NCBI GenBank assembly: GCA_028554795.2
Contig: CM068838.1
Span: 89,209,944 to 89,273,943, forward strand
Direction: 5' to 3'
DNA: 64,000 bases
DNA from: Sinohyriopsis cumingii
Taxonomy: Eukaryota > Mollusca > Bivalvia > Unionida > Unionidae
The position numbers were made by a program, and so were the translations under genes. Each line of letters begins with the position of its first letter. Position 1 is the stretch's first letter. The notes below the pieces were generated by a model. That model worked only from the letters and a program-made list of their open reading frames with translations. It was not told the origin of the DNA and made no database searches. Of the stretch, positions 1 through 64,000 are shown piece after piece.

Positions 1-239
1 ACTTTAATTTAATACTGCTTTTCATTATAGGTGGGAATGATTTCTAATTATTAAACTGAGTTATGCAGTATTAATGGATCTTACTTCTTTCTATCCTTTG
101 TGCGAATACATGATTCAAACAAAATCTGAAGCTGTACAAACTCCACTCACATATACTATGTGATATACGCTACACTCATATATGTTATGTGAGATACGGA
201 TACGTCTGTGTCTTTTATAATAATTATTAAAGTATGGAA
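1..239. other. AT-rich intergenic sequence, no feature seen
   Basis: I see no gene or clear repeat here. The short open frame on the minus strand has no recognisable content. Confidence 0.5.
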
Positions 240-575
240 ATTTGTAAGATCTCTGCTGGTTTGAAATGTGAAGTAAATTTCCATGTTTGGGTACGTACGT
301 CACTTTGAAATGCGAAGTCAGTTTTCATTTTTGGGTACCTATATTTGCTTTGAAATATGAAGTCAATTTCCATGTTTGGGTACCTACGTCAGCAACGAAA
401 TGTGAAGTCAATTTCCATGTTTGTGAACCGACGTCAGCTTTGAAATGTGAAGTCAATTTCCATGTTTGGGTACCTACGTCAGCAATAAAATGTGAAGTCA
501 ATTTCCATGTTTGGGTACCTACGTCAGCGAAAAGATGTGAAGTCAATTTCCATGTTTTGGGTACGTAGATCAGCC
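240..575. repeat. 45-bp minisatellite, about 7 copies
   Basis: The core GAAGTCAATTTCCATGTTTG recurs every 45 bp (near 270, 314, 359, 404, 449, 494 and 539), separated by variants of GGTACCTACGTCAGC. Because 45 is a multiple of three, the array gives spurious repetitive open frames on both strands. No protein is implied. Confidence 0.9.
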
Positions 576-1135
576 TAACATCATTCTGACTATACAATTT
601 GTCCGTGGGTGTGACATCAGAACCTGCCTTGTGTCTGAACTTCCATTATAAATTCAGGTTGATGTTTCAAGCACAATCTACGAGGGTAATTATATTATTA
701 AGTATTAGTATGCTGGAGTTTTCATTATCTTCACAAGCAAGGCTCATAACATTGTTTGCCACCCCCGCTCCCACACCAGCCAGTATAAGCAAGATAGAAT
801 GTTCATAGATCGAGTCTCAAAAATTACTACTGAATGTTGACACAAGTTGTGTTGTCTATATTCACTTTATTAAACAACATTTCATATTATTAATGATGTA
901 CATCTCATATGCCAATATATTCTGCCATACTTCCTTGCAATGTCACGTTCCTAAGAACAATAGAATAATGTAAGGCCATTTGTTTAGTACAATCTTCAGC
1001 TCGTGTTCCTCAAACTAATATTTCTAAAACTGATTCTATGATAATCTAAGATACATTCATCATCAAGCAACTAGTCTTGCATGAATCTGTGCTATTCAAG
1101 GTCCGAACGTTAGCATAAAATGCTTACTACGTTTC
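576..1135. other. Intergenic sequence, no feature seen
   Basis: Non-repetitive AT-rich sequence. The 69-codon frame at 599 has no recognisable domain. Confidence 0.5.
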
Positions 1136-1430
1136 ATGCACAAAGAATACTCATTCATAAGCAAAGAATGCTCATTCATAAGCAAAGAATACTCATTCAT
1201 AAGCAAAGAATACTCATATAAACAAAGAATACTCATTCATAAACAAAGAATACTCATTCTTGAGCAAAGAATACTCATTCATAAACAAAGAATGCTCATT
1301 CATAAGCAAAGAATACTCATTCATGAGCAAAGAATACTCATTCATAAGCAAAGACTAATCATTTATAAACAAAGAATACTCAGTCATCGGCAAAGAACAC
1401 TTGTTTATATATCAAGAACACTCATTTAAA
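1136..1430. repeat. 21-bp minisatellite, about 14 copies
   Basis: The unit AAAGAATACTCATTCATAAG is repeated with point variants (GAGC/AAAC at its end). The period is a multiple of three, which explains the repetitive open frame across it. Confidence 0.9.
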
Positions 1431-1619
1431 TTTATTTTCTTTATAAAACGAAGGCCAATCCAAAACATGCAAATACTAGCATTTGCAGAATCTCAGTAGT
1501 TAGTTGAACTAGGTATAGTACACCATATTCATATTTGGATAACCTTAACTATTTCTGTGAGACTAAACTTATTTAAGGATTATTGGGATTTAACGACATT
1601 TCACGTATAAAATACATCA

Positions 1620-1818
1620 TACATGGCGGTCAGTTAAAGTGGTGGAGAAAAATTATGGGATGACCACAGAAAAAAACATCGAGCAACGGGAAGCTACTGG
1701 CCTGCATTCTCAAAACACACACGTTGGTCAAGCCCGAGACTCGAACCCACGCGGATAGAGGTGCAATGTACGTGATCTGTTACGGCGAGCGCCTCAGACC
1801 AACTGGCCACCTGAGGGC
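1620..1818 (-). mobile_element. SINE family 2 copy, tRNA-derived head at right
   Basis: Read on the minus strand, the sequence begins with a tRNA-like head (B-box-like GGGTTCGAGTCTCGG at 1,735-1,750). It continues into the body shared with the copies at 39,958, 41,815, 43,575, 46,168 and 47,461, including the segments antisense to GAAGCTACTGGC and ACATGGCGG. The tail end is eroded. The head has a long variable region like a class II (Leu/Ser-type) tRNA. Confidence 0.75.
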
Positions 1819-4180
1819 AACAAAACAGTTGTACGTTGGATGTATGTCCGCACAGTAATTGACATAAATTCATACATTCTGTTCGCTGGAGTGTTTTTAA
1901 AGAAAAAAAAATGCAATCTATTCAAACTACCTCTGCTACATTTGTGATTGGAACAAAAACTGTAGGACTGACCATGCAAAACAAAGAAATAGTTGGTTGC
2001 ATTCGCATCTTTTCGGTCAATCCTTCTTTCGTAAATAACCAAGGTGGTCTTAATGGCAGCTAATGACAAGCATCGGCATACATTCGAGGTACGACCACAC
2101 TCGTATAGGATGCAATAACATAGGAGTAATACGAAAAAATATGAGATGGATTTATAGTCATGGCAACATTATCATGTAATACAATGTATTACTACCTTAT
2201 TTACTGTATAGAGCCACTTGTAAAACAAGTAAAAGTGCCGACAGTATTAAATGAAATATGTATACATACAGGCAGCGAAAAGATCATAGTCTCTATTATG
2301 TTTTATACATGTATTATTGCGACAAGAACATTGAGTCATATGAAAGATGATATCATGGTAAACATTAATTACCAACGGTCCTAACCAATAAGCGGGTATA
2401 TTTGGTACATGGGAAGACACTTAACAACATCCTTCAGTAGGGGAATGATCCACTAAATCAGGGATTCATTAAGCTCAATTCCATGGACAATTTTACTGCA
2501 ATCTGTTGCTAATGGGCTTGAAATTGACTAAGTGACTCTTCATCTAAGGAGTTGTTGTTTGGCAAGAGGAAAAGACACCCTAGTCTAGATGTATTCCTTA
2601 CCACGTACACCCAATAAACTGAAGAAACATGCATGAACTCGGATTCCATGCATCACATATAGTATGTAGTCTGGTTTACAGACGCTGACAACAAAACAAA
2701 ATGATCAATTTATGGAAAATAAAAAAGAGATGGATTCCATTACAAACGTCTACATTTTTATTAAACATTAAAATATGACTTTGGACCCTAATCATACCCC
2801 TTCATCCCTAGCATCCATGAGAATGCGCTGATATGGTCAGGTTATAAGGAAAACCTGACAGATGGACAGATAAATAGAGACACGTGAACACAGACAGATG
2901 AATATGACTTGCCACAAACTATCTGTCAAAAGTCAGATGTAAAAACGTAACTGCCGTAGTTTGCCATTGCAAATCCATAAGCGTTTATCTGCATAGCCAA
3001 CCCCTACCCCATCTCACCCTCAAAGAGGTACAACTATTCCTGAACAACAATTTCTAATACACTGTCCACGGAAAGAAAGGTCGCAGTGAGCTACTTAAGT
3101 TTAAAGCAAGGTCCGTGATCTTCATAACGTATACCTACTAATTCTTAGTTTAGGATGGCGATGCGGCGTAGGAATGGGATGGCCTTCTGTCACTTTTAAT
3201 CCAACTACGTTAATATTTATCCTTGCACTTGTCAAAAGAAAAATCTTGGATTATGAATGTGCTCACCTAACGTGCCTTTGTGAGTTTGTAATATCACGCA
3301 ACTTCTTCTATCACACCGTTTAGGACTGGGGCTCCCAACCCTAGATATTTAATAGGGTTGGTCTGAGCTTTTTTGACGCTGGTTTTAGAATTTTATTAAT
3401 CCGCTTGGGGAGGAGCTATATTGTATAGGGATGGCCCCTAGGTCATAATTTGGAAATTAATATAAAAACTCTATCCTATGACCACAGACACGTAGATTAA
3501 TCAATAATTATTTCAGAAACTTTCTCAGGTGCATATAGAAGCATAAGGTTTGGGTGATTCAGCTGAAAAGCACAAGTTTATTTAGAGTACTGACTGTCAG
3601 CCCAATAACAACACATACTATTGCATTAATAAGGTTTTCTGGTACGAACAATACATTTACTGGGCACGATTAGAAGGAATGCGATATGTAATCGACATTG
3701 CAAGGTCCAATGTAGAATTTTTTCTGGCTTTTTGATTTTGAGATGGGGTGGTTCATTTTTACTTAAGATGCAGTATTTATTTATCTGTTGTTCAGTTTTA
3801 TGTGTACTATGGAAAAGGCCGCGTTTACAGGCCCTTCACCGACCAGTCCTCTAACTCTTTAAAAAACACAACTGCACGGACTGAAATATATATTTATTTT
3901 CAAAACCCAGCTCTCAGGTTACAGATTGGGTGTGGGAACAAGGCTAGTCGACTCGGATATGCGTTTTAGAAAGATGATAACCATTGTTGCGACATCCCCA
4001 TCCGATGCTATAATTACCAATCCACGATCTGAACTAAGCAATGAATATCATCACTTCATCAGAATTAATACTTTACTAACGATTTTAAAGTGTATCAAGA
4101 GGAACTTTCTTGACATACTTTCTTCGACACACTCAAACATATGAATCTACAAATTATAAGTGTCTCTTTGAAATATGGCG
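1819..4180. other. Intergenic sequence, no gene seen
   Basis: About 2.4 kb of AT-rich sequence with no coding signature or strong tandem repeat. Open frames are short and unstructured. Confidence 0.5.
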
Positions 4181-4800
4181 TCACATCATTATAACGAGGT
4201 GCTTAATATAACATAGGTATGGTCACGTGGGTCCACACTTTCAGGATGAATGTAAATATAGTGTACCTTCTCTACTATATGATAGCCTCTTTTATAACGC
4301 GGTACACTATTATGGCTCAACTGGATCGCGTTATAGTGAGAGTTTAATGTAGACATAACCTTTACCTAACATTAGAGGCAAATTAGATAAACATTTTGAT
4401 AAATAAACTATAAAAACAACCTTAAATGTGCATGTAACACATAATTCAACTTTGTATTTCTCCCCATGTTTTTAGCATACTTATTCAGTATTGATTTATA
4501 TCATCATTTTCGTTATTACTTGTCGATTATGCATTTATGCGTATATTTTTATGGGAATTTTTACAGTTGTTTCTCTTCAATATGCTTACTTTATTCATTT
4601 ACATCAGTCCCTTGCTATAAGACACTTCGTTATAACACCTTTTCTTTTATAAAGCGGATATGCTCAGGGATCCCATTTAATTATGTAGCAGTGAAAATTA
4701 CACGTACAATGTACTTCATTATATGGAGGTCTCGCTATAAGGCGGTATGCTTCATGACTCCCTTCGACCGAGTTATAACGAGGAAGTGCAGTACTTGCGC
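4181..4800. repeat. Degenerate dispersed repeat rich in TTATAACG motifs
   Basis: Variants of TTATAACGAGG, CGTTATAACAC and GCTATAAGGCGG occur at least six times in both orientations between about 4,190 and 4,790. They suggest an old decayed repeat, but I cannot define a unit or family. Confidence 0.4.
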
Positions 4801-4904
4801 ACTGATCACTTACATACTGTCGGTCATGCAAACTTGATTATAAAAAAGATTAGAACTTTAAGTATGGCAAGCAAGTTTGCTTGTTGGTCAATCCTCAATT
4901 TGTA

Positions 4905-4908
<4 letters not shown>

Positions 4909-4980
<72 letters not shown>
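4909..4980. repeat. Compound (GT)n-(GA)n microsatellite
   Basis: An uninterrupted GT run switches directly to an uninterrupted GA run. Confidence 0.97.
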
Positions 4981-4983
<3 letters not shown>

Positions 4984-4985
4984 AA

Positions 4986-5206
4986 CAAACACACAAAGTT
5001 GACACAAACACAGTCTGACACATCTCGTATTATTTGTAATTCAGTGAACATAATGCTAAGTTTTTAAAAAATTATTTTTCGTTAGCTTTGACACAAACAC
5101 ACAAAGTTGACACAAACACAGTCTGACACACATCTCGTATTATTTGTAATTCAGTGAACATAATGCCAAGTTTAAAAAAAATTATTTTTCCTTAGCTTTG
5201 ACACTG
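4986..5206. repeat. About 108-bp tandem duplication
   Basis: The block starting ACACAAAGTTGACACAAACA and ending TTAGCTTTGACAC occurs twice head to tail (about 4,988-5,094 and 5,095-5,206). It has a few substitutions and a 2-bp CA difference, so the duplication is recent. Confidence 0.9.
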
Positions 5207-5495
5207 CTCTGTCACAATGCAGTGAAAATGTAACGTAAAAATATTCAGGGATTTTTTTTTGGAACAATTTCTATTTATTGAATAAGATGTCACTTGTCAG
5301 GATAATCTATGTCTCAATTTATAAAACATGGTTACAAGCCCTAATATAGAACTTAATTTCCTAACTGATGTAAATAATCCGAGTAAGTAAATTGCACTTT
5401 TCGAAGAAGAAATATATTGGTCGCAAACACGCACACACACACATACACACATAGTAAAAGATAACAATAAAATAATGTATCCGTTAAAAAGTTTA
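5207..5495. other. Intergenic sequence, no feature seen
   Basis: AT-rich sequence with a short imperfect (CACA)n run near 5,430-5,450. Confidence 0.5.
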
Positions 5496-5905
5496 TTTCA
5501 GAATGCCATTTTTATACAACTCAATGATCATTCCAGTTTTAACAGAATGCCATTTGTATATAGCCCAACGATCATTAGTTTTAAACAGAATGCCATTTTT
5601 ATACAACTCAATGATCATTCCAGTTTTAACAATGCCATTTGTATATAGCCCAACGATCATTAGTTTTAAACAGAATGCAATTTTTATACAACCCAATGAT
5701 CATTATAGTTTTAACAGAATGCCAATTGTATACAGCCCAATGATCATTAGTTTTAAAAAAGGATACCCACTGCATATATCCTAATTATCATTACAGTTTA
5801 AACATAATTCCATTTGTATACAGCCCAATGATCATTAGTTTTAAACAGGATACCCATTGCATATATCCTAATTATCATTACAGTTTTAACAGAATGCCAT
5901 TTGTA
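5496..5905. repeat. About 43-bp minisatellite, about 9 copies
   Basis: Units follow the pattern CAGAATGCCATTTNTATA, then CAACCCAATGATCATT, then AGTTTTAA. Two sub-variants (ACAACTC and TAGCCCA types) alternate at first, which gives a higher-order period of about 86 bp. Each unit has a TGATCA palindrome. Confidence 0.9.
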
Positions 5906-5918
5906 TATATACACACAA

Positions 5919-5920
<2 letters not shown>

Positions 5921-5975
<55 letters not shown>
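5921..5975. repeat. (CA)n microsatellite
   Basis: An almost perfect AC run of about 55 bp that directly follows the 43-bp minisatellite. Confidence 0.97.
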
Positions 5976-5977
<2 letters not shown>

Positions 5978-8554
5978 AATCATTTGCATGTTGAGATATT
6001 GTGAACATACCGAAACGTCAGATTGTAACTTGAAGGTCTGACTAGAAATGCTGGGTTACCTGGGAGAGACCATAATAGCCGCCCAGCGTCATTTATATTG
6101 ACGTGTAAGTGCACTTTTATGTGAAATTATTCACTTGAAGGCATCTCTCCATTGTGAGTCAATAGTAAGTATTATCTTTGTCAATTTAACACATTTATGT
6201 TTATTAAAAAAATTTTTATAAAAAAATCTTGATATAATGTTACAGATGACTGTGCTACCAGTATTTAACACATGGAAGTCAAGACCTATCATTCAGGTAC
6301 CCCCTGGGCTCCGGGCTTTACTGCTGGTCCTGGTTTAGAGAGTCATTGAATTTACAGGTAATTTTTATTTCTATTTTGAAGATATATATGAAATGCAAGA
6401 GAATCATGAAGGTTTTATTTCATAAATGAATAATTTAGTTACTTTTGGAATTGAATGACTTTTAAGATATTTTGGGGACATCGCTAACCCATAGTCAAAT
6501 ATATTTCCTCTAAGTACTGACTTACGCGCATTAAGTTGTGCGTACATTACCAGTCATGTCCAAGGAGGGAGAAATCAGTTTGTGAAAGAAACAAATCCTG
6601 AAAAGTTATAATGTCGCAATTTCTCCCCGATGAATACTAATTAATTATATTAATTATACGTTTTATGAGTTCTCTTTTCCACTCCATTAGCACTGATTAT
6701 TTAATTGACGGTGTCAGGTCTAGATTTGGAGTTGGGGCCAGAGGCCTATCCGGTCAACATGATATATAAAAGTGAGTGGACAATAGACAAGTCCAGCTCG
6801 TTAAACAAAAGAGATCTATATGTATACAAGACTTTTTCTGGTTGCGGATCATAGAAATGTTTGTGGAAGATTTGTATTCTCTCGGGGTGTCGGAGATAAT
6901 CTGCTACTAATCTCTATCCCAGGTTGAACAGAAGCCAAGCCAATAACAGGCTGACAAGGTGCCCTCTAATTTAGAAAGGTAATCAGCCCATTATAAGGGG
7001 ATTAGGGACTGTTGGCTTAACACCGAGAAATTCAGTGCAGTACTCAGAATTGTTACACATTAAATCAAACATTATGGCACATTCTTTCACAAACAACTGT
7101 ACAAATATCAAAGTATCTTCGGGTATATTGTTATATATAAATTTATTGAAAGTGGTTGTCATAGTTAATACTGTTTACAGTGTAAAAGATCCTACAACCA
7201 AATTCCTGAAAATAAATTGGTTTTTAACAACCATAACAATTTCTTTAAAATTTGTTTTCATAAGAATTGATTGAATCGTTGATTTGAAAGCTTCTCCCCC
7301 CCCCCTTGCCCTTGTGTCAAACTTGCAACAGTTGTTTCTCGATTACCGCGGTTTTTATAACGAATTAGTATTTAATATGGCATGTAAACACTAACATGTA
7401 AATCAGCCCAATTTATCGTAACTCAGCCATTTCAATGGCTTTCACCTGGACATTCTTACACTGTGTCATTTCAGCAGGTTCAACCGATATCATCCTTTGC
7501 TTTAAAACACAAAACAAAACAACAAAACATACCCAAGAAAAAAATACTGTATAGATGTCTCTAAGGCTGTATGTACACTTTTCGACAGAAGTCATGTAAC
7601 AATAAAATACATGCAAAGTGATAGTGACATCTTTCACGCTGATAATGGACGTGCCAGTCACAAATGACGTAACTAGACCACATATAAAATTGAAACGGAT
7701 ATAAAAGCTTACCGTGAGCTAGTTTTCTAGCCTTCGGCTTGGATCTCATTTTTGTCCGTCTGTCAGAGCTGTGGTATGGGTGATTCTTAGTGGACAGTCA
7801 CTCTCGCGTATGGAAGTTACAGATCTTCGTCTGGAGGCTCACCTGCTCAAATGCGCATGTGCCAGTAGACAGAAAATCTTGTATGGCGTACCTTTATGTA
7901 TGCTTGTTACAATCGTTTTCTTAATCCCTTATCATGAGATACATCAATAGTATCCCACTCAAAGGTAATAAATTGAAATGATGAGAATAATACCGGACGG
8001 TAACATCTGGCTGTACATTGCTACTTCTTGTCAATGTATCGAAAGTTATAATATCCCCAAGTGTCGGTTTAGTGTTTTATTTTATGCAGGACAAACAATT
8101 ACGATTATTAAGCTATCAAATACCCTATCAACTCACTACCCGTGAGATGGTAGGTAGCTGCAAAGACAATAGTCTATTCAGTTCAGGGCAGCAGAAAGAG
8201 ACTCCGTTATATTGTGATGTCATTGTACGGACTCGCTGTTCAAAGTAACTAGCAATATTTGAGAATGCTGGAAGATATCGCATGAAATATAGACCAATGC
8301 GGAATAATCGTGCATGTTCATGCATGAAACGCCAAAGAAACGTTTATGAAAAAAATGAATTCTTCAGCAAATTTGTCGTTTAGTTCTGACCTGAAAAAAC
8401 AAATAATTATCAATAATTCTGGAGATGTATTTTAGAACGCATTAAAAATAGACTCGTTAGAGCCAACAAGTCTAATATCTGATTTTAATCAAGCGATATA
8501 TGGATTAATCAAAGAGATTGTGCAAAATTACATTTTCTCTAAAGAGAAATCATA
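5976..8554. other. Intergenic sequence, no gene seen
   Basis: About 2.6 kb of AT-rich sequence with a short poly-C at about 7,297. I see no conserved domain, tRNA fold or strong repeat. Confidence 0.5.
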
Positions 8555-8802
8555 CATATATACATACATACGTACGTACACCCACCCATACATACATACA
8601 TACATACATACATACATACATACATACATACATACATACATACATGCATGCATGCATGCATGCGTACATCAATACATGCACATGTATGTATGTATGTATC
8701 TGTGTGTGTGTGTGTGTGCATGAATGTATGTATGGGTGTGTGTACGTACGTACGTACGTACGTATGTATGTATGTATATATGTATGTATGTATGTGTGTG
8801 TG
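8555..8802. repeat. Compound (CATA)n/(CATG)n/(TG)n/(TACG)n microsatellite
   Basis: Runs of ACAT, GCAT, TGTA, GT and GTAC follow one another over about 250 bp. The overlapping open frames on both strands are artefacts of the array. The right edge continues into the left arm of the inverted duplication. Confidence 0.95.
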
Positions 8803-9097
8803 TAGCTGTCTATTCAACACAAATGCAACAACATAAAGTTAAGGTCTATCGTGAAAGTATCAGGTGAATGTGAAATAAAAAATGTAATATGCATAATGAT
8901 ACCTACATTTGTTAAATTTCTTGATTGTGTTTTTCCTTAAAGGTGCACCACGGACGGCTGTAAACACACGCAGACCTATATACTTGCAGAAATAGATATA
9001 CAGATCGCTGAACAGATTGACTAAATTTAGCATTTTTATGTTTTCTTTTCACTTTTGTTCTGCTCACCCCACCCCCTTTTAGTTGCTTGTAATATTA
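8803..9097 (+). repeat. Left arm of a 295-bp inverted duplication
   Basis: The arm starts TAGCTGTCTATTCAACAC and ends GTTGCTTGTAATATTA. It is the reverse complement of 10,141-10,435, with only about five differences by eye. Outside the arm both copies run into TG/TATG-type microsatellite, so the duplicated unit included the microsatellite edge. No coding function is apparent. Confidence 0.93.
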
Positions 9098-10140
9098 GTA
9101 CATCAGCAGTAGATATGATCAATCAAGATGAAAGTATATCTCAAGACCATTTACAACTATCATTTAGAGGAGAAACTTTGAACAAGTCACAATGTAACAC
9201 TTCACGGACAGTACTGTCTTATACCAAACCAGCATTTGTCGCTGCCAAGTCCAATAAATATGAAATCTGTTGACCGGATACTATTCATGTATCCACATTT
9301 ATCATCAGATACCTTTGATCTTGGCAAAACGTTCAGGACCATAAAGTTTAGCCATCTTTGACATATTTGATGGCACTTAAAGTAAGAATAAATACTTTAT
9401 TTAGATTAAAACAGAAACAGTTTTGTTCATTATTGGCTTGATAAGTCCTTGTGGAAGTAATGGAAATAACATTTGCAGTCATCCGTATTTTTTAATTTAT
9501 ACGCCTCTAGTCTCGCCATAATACACGAACTATGGCATTGCACGCAATGACTTGACACTTTGATACATAGAAACCTGTCTGAACGGACACCTCCATAGTA
9601 AGAATACATATACTTACTGGACAACATATAAGGATTCACCATATTATTTCACTTTTCGTATTGAGCCTCGTTATAACCGATTGATTGGTGTTGGACGGCA
9701 CATAAACACATTAAGGATTATATCGTGCCAAGGCAAATGAAGGAAGAACCGTCCCTAGAGGTGTAACACGGCGGCCACTGAGCCATGGTGGCTTGCCCAG
9801 CCTACATGAAAAGAATACACGTAAAAGAAAAAAACTATAATGGTTTGCGGGTGGGGTGGGGTTGGGGTTGAGATGCTGCAGAGAGAGACTGCTTGAAATT
9901 AAATCCAAATTTGTGTGAAAACTTGCTGAAAGTATTATAACTTGTTGCCTTTTTCGAATATGGGGAATATTAATAGGGGAGGGGTGGGGGTGGAACGGAG
10001 CTCCTATTTTGTAAGTAAAGAGTGTGTGAATTGATGATATTTTAATTGTATATTATTAAAGATGTCGAAATTAATTAATTGCAATAATAACTGTTTATTT
10101 TCCGCATAGTGTATGTGTCTGTATATATGACTAAATGTAT
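9098..10140. other. Spacer between the inverted arms
   Basis: 1,043 bp of mostly non-repetitive sequence. It contains a weak tRNA-like remnant (antisense of CACCATGGCTCAGTGGC near 9,770-9,800) and a G-rich stretch at 9,845-9,870. No gene was found. If the arms are terminal inverted repeats of a foldback element, this is its interior. Confidence 0.5.
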
Positions 10141-10435
10141 ATAATATTACAAGCAACTAAAAGGGTTGGGGTGAGCAGAACAAAAGTGAAAAGAAAACAT
10201 AACAATGCTAAATTTAGTCAATCTGTTCAGCGATTTGTATATCTATTTCTGCAAGTATATAGGTCTGCATGTGTTTACAGCCGTCCGTGGTGCACCTTTA
10301 AGGAAAAACACAATCAAGAAATTTAACAAATGTAGGTATCATTATGCATATTACATTTTTTATTTCACATTCACCTGATACTTTCACGATAGACCTTAAC
10401 TTTATGTTGTTGCATTTGTGTTGAATAGACAGCTA
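10141..10435 (-). repeat. Right arm of the 295-bp inverted duplication
   Basis: Reverse complement of 8,803-9,097 with the same length. It runs into (CATA)n and then a long (TA)n array. Confidence 0.93.
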
Positions 10436-12695
<2,260 letters not shown>

Positions 12696-12790
12696 CTGTC
12701 ACCCACCTAATTACATTCCTATCACCCACCTAATTACATTCCTATCACCCACCTAATTATATTCCTATTACCCACCTAATTACATTCATG
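12696..12790. repeat. 23-bp tandem repeat, 4 copies
   Basis: The unit ACCCACCTAATTACATTCCT recurs four times with single changes. It sits in a wider CCA/CTA-rich tract (12,600-12,970). Confidence 0.85.
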
Positions 12791-15265
12791 CTGATCAACT
12801 TCTTAACCACCAACCCGTCATCCCATCTATCTTTTCAGTTAAACACTAACAAACTTAATAACCTACTTCCCAAACTAAAAGCACAATCTATCAGCCACTC
12901 ACCAGTTATCCAGCATATTTACCCACCTACCTGCCTACCAACAAACTGAACAACCTACCTGACAAACTTCGAACTTATGTACAGGATATGTTTGACGTAA
13001 GGTGTACGAAAAGGAAACTACGGTAAAATCAAATCTAAAAGGCATGAAGAAAATAAATAAAATGAAACTTTTAGGTCATTATAAAATAAATATTAAATAT
13101 GACCACATTGCTCGTCCTTTTTATATTACCGTGAAAATCTACATAAAGAGTCCCCTATGGGAAATTAAAAAGGTCTCTAAGACATGTGCTTACTTAATGA
13201 ATGTTCCTTTCTAATATAATATTGACTTGAACACTCTTAGATATCAACAAATATAATAGTTTGAAGAAAAAAAATCTATTAACAATAAAATATAATCACA
13301 TATATAATTGAAGTTGTGTCGCGGTATATATGATATCGTGATTAGAGCTAAAACCGATACCAAATTTTCCTATTTGAATATTCGTTAATGTATTCGGATA
13401 GGATTTAAAAATTTGGTGATGTTAATGAACGTATACAATCTGTCCTCTTTTTTTTTTTTGGCCGAGTTTTATACTTCTAGTGTCCCCCCCCCCCCAGTGT
13501 CCTCCTCCCCATTCCTTGGCAATCTGTATTAAAAGCACTGAACGTAGTCATCTTAATCAAATTAAATGACATTTCAAGGGTCTTGATTCATTTTTGAGGG
13601 TTCTAATTCAGAGTCAAATTAATGTATGTGTTACTTCCTTGTTTATCAGCACAACCATATTCGTTCCTTTCCTGACTGAAAGGGGATTATGGGATTTTTT
13701 TTTTTTTGAGAAACGAAATGCGGCAATCAAATAGCCTGGACTAATACTCTTGCACTGATTCGTAGAAAAATAAACAATCATTTAAATCCATTATATTAGG
13801 TTTACAAAAATATTTTAGGTAAATTGAGTCCCCCCACCCCACCCCAAAAATTAACCCAACAACAAACAAACCAAAATGTCACGAAACGAACGATACGCTA
13901 CCACCACCCAAAAATATAAAAAAAATTAGTAAAATGAATTAAAATTAAATGGTCGGTGTCTCATTGCTGAGGACGGATGGTAAAGAATGACAAAACTCGA
14001 TTACCACCTGTTCAGCTAAATACGTGTGCTATCTGAACACATCTCTTTGAAGTGATCTGTTCACAATCAATATGACACAGGCATATGGTCAGTGAAATTT
14101 AATTAAATTTAGATCCGTCGATTGAAGCTCTCCATACGCTTGTCATACATGTCTGACATGTCCCATGGAAATGACTTTTCGACCGACTTTTATATATATA
14201 TAAACAAGGATTCTCAACAAACAGTAAAGTCGTTCTCAAAAGGTATATTAGAGAAAAAGTGAAAGAATACGTACATAAATTAAAATATATGGTGATGACT
14301 ATGTACTTGTACTAATGCACATAAAAAGAGAGTAGCGATCTTTGATGCTACAATAAACTCATCGACCACTACAACTTAATTTTTTTTTCTTTCTTCCAAA
14401 GTCTTGTCAATTGGTCCATTCTACTGTAGCGATAAAAAGCTACCATCTGCATTTCTGACTTTGAAGAAATTACAGAAAAGGATCGAGTCATATTTAAAGA
14501 ATATTGATAACTCCATATCTGTGAGATGACTTAAAAACTTGAATAAATTCCCAAGGGTAAACATAAAATATAGTTAACGTTTTGAAGTACGATGATCCTG
14601 GGGAGGGGTGGTAATGTTGAACTACTCCCGACAGAACAAACGCCCCTAAACAGTTGACAGATATTTCGAATGCCTAATTGAAATGATTGATTGATTGATT
14701 GATTGTAATGTACATGATTTATTGAAATGAACGTGCTTTATTGGCTTTGAGATGACCCCTTATTAATACCATGTTCTTAATTACCTTTCTGTATTACAGG
14801 TTTGTTTGTGAAGAGTGTGTGCATGGCAATGAACAGAAATGCCAATGGTACGAGCGATGTGACTATTAAGAAATTTGACATCGTCATTACCTTGTAAGCC
14901 GGAGTTTGGATTTCAGAGGATTCATGAGACCTGACGTTGTTCCACTGTAAACGTATTCAATATTACATGATTTACATTTCGACGTAGTTCTTTCTTTTAC
15001 AGAATACTACCAAACTCACTAGAAAAACATACTAATATTCGAAAACCAATTTTTCTTTTTTCGAATGTACGCAAAAAAGTATTCTGATTGGAATGTTCGA
15101 TTATTCGTTTCAGTTCTAATTGCGACGGCTGTTATGGTGAGTACCAGGAGATTGACAACCCTGATTACTGCGAGTCCGCGGGTTCTGTTTTACAAGCTGA
15201 CGACATGTGTGGATTTTACTTTGTAATACAGACTTTTCATCACACTCACGTCTGCACTAACGGAT
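12791..15265. other. Intergenic sequence, no gene seen
   Basis: About 2.5 kb of AT-rich sequence with short homopolymers (poly-T at 13,450, poly-C at 13,487) and a (GATT)4 run near 14,685. Confidence 0.5.
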
Positions 15266-15267
15266 AA

Positions 15268-15465
15268 TAAAAACGTGTAGATTTACCGTGCAAACGTGCA
15301 AATTTGCCAGAAAACGTGTAGATTTACCACGAGAACGTGTCGATTTACCATTGTTAACGTGTGCATTTACCATGCAAACGTGCAAATTTGCCCGAAAACG
15401 TGTGGGTTTAACATGGGAACGTGTGGATTTACCATGAAAAAATATGGAATTACCATTTATGTCGA
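15268..15465. repeat. About 20-bp minisatellite, about 9 copies
   Basis: Units of the form AAACGTGTAGATTTACCATG alternate with AAACGTGCAAATTTGCC variants. Repetitive open frames on both strands derive from it. Confidence 0.85.
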
Positions 15466-16680
15466 ATTCTGCATCTACTTCAGACTTTTTTTTCACGAAC
15501 ATATAGCTGGTAATTAAATCTTGTTTAACCTTAAGGCAAAATATAGATATATTTCGTGTAAATACGGATTTTCTTAATAAACAGCGGACAATGAACTAAG
15601 GGTTTTGTTATCAAAGTCAGTCTGGTTGTTGTGGTTTAGCTGAATTTTGTAAAAATTCAGCAGATTTTCTTATTTTTTTTTTAAAAAAAGAACTTTAATT
15701 GTTGGATGTAAGCACAGTCTTAACCCATATTTTCTTTCGCATGTATATGAATCTACTGACGGTAAATAGTGATACAAAATATATCATGTATTTAGAAAGT
15801 AGCTAAACAAAGTTTGAATCGAAAACATTTTTATCCTATAATTGAAATGCATATTAAGGTCTGATGATTTACTTCATGTTCGAAGATGTGAATGGTAAAA
15901 CGGAAAATAACAAATTATACAGTGAAGTTCTCCAGGCATCGTCGCAAACCACGAGCTATAATTGGCTACGCTGTTTATCACCTGTGAGCGCCTATGTAGT
16001 GGTTTCCTCGTTTTTCTGATGAATATTCAGTAACCTACTTAGGCAATCATTGCGAGTAACATTGTGACCCAGTAAGACCTTTCACGCTGTTTGAGTGAGA
16101 CAATCGAAATTTCTCTTCCAAGCAGTCACTTATCGATCGATCTATGTAATGGCACCTTCTTTTATGTTTAGGGTTTTGTTACCTTGTGCTGCTGATGACG
16201 TTGTTTTGTTTATGCGTAAGCATGAAAAACGAAGAAATCTCATCACACGCGACATCGGGCGATAAAAGAGCGTAGCGAATTATCACATGTGTCTTGAAAT
16301 GATGGTCTGCAAGGGATTCTAATGCATGAATTGTATACTCATTGCCATCGACTGTGTAAAACTTCCTTAACTTTTATCGATTTTTTTTTTAATCCTCAGC
16401 GGGCAAATGCATTGATTTATTTCAGAAAATAAGACAGGTGCTGTCTGATATTTTACTCCAAAATCGATGCTCACGTTCTAAAATTTTTTAAAATCAAACA
16501 ATGTAAAGGTAGGCAATGTGGCGCGTTTTGGTTTTAACGGGTCGTCATTACTTACGAGAACGCAAAACAGTGCGCGTAAGTTTGTTTCGTTAATTTTATG
16601 TAATTAATTGATGTCTACTTTCAGCACAGTACGTAAGTTAATAGTGGGAAAAGTTATACAATGTCCTACAGATAATACTA
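15466..16680. other. Intergenic sequence, no gene seen
   Basis: AT-rich sequence with no supported feature. Confidence 0.5.
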
Positions 16681-16985
16681 AAATAAATAAATAAATAAAT
16701 AAATATTGCGTTTTACGTATGACTTCTCATCTTGACTGTTATGTGCTTCTTTAGCCCAAATTCAGAGTTAGTCGAAAAACAAATTTACCCCCCACCAAAG
16801 CAAAGCTTGAACAAAGAAGGCATACCGCAAAAGGTTATCATGTGGTACGTTTAATGACTGATTGATTGATTGATTGATAGATAATAATATAATAATAATA
16901 ATAACAATAATAATTATTTATTATCACAGTGAGTATGATGATGATGATTACTATTATTATTGTTATTATTATTAGTAGTAGTAGT

Positions 16986-17016
<31 letters not shown>

Positions 17017-17060
17017 ATATCAGCAGCAACAGTAGTTTTTGAAGAAAGAAAAAAGAACCG
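16681..17060. repeat. Cluster of short tandem repeats
   Basis: An (AATA)6 run at 16,681 is followed by (GATT)n at 16,857, then interrupted (ATA)n, (GAT)n, (TAG)n and (CAG)n tracts to about 17,035. A separate (GATGATGGT)n tract lies at 17,322-17,370. The leucine-rich minus-strand frame is an artefact of the triplets. Confidence 0.85.
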
Positions 17061-17815
17061 TTCGCGGCCAACTTTCTATCTGGGAAGCCTTCTTATGTGG
17101 TTTAATTACCTCTTGAAAAATGTTGATCTTGGTTGTTAGTTCTAGTTGCTCATCCTTTCTCCGTCTGTCTCTTCTACATGTGCCTTGTTTTTGGGATGTC
17201 GTGTTTATTTTGCTGTACTTCTTTAAAACTGTTCCCTATTCTTTGAAGAAAGAAAAGTTAACAATTGCAGGGTTCAATTGGAATCTTCCACTCGTCTGTG
17301 TGCAATGTTTGTCAAGGGGTGGTGGTGATGATGATGATGGTGATGATGATGATGGTGATGATGATGACCTCTTTATCATTACATTTAAACAACGTTGTAA
17401 AGATATTTTTCTACAAAATTAAATAGAGAGTTAAATTGAATGGATAGATTACGATTCTATAATAAGATTACAAACGATCTGAGATCTGAGTCAGCAGTTT
17501 TATATATATATATAATTACCCTATTTTGAAAGACTGTCCATTTTTGTGCAGATGTAAAAGAAATTTCACTTTGCTGTCAAATGTCACAAGTATGATAATA
17601 TGAGAAATGCCTATGTACCTTCATAGGTTCATTGTAATGCAGATCACATAAGGTTTTATAACTGCGTGTAGAGAGATTCAATAGTAACATTGATATTGTA
17701 CATAATTTTGTTCTTTATGTAACAAAATCTATAAAAATTAAAGTCTGTGTGTTATTCATAAAATTGTTATGTTTCGTGGTTGTACTACAAGTGGCCTATG
17801 TTGCAAGAAATAAAG
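17061..17815. other. Intergenic sequence with a GAT/GGT triplet tract
   Basis: Holds the (GATGATGGT)n tract at 17,322-17,370 and a short (TA)n at 17,500-17,513. I see no gene. Confidence 0.5.
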
Positions 17816-17816
17816 A

Positions 17817-17854
<38 letters not shown>
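17816..17854. repeat. (ATT)n microsatellite
   Basis: About 12 perfect ATT triplets. Confidence 0.95.
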
Positions 17855-19784
17855 TTGCAGATGAATTGGATTTCTTTGATTATCGACATTTTCCAAATAA
17901 AACCAATATTGTGTTTTCAACTCAAAAAATGGTAAACTCTTTCCAGATCTGTTTCGGCCAATAAGCAAACAAAATAAAAGAAGAAGAAGAAAAAAAAAGT
18001 GAGGGACTTGGTATCAAAAACCGGTAAAGCACAAAGAATGGAATGCTATAGATTCCTGCACATGACATGGATAACAAGCGTTTTATTGGCTTAGCCTATG
18101 AAAATGTCCCTTCCCCTTTGAAGTCGAGATATAGCACGATGACCTCCAGTACAGGATTTAGCCCCTAGCCGGGGGAAGAAGGGCGCAGACGCCAGATTAG
18201 AGTAAATTAAGAAGCTAATGACATTAAAACCCGCCTTGTTTTCTTTGGAGCTGGGGGTCTCAATGATATTTCATCAAAAGTTAAAACTACAAAACGAAGA
18301 CACAAATGATAAGATGGTTAAAATGAAGACACGCACTGCACGGGCAGTTTATCTATAAGAACTTGCTGAATCGCGGACAAAAGAACAAGTTCGGCGCACA
18401 CAAAAGACGAGCAGAAGCATCGCCTGTACAGTAGTCGGTCTATTCATTGTAGATCGGGTCAAACATTTGATGAAGCTTACCATCCATACAATCTCTTTGA
18501 CTTTGCTGCTTGATTAAACAGGGCTTGAAACCGATTTTGGATATAATTGAAGAAATACCGAGAGCGGACGGAATCAAAGTTCGCAAAATTCCACAGAATT
18601 GGACACCCGCAAGCTGTTTGTCTAAGGTTATTGGAAATCAAACTTTCTATTAACTTGGAAAATGACAGAACCCTAAAGAACACATTGTAGGTGTAAAATA
18701 AACTATTTTAGAGGTATAGAATTTGTTTTTCCATCTTTATTTTAGATAGAAAATATGCGGCGTCCTCGAACGTTGTTTTTTAAAAATAATTTTTGTTCCA
18801 TTATGAAATTAAGCGAGAAAGTGAATAAAGGAACCAAGGAGATCATTAAAAGTAAAAACAATAGGTTTCTTCGGATGTCAAAACACTTTGAACTGGATAG
18901 ACAACCAGTCGTGCAATATGTCCACGTCATCATGAGACAATACACCAATACCTGTGTACTTCCATTTTACAGGAGTATACATCGCGTCTTAAGAAAGGAT
19001 TGACTTGGTTTGCTGGTGTTTTACAGCACAACAACACCATATAGGTTACTTAGTATAGAGGCTAATTTAATTATTTGTCTTGTCCAAGGATACGCCACTG
19101 TAGCTGACTCGAGCTGATCCAATGATACGATTCAAATCCGCATCTTTATGGTCGCAAATCTGGTACGCAAACCACTGAGCCACCGCGTTTTCTACTGCAG
19201 TTATTCCCTTCTTACGACATGCAGCACATGTTTTCGCTTAGTGGAAAAAAAATCAACATTTTTGAGAATCTTTGTGACGATCAAGAGGGACAATATATTC
19301 GAACTCTCCAACTGACGCTCTCAGAGTTACTAAAATATGTCTTTAAGCATTTCATGACAACCGCATATGAAAAGCCCGTAAAATGACTTAAAGCATTTCC
19401 ATGACAATTGAATATAAAAAATCCCGCATTTTAAGTTCTCGTTCTTTTGCTGTAGACTTGGTATTTTTAACACACAAAGAGAAAGCTTGAATTTTGTGTT
19501 GTTCTTCAAATTTAGAGATACCGTATAAACTTGAGTATAAATCGAGTGTAACGGCAAACTACATAAACCTAGATCTTCCGTTGTATAATACGCTGGCACA
19601 TCTATGTCTGTGCAGTTTGCAGTTGTAATGAAGAGTATAAACAGCAAATGCCATAATAAAATATAGAAAGTTGTACGACAAATCTGGACTTCGTAAACCC
19701 AGTGAATAGTGTTTTGTCTTGTACGTCGAAATTATTTCAAAATCAAGCCTTAACATTCGCGAAAACAGCGAAAATTTGTTGGAA
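17855..19784. other. Intergenic sequence with one tRNA-like remnant
   Basis: Near 19,120-19,190 the minus strand reads like a decayed tRNA-derived head (GGTGGCTCAGTGGTTTGCG as A box, then GATTTGAATCGTATC as a poor B box). This suggests an old SINE fragment. Nothing else is recognised. Confidence 0.4.
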
Positions 19785-20142
19785 CAAATAAATAAATAAA
19801 TAAATAAATAAATGTGATGTGATGTGATGTGATTTGGATTTTTAACGTAGCTTTAACAATTTTCCAGTCATATCGCTACGATGTCTGCAATGTGGCAGTT
19901 TATAGTGATGTCTAGCACTGGGGCATCATGCCGCAGACATGTAGCATGATGTTCCACCCAGTCACATTATCCTGACACCGGGCCGACCAGTCCTAACACT
20001 AACCTCTTAATGCTGAGCGCCAAGCGAAGCAGCTGTTAGTACCATTTTTGTAAGTTTTAGGTATGATTCGGCCGGGGATCGAACCCACGACCTCCCGCAT
20101 CCGAGGCGGACGCTCTAACCACTAGGCCACCGGAGCGGTTAA
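19785..20142 (-). mobile_element. SINE family 1 copy A
   Basis: On the minus strand it starts with a tRNA-like head at 20,142 (CCGGTGGCCTAGTGGTTAG as A box; GGTTCGATCCCCGGCC as B box). A roughly 240-bp body shared by all five copies follows. It ends at AAAATCCAAATCACATCACATC with a (CACAT)n/(TTTA)n tail. The head is the best preserved of the five copies. Confidence 0.9.
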
Positions 20143-20279
20143 AATATAAATAATAAAGAGTGAATGCTCATAGTTTTAAAACTGCATGTTGAAAATGAAG
20201 AACGACAAAACATTTGCAAATTGTAATTAGGTTAATTTCTAATTTACAATTGGGACATGGGAGTACCGTGGTAACCGTA
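20143..20279. other. Short unique segment
   Basis: No feature seen. Confidence 0.5.
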
Positions 20280-21063
20280 AAGATTACAACATGTGAATTT
20301 CAGTATATCCTGGGGTTTTACCAAGGAAACTATAAAATCCCACCACGAAATCCCAACGTCTCACGGAGTACAGCATAATAACTACAAAAGGTTCCATAAT
20401 GTAAATTGCAATATCTCACAGAGTATACCGTGGAACCATGACGACTCCACCATGAAAATCCCAGCATCTCCTGAGAAAAAGAGACCCATGGAAAAAATAC
20501 GTGTTCTTCATGAAAATCACAATATGAAAATTCCATCAAGTCAATGGAAACACCGTCTAACCACGATGATCTTAGCATGAAAATCCCATCCATCTTCTTA
20601 TAGCAAATACACTGGTAATCACAAAGATTGTTGTTCATCGTGGAAAAACACCGCGATTATTATGATGCTCTGTGTAATATTTGGAACAATATGGATTAAT
20701 GATGCTTTTAAAATATCAGGTGAACACAGTGAATAGTAGTATCAAGTTGGTTCCAGAGACCCAAAGGAAATACCGTGGTAGTCTCAGGACAATCTCAGCA
20801 TCTCGTGGGGAACAAGTGATTACAAGTAGCATCTTGATCCTTGATATCTGTGTTAACATCTCACGGGGAACACTGTAGAATTATGTTGATCCTAGAATCA
20901 TAAGAGGATCACAGCGGTAATCAGGATGATCTTAGCACCGCATGGCGGAAAACCGTGGAATCATGCATGGTGATCCGAGTATCTCATGAGAAACATAGTG
21001 GTGATCTGGATGATCTTAGAATCTCGCGGGGAACACTGTGGAATGATGCTGATCCGTGAATCA

Positions 21064-21067
<4 letters not shown>
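20280..21067. repeat. Degenerate minisatellite, period about 79 bp (two about 39-bp halves)
   Basis: Recurrent motifs are ATCATGGTGATCC, GATGATCTTAGCATCTCA and GGGGAACACTGTGG. The array is cut by SINE copy B and resumes at 21,418. The GATGATCTTAG and ATCATGGTGATCC motifs alternate. Confidence 0.8.
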
Positions 21068-21106
<39 letters not shown>

Positions 21107-21417
21107 TTTGGATTTTTAACGTAGCTTTACCAATTTTTCAGTCATATCGCTACGATGTTTGCAGTGGGACAGTCTATAGTGACGTCTAGCACTGGACATC
21201 ATGCCGCAGACAAGTAGCATGATGTCCCACCCAGTCACATTATCCTGACACCAGGCCGACCAGTCCTAACACTAACCTCTTAATGCTGAGCGCTAAGCGA
21301 GGCAGCTGTTAGTACCATTTTCGTAAGTCTTTGGTATGACTCGGCCGGGGATCAAACCCAAAACCCGAGGCGGACTCTCTAACCACTAGGTCACCGTAGC
21401 GGTTCTTGAATCATTAG
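21057..21417 (-). mobile_element. SINE family 1 copy B with 11-bp target-site duplication
   Basis: TGAATCATTAG occurs at 21,057-21,067 and again at 21,407-21,417 and flanks the insertion exactly. The insertion holds a (CA)n tail (GT on the plus strand, 21,068-21,104), the family 1 body and a tRNA-like head ending at about 21,403. It interrupts the 79-bp minisatellite. A duplication of this length is expected for L1/RTE-type LINE-mobilised SINEs. Confidence 0.93.
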
Positions 21418-21880
21418 AGAATCACAGTGGTAATCAGGATGATCTTAGCATCTCATTGGAAAAACTGTGGAATCATGGTGATCCGAGTATCTCATGAGAA
21501 ACACAGTGGTGGTCAGGATGATCTTAGCATCTCACTGGGAAAACTGTGGAATCATGGTGATCCGAGTGTCTCATGAGAAACATAGTGGTGATCAGGATGA
21601 TCTTAACATGTCATGGAGAACATCGTAGAATCATGTTGATCCTAGAATCATAATGGTAATCAGGACGATTTTAGAATCTTAGAGTGAACAGTAGAATCGT
21701 GGTGATCCGAGTATCTCGTGAAAAAAAGTGTTAGTAAGGACGACCCGAACATCTCAATGCAAATCAGTGTGATCCAATGAGAAAAAGCGATAATGATGAT
21801 CCTAGCATGCTGTTGATTTATTGTGATCCGAGAATCTTATATGAAACACGGTGTAATCGTATTACTGCGATTATCTATAA
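21418..21880. repeat. Continuation of the 79-bp minisatellite
   Basis: This is the same unit as upstream. ATCATGGTGATCCGAG at 21,472 and 21,551 gives the 79-bp period. Copies decay toward 21,880. Confidence 0.8.
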
Positions 21881-21916
21881 GATGAAATATGTTTTCATTG
21901 TGATTGATTCTAACTT

Positions 21917-21963
<47 letters not shown>

Positions 21964-21966
21964 TAT
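21917..21966. repeat. (TTTA)n microsatellite
   Basis: About 12 TTTA units. Confidence 0.95.
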
Positions 21967-22745
21967 TCAATGAATTGAGTATACAATATATGATGTTTAT
22001 CGTTTAGCACAAGGGACAGTTTATCGTTTTAGCACAAGGGACAGTAGGCTAATGAAAAAAGTACTGATATTTGTGAAAAATTATAGGAAAAATTCAATTA
22101 AAAAAGTGATGACTAGTGCCATTAGACGTTTTTCACAATTTGCTGAGACAAACGTTCCATATCAATTTACTCCTTAGTCTCTGACCTTTTCATAAACATT
22201 TCGACTATTTGTTCAAAACTGGTCGTATAGTAGCCAACTAAAAGATAAATGCAACAAAGTAATACTATTTAATTTTTCGTGTACAATCCAAGATTTTTGC
22301 AGGACAGAAAAATCTATCCTGCACAAACTTGCAAGGATTGAAAGGAAAGGAAACCGTAGGAGTTCATATTCGCATCTTGGAAAGACAACTCAAATCGTAA
22401 AGTTACGTTACAGATATCAAGAGGTCTAATTTATTTGCTGTACGTCCAGTAATAAATCATATCATGGAGATGCGGGCTTCCTGGCCCACGTATAAGCCCC
22501 AAATTTAACACAGGTCTTAAATTTTCTTTCTCAAATTGACATTGTCAAAATATCTAAGTTCTTCATCCTTACTGTGGAAATTTGTTCCAAATATCAAACA
22601 TATGCTGTAGACTGGAATAAAAATTCGTTAACCTGAAAGGTTTCAAGCCGCATCTTTTTTATATAGATATCATTGAGGAATTTTTTTTATTTATGAATTT
22701 CAAATTTAATTTTTTCGATCATGTTTAAGAATTGTAGGCGTGTTA
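21967..22745. other. Intergenic sequence with one 24-bp direct repeat
   Basis: TTATCGTTTTAGCACAAGGG is present twice in tandem at about 21,997-22,045. I see no gene. Confidence 0.5.
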
Positions 22746-22801
22746 CATCTATCTATCTATCTACCTACCTACCTATCTATCTATCTATCTATCTATCTAT
22801 G
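22746..22801. repeat. (CTAT)n/(CTAC)n microsatellite
   Basis: A tetranucleotide run with an internal CTAC variant block. Confidence 0.95.
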
Positions 22802-23163
22802 AATTTTAAAATCTGTACGTTTAATATTATCTTTTGTAATGAATCATACATTTATTTTAGAAGACCTTATCTTCCTACTTGTTTTTGCTTTTCAATTTTA
22901 TATTGCTTAAATTTAACCTATATTGACATTTCATAGCCACTTTTGTGTTGATGTGCCGTAAACCACTACTACATGCATATTTTACTCACAGTTTGGAGTC
23001 TCCCTACTGAATATTCTGTTATAAAGTTTAACTTGAGATGCGCTGTCTTACTTTTTCGTCCCTATCTTTTATTGAACTCCTTCGCCTGTCGAGCGCATGG
23101 CAAACAAGATAATGTGAAACGAGACATTACCGTATAAACTGTCGTATCTATCATTCAATCAGT
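22802..23163. other. Intergenic sequence, no feature seen
   Basis: AT-rich with no gene. Confidence 0.5.
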
Positions 23164-23210
<47 letters not shown>

Positions 23211-23350
23211 GTCCAACTACAATCAACATGGGCCCTGATCTGCCATAGCATAATGCGCTTGCAGATCAGGGTCAGCGCTGCTTGTTTTGCTGATTACTCC
23301 TTGCAAACCGCAAAGACCTAGATCCGAAGACGCAGTATGCGACGGCGTAT
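23164..23350. repeat. (TATC)n microsatellite next to two hairpins
   Basis: About 12 TATC units end at 23,211. Next comes CCCTGATCTGC...GCAGATCAGGG (23,234-23,272), a perfect 11-bp stem with a loop of about 17 nt. A second imperfect hairpin lies at about 23,318-23,360 (GACCTAGATCC...GTATCTGGGTC). A tetranucleotide core beside hairpins recalls microsatellite-bearing mollusc mini-transposons; that link is an inference. Confidence 0.6.
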
Positions 23351-24004
23351 CTGGGTCTGTGCATACTTCAGTTAAAATAGACTTATAAGCTGGCACATAC
23401 GGTTCATAATTTTAAGGAAACTGTGACCTGAATTTTTTTCTTAATTCACAATGAACGAGACCAATTATATTAAAAAAGATAATAAGAAGACGATTCAAAG
23501 AATAGTTTGAATTGTGAAACAACATTTACTAATTGTTATTTTATTGATTGTAATTTTTTAGTCTCACTCTTCAAACTATGTGCCCAAATATTTATGTATA
23601 TGTGTTTACTATTTCTGTTTTCATTAATATAGAGCATTATCAAGACTGATAAAAAAGGATTTTGTAATTTTACAAACGAAAAGGTGATAGTGTGTCGAGA
23701 TCTGAAAGTTTGCGTTCCCCTTTTTACCTTGAATATTTCAAATTTGCATGCAAGGGGCTAGAATAAAAAAAGAAGAAAAAAAGAAGTAACAACATACTAG
23801 CATTTTCGACCCCTATTCAAGCATACTCAATTTTCATTAGATTGGAAAATGTGTCGAATGATCTTGTTTGACACAGTTATCAAAACTAGGTAGGAAAATT
23901 TTTCCCCAAGTTCCCATTATGTTTGGGACGAGTAGAAAGTTGTATCGATATGCCCATAACATTAGCATCTGCGAGAAAAGTACCACTATGTATCATTACA
24001 TAAA
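23351..24004. other. Intergenic sequence, no gene seen
   Basis: AT-rich with no supported feature. Confidence 0.5.
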
Positions 24005-24044
24005 GTATGTATGTATGTATGTATGTATGTATGTATGTATGTAT
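24005..24044. repeat. (TATG)n microsatellite
   Basis: About 10 perfect units. Confidence 0.95.
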
Positions 24045-25110
24045 GAGTCCCATAAAGGTCGACACCCTACCATTAGTATTTTTCTTTTGTTTTTCATGGG
24101 TTTTTTTACCACTCTGATCTCTTTTTGTGTAACAATTGTTAGATTCAGTATAGCTCATGGAAACTATATGGTACAGATAAACGAATATTAAATTGCATTG
24201 TTTTATACGATATGGAGAAATTAATATATGTTTTATACGATATGAGAAATTAATATATCTTTTATATGGTATAGAGAAATGAACATTGAACTGTATTGAT
24301 TTGCAGCTGCATCTCTTAATGGCTTTAATAGCATGTATACTTGTTTAGGTAAGTTAGGTCATGAGAAAAATAATATAAGTATGTTTTGTCTGAAAAAAGT
24401 TAAAGCTTTTTCTTTATTAAAATGTGACGTATTTTAATCTCTTTCGAGAGTCTATTTTGTACATGATGGTTTTACCCCTAACCATAAAAAGTAGCAATGA
24501 CAACGTTCTCTCGTCATCTCACACGATTAAACAAACTATAATTGTTGCTTCTAAGCACGGTGCTGTGTGCTTTTGGCCCGACATGATCTTGTATGTATGC
24601 TCCTCAAATGGGCAAATTATCAACAATCATACGTCCTCAACGTAAGAAAACAGAATTACCCGGAAAGTGTTTTCAGAAGGTGCTCTTAGATAAATAGGCA
24701 AACAAAAAGGTCGCGTAGCTTCTGACAGCGGCCTTTTCACACAACGGCGGGTATCTTATGTCGCACTGTTTGCACTACCACCGGGGGATCCTCGCTAGCG
24801 TAACTCCAACAAATTAATCAACTGTTACAGGAAGAAGGCCAGCAAAAGTGAAAAATGCCGACAGAAAAAGCCCCTTTGTCAAGTAGATAAATTTTCGAGA
24901 CACAGCTAAAATAGAAGTATCAGTGAAACTTATGAAAAGCATATGCCCATTTAAGAATCTAAAGTCAACAGACACTCGATAAAGGAGAAGTTTATCGGGA
25001 CTGTGGTTGGTCGCCCTGGTAATATACGTAAAAGGATAAACCTGAAGCGATATGATTACAAAAAGGCATTCATTTTATTCCAGTAGTAAAATTATATATG
25101 TATGTGTGTG

Positions 25111-25113
<3 letters not shown>
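24045..25113. other. Intergenic sequence with a short three-copy repeat
   Basis: TTTTATACGATATGGAGAAA-type units of about 36 bp occur three times at 24,200-24,275. I see nothing else. Confidence 0.5.

Positions 25114-25175
<62 letters not shown>
25114..25175. repeat. (TA)n microsatellite
   Basis: About 29 TA units preceded by TATG. Confidence 0.95.
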
Positions 25176-25179
<4 letters not shown>

Positions 25180-25612
25180 TTCATTTTATTTGCAAGAATG
25201 GCTTTCCTAGGCCGACTATCTTGTCATGGAAATCTATTGCAACACCCATGTACTATTATAGCTAATTATGTATTATCGGTAAGAATCGATAATAATTGGC
25301 AATGAGGGGATCAGTCTGATAAATAGCATTTATGTATTCTAACTGCTTAAAAGAGAAGAAAAATATACGCCAAGAATATTGCGTGAGGTGATATCTACTT
25401 TCTTTTTTTGTTAAAAGATCCTTAAAAGATAACAAATATTTGCGAGTGGAGATATTTGAGAGGTTAAAATCTGCGCCAGGTTACACATATATCATTAATT
25501 TACCGCAAGCAAAAGTTTTCGCTTTAACAGTAGGATTTACATCAGTAATTTTTAATGCATAACATTTATTAATTTATTGTCAGAGATACACATTTCTAGT
25601 TTGGGATAATGA
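25176..25612. other. Intergenic sequence, no feature seen
   Basis: AT-rich with no gene. Confidence 0.5.
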
Positions 25613-25722
25613 ATGGTTGGTTCGATTTACAGCAATGCAAGTTTTACGGCACAGCAATACAAGTTTTACGGCACAGCAATGCAAGTTTTACGGCACAAAA
25701 AGATAAATTTTACGGCACATAT
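25613..25722. repeat. 22-bp tandem repeat, about 4-5 copies
   Basis: The unit AGCAATGCAAGTTTTACGGC recurs with decay at the right edge. Confidence 0.85.
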
Positions 25723-26779
25723 ACCCCGACTAATTACAATTAAGGCATGTATTGGCTGCATAAAGATAATATTCAAAATAAAGCAATTTCATGGAGTCGG
25801 TGTAAATTAACATGGTTTCAGAGTTCCACATAATTTTTGTTTTACATTCTCAGGTATTGATTAATCACAGCTCTAAGCAGGAGAGAAAAAAAAACCAATC
25901 ATCATTTTTGAAGTATTGAATTGAAAAGATGGGTTCATATGAGAATCTGCTGTTTTCCCATCTAATTTAGATTTTAATAATTTCTTTTTGTTGGTTTGTT
26001 TTGTATACAACAGTACCGGTCGTAAAGAAAGATACACGTTTTCCATGGTCCTTTTCCATCAACGTCAACAGTCTTTACAATAACATTTGACTTTATGCCT
26101 CGATCTCTGTGAAAACCACTAAACCTTGCCATCCAAACAATCCTACTTTGATTTTAGAATTTTTTATACAAATGTGTTATCTATGTTTTCTGATGTCATA
26201 CTTATATGGCTGAGATATATCTGAAATATGGATTAAGCAGGGATTACTTTAATCTGTTCCGTAGAGATCGCTACCATTTTGGTAACATATACCATCGTTC
26301 ACCTTAACAGCAGATACCAGTTTAACTATTGTCAAAATTAATCCCGGGTGCAATTAACTATGAATCCTGTTGAAAAGTAGCAAAAAAGAGGGGAGTTACA
26401 AAAATGTCTAGCTGAAGCCGGTCAGAGGGATATAAATAAAATTATAGATTAACAAGGCGTGATATGTAAGTGTTATAGGAAAGTATTTTCAAAATCCACA
26501 ATTTTTTTAATGCATGCCATATATAGATGCCCGGATAAATATACATGTTTTCTTTTTATATATTTTTTTAAAATTTCTATGCTAGACTTATGCTTTCTTA
26601 AATTTAAAAAGGGATTTTGGTCGGGAAATTTTGTAAAATCAATGATTAGAGAATCGCGTCGCGTTTGAAAATGCATCGCTCAGATATAAACGCAGATTGT
26701 TTATTTATTTAAATATTTCTTGATTCCGTAGAGGAGTTGTGTGCAAGTTTTCCATACACAACTAGTAGTATGACGAAAC
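25723..26779. other. Intergenic sequence, no gene seen
   Basis: AT-rich with no supported feature. Confidence 0.5.
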
Positions 26780-27410
26780 AATGTGATGCTGATAACACTA
26801 CTACTTCTATGACACTACTAATACGTTACTACTATACAACCACCACCACCACTAATACTACTTCTACTACGATCACCACCACCACTACTACTACTATGAT
26901 AGCAGTAGTAGTAGTACTACTACTACTACTACTACTACTACCATCACCAACCACTTGTACTACTGCTATGGATGATAATGGTGATACTGCCACTACTACT
27001 ACTACTACCACCGCCACTACTATTACAGCTAACACTGCTACTATTTTTTTAACCGTAGTGATGATACTATGATACTACTGCCACTACTACTACTACTATG
27101 AATCTATATGATGACGATGCTATTACTACTGTTACTACTATTATTTTTACTATTATGGACCGTAATGGTGATACTATTACAACTACTACTACTACTACTA
27201 CCACTACTGCTACTAACATCACTAGTACCACTACTATAAACAATTATTCTGCTTCTACTCTACTGCCACCAATAAACCGTTATGCTGCTGCTACTACTTA
27301 TACTACTGCTATTACCACCACTACTGCTTTTTCTGCTACCACCACCACCACCACTGCCAGTACTATTACTACTACTATGAACCATTATGACGATAATGAC
27401 ATTACGAGTA
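26780..27410. repeat. Imperfect (TAC/ACC) trinucleotide tract
   Basis: ACT, ACC and TACTAC triplets dominate, mixed with GATGATAATGGTGATACT blocks. The threonine- and serine-rich open frames over it are artefacts of the triplet period. Confidence 0.85.
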
Positions 27411-29010
27411 CTGTCACTACTACTACATCAAACATTATGATGATACTGACATTACGAGTACTGTCACTACTACTACGAGTACTGTCACTATTACTACTAC
27501 TACATCAATCATTATGATGATAATGACATTACGAGTACTGTCACTACTACTACTACATCAACCATTATGATGATAATGACATTACGAGTACTGTCACTAC
27601 TACTACTATTACTACATCAATGATTATAATGATAATGACATTACGAGCACTGTCACTACATCAACCATTATGATGATAATGACATTACGAGTACTGTCAC
27701 TACTACTACTACATCATCAACCATTATGATGATAATGACATTACGAGTACTGTCACTACTACTACTACATCATCAATGATTATAATGATAATGACATTAC
27801 GAGTACTGTCACTACTACTACTACTACATCAATCATTATGATGATAATGACATTACGAGTACTGTCACTACTACTACTACATCATCAACCATTATGATGA
27901 TAATGACAATACGAGTACTGTCACTACTACTACTACATCATCAACCATTATGATGATAATGACATTAAGAGTACTGTCACTACTACTACTACTACATCAA
28001 TCATTATGATGATAATGACATTACGAGTACTGTCACTACTACTACTACTACATCAATCATTATGATGATAATGACATTACGAGTACTGTCACTACTACTA
28101 CTACATCATCAACCATTATGATGATAATGACATTACGAGTACTGTCACTATTACTACTACTACATCAATCATTATGATGATAATGACATTACGAGTACTG
28201 TTACTACTACTACTACATCAACCATTATGATGATAATGACATTACGAGTACTGTCACTACTACTACTACTACTACATCAATGATTATAATGATAATGACA
28301 TTACGAGCACTGTCACTACATCAACCATTATGATGATAATGACATTACGAGTACTGTCACTACTACTACTACATCATCAACCATTATGATGATAATGACA
28401 TTACGAGTACTGTCACTACTACTACTACATCATCAATGATTATAATGATAATGACATTACGAGTACTGTCACTACTACTACTACTACATCAATCATTATG
28501 ATGATAATGACATTACGAGTACTGTCACTACTACTACTACTACATCATCAACCATTATGATGATAATGACATTACGAGTACTGTCACTACTACTACTACA
28601 TCAACAACCATTATGATGATAATGACATTAAGAGTACTGTCACTACTACTACTACTACATCAATCATTATGATGATAATGACATTACGAGTACTGTCACT
28701 ACTACTACTACTACATCAATCATTATGATGATAATGACATTACGAGTACTGTCACTACTACTACTACATCATCAACCATTATGATGATAATGACATTACG
28801 AGTACTGTCACTACTACTACTACATCATCAACCATTATGATGATAATGACATTAAGAGTACTGTCACTACTACTACTACTACATCAATCATTATGATGAT
28901 AATGACATTACGAGTACTGTCACTACTACTACTACTACATCAATCATTATGATGATAATGACATTAAGAGTACTGTCACTACTACTACTACTACATCAAT
29001 CATTATGATG
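27411..29010. repeat. About 50-bp minisatellite, roughly 30 copies, with a 660-bp higher-order repeat
   Basis: Each unit is ATTATGATGATAATGACATT, then ACGAGTACTGTC, then (ACT)n, then a CATCA variant. Diagnostic variants (GATTATAATG and ACGAGCACTG) occur at 27,643 and again at 28,303. This 660-bp offset shows that a block of about 13 units was itself duplicated. Confidence 0.93.
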
Positions 29011-29200
29011 ATACTACTGCCGCTGCTACTACTGCTACTGCCACTACTACTACTACTACTACTATTATTATTATTATTACTAATACTGCTACTACTACTA
29101 TTTATATGGGTCGTTAAGATGATAACGATGACACAATTAACTGCTACTACGACCCATGTCGACGACGACGACGATGATAATGTTAATGACCATGATGATT
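29011..29200. repeat. Trinucleotide tail (ACT, ATT, GAC)
   Basis: ACT and ATT triplets run to 29,105, and a GACGAC run follows at 29,158. Confidence 0.8.
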
Positions 29201-29241
29201 TTTAAAACACAAAATCAACGTCTACAGGGAGACATACGATG

Positions 29242-29244
<3 letters not shown>

Positions 29245-29336
<92 letters not shown>
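29245..29336. repeat. (TA)n microsatellite
   Basis: About 44 TA units. Confidence 0.97.
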
Positions 29337-29337
<1 letters not shown>

Positions 29338-31274
29338 TACATGTTAGAGAATTATTTATTTCGTACTTTACGAAGATTCGAACCCAGGTCCGCGGGTAAA
29401 CGGATCCCATCACCTTGCATGCACGCACGGGCCCATATTCTCTCAAGACTAAGCACACATGACATTTCTTTTATAGGAATCTGGAATGCTACACACGAGT
29501 GCATATAACACCGATGAGGATCCAAAAGACAGACATATCGGAACAAAATGGAAATATTTCTCCATTTAAAGTAACTTCCATTTTGGGTAGAACTTTAGCA
29601 TCTAAATTTAGAGGCACACAAAATACGGTATCTTAGTCCATTTCTTCTCTTGTGATATTTTATGAAATAAAAATGCAATATTTCTGAAAGAAAAAAGTGA
29701 TATATTCAACAAAATGAGGAACAATTAAAAACAAGATTGTACAGTAATGTACAGACCTGACGTAAGAAGATTACATGGATTTCAATTATAGGTAAAACGA
29801 GTCAAGCCTTATTGTGTCTCCTAATAGCTTTTAGATGGTCATTTGCCTCTATGATCCATTGGATGAACCTATCAAACATATTTGTAATACATTCCGAATT
29901 TTAACCTAGTTTGTTCACACACACCACCACCACCCAAAAAAAAAATTAATGAAAATTAAAAATAAACAAACATTAGCGTTGACTACGAAGTGATAAGGCC
30001 GCTTGTGGATAAAATCCTTGTGAAATTTTAATGGCGGGTTGTGCCAACAAACTTAATAGTCTCTCTGTCGTGTATATTCTTCAGTCTTGATAACATGGTT
30101 CAACGAAGGGTTTGAGCATAGAAAATTAAATAACTTGTACGATGAAGTTTCTGGGCAATTGTGAGAAGACTTTGGTTGATGACTTTAGATTATCTAATAT
30201 CCTATTAACGACAGGGTTGTGAAACCGACCAATCTGATTCAAGTCAGACCTCCGATAATATACATGAAGATCTGACAACGATCGCGTAGGGGTCATGTTC
30301 TGGTAACCTATGCTATTACCATAATCGCTAATTTTATCAACCAATGAGATGAAGTCTAATATCTTTGCGTTTGGAGAAAGAACACTGTTGATGAAGAGCA
30401 TGAATGTAAAGCAAACGATTTGATTCACCTTCAGAATTTTGATTGGCTAATTCAAGGTCACCAGAACATGACCCTTAAGCGGTCGTCGTCAGATCTTTAT
30501 GTAGGACAGAGGAGATCCGATTTTAATCAGATTGTGAAACCGACCCGTTGAACTTGAACACATATGAGGTCGAACCTGTAATTAAACACAGATTGAGGTA
30601 TATGTTGACTGTTACAGTCAGAAATAAATTAGCATCATTCCTAAGAATAACACACTGTATTCAGCTTTGAGAAAACGTCGTCCTTTGTGTATGGAGACAT
30701 TTTTCGCGAGAGCAAATGAAGCTTCCGTATAAGTATAAAGCGACATAAGTTCTCCAATGCATCATTTAGTTATCTTTGGGAAAATTACGTCTAGCATGTA
30801 CAGAAAAGTATTTCCGAAGTTTGGAGCGCATTCTCAATTGCTGAATCAATGTTACAGTATTGATTGTCACTAGTGTTTAATGCGTGGAATACCAAATAAT
30901 GTCTGGTTATTAATTATAAATGGATTATCATTTCCCATAAACCGATAACATTTGTCATGTGGTGTAATATTGAACCATGACTTTTGCAATATCAGAGAAG
31001 AGTTTTTAAAAATACCGATCCATGACTTTTGTAATATTACAGAAGAGTTTAAAACCCTATCGATTTGGGACAAAAAAATCTTTAACTCTGAGTTAAGATG
31101 GAGCCTTGTCGAAAGATTCCTAATATAAAAAAATGTAAAGGCTAGTTGTGCAAGCAAGACTTAAAGTCGATCTGTCGTGTGTACATTCAACAGTCCTGAT
31201 AGTATATGTAGTTCAACGGAATATTTGTAGATAAAAAAAGTAAATGACTTTAATGATGAAGCTTTTAGTCTGGT
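29337..31274. other. Intergenic sequence with a diverged about 115-bp direct duplication
   Basis: The segment at about 30,037-30,150 (TCTCTGTCGTGTATATTCTTCAG...TTCAACGAAGG) resembles about 31,143-31,262 (GATCTGTCGTGTGTACATTCAACAG...TTCAACGGAAT). GTGAAACCGACC recurs at 30,219 and 30,534, and an about 60-bp block recurs at 30,975 and 31,018. No gene was found. Confidence 0.5.
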
Positions 31275-31920
31275 TTTAGTACAAATGGTCTTGGACAAGA
31301 AACAGCAAAACTGCTGTTTTAGGCTGGCTTTAGTACAAATGGTCCTGGACAGGAAACAGCAAAACTGCTGCTTTAAACTGGCTTTAGTACAAATGGTCTT
31401 AGACAGGAAAGAGCAAAACTGCTGTTTTAGGCTGGTTTTAGTACAAATGATCTTGGACAAGAAACAGCAAAACTGCTGTTTTAGGCTGGCTTTAGTACAA
31501 ATGGTCTTGGACAAGAAACAGCAAAACTGCTGTTTTAGGCTGGCTTTAGGACAATGGTCTTAGACAGGAGAGAGCAAAACTGCTGTTTTAGGCTGGCTTT
31601 AGTACAAGTGGTCTTGGACAGGAAACAGCAAAACTGCTGTTTTAGGCTGGCTTTAGTACAAATGGTCTTAGACAGGAAAGAACAAAACTGCTGTTTTAGG
31701 CTGGCTTTAGTACAAATGGTCCTTGACAGGAAAGAGCAAAACTGCTGTTTTAGGCTGGCTTTAGTACAAATGGTCCTGGACAGGAAACAGCAAAACTGCT
31801 GTTTTATGCTGGCTTTAGTACAAATGGTCCTGGACAGGAAACAGCAAAACTGCTGTTTTAGGCTGGCTTTAGTACAAATGTTCTTGGACAGGAAACAGCA
31901 AAACTGCTGTTTTAGGCATA
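31275..31920. repeat. 54-bp minisatellite, 12 copies, each with an internal palindrome
   Basis: Units read GGTCTTGGACAGGAAACAGC, then AAAACTGCTGTTTTAGGC, then TGGCTTTAGTACAAAT. AAACAGCA and TGCTGTTT form an 8-bp stem in each unit. The 54-bp period keeps both strands open and gives false repetitive proteins. Confidence 0.95.
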
Positions 31921-33624
31921 ATAAACGAGTATGATCACAGTCCTATGCTTTTAAGACAAAATAAAGTTTTAAATAAATGTTTATCTCTGAAAGCGATAAC
32001 CTTCATTATACTGTTTCGAGTATAGTAATTAGAAAGCTATATTGCAATATACCAGGCAAAGTCTACTCGACTCATTGAGAAAATAAATTTATCTTAACAA
32101 TCAAACACACTGCAGAAACTGTGAACTACATGTTCAATTTACAAAAAAGGATTAATTTTGGGTAGTACAATTTTTGAAATAAACTAAAATACTATAATTT
32201 TTCTATATTAACGCCATACAGGAAAGAAAGGCTGGTTAATTTTTTTTAATGGTTATTACAACCTCGAGATGCCCATGAACACAATCAAAGATTGGATAAC
32301 TGAATATAGTGACGGCAAAGAAAGTCTAGATGTTTAATAATTAAAACAATGCAGCAAAATTGAAATCAGTCTGAGTAACAGTTACACAGCATATATCACA
32401 AGGCACGACTGTAAAAATTTAATTGTTTTAGTTGGATAACTATAGAGTCAATTTGATCTAATACAGTTTGCTATATTGCAGCCGAATAATATTTAGATTT
32501 GTCTCGACAAAATCAGTAAGAATCTATTTCATTACTACATGTAAGGGTAATTGACCGTTAAAACGTTGTTCACTTCGACTTTGTTTTTTTCTTCTACAAT
32601 GTTAATGGCAATTAGAAGCAATTATAGAGGGGTATAAATAAAAAGATTGATTATCAGCATAAAAGATGAAGATGGAAAAGTAACACCCTTTAACGGCATG
32701 ATTGAAACTATGTTTTTCACGGTAAGTAAATAGCGCAAGATGGCGCTACGCATTGCTGCGGAGCGTCAAAATGCGTGTAGATAGTTAAATATTTATCACC
32801 AGATAATTGGCAGTGTCATGTCTGAGGGAGTAATTAGTGACATAGGTTTTCCAATAAACACTGAGACAAAAACAATTAACCCTGACATCAAACTTAACAA
32901 AAACCGTATCAAAAGTTAGCGTGATTTATTTTAATTAACAGATATATCTGCCAGTCAGTTTGTATTAAATAATTTTGAACAAAGTTTGCAACATATAACG
33001 ATGCTTTCAATCTTAGGTAGGTAAAACAAAACAAAAAAATCCCATGCATTATGTGGTAGAACGGATCAAGTTAATATCTGAAACATGAAACAAATAAAGG
33101 CACCAAAAGCTCAGTTGAATATAGAAATGGGTGGAAATAACGTTGCGTTATTTTATATAATTTAAATATTGTAAGAGACAATAAAAAATACATTAGATGT
33201 TTCCAGAGATTGTACCGAGTCAAAGGTATGGAAAATATTGAATATGTTTAAGTTTGAGACTACACCCAGACATTGGCTAATAGTTTTAAATTTAAGAATA
33301 CTCCATCAATATTTACTGAATACAAGTTACACACAACGGATTATTGAGAGCAATTAGTAATTCAGATTTAATGAAAACGAGGCTTGCATTGAAACAAAAT
33401 CAACATTGCATGTTGCAAATGGAAATGTTCCATTTCACAGAGAATATGTAAGTAATCTGCTTATTACAATAACTTTTTTTAAAATATAAAATAAAACAAT
33501 AAGGAAGAAATCAATAATTTATTTTTGGGGACAATGTTAAGCAATCATTATATAATTTTAAGGTTAAACTTTGAAATTAGGCAGCATTATCAAAATGTGT
33601 TCCTCTTAAATACAGTACAATAAA
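31921..33624. other. Intergenic sequence, no gene seen
   Basis: About 1.7 kb of AT-rich sequence with no supported feature. Confidence 0.5.
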
Positions 33625-34655
33625 TGTTAGCGTGATTATGGCAAATGTAGTGTGTGTTTGCGTGCTTACTGCAAATGTAATGTGTGTTTGCCTGCTTACT
33701 GCATATGTAATGTGTGTTTGCGTGCTTACTGCAAATGTAATGTGTCCTTGTGTGCTTATTGCAAATGTAATGTGTCTTTGCGTACTTACTGCAGCTGTAA
33801 CGTGTGCTTGCGTGCTTATTACAAATGCAATGTGTCTTTGCGTGCTTACTGCAAATGGAATGTTTCCTTGAGTGCTTATTGCAAATGCAATGCGTGCTTG
33901 TGTGCTTACTGCAAATGTAATACGTGTTTGCGTGTTTATTGCAAATGTAATGTGTGTTAGCGTGCTTAATGCAAATGTAACGTGTCTTTGCATGCTTATT
34001 GCAATGTAATCTGTGTTTGCGTTATTATTGCAAATGTAATGTGTCTTTGCGTGCTTACTGCAAATGGAATGTTTCCTTGCGTGCTTATTGCAAATGTTAT
34101 GCGTGCTTGTAAATTTAATGTGTTTGCGTGCTTATTGAAAATATAATGCGTGCTTACTGTAAATGTAATACTCGTTTGCGTGCTTACTGCAAATGTAATA
34201 CGTGATTGCGTGCTTATTGCAAATGTAATTTGTCTTAGCGTGATTATAACAAATGTAATGTGTGTTTGCGTGCTTATTGCAAATGTAATGTGTGTTTGCG
34301 TGCTTGCTGCAAATGTAATAGTGTTTGCGTGCTTACTGCAAATGTAATACCTGTTTGCGTACTTATTGCAAATGCAATTTGTGTTGCGTGCTTGCTGCAA
34401 ATGTAATGTCTTGCGTACTTATTGCAAATGTAATGTGTGTTAGCGTGCTTATTGCAAATGTAATGTGTGTTAGCGTGATTATTGCAAATGTAATGTGTAT
34501 TAGCGTGATTATTGCAAATGTAATGTGTGTTAGCGTGATCATTGCAAACTTAATGTGTGTTAGCGTGCTTACGGCAAATGTAATGGGTGCGTTCTTACTG
34601 CAAATGAAATTCGTGTTAGCGTGATTATTGCAATTATAATGGGTGTTAGCGTGAG
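33625..34655. repeat. 30-bp minisatellite, about 34 copies
   Basis: The unit is GCAAATGTAATGTGTGTTTG followed by CGTGCTTACT, with many point variants and a few 1-2 bp indels. The period of 30 gives long false reading frames on both strands. Confidence 0.95.
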
Positions 34656-36337
<1,682 letters not shown>

Positions 36338-37249
36338 CACCTGATTGCATTGTTAGCACAAGCCTTCTTGTACAAGTGAAGCAAGCCCTGGACACATTTT
36401 TTGTCATTTCTATACATTAGGTCATCCTAATTTTTTTTTACAATAACTCGGGTAAGGATAAGTTAGACAAAAATTTTAATATAGACATTGAAATACAATG
36501 TAGCCTCGATCATTAATTGCTGTAAGTGCTGGTTTATTTAATTGCCATATAAAAAGCACAAGCCTTGTTTGAAGAATAAACCATGCATATAACTTAAAAG
36601 TAAGTGGAATATCTAAATGGAAAATTGTCTTTCCAAAAGATTTGTGAACAGAGCATCCTTTGTCAAACTTGTAGAAAAACTTGAATATCGTTATAGGGTG
36701 TAAGCTATCACAACTCGAATATCGTTATAATGTGTAAGCTATCACAACTCGAATATCGTTATAATGTGCAAGCTATCACATTGTTGACATTCGTATTTTA
36801 TCTCCTATGAATAAAAAGAAAATTGAAAGTTAATCGTAATAAAGGGGAGATAAGACAGGTGCTAAATATACCGTGTGTGTGTGTGTCTATGTGTGTGTGT
36901 GTGTATGTGTGTGTGTTAAATAGATCTTTGAATTTATCTGTTTATCTTTTGTCCCCAGCCTTTAAGTATGTCACACCAATTCTGTTCTACATAAGTTAAC
37001 ACGTAATTGCACAGATCAATCAATCTTTGAGTATTGTTATAAGGTTTCGCTAACTTGAAAGCAACACAAAATATAAATGGAATTTACTCATTGTAAGAAC
37101 TTTGTTCAGTTGCATTTTATCCTTATTTTTTCTTCAAAATGTAACTCTTCTTTGTAGACTCACCCATCATTCAAACACAGACTGGTTCAGGATTTATTGT
37201 TTCGGCTTTGTTTTGTAGAAATATAGAGCAGTCTGCAAAGTGTGGATAT
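36338..37249. other. Intergenic sequence with a short three-copy repeat
   Basis: CTCGAATATCGTTATAATGT-type units of about 33 bp occur three times at 36,680-36,780. A broken (GT)n lies at 36,872-36,915. No gene. Confidence 0.5.
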
Positions 37250-38775
37250 TTTTGTAATGTCTATGTCGTGTTGATTAGACTGTATTGGATTTTTATTTTA
37301 CCTGTCGTATTGATAAAATAGTATTGGAATTTTACTGTACTCAACTACGTCGTGCTGATAAGTGTGGCGCTCTGCAGTTTTGTATTTTGCATAGTTAGAA
37401 TTTTCAAGAAAAATACTTTCCCCGGGTTTCCTCACTGGTTATACTGGCTATTTAAAAAAAAAAAATTGCATATCTTAGGTATAGTTCAAAGATCCTTTAG
37501 TTCCCTTTATTTTGGTGTATAATTGCTGGGTTTAATATGGGTTATAGAGTATACAGCTTGGACTTATTCCAGATGTGCACCTTTCAAAAAACTGCTAGCT
37601 CCACTTGGTCATTTTCTCTTCCTGGACTTCAGGGGCAAATTGTATTTAAAAAATGAGTCGATAGCTTTTTACATTTGATATATTTGGTTATTCATCCATT
37701 ACCCGTTCAGAAGCTGGTATTGTCTAGTTGGGCAATATTTTAATAGCTGCTATGGATAGTGTACTTTAGACTAATTCAGGCTGATTTTTTAGTACAAGGG
37801 AGTAGTCCTTTTATTTATCAGGGTGCTTAGATCATGTACAATCTCCATTAGTACAGAATCCAAAGAAATGTCAGCCACATTACATCATAGCAGCATGGGG
37901 TATGCCAACATTCTCTCCAATGTGCATGTTTCAAATACAAACAACTTCACCTTACATTTGTCACTCTCTCAAAAGTACATAATAACTGGTGAGCGCCCCC
38001 AATACTGTATTGTACTCGTCTATGTCGTGTTATTAAGACTGATTTATATTTAGCTCGTGTATGTCATGTTGATAAAACTGTAATAGAATTGTATTGTATT
38101 CGTCTAAGTCTTGCGGATAAGATTGAACTGGATAAGACTGTTGGATGTTATTGCACTCGTCTAAATCGTGTAGATGAAACTATTTGATTTTTATTGTATT
38201 CGTCTAAATCGTGTAGATAAGACTATTGGATTGGTATTGTACTCGTCTATGTCGTGTGGATAAGACTTACTGAACTTTTTATGAACACGTTTAAATTTGT
38301 GGATAAGACTACTGGATTACATTAAGTCTAAGTCTTGCGGATAAGACTGAACTGGATAAGACTGTTGGATTTTATTGCACTCGTCTAAATCGTGTAGATA
38401 AGACTATTGGATTTGTATTGTATAGATCTAAATCGAGTGGATAAGACTACTGGATATTTTTTGTACACGTCTAAGTCATGTAGAAAAGACTATTTGATTT
38501 TTTATGTGCATGTCTAAATCGTGTAGGTAAGACTATTTAATTTTTATTGTACACGTCTAAATCGTGTAGATAGGACTATTGGATTTTTATTGTACACATC
38601 TAACTCGCGTAGATAAGACTATTGGATTTGTTATGTACACGTCTACATCGTGTGGATAAGATTGAATCGTGTGGGTAAGACTGGATTTTTATTGTACTCG
38701 TCTATGTCGTGTTGATACGACTAGAATTGTATTGTACTCGTCAATATCGTGTTGATAAGATGAGACGCCGAAGTT
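37250..38775. repeat. Degenerate about 45-bp minisatellite
   Basis: GTCTAAATCGTGTAGATAAG, ACTATTGGATTTTTATTGTA and ACTCGTCTATGTCGTG motifs recur about 20 times. They are dense at 38,025-38,770 and sparse before that, and are heavily mutated. Confidence 0.8.
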
Positions 38776-39785
38776 GCTGAGTCGAATACATGCTTTTCTT
38801 CACAACTTTAGAAAGTGCAATAAGCCCCCATACTGTACAGCAGCCCCCATAACGTGAGCAACCCTCATAATGTACGTCGTTGCATAATGATTCAACCATG
38901 GTTACAAAGATAGAAAGATCAAGGTAACACTTATTGTGTGTGTGAGTGTGTGTGAGTGTGGGGGTAAACTTGACCGCTTCTCGTAAAATGCATATATTTC
39001 ATGAAAAATCTTACTTGTACACTTACCTATGCATACAAATATAATTAATGGCTGCACTAACTTTTAAGGTTGCAATTTAAAGGTTACAAAGTGCAGTGCT
39101 TGATGCAAATCACCATCCAACTTGAGTGGTGCTCTCAACCGATCCGGTCAATTCTATTTACAAAAAACAAAATCATCTCACATTTCATGCCATTACATAA
39201 CAATATATCCGGTCAATTCTGAACGCTATTGTATTTACAAAAAACAAAGTCCTCTCATATTTCATGCAATGACAAAACAACAGATAGTAAATGCAAAATG
39301 AGCATGTTAGATTATATGCATGATTGCTCTGAAGGTGAGTCTTGTTGATGCCCTCTATTAAGGGTAGAAACGTGTTGTTATTGAGTTGCAGTAAGTTACC
39401 ATGACTACCTTTCTCCGTCATTGTGCATCATTGTCAGTAGTTTTATGCTTTGATTAAAATTGACGCAAAGAGAGGAATCTGATGCACATACACTTGCAGT
39501 TCAAATAAACTAGAATTATCAAATAATTACCTGACTATGATAGACAATAGATGATGAATGAAGTAGTGAATTTCTTGCAGTACCATACAGATGAAATAAT
39601 ATTCAAGCTTTATGTTCAGATAATTTTAGAATTGTCTGCTTGTCTCCTAAATTACGATTGTATGTCTTCACCCCACAATTTTAGATAAATAGTACATGCA
39701 AGCTCCCGCTCCCCCCCCCCCCGCACTATTCCCGCAAGATATCAAATCTGTGACCCATTTGTGTTTACCACATACATGAGCTTCC
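38776..39785. other. Intergenic sequence with one about 70-bp tandem duplication
   Basis: ATCCGGTCAATTCT...ATTTACAAAAAACAAA...CATTTCATGC occurs twice at 39,140-39,270. A poly-C run lies at 39,711. I see no gene. Confidence 0.55.

Positions 39786-39871
<86 letters not shown>
39786..39871. repeat. (TA)n microsatellite
   Basis: About 42 TA units, followed by a short GT run. Confidence 0.97.
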
Positions 39872-39873
<2 letters not shown>

Positions 39874-39957
39874 GGGTGTGTGTGTGTGTTTGTGTGTGTG
39901 TGTTAAACATCGTAAGTACTTCTGTTCGAAGAAACAGATCATCAGCATTATATACAC

Positions 39958-40152
39958 TGTAGGAAGGTCGAGGCTAGGGCTCGGTCATTGTGGGTACATT
40001 AGAAAGCTTGTCAGTAGCTCCTCGTGGGTTGGTGATTCTTTCAGGGGTTTTCACGGGTTCTTCCTCCACCATTCATACTGGCCGCCATGTATAGCCTGTC
40101 TTGTGCTGAAAAATAGAGTTAAAACCTATAACGACAACAACAACTGTAGCAA
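39958..40152 (+). mobile_element. SINE family 2 copy, 5'-truncated
   Basis: Shares GGGCTCGGTCATTGTGGGTA, AGCTTGTCAGTAGCTC and GTTTTCACGGGTTCTTC with the other family 2 copies. It ends in GTTAAAACC and a (CAA)-rich tail. The tRNA-like head is mostly missing. Confidence 0.8.
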
Positions 40153-40517
40153 GGACTGTTACAGTGTTTAATAATATTTTATAAGCATTTTGTTGACTTT
40201 GTGATAATGAATTTGTGACCTTAATTTCGTAAACGCTCAAACCCAGTCTTGACGTTTTGTTTTTAAAGTCAGCAGTCATTCATTTAGACAAGTTAAGACT
40301 TCTAAAAATGTTTTGAATGGAACCGTAATAATTGTCGATATATTTTTTGCATCCCAACCCACCTATAAATTGTTTGCCAACCTATATTCTTCTTCAAAGG
40401 CCAGTGACCTTATTTAGGTATTCTGACCCGCCCTAAGAAATAAACAAGTGCACACCAACACACATGCAAACGTCTTGAGCAACAACTGAAGCACATATGA
40501 AGTTTCTGAACCTTAGA

Positions 40518-40518
<1 letters not shown>
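40153..40518. other. Intergenic sequence, no feature seen
   Basis: No gene or repeat recognised. Confidence 0.5.
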
Positions 40519-40584
<66 letters not shown>

Positions 40585-40913
40585 CAGACAGAGAGACAGA
40601 GAGATTTGGATTTGGATTTGTGTGTATGTTTAACGTAGCTTTAACAATTTGAGTCATATCGCTACGATGTCTGCAGTGTGGCAGTTTATAGTCGTATCTA
40701 GCACTGGGGCATCATGACGCAGACATGTAGCATCATGTCCCACCCAGTCACATTATCCTGGCACCAGGCCGACCCGTCCTAACACTAATCTGTTAATGAA
40801 AAGCACCAAGCGAGACAGTTGCTAGTACCATTTTTTATAAATAAGTCTTTGGTGTGACTCGGCCGGGGTTCGAACCCGCAGGCGTTCTAACCATGTAGGA
40901 CACCATAGCGGTC
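40519..40913 (-). mobile_element. SINE family 1 copy C with a (GT)n-(GA)n tail
   Basis: The GT run (40,519-40,564) and GA run (to 40,603) lie at the SINE 3' side. The family 1 body and a damaged tRNA-like head follow (GGTTCGAACCC near 40,868). A partial duplication, TTTGGATTTGGATTTG, marks the body-tail junction. Confidence 0.85.
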
Positions 40914-41505
40914 GAAGCTTTGACGAAATTGTGTGACCTAGCTGATGCGATCTCCATTAATTACAGACTGAAAAGGAAGGACTGTAGTCAATGGTATTCT
41001 AGCATCCATTTAGAAGAGGCGAGGCAGAAGAAGCAGCAGCAGTAATGGAGACTACGTGAATGACACTGTAAGTGTCCTGAGCGGAAGACAGCGATGAAGC
41101 AACCGCTGCATATTGAGTGGATGGGGCCTAATTAGTGTTAATCTTTCCATATCGCTCATGGTTCCCACGACCCTGAATCATAGAAGGACACCTCCCACTT
41201 ATACGTCTTCCCACTCATCTTGAAAAAGGGAAGTCACACCTGACGATGAATAATATTTATAAAGGAACCTTTATATTGTATACATTTATAAAGGAATCTA
41301 TATAGTGTATCCATTTTGGTTGCCTTGTTACATCAGTATAACACGGGTTCTTATTTAGCTTCTCTACACGTACTTTATGACCCGTACGAGAAGATATTAA
41401 TTTTAAAATGTAACACTGACACTGTTACTATTCGCAGCCTTTATTTTTTTAAATTTTTTAAAAATAATTATCGAATATAGGAAAATGCACACTTAAGCTA
41501 AAGAG
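40914..41505. other. Intergenic sequence, no gene seen
   Basis: Contains a short CAG-like run at 41,030. No gene. Confidence 0.5.
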
Positions 41506-42003
41506 GAATTCTGGGTAGTCTAGAGATCTAAAGCACTCTTCTTTGCCAATCACTGACGATCGGGTCCGGGGTTTCCGGAACACCCACCCACCCTCACCAC
41601 CACCCCGCTTAAAAGTACACACACAAATGCACATACACTTGTTACATGAAATGTGACGATTGTTTTATACTGCGCACGTTGATTGGGTCTTATGTACACT
41701 TTGAGTAAATAGACACAGTGACTTTTGCTTTGGTGCTCTTTTGAGGAAAGTCAGGACCCTTTTGAAATTGTTGAAAAGCCTCACCCCAACATTTGACCTG
41801 ATCCGGACCAGTGTCTTTCCTCGCGGGGTCGAGTTTCGGACTCGGCCAATGTGGGTATGTGAAAAAGCTTGCCAGTACCTTTCTGTGGGTCGGTGATCCT
41901 TACCGGGTTTTTCACGGGTTATTTCTCCACCAGTTAAACTAGTCGCCACGTATTGTCTATCACGTGCTGAAAATTGCGGTAAACCACAACATAACAACAG
42001 CAA
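41506..42003 (+). mobile_element. SINE family 2 sequences (split or two partial copies)
   Basis: 41,506-41,590 resembles the decayed tRNA-like head (TCTAGAGATCTAAAGC...GATCGGGTCCGGGG). 41,815-42,003 holds a clear body (ACTCGGCCAATGTGGGTATG, TTTTTCACGGGTTA) with a CAACA tail. About 220 bp of unrelated sequence lies between, so this is either one interrupted copy or two fragments. Confidence 0.7.
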
Positions 42004-42254
42004 TTTAAACTATCACGTTAACACGTTAAGAGGGAATTTTACGCTTTAATATTTCCACGAAACGAAAAGCACATATCAAGCACTTCATGGCCCCACTGAG
42101 AAAATAAAATACATACATGTAATTTCTTATGTCAAGAATTCGCAATTCTGTCACTTTACCTCTTCTGTAATAACATAGAATCCACATAGTTTTCTTAAAA
42201 GTAAATGAAGTGATTTAACTGATTTATAATACCCCATGATAGTTTTTATTCCGT
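42004..42254. other. Intergenic sequence, no feature seen
   Basis: No gene or repeat recognised. Confidence 0.5.
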
Positions 42255-43340
42255 ATGATTCCCGGCACAGAGAATTCTCATTCCGTAGGATACCTAGCAC
42301 AGAGAATTCTCATTCATTGCTCTCCACAGAGAGTTCCCATTCAGCAGATACTCACCACAAAGAATTCCCATTCAGTGTGTGTGTGTGTGTGTGTGTGTGT
42401 GATTAGGATTTTTAACGTAGCTTTTAACAATTTTTTAGTCATATCGCTACGATGTCTGCAGTGTGGCACGTTATAGTGATGTATAGCACTGGGGCATCGT
42501 TCCGCAGACATATAGCATGATGTCCCACCCAGTCACATTATCCTGACACCAGGCCGAACAGACCTAACATTAACCTCTTAATGCTGAGCGCCTCGGCCGG
42601 GGTTGGAACACACGACCTTCCACTTCCGAGGCGGACGCTCTGACCACTAGGCTACCGGAGCGGTCTCCCATTCAGTAGATACTCACCACAGAGAAATCCC
42701 ATTTAGTAGATACTCACCACAGAGAATTCCCATTCAGTAGATACTCACCAAAGAGAATTCCCATTCAGCAGATACTAACCACAGAGAATTCACATTCAGC
42801 AGATACTCACCAAAGAGAATTCCCATTCAGTAGATACTCACCACAGAGAATTCCCATTCAGCAGATACTCACCAAAGAGAATTCCCAGTCAGTATATACT
42901 CAATAAAGAGAATTCCCATTCAGCAGATACTCAACAAAGAGAATTCCCATTCAGCAGATACTCACCAAAGAGAATTCCCATTCAGCAGATACTCAACAAA
43001 GAGAATTCCCATTCAGTAGATACTCACCAAAGAGAATTCCCATTCAGCAGATACTCACCAAAGAGAATTCCCATTCAGCAGATACTCAACAAAGAGAATT
43101 CCCATTCAGTAGATACTCACCAAAGAGAATTTCCATTCAGCAGATACTCACTAAAGAGAATTCCCATTCAGCAGACACTCACCAAAGAGAATTCCCAGTC
43201 AGTAGATACTCACCACACAGAATTCCCATCCAGTAGATACTCACCACAGAGAATTTCCATTTGGAAGATACTCACCGCAGAGAATTTCCATTCATTAGAT
43301 GCTCACCACATAAATTCTCATTCATTTAGATACTCACCAC
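42255..43340. repeat. 31-32-bp minisatellite, about 25 copies, split by a SINE
   Basis: The unit is AGAGAATTCCCATTCAGTAG followed by ATACTCACCAC. About four degenerate units precede the SINE (42,255-42,376) and about 21 follow it. Every good unit contains an EcoRI site (GAATTC). Confidence 0.95.
42366..42676 (-). mobile_element. SINE family 1 copy D with 11-bp target-site duplication
   Basis: TCCCATTCAGT at 42,366-42,376 and 42,666-42,676 flanks a (CA)n tail, an internally shortened family 1 body and a tRNA-like head (antisense of CCGGTAGCCTAGTGGTCAG). The copy sits inside the 31-bp minisatellite, and the duplicated target is minisatellite sequence. Confidence 0.93.
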
Positions 43341-43866
43341 AGAGATTTGGATTTTAACGAAGCTTTAATTTTTTTTAGTGATACAGCTACGATTCTGCAG
43401 TGTGGTAGTTTATAGTGATGTCTAGCACTAGAGCATCATGGCGCAGACATGTAGCATGATGTCCCACCCATTCACATTGTCCTGATACCAGGCTGACCAG
43501 TTCTAACATTAACCTCTTAATGCTGAGCGCCAATCGAGGCAGCTGTTGTTGCATTTTTGTTGTTGTTGTTGTTGTTGTTGTAGGGTTTAACACCATTTTG
43601 CAGCATACGATAGGTGATACATGGCGGCCAGTATTAATGGTGGTGGAAGAACCCAGGAAAACCCTGGAAAAAACTCACCGACCCACGAGAAGCTACTGGC
43701 AATCTTTCACACATACCCACATTGGCTGAATCCGAGACTCGAACTAACGCAGACAGAGGTGAGTTGCATTTTTGTAAGTCTTTGGTATGACTCGGCCGGG
43801 GTTCGAAGCCGTGACCTCCCTCATCCGAGGCGGATGCTCTAACTACTTAGGCCACTGGAGTGGTCT
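43341..43866 (-). mobile_element. SINE family 1 copy E, containing a nested family 2 SINE
   Basis: The family 1 body (43,345-43,545) and head (43,785-43,864) are separated by about 200 bp of a family 2 SINE. The outer copy's internal junction GTTGCATTTTTGT is repeated on both sides of the insertion (about 43,548 and 43,761), as expected of a target-site duplication. Confidence 0.88.
43556..43758 (-). mobile_element. Nested SINE family 2 copy
   Basis: On the plus strand it begins with (GTT)n, the complement of a (CAA)n tail. It continues TTTAACACCATTTTGCAGC and ACATGGCGGCCAG and ends near the antisense B box GAGACTCGAACTAACGC. The insertion into a family 1 copy shows that family 2 was active after family 1 copy E. 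Confidence 0.88.
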
Positions 43867-44060
43867 GTAGTTCAGTCTCATAATAAAATACTTTATATTA
43901 GTAAGATTATTTAACAAAGTTAAAAATGAATATAAAAAATTCGTTGCAACCACTCGAGAAAGCGGGACGGGTCTTGTAGACGAAGGGATGGTGATCACAT
44001 CAAATGGGGCCCCAAGTTCCCTTCAAAGAGAGGGAGGGGACCACCGAAATAAAGTTTTGC

Positions 44061-44110
<50 letters not shown>

Positions 44111-44756
44111 GGAATTGGAATAAATATTCTTCATTATAAAGAATCTTTGAACGTTCACATACTCCATTAGTCTGATGACATGCAGGTGGGAGCAACGGGT
44201 ATGGAGCGCCACGACTGTCGTATATTATTAGTCCTTGTTTTATTTGGTGGATTAATATTTACATGAGTTGATTTTGTCATGATATGTTGTAGTTCGTTTA
44301 TTATCTATGAGTACTTGTGACATTATATGCGGTGGTTTCGTCATTATATGCAGTACCTCGCACTGTATCTTTCAAAAGGACGAAGGACATAAGACAGTCG
44401 TGGCGCTCCATAAATGGGCATATTGTACATCCTCGAGATCGCAGTGGAGAGCTGAGTCAGTGGGCCATACATTATATTAATGATGTAACCTCTCTATGTT
44501 ACATCCGTCAACCATAAACCTGACATAATATCTATTCAGTTACATTCATTCATTTTAAGAACTACTGGGAAGAAAGTGCTTGATAATGACCTAATTTTAA
44601 TCTGGTTTTTTATTTTTTTCATCATGAATTGTACCACAGTCAATTCTCTTTTTACGTACAAAATACGCGACCAGTTCTATTACCTTCGTAGTAATTGTGC
44701 AGAATATGTTTTATGCCAAACTTCATTCATTGGGTAGATTGGGGGGGGGGGGCGGG
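43867..44756. other. Intergenic sequence with (GT)n at 44,063-44,109
   Basis: About 23 GT units. No gene recognised. Confidence 0.55.
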
Positions 44757-44890
44757 AGAGGCTGCAGTAGCTCAGTTGGCAGAGCGCCAGACTCGTAATC
44801 TAATGGTGACAGGTTTGGTACCCAATCTAGCAGGCCCGATTCGGCTGGCACGGAGTGTCTTAGGGAAAAGTACTTATGTCCTATTTATAA
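44757..44890 (+). mobile_element. tRNA-derived SINE head, third family
   Basis: AGTAGCTCAGTTGGCAGAGC at 44,766 is a good A box. CGCCAGACTCGTAATCT resembles an anticodon arm, and GGTTTGGTACCC is a B box with changes. About 72 nt fits a tRNA fold, but the following CGGAGTGTCTTAGGGAAAAG text is typical of a SINE body rather than a functional tRNA 3' trailer. A tRNA pseudogene is the alternative. Confidence 0.65.
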
Positions 44891-46167
44891 AAGTGCCGTT
44901 AAAACAATCGAAAGAAAAGGAATGGTTATGTTCTTTTAAGCTAATTAAAATCTGTTTTCAATTAAAAAAATTATTTACAAAGAATTTCACGATTTACAAG
45001 TGTCCTTTCCTTTGCCATCCGGTGCTACTTTATATAAGGTAATATATTTCTCTGTAGAGAATTTTTAGTCTTCAGAGTGTTTCTGAATATTTTCCGACCA
45101 TTATGATAATTTTAAATTTTTGAAGGGAATAAGTTTGAGTCAAGACATTTCTCAAAGTGGAAACATTAATTGTTCTGATCAGACTAAACATGACACTCAT
45201 ACATAATGTAATGATTGCGCTGTTTTGTTTAAATTCCTAATTACCCAGGCAAGTGGACCGCCGATTTACAAGCTCTTGATTTCAAAGATAAGGGGAAAAT
45301 CTGGATCCAAATCGGCCACGAAGCATACGCTATTGTTTACTTATTGGCTAAATCGGATTTGCTATTGTGGAAGGAAGATTTATTGGTGATGTCTCGCTCA
45401 TACTGAGGATGTCGCTTGGCTTATTTAAACAGTTAAATGATATTTTTCGCGTGACATCCTAGGCTTAATTACAGATATTAAATCCCTAAAAGTGTGCTCT
45501 GGTCTTTAGTTTCCAATCATAGCTGTCAATATTTGATTGGTGAAGCGGTTCACTTTATTATCTGCGATTTGCGTCCTCAGCGGAATAATTGATTCGACTT
45601 CCGGGGGAAACTAATAAAGTAGTTCGCAGTGAATCTGGCAGATCAAACGTTGTCAATTTCACCTTTTATGGCAGTAGGCGTGACGTCAGCCTCTGCAAGG
45701 ACGGAATCAGTGTAAATATAAATCAATAAAGAAGGACTGATACAATGTGATCATCATTTATACTCAAGTTTTCCGTGAAATTAAATTGTCAGGAATGAAA
45801 TATTTGCTATTGAAACCACAATATGGCTTAGATACACATCATCAACCGCATTATCGGCGGGCAAAAATTGGTACCGTCGAGATATTATCTCCAAGCAACA
45901 TTACTTTTATTATATCATTACAAAATTATTTATTGTGCATACCCTGAAGTTCAGGACTTTTTTTTTGTATTTGTCAGTTTTCAGCCAGTAATTACGTCTT
46001 TTTTATTGCAATGATTCAATAGAACGTTTTTATACTATTCTCAATCGTACGCAGAATTTAATGGTGACATTATGAATTATATCTACACGCGATCTAGTGA
46101 ACAACCTTCAGAAAGTATATTTCTATTATATGATAATATTTATTATATTCACAAATCTCAATATCTA
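44891..46167. other. Intergenic sequence, no gene seen
   Basis: About 1.3 kb with no supported gene or repeat. Confidence 0.5.
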
Positions 46168-46390
46168 CAGGGGCCTCGGGAGGTCGAGTGATCTAAAGCG
46201 TTCGCCTTTACCGGTCACTGCTATCTTATCTATCTATGCGTGTGTTCGAATCTTGGGGTCGCCCAATGTGGTTATGTGAGAAAGCTACAAGGAGCTTCCC
46301 GTGTTCTTTCTCCGCCAGTTTTAATGGCCGCCATGTATAACTTGTCTTGTAATGAGAAATGGCATAAAGCCCCAAAACAACATCTACATT
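46168..46390 (+). mobile_element. SINE family 2 copy
   Basis: The head GGAGGTCGAGTGATCTAAAG, a B-box-like GTGTTCGAATCTTGG, the body GCCCAATGTGGTTATGTGAG and an AAAACAAC tail match family 2. ATCTACA flanks it at about 46,163 and 46,382, a possible short target-site duplication. Confidence 0.8.
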
Positions 46391-46452
46391 TATATCATCT
46401 ATCCTGAATAAGAATGCACAAGTCAAGTTTCTGAGAATAAAAAACGTTAGAT

Positions 46453-46941
46453 TTAAACAAATATCTTATCCAGGTTCATTTTTCCATTTAATTTGAAAGT
46501 GGACATTACGTAGTCATATAAAATAAATATGCATTCTCTGTACAGAGCTGTTATTACTTCTTCGTTCGAGGAAGAATGGTCGACTGGGTTACTTGTTTCC
46601 GGTCCAAAGATAAAAGCTATTGATTCTGAAGCTTTAGGTATCGTTAGCAAACCACCTTTCCCCATATGTTCTATTACGAATTCACGCAATGATGCTTGGC
46701 GTTATCTGCCGGAAGTGGGGGACCCATCGTCTCCGCGGGAGTCAATAACGGAAGTATTAGACAAGATACGAGTCGTTCCGACTGTCTTTATTGAGGAAAA
46801 TAGTGCAGGGATTTTCCAAATGAGATAGATTACAATTGTTCGATTCACTACCGTAGTTGACGCGTATGTGTACAAAACTGGCACTCGAAAGAGGTCAATA
46901 TTTTTCATATCTATCGTAACATTACCAAAGAATATATACAT
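46453..46941 (-). other. Unassigned open region, possible decayed exon
   Basis: The minus strand stays in one frame for about 163 codons with a single stop (46,702-46,704). The plus strand is also open for 99 codons (46,529-46,828). Base composition is less AT-rich than around it. I recognise no domain in either reading, and neither splice sites nor a start are convincing. It may be a chance open region or an old coding fragment. Confidence 0.25.
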
Positions 46942-47449
46942 CTCAGTTTAAAAATATTGAGCAAGAATATTATTCCGTTTTAACGCTGTACGTTGATACA
47001 TAATCTCTCTCATCCGGATCGAAATCGGCCACTGGCGTCCGTTGATGGTGGCGAACGTAAACGTGTAGACACGCAAAGCCATTCAAGACACTATGGGTTT
47101 TGTCTTACGTGTTTTGAATTTCTAAGAATGGATAAATCAAGAAGATTAGACTATGATATCAAACGAGTCGTTTGTTCAAAAGAAGCTATTTTACAAAGAA
47201 AGTCGAACTCATTAAATGCTGAATGATAAAGTTAATAATAAACCAGGATGCATTGTTGAAATCAAATGATCTGAATTTCAGATTTTCTTCAGAAAGTAAA
47301 ATTTAAGTGAGTATGGTTATTGATTTATTCTATTAGGTCGTTTTTATGCACAGAACAAAAACTAGTAAAAAGTGTACATGTTTAAAAGTGACAATGTTTG
47401 AAAATTTCCTGAAAACCGAACAACTTAAAAACAAACGCGTCAAATACCT
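46942..47449. other. Intergenic sequence, no gene seen
   Basis: A 77-codon frame at 46,993 has no recognisable content. Confidence 0.45.
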
Positions 47450-47722
47450 ACCTATGACAACCCGGGGGCCCCGAGTGGCCGAGAGGTTTAAAGTGCTCTC
47501 CGATACGGATCACTGCCATCTCAACTCTGTCTGCGTGGGTTCGAGTCTAGGATTCGGCCAATGTGGGTAAGTGAGAAAGCTTGCCAGTAGCTTCTCGTGG
47601 GTCGGTGGTTTTTCCCGGGTTTTTCCCGGGTTCTTCCACCACCATTAATAGTGGCCGTCATGCATAGCCTATCGTGTGCTGAAAAATGGCGTTAAACCCA
47701 GCAACAACAACAACCTATGACA
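47450..47722 (+). mobile_element. SINE family 2, best copy, with 10-bp target-site duplication
   Basis: ACCTATGACA at 47,450-47,459 and 47,713-47,722 flanks the element. The head (CCCCGAGTGGCCGAGAGG as A box, GTGGGTTCGAGTCTAGG as B box, long variable region) looks derived from a class II tRNA such as Leu or Ser. The body carries GGATTCGGCCAATGTGGGTA, and the tail is (CAA)4. It is the most complete copy, so probably the youngest. Confidence 0.93.
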
Positions 47723-48155
47723 GCCGCTAATTTAGATGAAAGACTGAGCTGTTGCCTTAAAAATTTTGTAAATTTTTTTCATTGCTCTGAAATTTTCATT
47801 AAACAATGTGAAACCTTTCCTTGGAAGAAACTATGACATTTTGCATTTTGGCTCCAAGAAAAATTAACCTATTAGCTTTTTACATTAACACCTCACATAA
47901 TAGTAGTTTATACCAATAATAAGGTATATTAAAACATGTTGCCATAATTCATATTGTTGGCACTGAAAAATATCGAAAGAATCCATATTAAAATAAAAAT
48001 TGATCGCAAGAATAATGCCACCAAGTTTGCTTCGTACCCATCATGTATTTGGTATAGCTCTTCCAGAATCCGTTCATTCAGTCTTTCTCTCTTTCTCAAA
48101 ATACGTACTAAATAAAACACATCTTTCTTCATTATCATCATCATCATCATCATCA

Positions 48156-48191
<36 letters not shown>

Positions 48192-48320
48192 GGATTTGAT
48201 AATATTTTGAAACCGTACAATCGGCTTGTGCTTCATTCATTCATCATACAGATGAAGAGTTTTATATCTCGCACGATTTTTCTAGTTTCAGGCTGGTACA
48301 TTTATCAATGGGAGTACATC
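47723..48320. other. Intergenic sequence with (ATC)n and (ATT)n
   Basis: The ATC run at 48,131-48,157 passes into ATT to 48,190. The serine- and tyrosine-rich frame over it is an artefact. Confidence 0.6.
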
Positions 48321-48321
48321 T

Positions 48322-48390
<69 letters not shown>
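48321..48390. repeat. (TA)n-(GA)n microsatellite
   Basis: TA units to 48,340, then GA to 48,389. Confidence 0.97.
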
Positions 48391-48392
<2 letters not shown>

Positions 48393-48488
48393 ATATATAT
48401 ATTACCATACGGACCGGAAAGTGCTATTCCTGGATTGTATAGAAGAATGCTTGATAATAGTTTTTCAGAATTAATATTTAATGCAAAT

Positions 48489-48580
48489 AATAATGCTATC
48501 ATACAAGTTAGAAAATTTTTAATTCGCATTCTCCGTAGAGTACGAATTAAAAATTCTCTAATCTGTATGATAGCATTATT
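48489..48580. repeat. Imperfect palindrome with 38-bp arms
   Basis: The arm 48,489-48,526 (AATAATGCTATCATAC...AATTCG) pairs with 48,543-48,580 (CGAATTAAAAATTCTC...GCATTATT) across a 16-bp spacer, with about five mismatches. It is transcribable as a long hairpin and may be a small foldback element. It lies just outside the presumed Polinton left end. Confidence 0.85.
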
Positions 48581-48619
48581 TGTATTATACACATATATAT
48601 ACAAGTAGTAAGGTGGGAC

Positions 48620-48868
48620 GGTCTAGGGACTAGGGGAGTTCCATGTTAAAAAGGCAATATCTACTCTGGGGACTACGTAATTTAACATGGGAAGCAATAT
48701 CCACTCTGGGGACTATATAAATTTAACATGGGAAAAAAAGGCATCCACTCTGGGGACAAGGGAATTTAACATGGGAGAAAAGAAATATCCATTCTAGGGA
48801 CAAAGGCAATTGAAACATAGGAGAAAAAATATCCATTCTAGGGACAAAGGCAATTGAACATGGGACTT
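48620..48868. repeat. Subterminal about 45-bp minisatellite, about 6 copies
   Basis: Units contain CACTCTGGGGACAAGG or CATTCTAGGGACAAAGG, then CAATTTAACATGGGA and an A-rich link. It lies between the presumed element end and the first gene, where Polintons often have repeated subterminal sequence. It is followed by an A/T-only tract to 48,905. Confidence 0.85.
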
Positions 48869-48914
48869 TTTAAAAAAAAAATTAAAAAAATAAAAAATAA
48901 AAAAGGGGTAGGCA

Positions 48915-48964
48915 ATGGAAAGTCATTCTCTTTTCGAGAGACGTGGGTGGCCCTGAAAAGGGCC
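48915..48964 (-). terminator. Histone-type 3' stem-loop plus purine-rich downstream element (minus strand)
   Basis: On the minus strand GGCCCTTTTCAGGGCC (48,949-48,964) forms a 6-bp stem with a TTTC loop. It is preceded by CCAAA and followed by ACCCA (48,944-48,948). About 8 nt later comes TCTCGAAAAGAGA (48,925-48,937), which resembles the histone downstream element bound by U7 snRNA. These match the metazoan replication-dependent histone 3' end. It lies 24 nt after the stop of the 76-aa minus-strand gene. Confidence 0.88.
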
Positions 48965-48987
48965 TTTGGATTTTTGTTAATATGCCC

Positions 48988-49218
48988 TTAACATAAAGGG
49001 CATCTGCGGCATCTTCTTGTCCTCAAGCTGCGTCTTAGTGTAGGGCCATAAATCAGAGTCCTCTTGAGGCAACCTTGTCTTTCCACATAAACTCTTCGTA
49101 TCCACAGACTGGTGTCTGACTTGTGGACAACGGTCCACTTGGATCGGACATACATGAGCATGTCCGTCCTAAACATCATTGAAGACACAAGGGTGGATGA
49201 TTCGACTGTGGTCCACAT
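48988..49218 (-). CDS. Small basic, cysteine-containing protein with histone-type 3' end
   Basis: This 76-aa frame is intact. Its minus-strand TATA box (TATAAATA, 49,263-49,270) lies about 45 nt before the ATG at 49,218, and a histone-type stem-loop follows the stop. Residues 1-45 are mixed hydrophobic. The last 25 are strongly basic and end in a short Cys-rich tail (RRCRRCPLC). I found no family. A loose resemblance of the segment VYVERQGCLKRTLIYG to the histone H4 C-terminus was noted but is too weak to use. It forms a divergent pair with the gene at 49,438 across a 219-bp shared promoter. A small DNA-binding or virion core protein would fit the composition, but that is a guess. Confidence 0.55.
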   Translation of the reverse strand: MWTTVESSTLVSSMMFRTDMLMYVRSKWTVVHKSDTSLWIRRVYVERQGCLKRTLIYGPTLRRSLRTRRCRRCPLC

Positions 49219-49437
49219 CTTGAGGCGACGAGAACAGGTGAATCAATGCAGTGAACTGCGCTTATTTATAGGTAGAGGAAGGATTGAAACGGATTGAGTT
49301 CATTGACCAATCCAAACACGCGTTACAAAATTCAGTCAGCCCGCATCCAATCCGAAGAGAGCAGTCTGTGACGTCACGTGGTCTATATAGATTCGCTAGC
49401 GCCTGTGTGCAGTCAATCTATGCGACAGTGATTCAAC
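49219..49437. promoter_or_regulatory. Divergent promoter with TATA, CCAAT, CRE and E-box motifs
   Basis: The minus-strand TATA lies at 49,263-49,270 and the plus-strand TATATAG at 49,384-49,390. Between them are CCAAT motifs (about 49,308 and 49,345), TGACGTCA (49,369-49,376, a perfect CRE palindrome) and an overlapping CACGTG E-box (49,375-49,380). The compact divergent layout with CCAAT boxes resembles paired histone-gene promoters. Confidence 0.7.
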
Positions 49438-50007
49438 ATGACGGAAACTTAGAAAACGATTCATTGGGGTGCACCAGCAGTGGAGACCGCCCAAGGGAAC
49501 CCCGACTTACTTTCAGAAGAGGTAAATTGGGATTTTGTGGATTTTCTTACCTCGCAAGAATTTGTTCCGGAACCTTCGTCACCTTCATGACCGCAAGTGG
49601 AGAATTTTAGACAGAGACAGAAAGAAGAATTGGAGAAATTTATACAACGACAAAAGGAAGCGGAACAAGCTTTTCTCCTACAGCAACAGCAGCAAGAAGA
49701 AGAGGTAAGAAAAAAACAACAAGAAGAAGTAGCAGCAAAGAAACAAGAGGGTGAAAATCAAACGGTCACGGTACTGTTGGACATTTTAGCGGAGTTAAGA
49801 AGTCTGAAACAAATGTATCAGACTTCTTTATTACGACCGAAGAGAATACGACCTTCCCGAGCTAAACACGTCAACCCTGTGACTAAGCCTACCGTACCAC
49901 CCTTAGTGATTTCAACCCAATCATCATCATCATCATCAACAGTACGCAGTCCAGAAGTAGGCCTTGGCCGTGGCAAAGGCTTAAGGCAGTTAAAGTTGAT
50001 TGCTTAA
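49438..50007 (+). pseudogene. Q/E-rich coiled-coil protein with histone-type 3' end, two in-frame stops
   Basis: The start is the ATG at 49,438, which lies 54 nt after a TATA box. One frame of 190 codons runs to TAA at 50,005, broken by TAG (49,450-49,452, codon 5) and TGA (49,588-49,590, codon 51). The first 50 codons are acidic. Codons 55-105 are a Gln/Glu/Lys-rich predicted coiled coil (repeats of RQKE and QQQQEEE). Then comes a short hydrophobic helix (VTVLLDILAELRSLKQMY) and a basic Ser/Pro tail ending GRGKGLRQLKLIA. I recognise no family. A capsid scaffold or core protein is possible. A histone-type stem-loop follows the stop by 26 nt. The region after codon 51 is open, so an N-terminally shortened product is conceivable. 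Confidence 0.6.
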
Positions 50008-50032
50008 ACTCACCCCTACACCAAAAACCAAA

Positions 50033-50071
50033 GGCCCTTTTCAGGGCCACCCACTTCTCTCGAAAAGAGAT
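50033..50071 (+). terminator. Histone-type 3' stem-loop plus purine-rich downstream element (plus strand)
   Basis: GGCCCTTTTCAGGGCC (50,033-50,048) is flanked by CCAAA and ACCCA (50,049-50,053), followed by CGAAAAGAGA at 50,061-50,070. It fits the consensus GGYYYTHTHARRRCC for the stem-loop bound by SLBP. It is nearly the inverse of 48,915-48,970, with about five differences over 57 bp, so both ends of the gene pair carry the same signal. Confidence 0.9.
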
Positions 50072-50206
50072 ACACTTTCAATTGCCAATAACTCAAAAAT
50101 CAACAAAAAAAAACTATTTTACCCCTATAGTACGTGTATATGAGTGCGTGAGTGTACGTTCTTATTTAAAATCAAAACTCAAAGACACTTACCTTTTTAT
50201 AGCTAA

Positions 50207-50212
50207 TTTATT
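50207..50212 (-). terminator. Poly(A) signal of the zinc-knuckle gene
   Basis: AATAAA on the minus strand, about 75 nt past the stop of the gene at 50,287-50,742. This gene uses an ordinary poly(A) signal, unlike its two neighbours. Confidence 0.6.
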
Positions 50213-50286
50213 CTTTTATCAATAGTTACAATCCAATTTACAATTCACAGCAGAGCACTTTAAAAAGTACATTCACTTATTCTGTC

Positions 50287-50742
50287 TCACTTTTTAGTCT
50301 CTCTCTGTTTTTTAAATTTCTTCACCGTCACAGTCTTTTCCTCCTCTTCCTCCTCACTTTCTTCCCTTCTTCTTCTTTTCTTCTCCTGTTTCTTTTTCTT
50401 CACATGTCTACTATCTTCCTCCTCTTCCTCCTCTGAAGAAGAATCCCTCTCTTCTGAAGAAGAATCCCTCTTGTCTTCTGACTCCTCTTGTTTCTTTTTT
50501 GGGCAATCTGGAGACCAATGTCCTTTTTCTTGACAATAATAACAGGTATCTTGACTTTTGTCTCTTTTAACCCCTGTTTTTCCTTTTTGACGGTCTGGAC
50601 AATCTGAAGACCAATGCCCTTTCTTCTGACAGATATAGCAAGTATCTTCACTTTTATCTCGAAAAGAAGGAGAGTAGTCCGTCGGCTGGTCTGAAGAAAA
50701 TTTTCTAATGACCCCTCGCAACGCTCTGATGAAACGTTCCAT
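50287..50742 (-). CDS. Two-zinc-knuckle (CCHC) protein with acidic/basic tail
   Basis: Intact 151-aa frame. Two retroviral-type zinc knuckles of the form CX2CX4HX4C are at residues 35-48 (CYICQKKGHWSSDC) and 67-80 (CYYCQEKGHWSPDC). They are joined by a basic linker, which fits single-stranded nucleic acid binding. Residues 85-112 are Ser/Glu-rich (DSSSEE repeats), 113-128 are Lys/Arg-rich, then a Glu run and a basic end follow. The minus-strand TATA (TATATAAAG, 50,811-50,819) lies about 70 nt before the ATG. The gene is divergent from the polymerase gene. Repeated SSEEERDSSSEE suggests slippage growth of the acidic tail. A nucleocapsid-like or replication-accessory role is inferred. Confidence 0.8.
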   Translation of the reverse strand: MERFIRALRGVIRKFSSDQPTDYSPSFRDKSEDTCYICQKKGHWSSDCPDRQKGKTGVKRDKSQDTCYYCQEKGHWSPDCPKKKQEESEDKRDSSSEERDSSSEEEEEEDSRHVKKKKQEKKRRRREESEEEEEEKTVTVKKFKKQRETKK

Positions 50743-50804
50743 CTGGGTAGTCTCTTCCGTTGTGCTCGGTTAGAGAGTGAAATGAATAGTGAAAGGACAA
50801 GACA

Positions 50805-50845
50805 CATACCCTTTATATACGCTGGTCTGCTAGGACTATAAATTA
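50805..50845. promoter_or_regulatory. Divergent TATA boxes for the zinc-knuckle and polymerase genes
   Basis: TATATAAAG on the minus strand at 50,811-50,819 and TATAAAT on the plus strand at 50,837-50,843 lie only about 18 bp apart. Each lies 54-70 nt from its ATG, so the two pre-initiation complexes would nearly touch. Confidence 0.7.
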
Positions 50846-50890
50846 GTCCATGGTGTTTAAACTTGAGTCATTTGACGTTTTTCACCCAAG

Positions 50891-53800
50891 ATGATACGAT
50901 CCTATTCATTCGAGAAGAAAGAAGAAGAAGAAAGTAAGAGGCAGAAACGTGATCTATCGCCTCGTACCAGGGCTGAAGTCTTGGCACAAATTCATGCCAG
51001 TGATTTTGAAGAGGACATGAGTGAACCAGAATCCGAACCCTCTAAACAAAGTTCACCACCCCTGGTTAACCCTGAAAAGTACTATTCCATTCGAGAGACG
51101 GAAAAGCGCTCCTCTAGAAAATTTAGAACCACGGCTTACAAATACACGGTGAAGTTTAAAGATTTCAAGGCCGAAGTACCGTTAGAGAAAGCAGAAGGGT
51201 TCATCACCGGGGTGTGGGATTCTTTGCTCACCACACTCAAGCGACAATGTCAACCCAAAGAAGACGATCGCTTGAGACTTTCCATACAACACGACGGTTT
51301 GAAATCCCTTGTTTGGATCGAGTTTAGCACCCCTGCAGAATTGACTGCTTCCAAAGTCATGGACAAGATTTAACACGTACAACAATCCAATGACCAGTTT
51401 GACATCACCGATGGAAAAGCCACACTCGACATGACCCACGTCTCTCCTCCTCAAGGGACCGGACAACGCAATAAGGTGTTATTGGTGAACGACCTTCGCA
51501 TCACCAAAACGAGCCTCGTCCAAATTCACAACCCTCAAGACCAGATGTGTTTAGCCAGGGCTATCGTGGTGGGACGAACCTATGCCAACAAGAACGACAC
51601 GGTAGAATGGAAAAGAGCCTGGGAGAACATTCGAAAATCGAACCGAGCCAAACAACGAAGTGAAGCAGAACTCCTGTTACAACAAGCTGACCTGTCCAAA
51701 GACACACCCTGCGGTATTCCTGAAATGCAAACATTGCAAGATGTCCTAGCTCCATTCTACACCTTGAAAGTGCACCCTCAAGAAGTGCGCGGGCCTCTGT
51801 TGTTTCGAGGCCAAGACTTTAAGGATGGAAAATACATTCACCTTTATCATCACGATGACCATTTCGATACCATTACCACTATCACCGGATTCCTGGGATA
51901 CAAATATTACTGTGAGAAATGTGACTATGGTTATAATAATCGAGAGCAACACAAACATTGCGGATGGAAATGCTCAGGATGTTTGGCCTCTCCACCCTGT
52001 CTGAGCGAAGTACAAGAAAGAGTACACTGTCCTGCTTGTCTGCGCACGTTTGTCAGCCCTGCCTGTTACCAACAACATCTGAAGACGCAAGGTTCACAGC
52101 AGAAATGTGCTTGTCAGCTGCTGAGATTGTGCCCTACGTGTGGACAAGGCCTACGTACCAATAATGCCAAGACACACGTATGTTCAGGAAAGAAAAAATG
52201 TCACATTTGTCACCACATCGTGGACTTGGAACACGAATGCTACGTGCAAAAATACCAGCCCCCACCAGAGAAAGAGGACGGTTACAAGAAGAAAGGCAAT
52301 TTCATCTTTTTTGATTTCGAATGCATGCAAGAGACCGGTAATAACATTCCTAATTTCTGCGTGGCTCATCGAGCGTGCGAGAAGTGCATTCAAGAACCTA
52401 TCTTCAGTCATTGCCCTCACTGCAGCAAGATTCCTGGAGGACGTGAAAAAATCTTTCGAGGACCGAACACGCTAGCCGATTTTGCCCAATGGGTTTTAGA
52501 CCCCATCGACGAGACGTGGAGCCAAGAGGACATCGAACGTTACGGAGATTGTCATCGCCATGCCACAGTGATGGCTCACAATTTCTCCGGATACGATGGA
52601 CAGTTTCTTTTGAGGTACTATACGGAACATGGCACCGAACGTCCTAAAGTCACTTTGAACGGAGCCAAAATCATTTTCATGCAAGTGGGACAAGTACAGT
52701 TTAAAGATTAGATGAGCTATTTGGCCATGCCTTTGAGTCGAATGCTAAAACATTTGGAATGACAGAAATGGCTAAAGGGTACTTTCCACACTTTTTCAAT
52801 ACGGAAGCCAAACAACACGCCGTTCTACCCCATTTACCTGAGGCTCATTATTACGACCCCGACAACATGCGTACCGAACAACGAGAAGCTTTCTACGCTT
52901 GGTACCAGGCTCACGCCTCGGACCCTTTCGACTTTCAGGAAGAAATGCTAAAGTATTGTCGTTCCGACGTGGACATTTTACGGCGTTGCTGTGGAAAATT
53001 TCGAGAACTGTTCATGGAACACGGAGGGGTCGATCCTTTGAAAGAAGCTTGCACCATTGCCAAAGCGTTTTCCTTAGTGTACCGCCAACGATTCATGCCT
53101 GAAAACACCGTGGCTGTCATCAGTCCTCAAACGACCCACTATGTCAAACGTCAATACTCGGTCAAAGCCCTACGCTGGTTACATTTCTTGTGCGACAAGG
53201 AAGACAAATGGATTCAGCATGCCCGCAACGGAGGAGGCGAAAAGACCATCGGAACGCATTCGGTCGATGGCTGAGACTTAGAAAACCCCAAGATCGTGTA
53301 CGAGTTTAACGGTTGCTTATTTCACGGATGTCCCGTCTGTTACCCTGACCGCGACACCAAAAATCAGTTTTTACAACGAACCATGGAAGACTTGTACCAG
53401 GACACTTGTCAGCGACGCCTAAAGTTAGAACAGGAAGGATACCAAGTGGTGGAAATGTGGCAACACGAGTACGATCACCGTATGAAAACCGATCCCGAGT
53501 TTAAACGCCTCGTGGAATGTTACCAGTTCATGGACCCGCTGAACCCGAGGGATAGTTTGTACGGAGGAAGGACCAATGCCACCTGTTTGCTGTACCAAGC
53601 CGACGAAGAGAAAGGAGAAGAAATCAAATACTTGGACGTGTGTTCGCTGTATCCTTGCGTGTGCAAATATTGTCACTTTCCTAAAGGGCACCCGCAATTG
53701 CTGGCGGAACACATCGACCTGGAAAACATTCGATAATACGAAGGTATGATCAAGTGCAAAGTCCTGCCTCCCACGGACTTGTACCATCCCGTGCTACCTC

Positions 53801-54963
53801 ACCATTGCCAAGGCAAACTGATGTTTCCTTTGTGCCGTACTTGTGCCGAAACGTGCAACCAAGATCAGCCTTGTCAGCACACCCAGGAAGAACGTGCCTT
53901 GACGGGGACGTGGGTTAGCGTGGAATTGTTCAAAGCTCTGGACATGGGATACCAACTGTTAGAAGTGTACGAAATTTGCCACTTTCCCAAGACACAACAA
54001 TACCACAAGGGTGACCCCAGTCAGAAAGGCATTTTCGCAGACTACGTGGATGCCTTTTTGAAACTGAAGCAAGAAGCCAGCGGGTATCCTTCCTGGTGTC
54101 ACACTCCCGAAGACCAAATAAAATTCAAAGAGAAATACTATGAACAAGAAGGCATCACTTTAGATCACATTGAGAAAAACGAAGGCAGGCGATCGTTTGC
54201 CAAAGTGATGTTAAATTGCTTGTGGGGTAAAATGGCACAACGATCGTCTTTACCCAAGACGGAATATTTGACAGAACCTTCCCGCTACTTCCAGATGATT
54301 CACGACAAAACCAAATACATGAAACACGTGGACGTCGTTCGCGAGGATTTGATCTTGGTCAATTACGAAGAAGATCTGGACTTTGTACAAGACGACCCCT
54401 TTGGAAATGTCATCATTGCGGCTTACGTGACAGCCCATGCTCGCTTAAAATTGTACGAAGCTTTAGAACTGTTAGGGGAACGCGTCCTGTACTTTGACAC
54501 TAACAGTTGCATTTACATCCATCACCCGAGTCAACAGCACCCTGACATCGAAGGAGACCGTTTAGGAGCCTGGACAGACGAGCATCCCGACGACAAGATT
54601 CTAAGTTTCGTCAGTGGCGGTCCCAAAAATTACGGTTACGAATACCGGGACAAACAAGGAGAAGTGCACACGCAGTGCAAAGTGAAAGGATTGACTCTGA
54701 ATTATCGTACCAGTCGAGTGGTCAACTTTGGGGTACTGAAAGAAGCCTTGCAGTCTGGAAAAGATCAACACTTTAAAGTGACCACCTATCAACCGAACAA
54801 GATTGTACGTTTACCCACTCACCACATCGTCAGTCGACCCTTGGAAAAAGTCTATCAAATCGTGTACCAGAAGCGAGTGCGACTTCCCAATCATTTCACC
54901 TTACCGTATGGACACGTCGGTATTGGTCTGTATATAAAAAGGAACCCTAGGCAAGATCGATAG
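50891..54963 (+). pseudogene. polB: Protein-primed family B DNA polymerase, multiple lesions
   Basis: About 1,357 codons, the size of Polinton polymerases. The N-terminal region is charged, followed by a conserved pre-exonuclease region and a Cys/His-rich zinc-binding section (about 51,900-52,260). ExoI is FFDFECMQ (52,310), ExoII AHNFSGYDGQF (52,573) and ExoIII YCRSDVDIL (52,954). A Cys/His-containing insert follows (YEFNGCLFHGCPVCY, 53,300), reminiscent of the endonuclease-like insert in related polymerases; that comparison is inferred. PolA is YLDVCSLYP (53,629), PolB KVMLNCLWGK (54,202) and PolC YFDTNSCIYI (54,490). PolC has Asn (codon 54,502) where family B enzymes have the second catalytic Asp. 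Breaks are TAA 51,371, TAG 52,709, a frameshift within 52,712-52,760, TGA 53,272 and TAA 53,734. Replication by this copy is therefore lost. The TATA is at 50,837. Confidence 0.93.
54931..54940 (+). promoter_or_regulatory. TATA box of the BIR gene inside the polymerase 3' end
   Basis: TATATAAAAA lies 65 nt before the ATG at 54,996 and within the last codons of the polymerase frame, so coding and promoter functions overlap. Confidence 0.7.
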
Positions 54964-54995
54964 TTCATTGTGACTACCAAGACCGAGCGAACAAG

Positions 54996-55631
54996 ATGAA
55001 TACTTTCAGAGAAACACAAAACAAGTTTAGACAGGCACAATTCAAGTGTGGGGCTTCGGAAGTGGAATGCGATTGTGAGCCTTGCGATGGGTACGATGCT
55101 GTACGTTGTGACCTTAGCGATGCCGTAAAGCATCATGGGAACTTTGTTCTCACTACCCCTATCATGGAAAGGGATGCTGTGCGTGTCAAACCTGAGGGAT
55201 GCGAAAGCGATGCCGCTCGTCCTCTTGGACATTTTACTGGGTTTAGTTTTAAAGGGGAATGTTCACCTTCACGTCTACCCCCCTACGAATGTCATCCAGC
55301 TCTGAGCAAACTCCTGTCCATGTCACCCAACCCTCATCGAAACGAACCTGTGAAAGACGAATATTCGTTTCCTGTGCGTTTGTCGGAATACTGCGACTTT
55401 GAAAATCGTCTTCAATGGTTCAAAGGAAAATGGCCTTAGTATCTGGGAGGACCGACCCCCGAAGAATTAGCCAGAGCCGGATTGTTCTACTTGGGCGAAG
55501 GAGATAAAGTCAAGTGCTTCAGTTGCGGTGTGTCACTTCACCACTGGGAACCGCAAGATTCGGCCTACGTAGAACATGCTCGATGGTCACCGAATTGTCA
55601 TTACTTACCTTTAGTGGGACCGAGACATTGA
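54996..55631 (+). pseudogene. IAP-like protein with one BIR domain, one in-frame stop
   Basis: One frame of 211 sense codons from ATG 54,996 to TGA 55,629, interrupted by TAG at 55,437-55,439 (codon 148), inside the BIR. The BIR spans about codons 138-205. Zinc ligands are Cys174, Cys177, His194 and Cys201 in exact CX2CX16HX6C spacing. The usual core (ELARAGLFYLGEGDKVKCF, LHHWEPQDS, EHARWSPNC) is clear. The N-terminal 130 residues are Cys-containing and unrecognised, and no RING is present. BIR proteins bind caspases or other apoptosis factors, and baculoviruses and other large DNA viruses carry them. Here the gene opens an accessory block between polymerase and ATPase. The stop removes the zinc-binding part, so the product would lack the fold. 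Confidence 0.88.
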
Positions 55632-55639
55632 AGTAACTT

Positions 55640-56056
55640 ACCATGTCGTTGACGAAGAAGTAACCAGATTGGTTAGGAGTCAAATGTTGGACATCACCGA
55701 GACCAGAATTTAAACTTCATTTCAAAAACGATATTGAATAATTACCTAAAGAACTGCAAGAGAAGATTTACAAAGAAGTTTGGCAGGGGTTTGCCAGAGT
55801 GAAATTTCAATGGGTCACTGTAGAACTTTTGTGCCGAGAAATTCACAAGAGGAAAGTGAAAAAAGTCAACCAGTGTGTTAGATTTCTTTGGGTCAAGTGT
55901 GCAGTCGTCCTATTATATCACTCTAGACCGTTTACATCAAAAGAGTTCAGTGAGATTCTTGGACGTTACCCTGAATGACAGTGATCAGAAATTACTTACT
56001 ATGAAGATTACTTTTGCTCTAGAAGAAGATTGTGAATTGTACGAACTGATCTATTC
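55640..56056 (+). pseudogene. Degenerate first copy of the LPxEL-motif gene family
   Basis: At 55,740-55,800 the plus strand encodes LPKELQEKIYKEVWQGF. This matches the motif of the next two copies (LPVELRERIYREL), but reading frames here are broken by several stops and shifts. The rest of the segment (to about 56,050) contains an acidic LEEDCELYELIY stretch like the IEEDELKDY of copy 3. It is the most decayed of three tandem copies. Confidence 0.5.
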
Positions 56057-56291
56057 ATGGATACTTTGCTAGAGAACATTCGTGCTTTGCCTGTGGAGTT
56101 GAGAGAACGCATTTACCGAGAACTGATCAAAATACAAGTGAAAAGCAAATGCAAAGTTATTCATCCGTTTTTAAATTATGCTCTGTTCCAAAGTATAAGA
56201 AGACTGATTATGAGTGGATATTACATCAGCCACAAAATTAAACGTGGCTATTGGCCACCACCCAAGGATTCCAAAAACAGTGTATATACTT
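56057..56291 (+). pseudogene. Truncated second copy of the LPxEL-motif gene family
   Basis: ATG 56,057 opens a frame starting with DTLLENIRALPVELRERIYR, nearly identical for about 100 nt to the start of the third copy at 56,292. It then diverges and runs into that copy after 235 bp, so only the N-terminal third remains. LPxELRxxIYxxL resembles the first helix of F-box-like or SOCS-type adaptor motifs; this is a short-motif inference. Confidence 0.5.
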
Positions 56292-56783
56292 ATGGATACT
56301 TTACAAGAGAACATTTTGGGCTTGCCTGTGGAGTTGAGAGAACGCATTTACCGAGAGCTGGTCAAAATACAAGTTAAACGTAAAGAACAGTTGCATCCGT
56401 CACGTCACCAGATCTTTAACCACTGGTACCTGAATGGTATAAGAGGACTGATTCTTCAGAAATGGTTTCAGTGGTCAGACCTTGTTGAACACTTTCAGTT
56501 AGTGAATGAACTAAACGTTCGTAATTTTGGTTACTTCGAGATTCACCTACTGCACCGTATTGAGGAAGACGAGTTAAAGGATTACCAACATATTTTACGT
56601 GAAATCTGCTTAGCGGAAGACGAAACATCTAGACAAACTCTGACGTTTCGGTTACAGTATGCAAGATTTAGATTCCCTACTGGAGAACGAAGATGTCTAG
56701 TTAGAAATCACCTTTATTGCTTCCGAAACAAAGAGACTATAAAATCAGGCTGCCATGCCACGGATTATGTCACATGTTATTGA
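56292..56783 (+). CDS. LPxEL-motif (F-box-like?) protein, third copy
   Basis: Intact frame of 163 aa from ATG 56,292 to TGA 56,781. Residues 3-21 carry LQENILGLPVELRERIYR. The rest is helical and charged with no known domain, containing LILQKWFQWSDLVEHF and HLLHRIEEDELKDYQHI. If the motif is a true F-box-like adaptor the protein would contact an SKP1/Cullin-type ligase, which viruses use to redirect host degradation. The motif is short, and this assignment is tentative. The end overlaps the next frame by 29 bp. A weak TATA (TATATAC, 56,283-56,289) lies immediately upstream, too close to serve this ATG. Confidence 0.5.
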   Translation: MDTLQENILGLPVELRERIYRELVKIQVKRKEQLHPSRHQIFNHWYLNGIRGLILQKWFQWSDLVEHFQLVNELNVRNFGYFEIHLLHRIEEDELKDYQHILREICLAEDETSRQTLTFRLQYARFRFPTGERRCLVRNHLYCFRNKETIKSGCHATDYVTCY

Positions 56784-57476
56784 ACAGATTCCGTGGAAGG
56801 AACTCAATGACCATATTCAAACCGTGGATCATTACCATCGATTATTACAAGAACTGTATCCATTCAATTTGGGTCGACAAGTGGTGTGTGTCTTAGTAAC
56901 TTGTTTTCTAGCACTTCGTTTACCAGCCGATTCCTTGTGGACTCTTTACGATCAGTACTTACCACACCTCCATGGCCTTAAATGGTCACGAAAGACTCCT
57001 TTTGCTCAAAGCCTTGCGGTTTCATCTGGATACTTCTCGACCTCTACGGGAAAAAAATATTCGTCAACTTTTAGCTACCCAAGACGTGTATGACGATGTG
57101 TGTGTAGCTTGTGACTTACACCCCCATTGGACAGATGTCCGTGCCTGGAAAGAATGGGATTTTGAGGCTTGGACCCAAGAAGTGGCCCAGTATGCACGAG
57201 AGTTGTTCAAGGAAAAAAGTTACTTTTCAACCTGTGTTAGTGACGGTGCCAGAAGAACCCGTCACCCAGGACAGGACTGTCGAGGACAGGCCTGAAAGAC
57301 CCTTTCGGGAGGACACTTGTGTGACCTTACCCCCTATAGAACTGGTCAGAACTTTACCCAAAACATGTTGTACAGACACTTGTTTTTATTCCACGTTAAT
57401 GGTTATCATGTGCCTTTTATCCTTGTACTTAAGCCTTTGGCTTTTATGTATTTTTGTCTTTCGTATTCATGTTTAA
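56755..57476 (+). pseudogene. Unrecognised protein with C-terminal membrane anchor, apparently frameshifted
   Basis: Three overlapping frames succeed one another: 56,755-57,093, 56,972-57,295 and 57,111-57,476. Each is shifted by +1, so I read them as one gene with two 1-nt lesions; overlapping genes are the alternative. The first part includes ELYPFNLGRQVVCVLVTCF, loosely like a BH1 segment. The middle is helical and Trp-rich (VRAWKEWDFEAWTQEVAQY). The last part is proline/acid-rich, then a single strong membrane segment (LMVIMCLLSLYLSLWLLCIF) and a short basic end, the pattern of tail-anchored proteins. A poly(A) signal follows at 57,484. A Bcl-2-like role next to a BIR gene would be attractive but is weakly supported. 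Confidence 0.45.
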
Positions 57477-57483
57477 AACATTC

Positions 57484-57489
57484 AATAAA
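57484..57489 (+). terminator. Poly(A) signal AATAAA
   Basis: Located 8 nt after the stop of the tail-anchored frame and 19 nt before the TATA box of the ATPase gene. It gives a very compact gene boundary. Confidence 0.65.
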
Positions 57490-57507
57490 CGTGTTCTGAA
57501 AAAAAGG

Positions 57508-57515
57508 TATATAAA
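57508..57515 (+). promoter_or_regulatory. TATA box of the ATPase gene
   Basis: TATATAAA lies 54 nt before the ATG at 57,562. Confidence 0.75.
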
Positions 57516-57561
57516 CTCTCGTCTTGTTTGTTTTCGTGTCACAAGTGACATTCCTAACACT

Positions 57562-58290
57562 ATGGCTACCTCTGCTGTCTCTGCTCCCTCTTCCTCTACT
57601 GTCAAAGTCATCGACGAACACTTAGATCGTGCCAGTTGGGAGGCTTTGTATCTTCGCCATCCCTTTAACATGCTCATTGCTGGACCTAGCGGTTCAGGCA
57701 AAACCGAATTCGTCAAACGTTTGATCGAACAGAAACATCATTTGATCGATCGGCCACCTCAACGGATCGTGTGGTGTTACAAAGAGTGGCAATCGGCGTA
57801 CAGCCTCTTGCGAGAAAGTCAAGGCGATTCCATCGTGTTTGTGGAAGGCATTCCTAAAGAAGACGACGGCATCGTCTCTGACTCCTGTCAAACCCATTTG
57901 GTCATTTTCGACGACATGTTAGGAGAAGACGAAGAAGAAATTAAACTGTGGTTCACGCGCAAAGGGCATCACCGTAATGCCAGTGTCGTTTACATCACCC
58001 AAAATTTGTTTCAACAAAGTAAAGCCCATCGCACCATCAGTCTCAATGCGCATTACGTGGTCTTGTTTAAAAGCCCTCGAGATAAATCGCAAGTGCAAGT
58101 CTTAGCCAAACAGTTAGGGACACCTTGGCTGACTCAGGCGTACGACGATGCCACTCAAACTCCACACGCCTATTTACTCGTCGATTTGAAACCTACGACC
58201 CCCGAGGATTTGCGATTTCGTATCCACTTGTTTCACCACTGGTGCCAAGACGGAGGGCCTATCCTGTACACATCTCCGTCCTCGACTTAA
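57562..58290 (+). CDS. A32/FtsK-HerA-type genome-packaging ATPase
   Basis: Intact 242-aa frame. Walker A is GPSGSGKT (residues 41-48). Walker B is HLVIFDDML with acidic residues 117-118. The downstream TQNLF (146-150) fits the sensor-type motif of this family. In Polintons and related dsDNA viruses this ATPase pumps the genome into preformed capsids. I chose ATG 57,562 because it lies 54 nt after the TATA box and just before a typical unstructured start (Ala/Ser/Thr-rich); the frame is open further upstream but lacks a better start. The gene shows no lesion, in contrast to the polymerase and integrase. Confidence 0.93.
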   Translation: MATSAVSAPSSSTVKVIDEHLDRASWEALYLRHPFNMLIAGPSGSGKTEFVKRLIEQKHHLIDRPPQRIVWCYKEWQSAYSLLRESQGDSIVFVEGIPKEDDGIVSDSCQTHLVIFDDMLGEDEEEIKLWFTRKGHHRNASVVYITQNLFQQSKAHRTISLNAHYVVLFKSPRDKSQVQVLAKQLGTPWLTQAYDDATQTPHAYLLVDLKPTTPEDLRFRIHLFHHWCQDGGPILYTSPSST

Positions 58291-58311
58291 TTTCACTGCA
58301 CAAAAAAAATC

Positions 58312-58319
58312 TATAAAAA
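58312..58319 (+). promoter_or_regulatory. TATA box of the basic-protein gene
   Basis: TATAAAAA lies 45 nt before the ATG at 58,357 and 22 nt after the ATPase stop. Confidence 0.72.
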
Positions 58320-58356
58320 CCTCAGACCCTTTTCGTCTGTCTCACACAGTTTGAAC

Positions 58357-59303
58357 ATGACGTCCCTTCAGTCGCATCTTCCCGTCAAATTGATTCGTGC
58401 CTTGTATGGCATCAGTAGAGAAAAAAATCCACAAACACGAGCTCGTGTCTTAGAAGCTAGTCTCAAAGAAGTCTTACGATGGTTCACGGTGACGGCACGT
58501 CAATTACTCCAAGGGATCATTCAGATTCCTCATCAAACCAAACGCTTTTTTGATCGAAACAAAGTCGCTTTGACCCAACTGGCCGATCCCCGCATCGACA
58601 CTCAAACCAAAAAACAAATCATTTTGAAACCTGGAGGGAGCGGTACTCTAGGAGGGGTCATCATTCGCTCTCTCTCTTAAGATGGGATCCTAATGCCCCC
58701 AAACTTCTCCCCAAGAAAAAAGTCAAACGAAGCTCCAAGAAGAAGAAAAAGACCAGGTCCCCAAGGAGAACTTCTCCAGTGGCGGGACCCTCCTCTTACC
58801 AGACACCACCCCGGAAAAAGAAAAGAAGCCCCCAGAAAAAGAAACAGAGAAAAAGTCCCCAGAAAAAGAAAAGTCCATAGAAGAAAACTACTCGCAAGAG
58901 AGGCACTTCGGCCAGGACGCAACCTTACACTCGCAAACCACGACTTGCCACGGCGGTGACTGCGTCTCTGGCAGACTCACGTTCATCCACTTCTCCGTTG
59001 ATGACACCAAGAACTGAAGAGTACTTGGAGACGTTGATCACACCAAGAACTTCTCCGTTGATGACCCCAAGAACTTCCCCAGTGGCAGGACCCTCCAATT
59101 TAGTGGCAGTGGCTGCTGCTCACAAAGTACCTTCTCCCAAAATCAAAGTCCAAGAAAGATCGTGCATGTTACAAAGTTTACTGGATTTGTCCAAGCAAGA
59201 ACTGGCTCGATTTAGTCCGTTGCGTACCCCTGCACGACGTGTCATGCCTGTCCTGAAGTTGATACGACGTAAAGACAATCAGTGGCGACGCGTTCCAGTA
59301 TAA
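58357..59303 (+). pseudogene. Conserved small-domain protein with long Lys/Pro-rich basic tail, frameshifted
   Basis: The first 107 codons (58,357-58,680) are open and helical, ending in KKQIILKPGGSGTLGGVII, a glycine motif recurrent in Polinton small proteins. At a CTCTCTCTCT run (58,668-58,677) the frame stops. A different frame continues as a very basic Lys/Arg/Ser/Pro region (KKKVKRSSKKKKK, SPQKKK repeats) with TAG at 58,878-58,880. It then runs through Thr/Pro repeats (SPLMTPRT, TSPVAGPS) to TAA at 59,301. I read it as one gene with a slippage frameshift and one stop; two genes are possible. The basic repeats resemble histone H1/protamine-like tails and would suit a DNA-condensing core protein. 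That role is inferred. Confidence 0.6.
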
Positions 59304-59307
59304 AAAA
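59299..59307 (+). promoter_or_regulatory. TATA box of the 133-aa gene
   Basis: TATAAAAAA overlaps the stop codon of the preceding gene and lies 55 nt before ATG 59,354. Confidence 0.72.
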
Positions 59308-59353
59308 GGCCTGTGACCAAGTCGGGGTATCAGTGTTATTGGTGCTCCTGAAG

Positions 59354-59755
59354 ATGTCACCCTCCAGAAAACGTCCCTCTTCTAAAACCCAAGGAAAGAA
59401 AAGGAAAGGACTGCCACCACGTTTAGTCAAACATGGGGACATGTTATCTGTCCTGTCCAAAGCTTCTCCACCCCTACGAAAAAAACTCATTCAATCGGTC
59501 TCCAAAGAGGTCATCGATACTGTATGCGAATGTTGTTTGAACGTCTTGAAAGGCACGATCCCTTTGTCCAAACACCAGAAACAATGCTTAGGCAAACATC
59601 GTCACGTTCTTCGCCAAATGGTTCAAAAGAAAATTCGCCTTTGTCAAAACAAGAAGATGTTGGTCCAACGTGGAGGTATTTTACCCCTCTTGTTAGGCCC
59701 CTTGCTGAAAGGAGTCTTGGGAACCATGTTGGGAGGACTGGTGGGAGCAAGATAA
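59354..59755 (+). CDS. Conserved Polinton small protein with hydrophobic C-terminus
   Basis: Intact 133-aa frame. The N-terminal 30 residues are basic. The helical core contains ECCLNVLKGTIPLSKHQKQC and a basic helix (HVLRQMVQKKIRLCQNKK). It ends with MLVQRGGILPLLLGPLLKGV and a Gly/Leu-rich hydrophobic tail. I recognise this pattern as a small protein that travels with Polinton capsid genes; its function is not known to me. The hydrophobic tail suggests membrane activity or packing inside the virion. The ATG was chosen from the TATA spacing (55 nt). Confidence 0.72.
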   Translation: MSPSRKRPSSKTQGKKRKGLPPRLVKHGDMLSVLSKASPPLRKKLIQSVSKEVIDTVCECCLNVLKGTIPLSKHQKQCLGKHRHVLRQMVQKKIRLCQNKKMLVQRGGILPLLLGPLLKGVLGTMLGGLVGAR

Positions 59756-59759
59756 AAAG
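59752..59759 (+). promoter_or_regulatory. Possible weak TATA box
   Basis: ATAAAAAG lies 53 nt before ATG 59,805, the same spacing as the stronger boxes. Confidence 0.45.
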
Positions 59760-59804
59760 GGCCTTGGAAGTCCCAAGATCTCAGAATCGACCCCTGACAA
59801 CCCG

Positions 59805-60408
59805 ATGTAAGGACGAAAACTAGCTTTAGTGCCTTACAAACGATGGATGGAATACTATCGTTGGCAAGAACAACGCACCCCACATTTACCACCCAATCCC
59901 AATTTGAGCGAGATGTCCCAGTTACAACACGAATTGCAGTCCTTGATGGATCGCCAAGATTTGTCCGAAACAGAAAAAAGTACGGTCAACTCTTGCAACG
60001 ACTGCAACTCTTTCACCAAAAAGCCTCAGACGAAACAGCCTTACCCACTCTGAAAGATTTTAAGACCTTGATGAAAAGTCCAGCACCATTACCAGTACCA
60101 CCACCGCTACCAGTGACCAAGACAGAAAAAGGAGAAGAAGAGGAAGGGTTTCAAACTCCACCAGAAAAAGTACGCAAGTTAACAACACCACCTACCTCCA
60201 GAATTGGATGGATTAAAAAGATGATGACCACCCCTTCTTCATCACAAGAGAAAAAGAAAGTGAAGACAGAAGTGAAACAAGAAAAAATATCCCGTTCTGA
60301 CATCCTCCTCCTCGACACCTATTGCTGGTCGCACCCGCAAAGCATTGCAATCCAAGAAAGTACCCCAAGAGAAAAAGAGTAGCATCTTCCAAGAGAGGGT
60401 GCCTTATT
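59805..60408 (+). pseudogene. Conserved Polinton protein with LVPYxxW start, broken
   Basis: ATG 59,805 is followed at once by TAA (59,808-59,810). The frame then runs ALVPYKRWMEYYRWQEQ and a helical section. Within the A-run at 59,971-59,977 it shifts to the frame ending at 60,382. That part has KYGQLLQRLQLFHQKAS, a proline-rich linker (PAPLPVPPPLPV), an acidic patch and a basic tail. A further shift near 60,290 would allow the last part to end at TAA 60,406 with a more basic C-terminus. I recognise the LVPYxxW start followed by a Lys-Tyr-containing helix as a recurrent Polinton protein. I do not know its role. Confidence 0.6.
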
Positions 60409-60427
60409 AACACACACACACACACAA
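60409..60427. repeat. Short (CA)n tract directly before the integrase ATG
   Basis: About eight CA units fill the leader just upstream of ATG 60,428, where other genes of the element have an ordinary leader. Confidence 0.85.
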
Positions 60428-61548
60428 ATGGAAAAAGTCTTAGCCAGCATTTACTACGATCCGTCCCATCCTGCAGGTTACGCAGGAGTTCAAAAATTGT
60501 ATCGTGCTGCCAGAACGCGACTGAAAAATCTCCGTTTACCTCAAGTGCAACGATGGTTACAAGAACAAGCTACCTACACTTCACACAAACCCATTCGACG
60601 CAAGTTTTCCAGAAGTCGCACCCAAGTGGAAGGCATCGATCATCAATGGCAAGTCGATTTAGCCGATGTCTCCCATTTGGCCAGCTACAATCGCGGCTAC
60701 AAATATTTGTTTTGTGTCATCGACGTCTTTTCCAAATATGCCTGGGTCGTACCCTTGACTGCCAAATCGAGCAGCGGGTTAGTGCAAGCTCTGCAACGAG
60801 TGTTGAAACAAAGCGGTCGTCACCCTTTTCGATGGCAAACGGACAAAGGCACCGAATTTCTGAACCAAGCTTTCCAAAAAGAATTAAAGAAACGTGACAT
60901 TCATTTTTTTACCACCGAGAATCCCGAAACCAAAGCCAGCATCGTGGAACGTTTTCAACGCACTTTGAAAGAACGCATGTGGTAATATTTTACGCATCAC
61001 CACACTCTGAAGTACATCGACATTTTACCGCACCTGGTGCAAGCGTACAACCAAACTTACCATCGAAGCATCAAACGTGCCCCGCAAGACGTGACTCCCG
61101 AGAACGAAGTGTTAGTGTTTGAGCACCTATTTGGTACGTCCCCAACGAGGGCTGTCCCCAAGAAAAGTGGAGAGTTGGTCGTAGGAGATTGGGTGCGCAT
61201 TGGAAAACCAAACGCACTTTCGACAAAGGTTACTTATCTAACTGGTTATCTAACTGGACGACCGAATTGTTTCGTGTCACTGGACGAGTGCATGGCCGTC
61301 ATCCTGCCGTCTATAAATTGGAAGACATGAACGGAGAAGTGCTCAAAGGAACGTTTTATTTGCCCGAGTTACAACGTGTGACCAAAAAAGAAGACGACGT
61401 GTACGACATCGAAAGCATTCTCGAACGCAGAACCCGTAAAGTGGGTAAACGACGTGTCAAAGAAGTCAAAGTACGTTGGAAAGGATATCCACCCAGTTTT
61501 GATTCTTGGATCGACGCTTCGCAAGTCATCGACTATAAAAAGAAGTGA
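60428..61548 (+). pseudogene. int: Retroviral-type integrase with C-terminal chromodomain, broken
   Basis: The catalytic core holds Asp77 (HQWQVDLADVS), Asp139 (WQTDKGTEFLNQAF) and Glu174 (TKASIVERFQRTLKERM), with 34 residues between the second Asp and the Glu. An N-terminal helical region precedes it. The stop TAA at 60,983-60,985 falls right after the core. The same frame then continues (HHHTLKYIDILPHLVQAYN) to about 61,200. There a frameshift precedes the last frame, which holds an SH3-like segment, a 12-bp direct duplication (61,234-61,257) and a chromodomain (YDIESILERRTRK...VRWKGYPPSFDSW, 61,402-61,500). The chromodomain would direct insertion to methylated-histone chromatin in an intact element. 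This type of integrase is standard in Polintons. Confidence 0.93.
61534..61541 (+). promoter_or_regulatory. TATA box of the membrane-protein gene
   Basis: TATAAAAA overlaps the last integrase codons and lies 44 nt before ATG 61,578. Confidence 0.7.
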
Positions 61549-61577
61549 CCATCATGCTCTTTCACACAGACGCAGCT

Positions 61578-61967
61578 ATGTCGACCACTCCTTCACCTAG
61601 TTCTTCTGTGCAAGATTTACAAAAACAACCCTTGTGGGTGTGGTGTGGAGAACGTGTGCCTAAAACGCAAATCGTCTTTTTCTGCCAAATCTTCGTGGTG
61701 TATTGTGTCATCGGGGCAGCCATTGCCAATTTGAGTTTGCAACAAGGAGACAAACAATTGTGGACCATTTTATTAAGCAGTTGCATCGGTTATCTGCTTC
61801 CCAATCCCTTCCTGAAATTCTCCTCGAACGGGAACTACGGGAACCTTGTGTCCAGTGCCAGTGCCAGTCACCACTCCAATAACAACAACAACAACCCCAT
61901 TTTGGGCGGAGACACGCCTCTGACGTCCAGTAACCCCTCGGACAGCCACAGAACTCTGGAATTATGA
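61578..61967 (+). CDS. Two-transmembrane-segment Polinton protein
   Basis: Intact 129-aa frame. A Ser/Thr-rich start precedes PLWVWCGERVPKTQIVF and two membrane segments: FFCQIFVVYCVIGAAIANL (about residues 38-56) and LWTILLSSCIGYLLP (about 65-79). An Asn/Ser-rich polar tail follows. I recognise the pattern of a short two-TM protein with LSSCxGYLLPNP next to capsid genes in Polinton-like elements. A role in virion membrane or exit is inferred. I chose ATG 61,578 over the in-frame ATG at 61,554 because of its TATA spacing. Its TGA overlaps the next ATG by four bases (ATGA). Confidence 0.75.
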   Translation: MSTTPSPSSSVQDLQKQPLWVWCGERVPKTQIVFFCQIFVVYCVIGAAIANLSLQQGDKQLWTILLSSCIGYLLPNPFLKFSSNGNYGNLVSSASASHHSNNNNNNPILGGDTPLTSSNPSDSHRTLEL

Positions 61968-62898
61968 GTCACCAAAACCAATTTTACTTAACCTTACCCA
62001 GTGACAGTTCCATGGAGGTGTTTCCCAACAACACGTTGTGCTGTTACACGGCCAAATTAACTCAGGCCATCCCATTAGATCACGAAGCCCATTGGGAAGT
62101 GGCTTTAGTAGAAATCATTCACCCAACCCAAGTCCTCAATGTCCTTCCCAAACAAAATTTTTTTACGGTGGAAGTTCATGACGATTCAGTGCAACAGTAC
62201 TTGAATACCCATGTCAAATATGACAAGAAACCCCTAGCACAAAAAATCAAAAGTGGACCACCTATCACTTGTTCATTCCCCCAGGCTATTAGTTTAGTGG
62301 TCAACATTTGGTGAGCACCATAGCCTCCAGATTTAATGTCGTGTTTCTGAAAGCTTTGGAGAGTGTCAAAAAAAGTGTCACCCTGGAGTACCATACAATA
62401 GCTCGTCGCTTCCTCATGAAATTTCCTGAAGGGGGTAAAATCATGTCCATTTTATTTTGTCCTGAATTGTTTGCCATGTTGGGCGGGGACATGGAGCTGA
62501 GAAAGATAGTAGAACAAAAACCCGAATCAGCAGTCAATTACGACAACGATTCTTTTGCCAAGTTTTTTAGTGCCCCGGTAGAACTGAACCAAGGACTGAA
62601 TTTGATATTTGTGTACTCCGATGTGGTGGAGTACAACGTGGTGGGACACACCTCCGTACCGTTACTGCGTGTCATTCCTTTCAAAGTGGATTCTGCCACG
62701 GTCGCTGACGAGGAAGGTGGAAACACTTACCACGTCCACCGCGAATTTGTCCATCCTCACTATTTACCTGTCAGCAAGTCGTATTTGGACACGGTCAACA
62801 TTGCTATAAAAGGAGATCTGGGACACAATATTCCATTCACCAAAGGAAAAGTCACGGTGAAACTCCATTTTCGAAAACAGTTCTCTCACGACTCGTAA
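61964..62898 (+). pseudogene. Candidate minor capsid (penton-like) protein, broken
   Basis: The first frame (61,964-62,314) starts QNQFYLTLPSDSSMEVFPNN and contains AHWEVALVEIIHPTQ, a beta-rich pattern seen in Polinton minor capsid proteins. A frameshift near 62,250-62,275 leads to a frame with TAG at 62,290-62,292, which then stays open to TAA 62,896. The second part includes VVEYNVVGHTSVPLLRVIPF and a C-terminal beta-rich segment. The total of about 310 codons fits the family. The position directly before a pVI-like gene and the major capsid gene supports a virion role. Single jelly-roll pentons sit at capsid vertices. The assignment rests on position and motif memory. Confidence 0.65.
62805..62812 (+). 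promoter_or_regulatory. Possible TATA box inside the minor capsid gene
   Basis: TATAAAAG lies 97 nt before ATG 62,902, a longer gap than elsewhere in the element. Confidence 0.45.
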
Positions 62899-62901
62899 GT
62901 C

Positions 62902-63327
62902 ATGTATTCAGTGTACCGAGGCGTTGTTCGACAGCGAGGACACGGTTTAGGAGATATGTTAAAATCGGCCTTTCGTTCGGTGGCCCCGGTGTTGAAACCG
63001 ATGGTGACACGCGGATTGCACGCCTTGAAAGATGCGGCACTGACGCAAGGCAAAGAATTTCTCCAAAATGTCATCATCGACAAACAAAACCCTAAAGAAG
63101 CCTTCATGAGGGCAGGCAAAAATGTCTTGCTGCAAACGGGCAAAGACCTTTTGGGCCGACGAGAAACACCTATAAATGCCCTGCACGCTACCGAGTCAGG
63201 CATTCAGCAAGGACAAGGCAAAAAGAGACGACGAAGAAAACACCCTTTCACCAGACTTCACACGTCTAAAGCTAGAAAGACAAAGAAAAGAAGAACCGTT
63301 CGAGACTTAGACGTTTTCGATTACTGA
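62902..63327 (+). CDS. pVI-like glycine-motif basic virion protein
   Basis: Intact 141-aa frame that starts 3 nt after the preceding stop. The N-terminus YRGVVRQRGHGLGDMLKSAF is followed by an amphipathic helix and Lys/Ala-rich helices (GKEFLQNVIIDKQNPKEAF). The C-terminus is highly basic (KKRRRRKHPF, KARKTKKRRT). A GxGxG start followed by an FR...P pattern and an amphipathic helix recurs in proteins next to Polinton major capsid genes. The layout recalls adenovirus minor proteins that condense DNA or disrupt membranes. Exact equivalence is unproven. Confidence 0.7.
   Translation: MYSVYRGVVRQRGHGLGDMLKSAFRSVAPVLKPMVTRGLHALKDAALTQGKEFLQNVIIDKQNPKEAFMRAGKNVLLQTGKDLLGRRETPINALHATESGIQQGQGKKRRRRKHPFTRLHTSKARKTKKRRTVRDLDVFDY
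63171..63177 (+). promoter_or_regulatory. Possible TATA box for the major capsid gene
   Basis: TATAAAT lies inside the pVI-like gene, 171 nt before the capsid ATG. The gap is longer than in the rest of the element, so it is a weak candidate. Confidence 0.3.
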
Positions 63328-63341
63328 AAAGCAGAAAAAAA

Positions 63342-63696
63342 ATGATGCACCGAGAGTCCTGTGCTTGTTCCAAGTCAGAACTGGAACTGTTTGCCATGCC
63401 CCCCCCCCCCACCATGATGACCATGCAAGAATCCCAGTGGGTGGAATTTCATCCCGTCTCCTCTTTGACGAATTCCGCTCCCATCGAGTTTGAAATCAAA
63501 GGACAGCCCGAAGACTACATCGATCTGAATAGCAGTTACCTGTACTTGAAAGTGAAAGTGATCGAACCACCCAACGTTTTGTGACCATTATGCTTATCTT
63601 TTGTCTCAAGCTAGGAAACGTAGTGTCCATCAATGGCCTAATGACTTCCAACAGTGGAAATCACAATTTCATTCACAACGTTGTCAGCCCTGTTTA
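63342..63696 (+). pseudogene. Major capsid protein, N-terminal remnant only
   Basis: ATG 63,342 opens an 80-codon frame with a conserved start (CACSKSELELFAMPP, SQWVEFHPVSSL, PIEFEIKGQPEDYIDL). I recognise it as the double-jelly-roll major capsid family of Polintons, which includes nematode proteins annotated as transposon-derived F54H12.2. TGA at 63,582 ends the frame. A shifted frame keeps VVSINGLMTSNSG (about 63,621-63,660), which fits the next strand of the same domain, and then stops near 63,694. Only about 110 of the usual several hundred residues remain, directly followed by AT-rich 3'-UTR-like sequence. The core of the gene has been deleted. A poly-C tract (63,402-63,412) lies within the frame. 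Confidence 0.82.
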
Positions 63697-63858
63697 AAGT
63701 AGAGTGTGAATTGAAAAAAATGTTTGTGATTTGAAAAAAAATGTTTGATGTTATATTGTTGAATTATTATTAAAAATGTTAGAGTTATTCGTTAGTGTTA
63801 AGTGATTTTGAATAAAAAATGTGTTTTGAAAAAAAAATGCCTTTGTCTTTTGTTTGGC
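63697..63858 (+). terminator. AT-rich 3' flank with poly(A) signal
   Basis: AATAAA at 63,812-63,817, set in a repetitive tract of TTTGAAAAAAAATG-type units (63,710-63,840). It looks like the original 3' UTR of the capsid gene, brought close to the 5' part by deletion. Confidence 0.5.
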
Positions 63859-63864
63859 TATAAG
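63859..63864 (+). promoter_or_regulatory. TATA-like box of the last gene
   Basis: TATAAG lies 46 nt before ATG 63,905, matching the element's usual spacing. Confidence 0.45.
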
Positions 63865-63904
63865 AATGTTGATTCATGCTCTTTGATTTCTTACTATCCC
63901 TCTC

Positions 63905-64000
63905 ATGACACTCATTGAACGGTTCGGCTCTAAAACCGTGGAAGGATGTTTTCCTTCACGTCCGCGCTTTGACTTTAAGAACCGGGGTAGTTTCCAGTCT
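63905..64000 (+). CDS. Start of a further element gene, cut by the window end
   Basis: ATG 63,905 opens a frame that stays open for 32 codons to the window edge (TLIERFGSKTVEGCF, then a basic stretch). I do not recognise it. The missing Polinton gene expected in this part of the element is the adenain-like protease, but the visible residues neither support nor exclude that. Confidence 0.4.
   Translation, partial: MTLIERFGSKTVEGCFPSRPRFDFKNRGSFQS

Follow-up and report, generated by a model that had tools for sequence, protein, structure and literature searches.

Histone-type mRNA 3′ ends on five accessory genes of a Polinton family in the bivalve Sinohyriopsis cumingii, and their putative coupling to S phase

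Introduction

To our knowledge, the 3′ end of animal histone mRNAs has been described as unique to those mRNAs. In the available text of PMC9756948 and PMC2781718, histone mRNAs are replication-coupled and lack a poly(A) tail; SLBP binds the stem-loop, U7 pairs with the purine element, and the transcript is cleaved between the two. The available text of PMC2781718 (2009) adds that SLBP had never been implicated in the direct regulation of non-histone genes. In the portion of PMC12220804 at hand, six matches to the histone 3′UTR stem-loop are reported among polinton-like virus and virophage genomes, without discussion there.

Among the matches listed in the open-licence literature, we found no description of Polinton or adintovirus genes with histone 3′ ends, and such genes were likewise undescribed among the matches listed there for the histone stem-loop, SLBP or the downstream element in mobile elements and viruses. 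A first-pass annotation of the DNA studied here was aware of no account of histone 3′ ends on Polinton genes. That assessment stands for the genes, among the matches listed, but has to be tempered by the six stem-loops counted in the available part of PMC12220804.

Results

A broken Polinton with a divergent gene pair at its left end

The window, the whole stretch of 64,000 nucleotides that was analysed (C15:89209944-89273943 of a 2.90-Gb assembly), ends within a broken Polinton of 17,964 bp (~18.0 kb, C15:89258547-89276510), the right end of which lies in the locus directly to the right of the window (L031) and extends to L031:2567 (Table 1). The PolB, integrase and ATPase genes, the terminal inverted repeats and the target duplication mark the element, judged from its sequence, as a Polinton. 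Both ends start with AGTAGTAAGG and are flanked on each side by TATACA; this 6-bp duplication sits in TA-rich sequence and for that reason counts as weaker evidence. The left terminal repeat is 81% identical to the inverted right one over 378 columns. The match to PolB (PF03175), a presumably protein-primed polymerase, spans 53746-54960 of the window.

Table 1. Positions of features in the window
Feature	Position	Strand	Remarks
Polinton, left 15.4 kb	48604..64000		continues past the window to L031:2567
Left terminal inverted repeat	48604..48973		~370 bp; includes gene A stem-loop and purine element
Histone 3′ stem-loop of gene A	48924..48969	-	Rfam RF00032 (Histone3), 36.4 bits, E 5.9e-7; GAAAAG 13 nt past stem
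Gene A	48991..49218	-	76 aa; model of four strands; tail basic; without match in Pfam
Putative divergent promoter region	49219..49437		two CCAAT boxes, TGACGTC site, TATA-like sites
Gene B	49438..50007	+	coiled coil with basic stretches; in-frame stops in window copy
Histone 3′ stem-loop of gene B	50028..50072	+	Rfam RF00032 (Histone3), 38.7 bits, E 8.2e-8; GAAAAG 13 nt past stem
Zinc-knuckle gene	50287..50742	-	AATAAA 74 nt past stop; without histone stem-loop
PolB gene, broken pieces	50891..54963	+	PF03175 on last piece
A32-like packaging ATPase	57469..58290	+	PF04665
Integrase core and chromodomain, in pieces	60428..61545	+	PF00665, PF00385
40-nt motif upstream of gene X	63944..63983	+	recurs upstream of C and D, L031

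Several other features of the element were recorded. After PolB, an inhibitor-of-apoptosis BIR domain is encoded at 55440-55628 on the forward strand (PF00653, E 1e-19). A 101-nt direct repeat (56049-56149 and 56284-56384, 85% identical) encodes two related N-termini that appear F-box-like by eye, and the open reading frame at 56292-56780 had no Pfam match. Nor was there an informative Pfam match for the frame at 62899-63324, which lies beside frames taken by eye for capsid genes. The frame at 63381-64033, crossing from the window into L031, resembles by eye the start of a capsid protein and stops after ~70 residues, with gene X starting shortly afterwards; the window copy is thus probably defective here too, besides PolB and gene B. 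A hairpin (48489-48580) whose 44-nt arms are 89% complementary lies immediately outside the element on its left side; it matched a microRNA model weakly, with a score that fell far short of the cut-off.

Gene A has two database relatives (70 and 74% identity), and the main piece of gene B has 20, which are 61-95% identical across the aligned part. The B relative P0013 and the A relative P0021 each come from a single 1455-nt contig with the same sources, and for this reason they probably lie together. In two further database proteins, P0014 and P0022, the stop has been lost and the frame continues into the 3′ region; the sequence of P0014 fits the stem-loop, with at least one side of the sixth pair altered, and in P0022 the outermost stem pair and the purine core are lost. 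No relatives were found in viral_contigs with two stem-loop patterns, the ATPase, a gene B alignment and PolB, or in genome_contigs with the gene B alignment, and in metagenomes the lists of gene B and zinc-knuckle relatives had no equally sized contig in common.

Structural models of modest confidence show A as four strands (pLDDT 63) and P0001, which is closely related to B, as a single long helix (pLDDT 67), and at that modest confidence neither protein is predicted to be histone-like. Fold searches of two libraries with gene A returned nothing at E 0.001 or better, and nothing informative was matched in sequence searches of PHROGs and PDB. The CCAAT boxes, the TGACGTC site and the TATA-like sites between the two genes are elements that we take to be promoter motifs.

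Genes A and B end in complete histone-type signals

Both 3′ ends exceed the curated gathering score of the Histone3 model, which is 34, and both cover its full 46 positions. CCAAA, ACCCA and GAAAAGAGA are present at each, and a search for the 16-mer GGCCCTTTTCAGGGCC that allowed up to three mismatches found it at two places in the window, each an exact copy, where shuffles predict 0.08. The stop-to-stem distance, read from the sequence of the window copy, is 23 nt for A and 25 nt for B. Between 48000 and 64000 of the window, there was no further Histone3 match at E values up to 5. The first-pass annotation had proposed histone-type stem-loops, CCAAA and ACCCA flanks and purine elements for these two genes, and had held that neither protein is a recognisable histone; the Rfam scores bear out the former, and the latter agrees with the lack of any Pfam histone match for the A, B, X, C or D proteins. 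Its description of the neighbouring zinc-knuckle gene, as having an ordinary AATAAA, was likewise correct.

An inverted repeat of 67 nt comprises the two 3′ ends (48911-48977 and 50020-50086, 60/67 identities), and none of the seven differences falls inside the stem-loop or TCTCTCGAAAAGAGA. We considered whether this repeat marks the ends of a small transposon and ruled this out, as the element ends at 48604 and at L031:2567 and the cassettes sit behind genes. The purine element is able to fold into a small hairpin of its own. An AATAAA lies within 250 nt of only one of the 12 other ORF ends checked, that of the zinc-knuckle gene, so its absence near A and B proves little; since most other ORF ends also lack one, we dropped this absence as support for histone-type ends.

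Three more genes in the right arm carry the signal

Three genes follow one another in tandem in the right arm, in L031: X with 120 aa, C with 98 aa, and D, which is broken in the window element. Histone3 matches were located at L031:424 for X (26.2 bits, E 4.7e-4), at L031:1228 for C (31.0 bits, E 8e-6) and at L031:2242 for D (37.5 bits). Only D exceeds the gathering score, although the stem-loops of X and C, below it, are complete. All five element genes share a 6-bp stem and a 4-nt loop between A-rich and ACCCA flanks. The flanks deviate in X, where the 5′ side is C-rich, and in D, which reads ACTCA. The signal had been proposed to be specific to the A/B pair, and this has to be given up in view of X, C and D at the opposite end. 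Of the five cassettes, those of A and D are part of the terminal repeats and those of B, X and C are not.

The 40-nt motif that precedes X, C and D, at 63944-63983 of the window and within L031:749-1601, has a TATA-like end, with partial copies at L031:749 and 1497, and looks like a common promoter. Stop-to-stem distances are 32 nt for X and 39 nt for C in L031, and 15-21 nt for D in 8 of 13 loci; several copies have a disrupted C or D, with no ORF ending in the 40 nt ahead of the stem in 5/13 D and 6/11 C cassettes. A match to C was found in 10 of 12 right-end loci and was missing from two (L004 and L020). In 9 of the 10 loci listed, the outer stem pair of C is A-U rather than G-C. In the window element, this paired change from G-C to A-U, which preserves the stem, affects X as well as C, and it may be one inherited event. 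The A protein ends in a basic stretch, as do those of X, C and D in intact copies; all five proteins are small, and a role in DNA packing or replication is possible.

The signal is kept in a large family of copies

In a Histone3 search of the 2.90-Gb assembly, 75 of 589,472 candidates were scored, each of which exceeded the cut-off, and 30 of these 75 were taken for reading, each as a locus of only 3 kb. Both A and B are encoded at 18 of the 30, of which, within their 3 kb each, 5 show the zinc-knuckle gene and 4 the start of PolB. The remaining 12 all match terminal DNA of the element in the window, and two of them (L004, L022) match its right arm. A core histone is encoded at none of the 30 loci, and 4 of the 30 have the zinc-knuckle gene as well as PolB behind the pair. 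This linkage, together with the lack of core histones, rules out that the left end is a fragment of a host histone cluster outside the element, and it supports the earlier assignment of the A/B pair to the Polinton.

Gene B, searched as P0001, has matches in at least 150 places in the genome, 150 having been scored of 32,070 candidates at 97-100% identity. Intact copies are thus present in the same genome, with 147 of the 150 scored matches free of stops. From at least 150 near-identical matches, the Polinton family is therefore large and, by identity, recent. The 30 best-scoring of the 150 copies were picked by gene B protein alone; these copies are closely related and not independent of one another. 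The stem-loop and purine element are kept in 27/30 B ends; the stem-loop is kept in 28/29 A ends, and together with the purine element in 27/29. The absence of a stem-loop from related copies had been named in advance as grounds for refuting the histone-type reading, and these counts show the opposite.

At the B ends, the final 60 nt of coding sequence had a mean identity of 0.987 and the 3′UTR ahead of the stem one of 0.906, compared with 0.992 for the stem-loop and 1.0 for GAAAAG; the corresponding values for the A ends were 0.909, 0.938, 0.996 and 0.994. Most A ends of this set have AGCC, not ACCC, after the stem. In a wider set, partly chosen by the stem-loop, the exact 16-mer was present in 38/46 B ends and 35/37 A ends.

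Base pairing was evaluated in 24 chosen cassettes (5 from this element, 5 from the host and the rest from fetched copies), which collapsed to 18 distinct ones. In these, 99.1% of pair cells were formed. Two pairs were changed on both sides, one of them through the fifth stem-loop of the host, compared with none in six slid versions; 30 of 500 shuffles reached two such pairs, and none of 500 reached the seven such cells observed.

Comparison with host histone genes

Host histone genes occur in tandem repeats of ~8.3 kb on C14 (C14:13.1 Mb) and on many small contigs. The repeat used for comparison (L062) encodes H3, H4, H2B and H2A, all on one strand, and contains five Histone3 matches of 35.0-39.4 bits, the fifth of which presumably belongs to linker histone H1. 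GAAAAG lies at +13 from the stem in all five element genes (5/5) and in host H3, H4 and H2B, and at +14 in host H2A and behind the fifth host stem-loop; the chance of this spacing is ~4e-4 per gene. The stop-to-stem distance of the four host core histones is 27-35 nt. Within this repeat, the A/B pair region is most similar to the 3′ end of H2B, at 85% over 53 nt. Promoter similarity was not found between the two, and only the 3′ ends are alike.

Outside the stem-loop, the A and B cassettes agree at 31/35 positions, whereas A or B agrees with any host histone at no more than 21. X and C agree at 30 of 35, compared with at most 24 for a host histone. D agrees with A or B at 26 and with H3 at 24/35. 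These sequences fit best with the cassette having been acquired once and having then spread inside the element, although D alone would not show it.

A search of the assembly for host U7 found none among 65 scored of 801,960 candidates. A pattern search gave 17 matches, against 26 in a control, and the 6 inspected had no strong 3′ hairpin.

Discussion

We regard it as likely that this Polinton family gives A, B, X, C and D histone-type 3′ ends, and that host SLBP and U7 would time these genes to S phase. The signals are present in host-like form and at host-like spacing, and they are kept in copies picked by protein. They strongly imply that the five transcripts would be processed by SLBP and U7, and we infer, on sound grounds, that the genes would be coupled to S phase, as the first-pass annotation had suggested for the A/B pair. 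Each of the five accessory genes has a complete 3′ end of this type, made up of a stem-loop, a cleavage flank resembling ACCCA, and a purine element positioned for pairing with host U7. Host SLBP and U7 would cleave the transcripts after ACCCA and leave them without a poly(A) tail, and the transcripts would build up in S phase and then decay. The accessory proteins of the element would thereby be timed to host DNA replication, whereas the core genes in the window are without the signal. We lean slightly towards the broader statement that a mobile element would run a five-gene S-phase regulon, with members at both of its termini, the mRNAs of which host SLBP and U7 would make and destroy alongside histone mRNAs.

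The similarity to histone genes might instead go back to a divergently arranged H2A/H2B pair that the element captured complete with promoter and 3′ ends and whose coding parts were replaced, as the first-pass annotation had suggested for the regulatory shell of a histone gene pair. The arrangement of A and B around a 219-bp region with CCAAT boxes and TATA-like sites would fit such an origin, as would the H2B 3′ end being the best host match of the cassette at 85% over 53 nt. However, the four core genes of the one host repeat compared are in tandem on one strand without promoter similarity to the element, which resembles it in the 3′ ends only; neither A nor B is predicted to be histone-like, and the right-end genes are not divergent. 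The A/B and X/C cassettes are also closer to each other outside the stem-loop than to host histones, with the caveat that D resembles H3 almost as much as it resembles A or B. We consider capture improbable, and the proposal of a captured shell is not upheld.

A somewhat less improbable, still doubtful, alternative is that the cassette was copied once from a host histone 3′ end, spread in the element and serves another job there, for example in transcription termination or as a terminal-repeat signal in replication or packaging. The position of the A and D cassettes inside the terminal repeats and the ability of the purine element to fold as a second hairpin would be consistent with this, but the repeats do not include B, X and C, the cassettes sit behind genes in sense orientation at a histone-like distance (D being broken in the window element), and the U7-type spacing is kept exactly. 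That the stem-loops arose by chance or are unrelated palindromes, a thought encouraged by the shortness of histone-like stems, is hardly credible next to matches at E 8e-8 and 6e-7, three more in one right arm, exact purine spacing and conservation in many copies, and we regard this reading as refuted.

If our preferred reading of SLBP/U7-processed accessory genes is true, no earlier set of genes other than histone genes would have been shown to use this animal mRNA end. With five such genes, a numerous Polinton family would be a natural test of what this end does alone, and would offer a concrete route for an integrated virus to follow the host cell cycle. With many intact gene B copies in one genome, the predicted non-polyadenylated S-phase transcripts can be checked in the RNA of the animal.

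The element shares with metazoan replication-dependent histone genes the stem-loop, its flanks, the purine element, the spacing and a stop distance as short as in the host, and differs in that its mRNAs encode no recognisable histone and its genes reside in a mobile element. With Polinton/Maverick elements and adintoviruses it has in common PolB, an rve integrase with chromodomain, an A32-like ATPase, terminal inverted repeats and a 6-bp duplication; the difference lies in the five accessory genes with histone-type 3′ ends. The polinton-like virus and virophage genomes in the available text of PMC12220804 are similar in that related elements have Rfam matches to the histone 3′UTR stem-loop, but in that text the matches are only counted, without a tie to genes or host signals, and none is in its cryptophyte elements. 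The histoid genes of adomaviruses, as described in the accessible part of PMC11071296, are another instance of animal DNA viruses with histone-related material, and one adomavirus there, recovered from clam data, combines them with virion proteins like those of adintoviruses. In those viruses, as far as that part describes them, it is the protein that is histone-like, whereas in the Polinton described here it is only the mRNA end.
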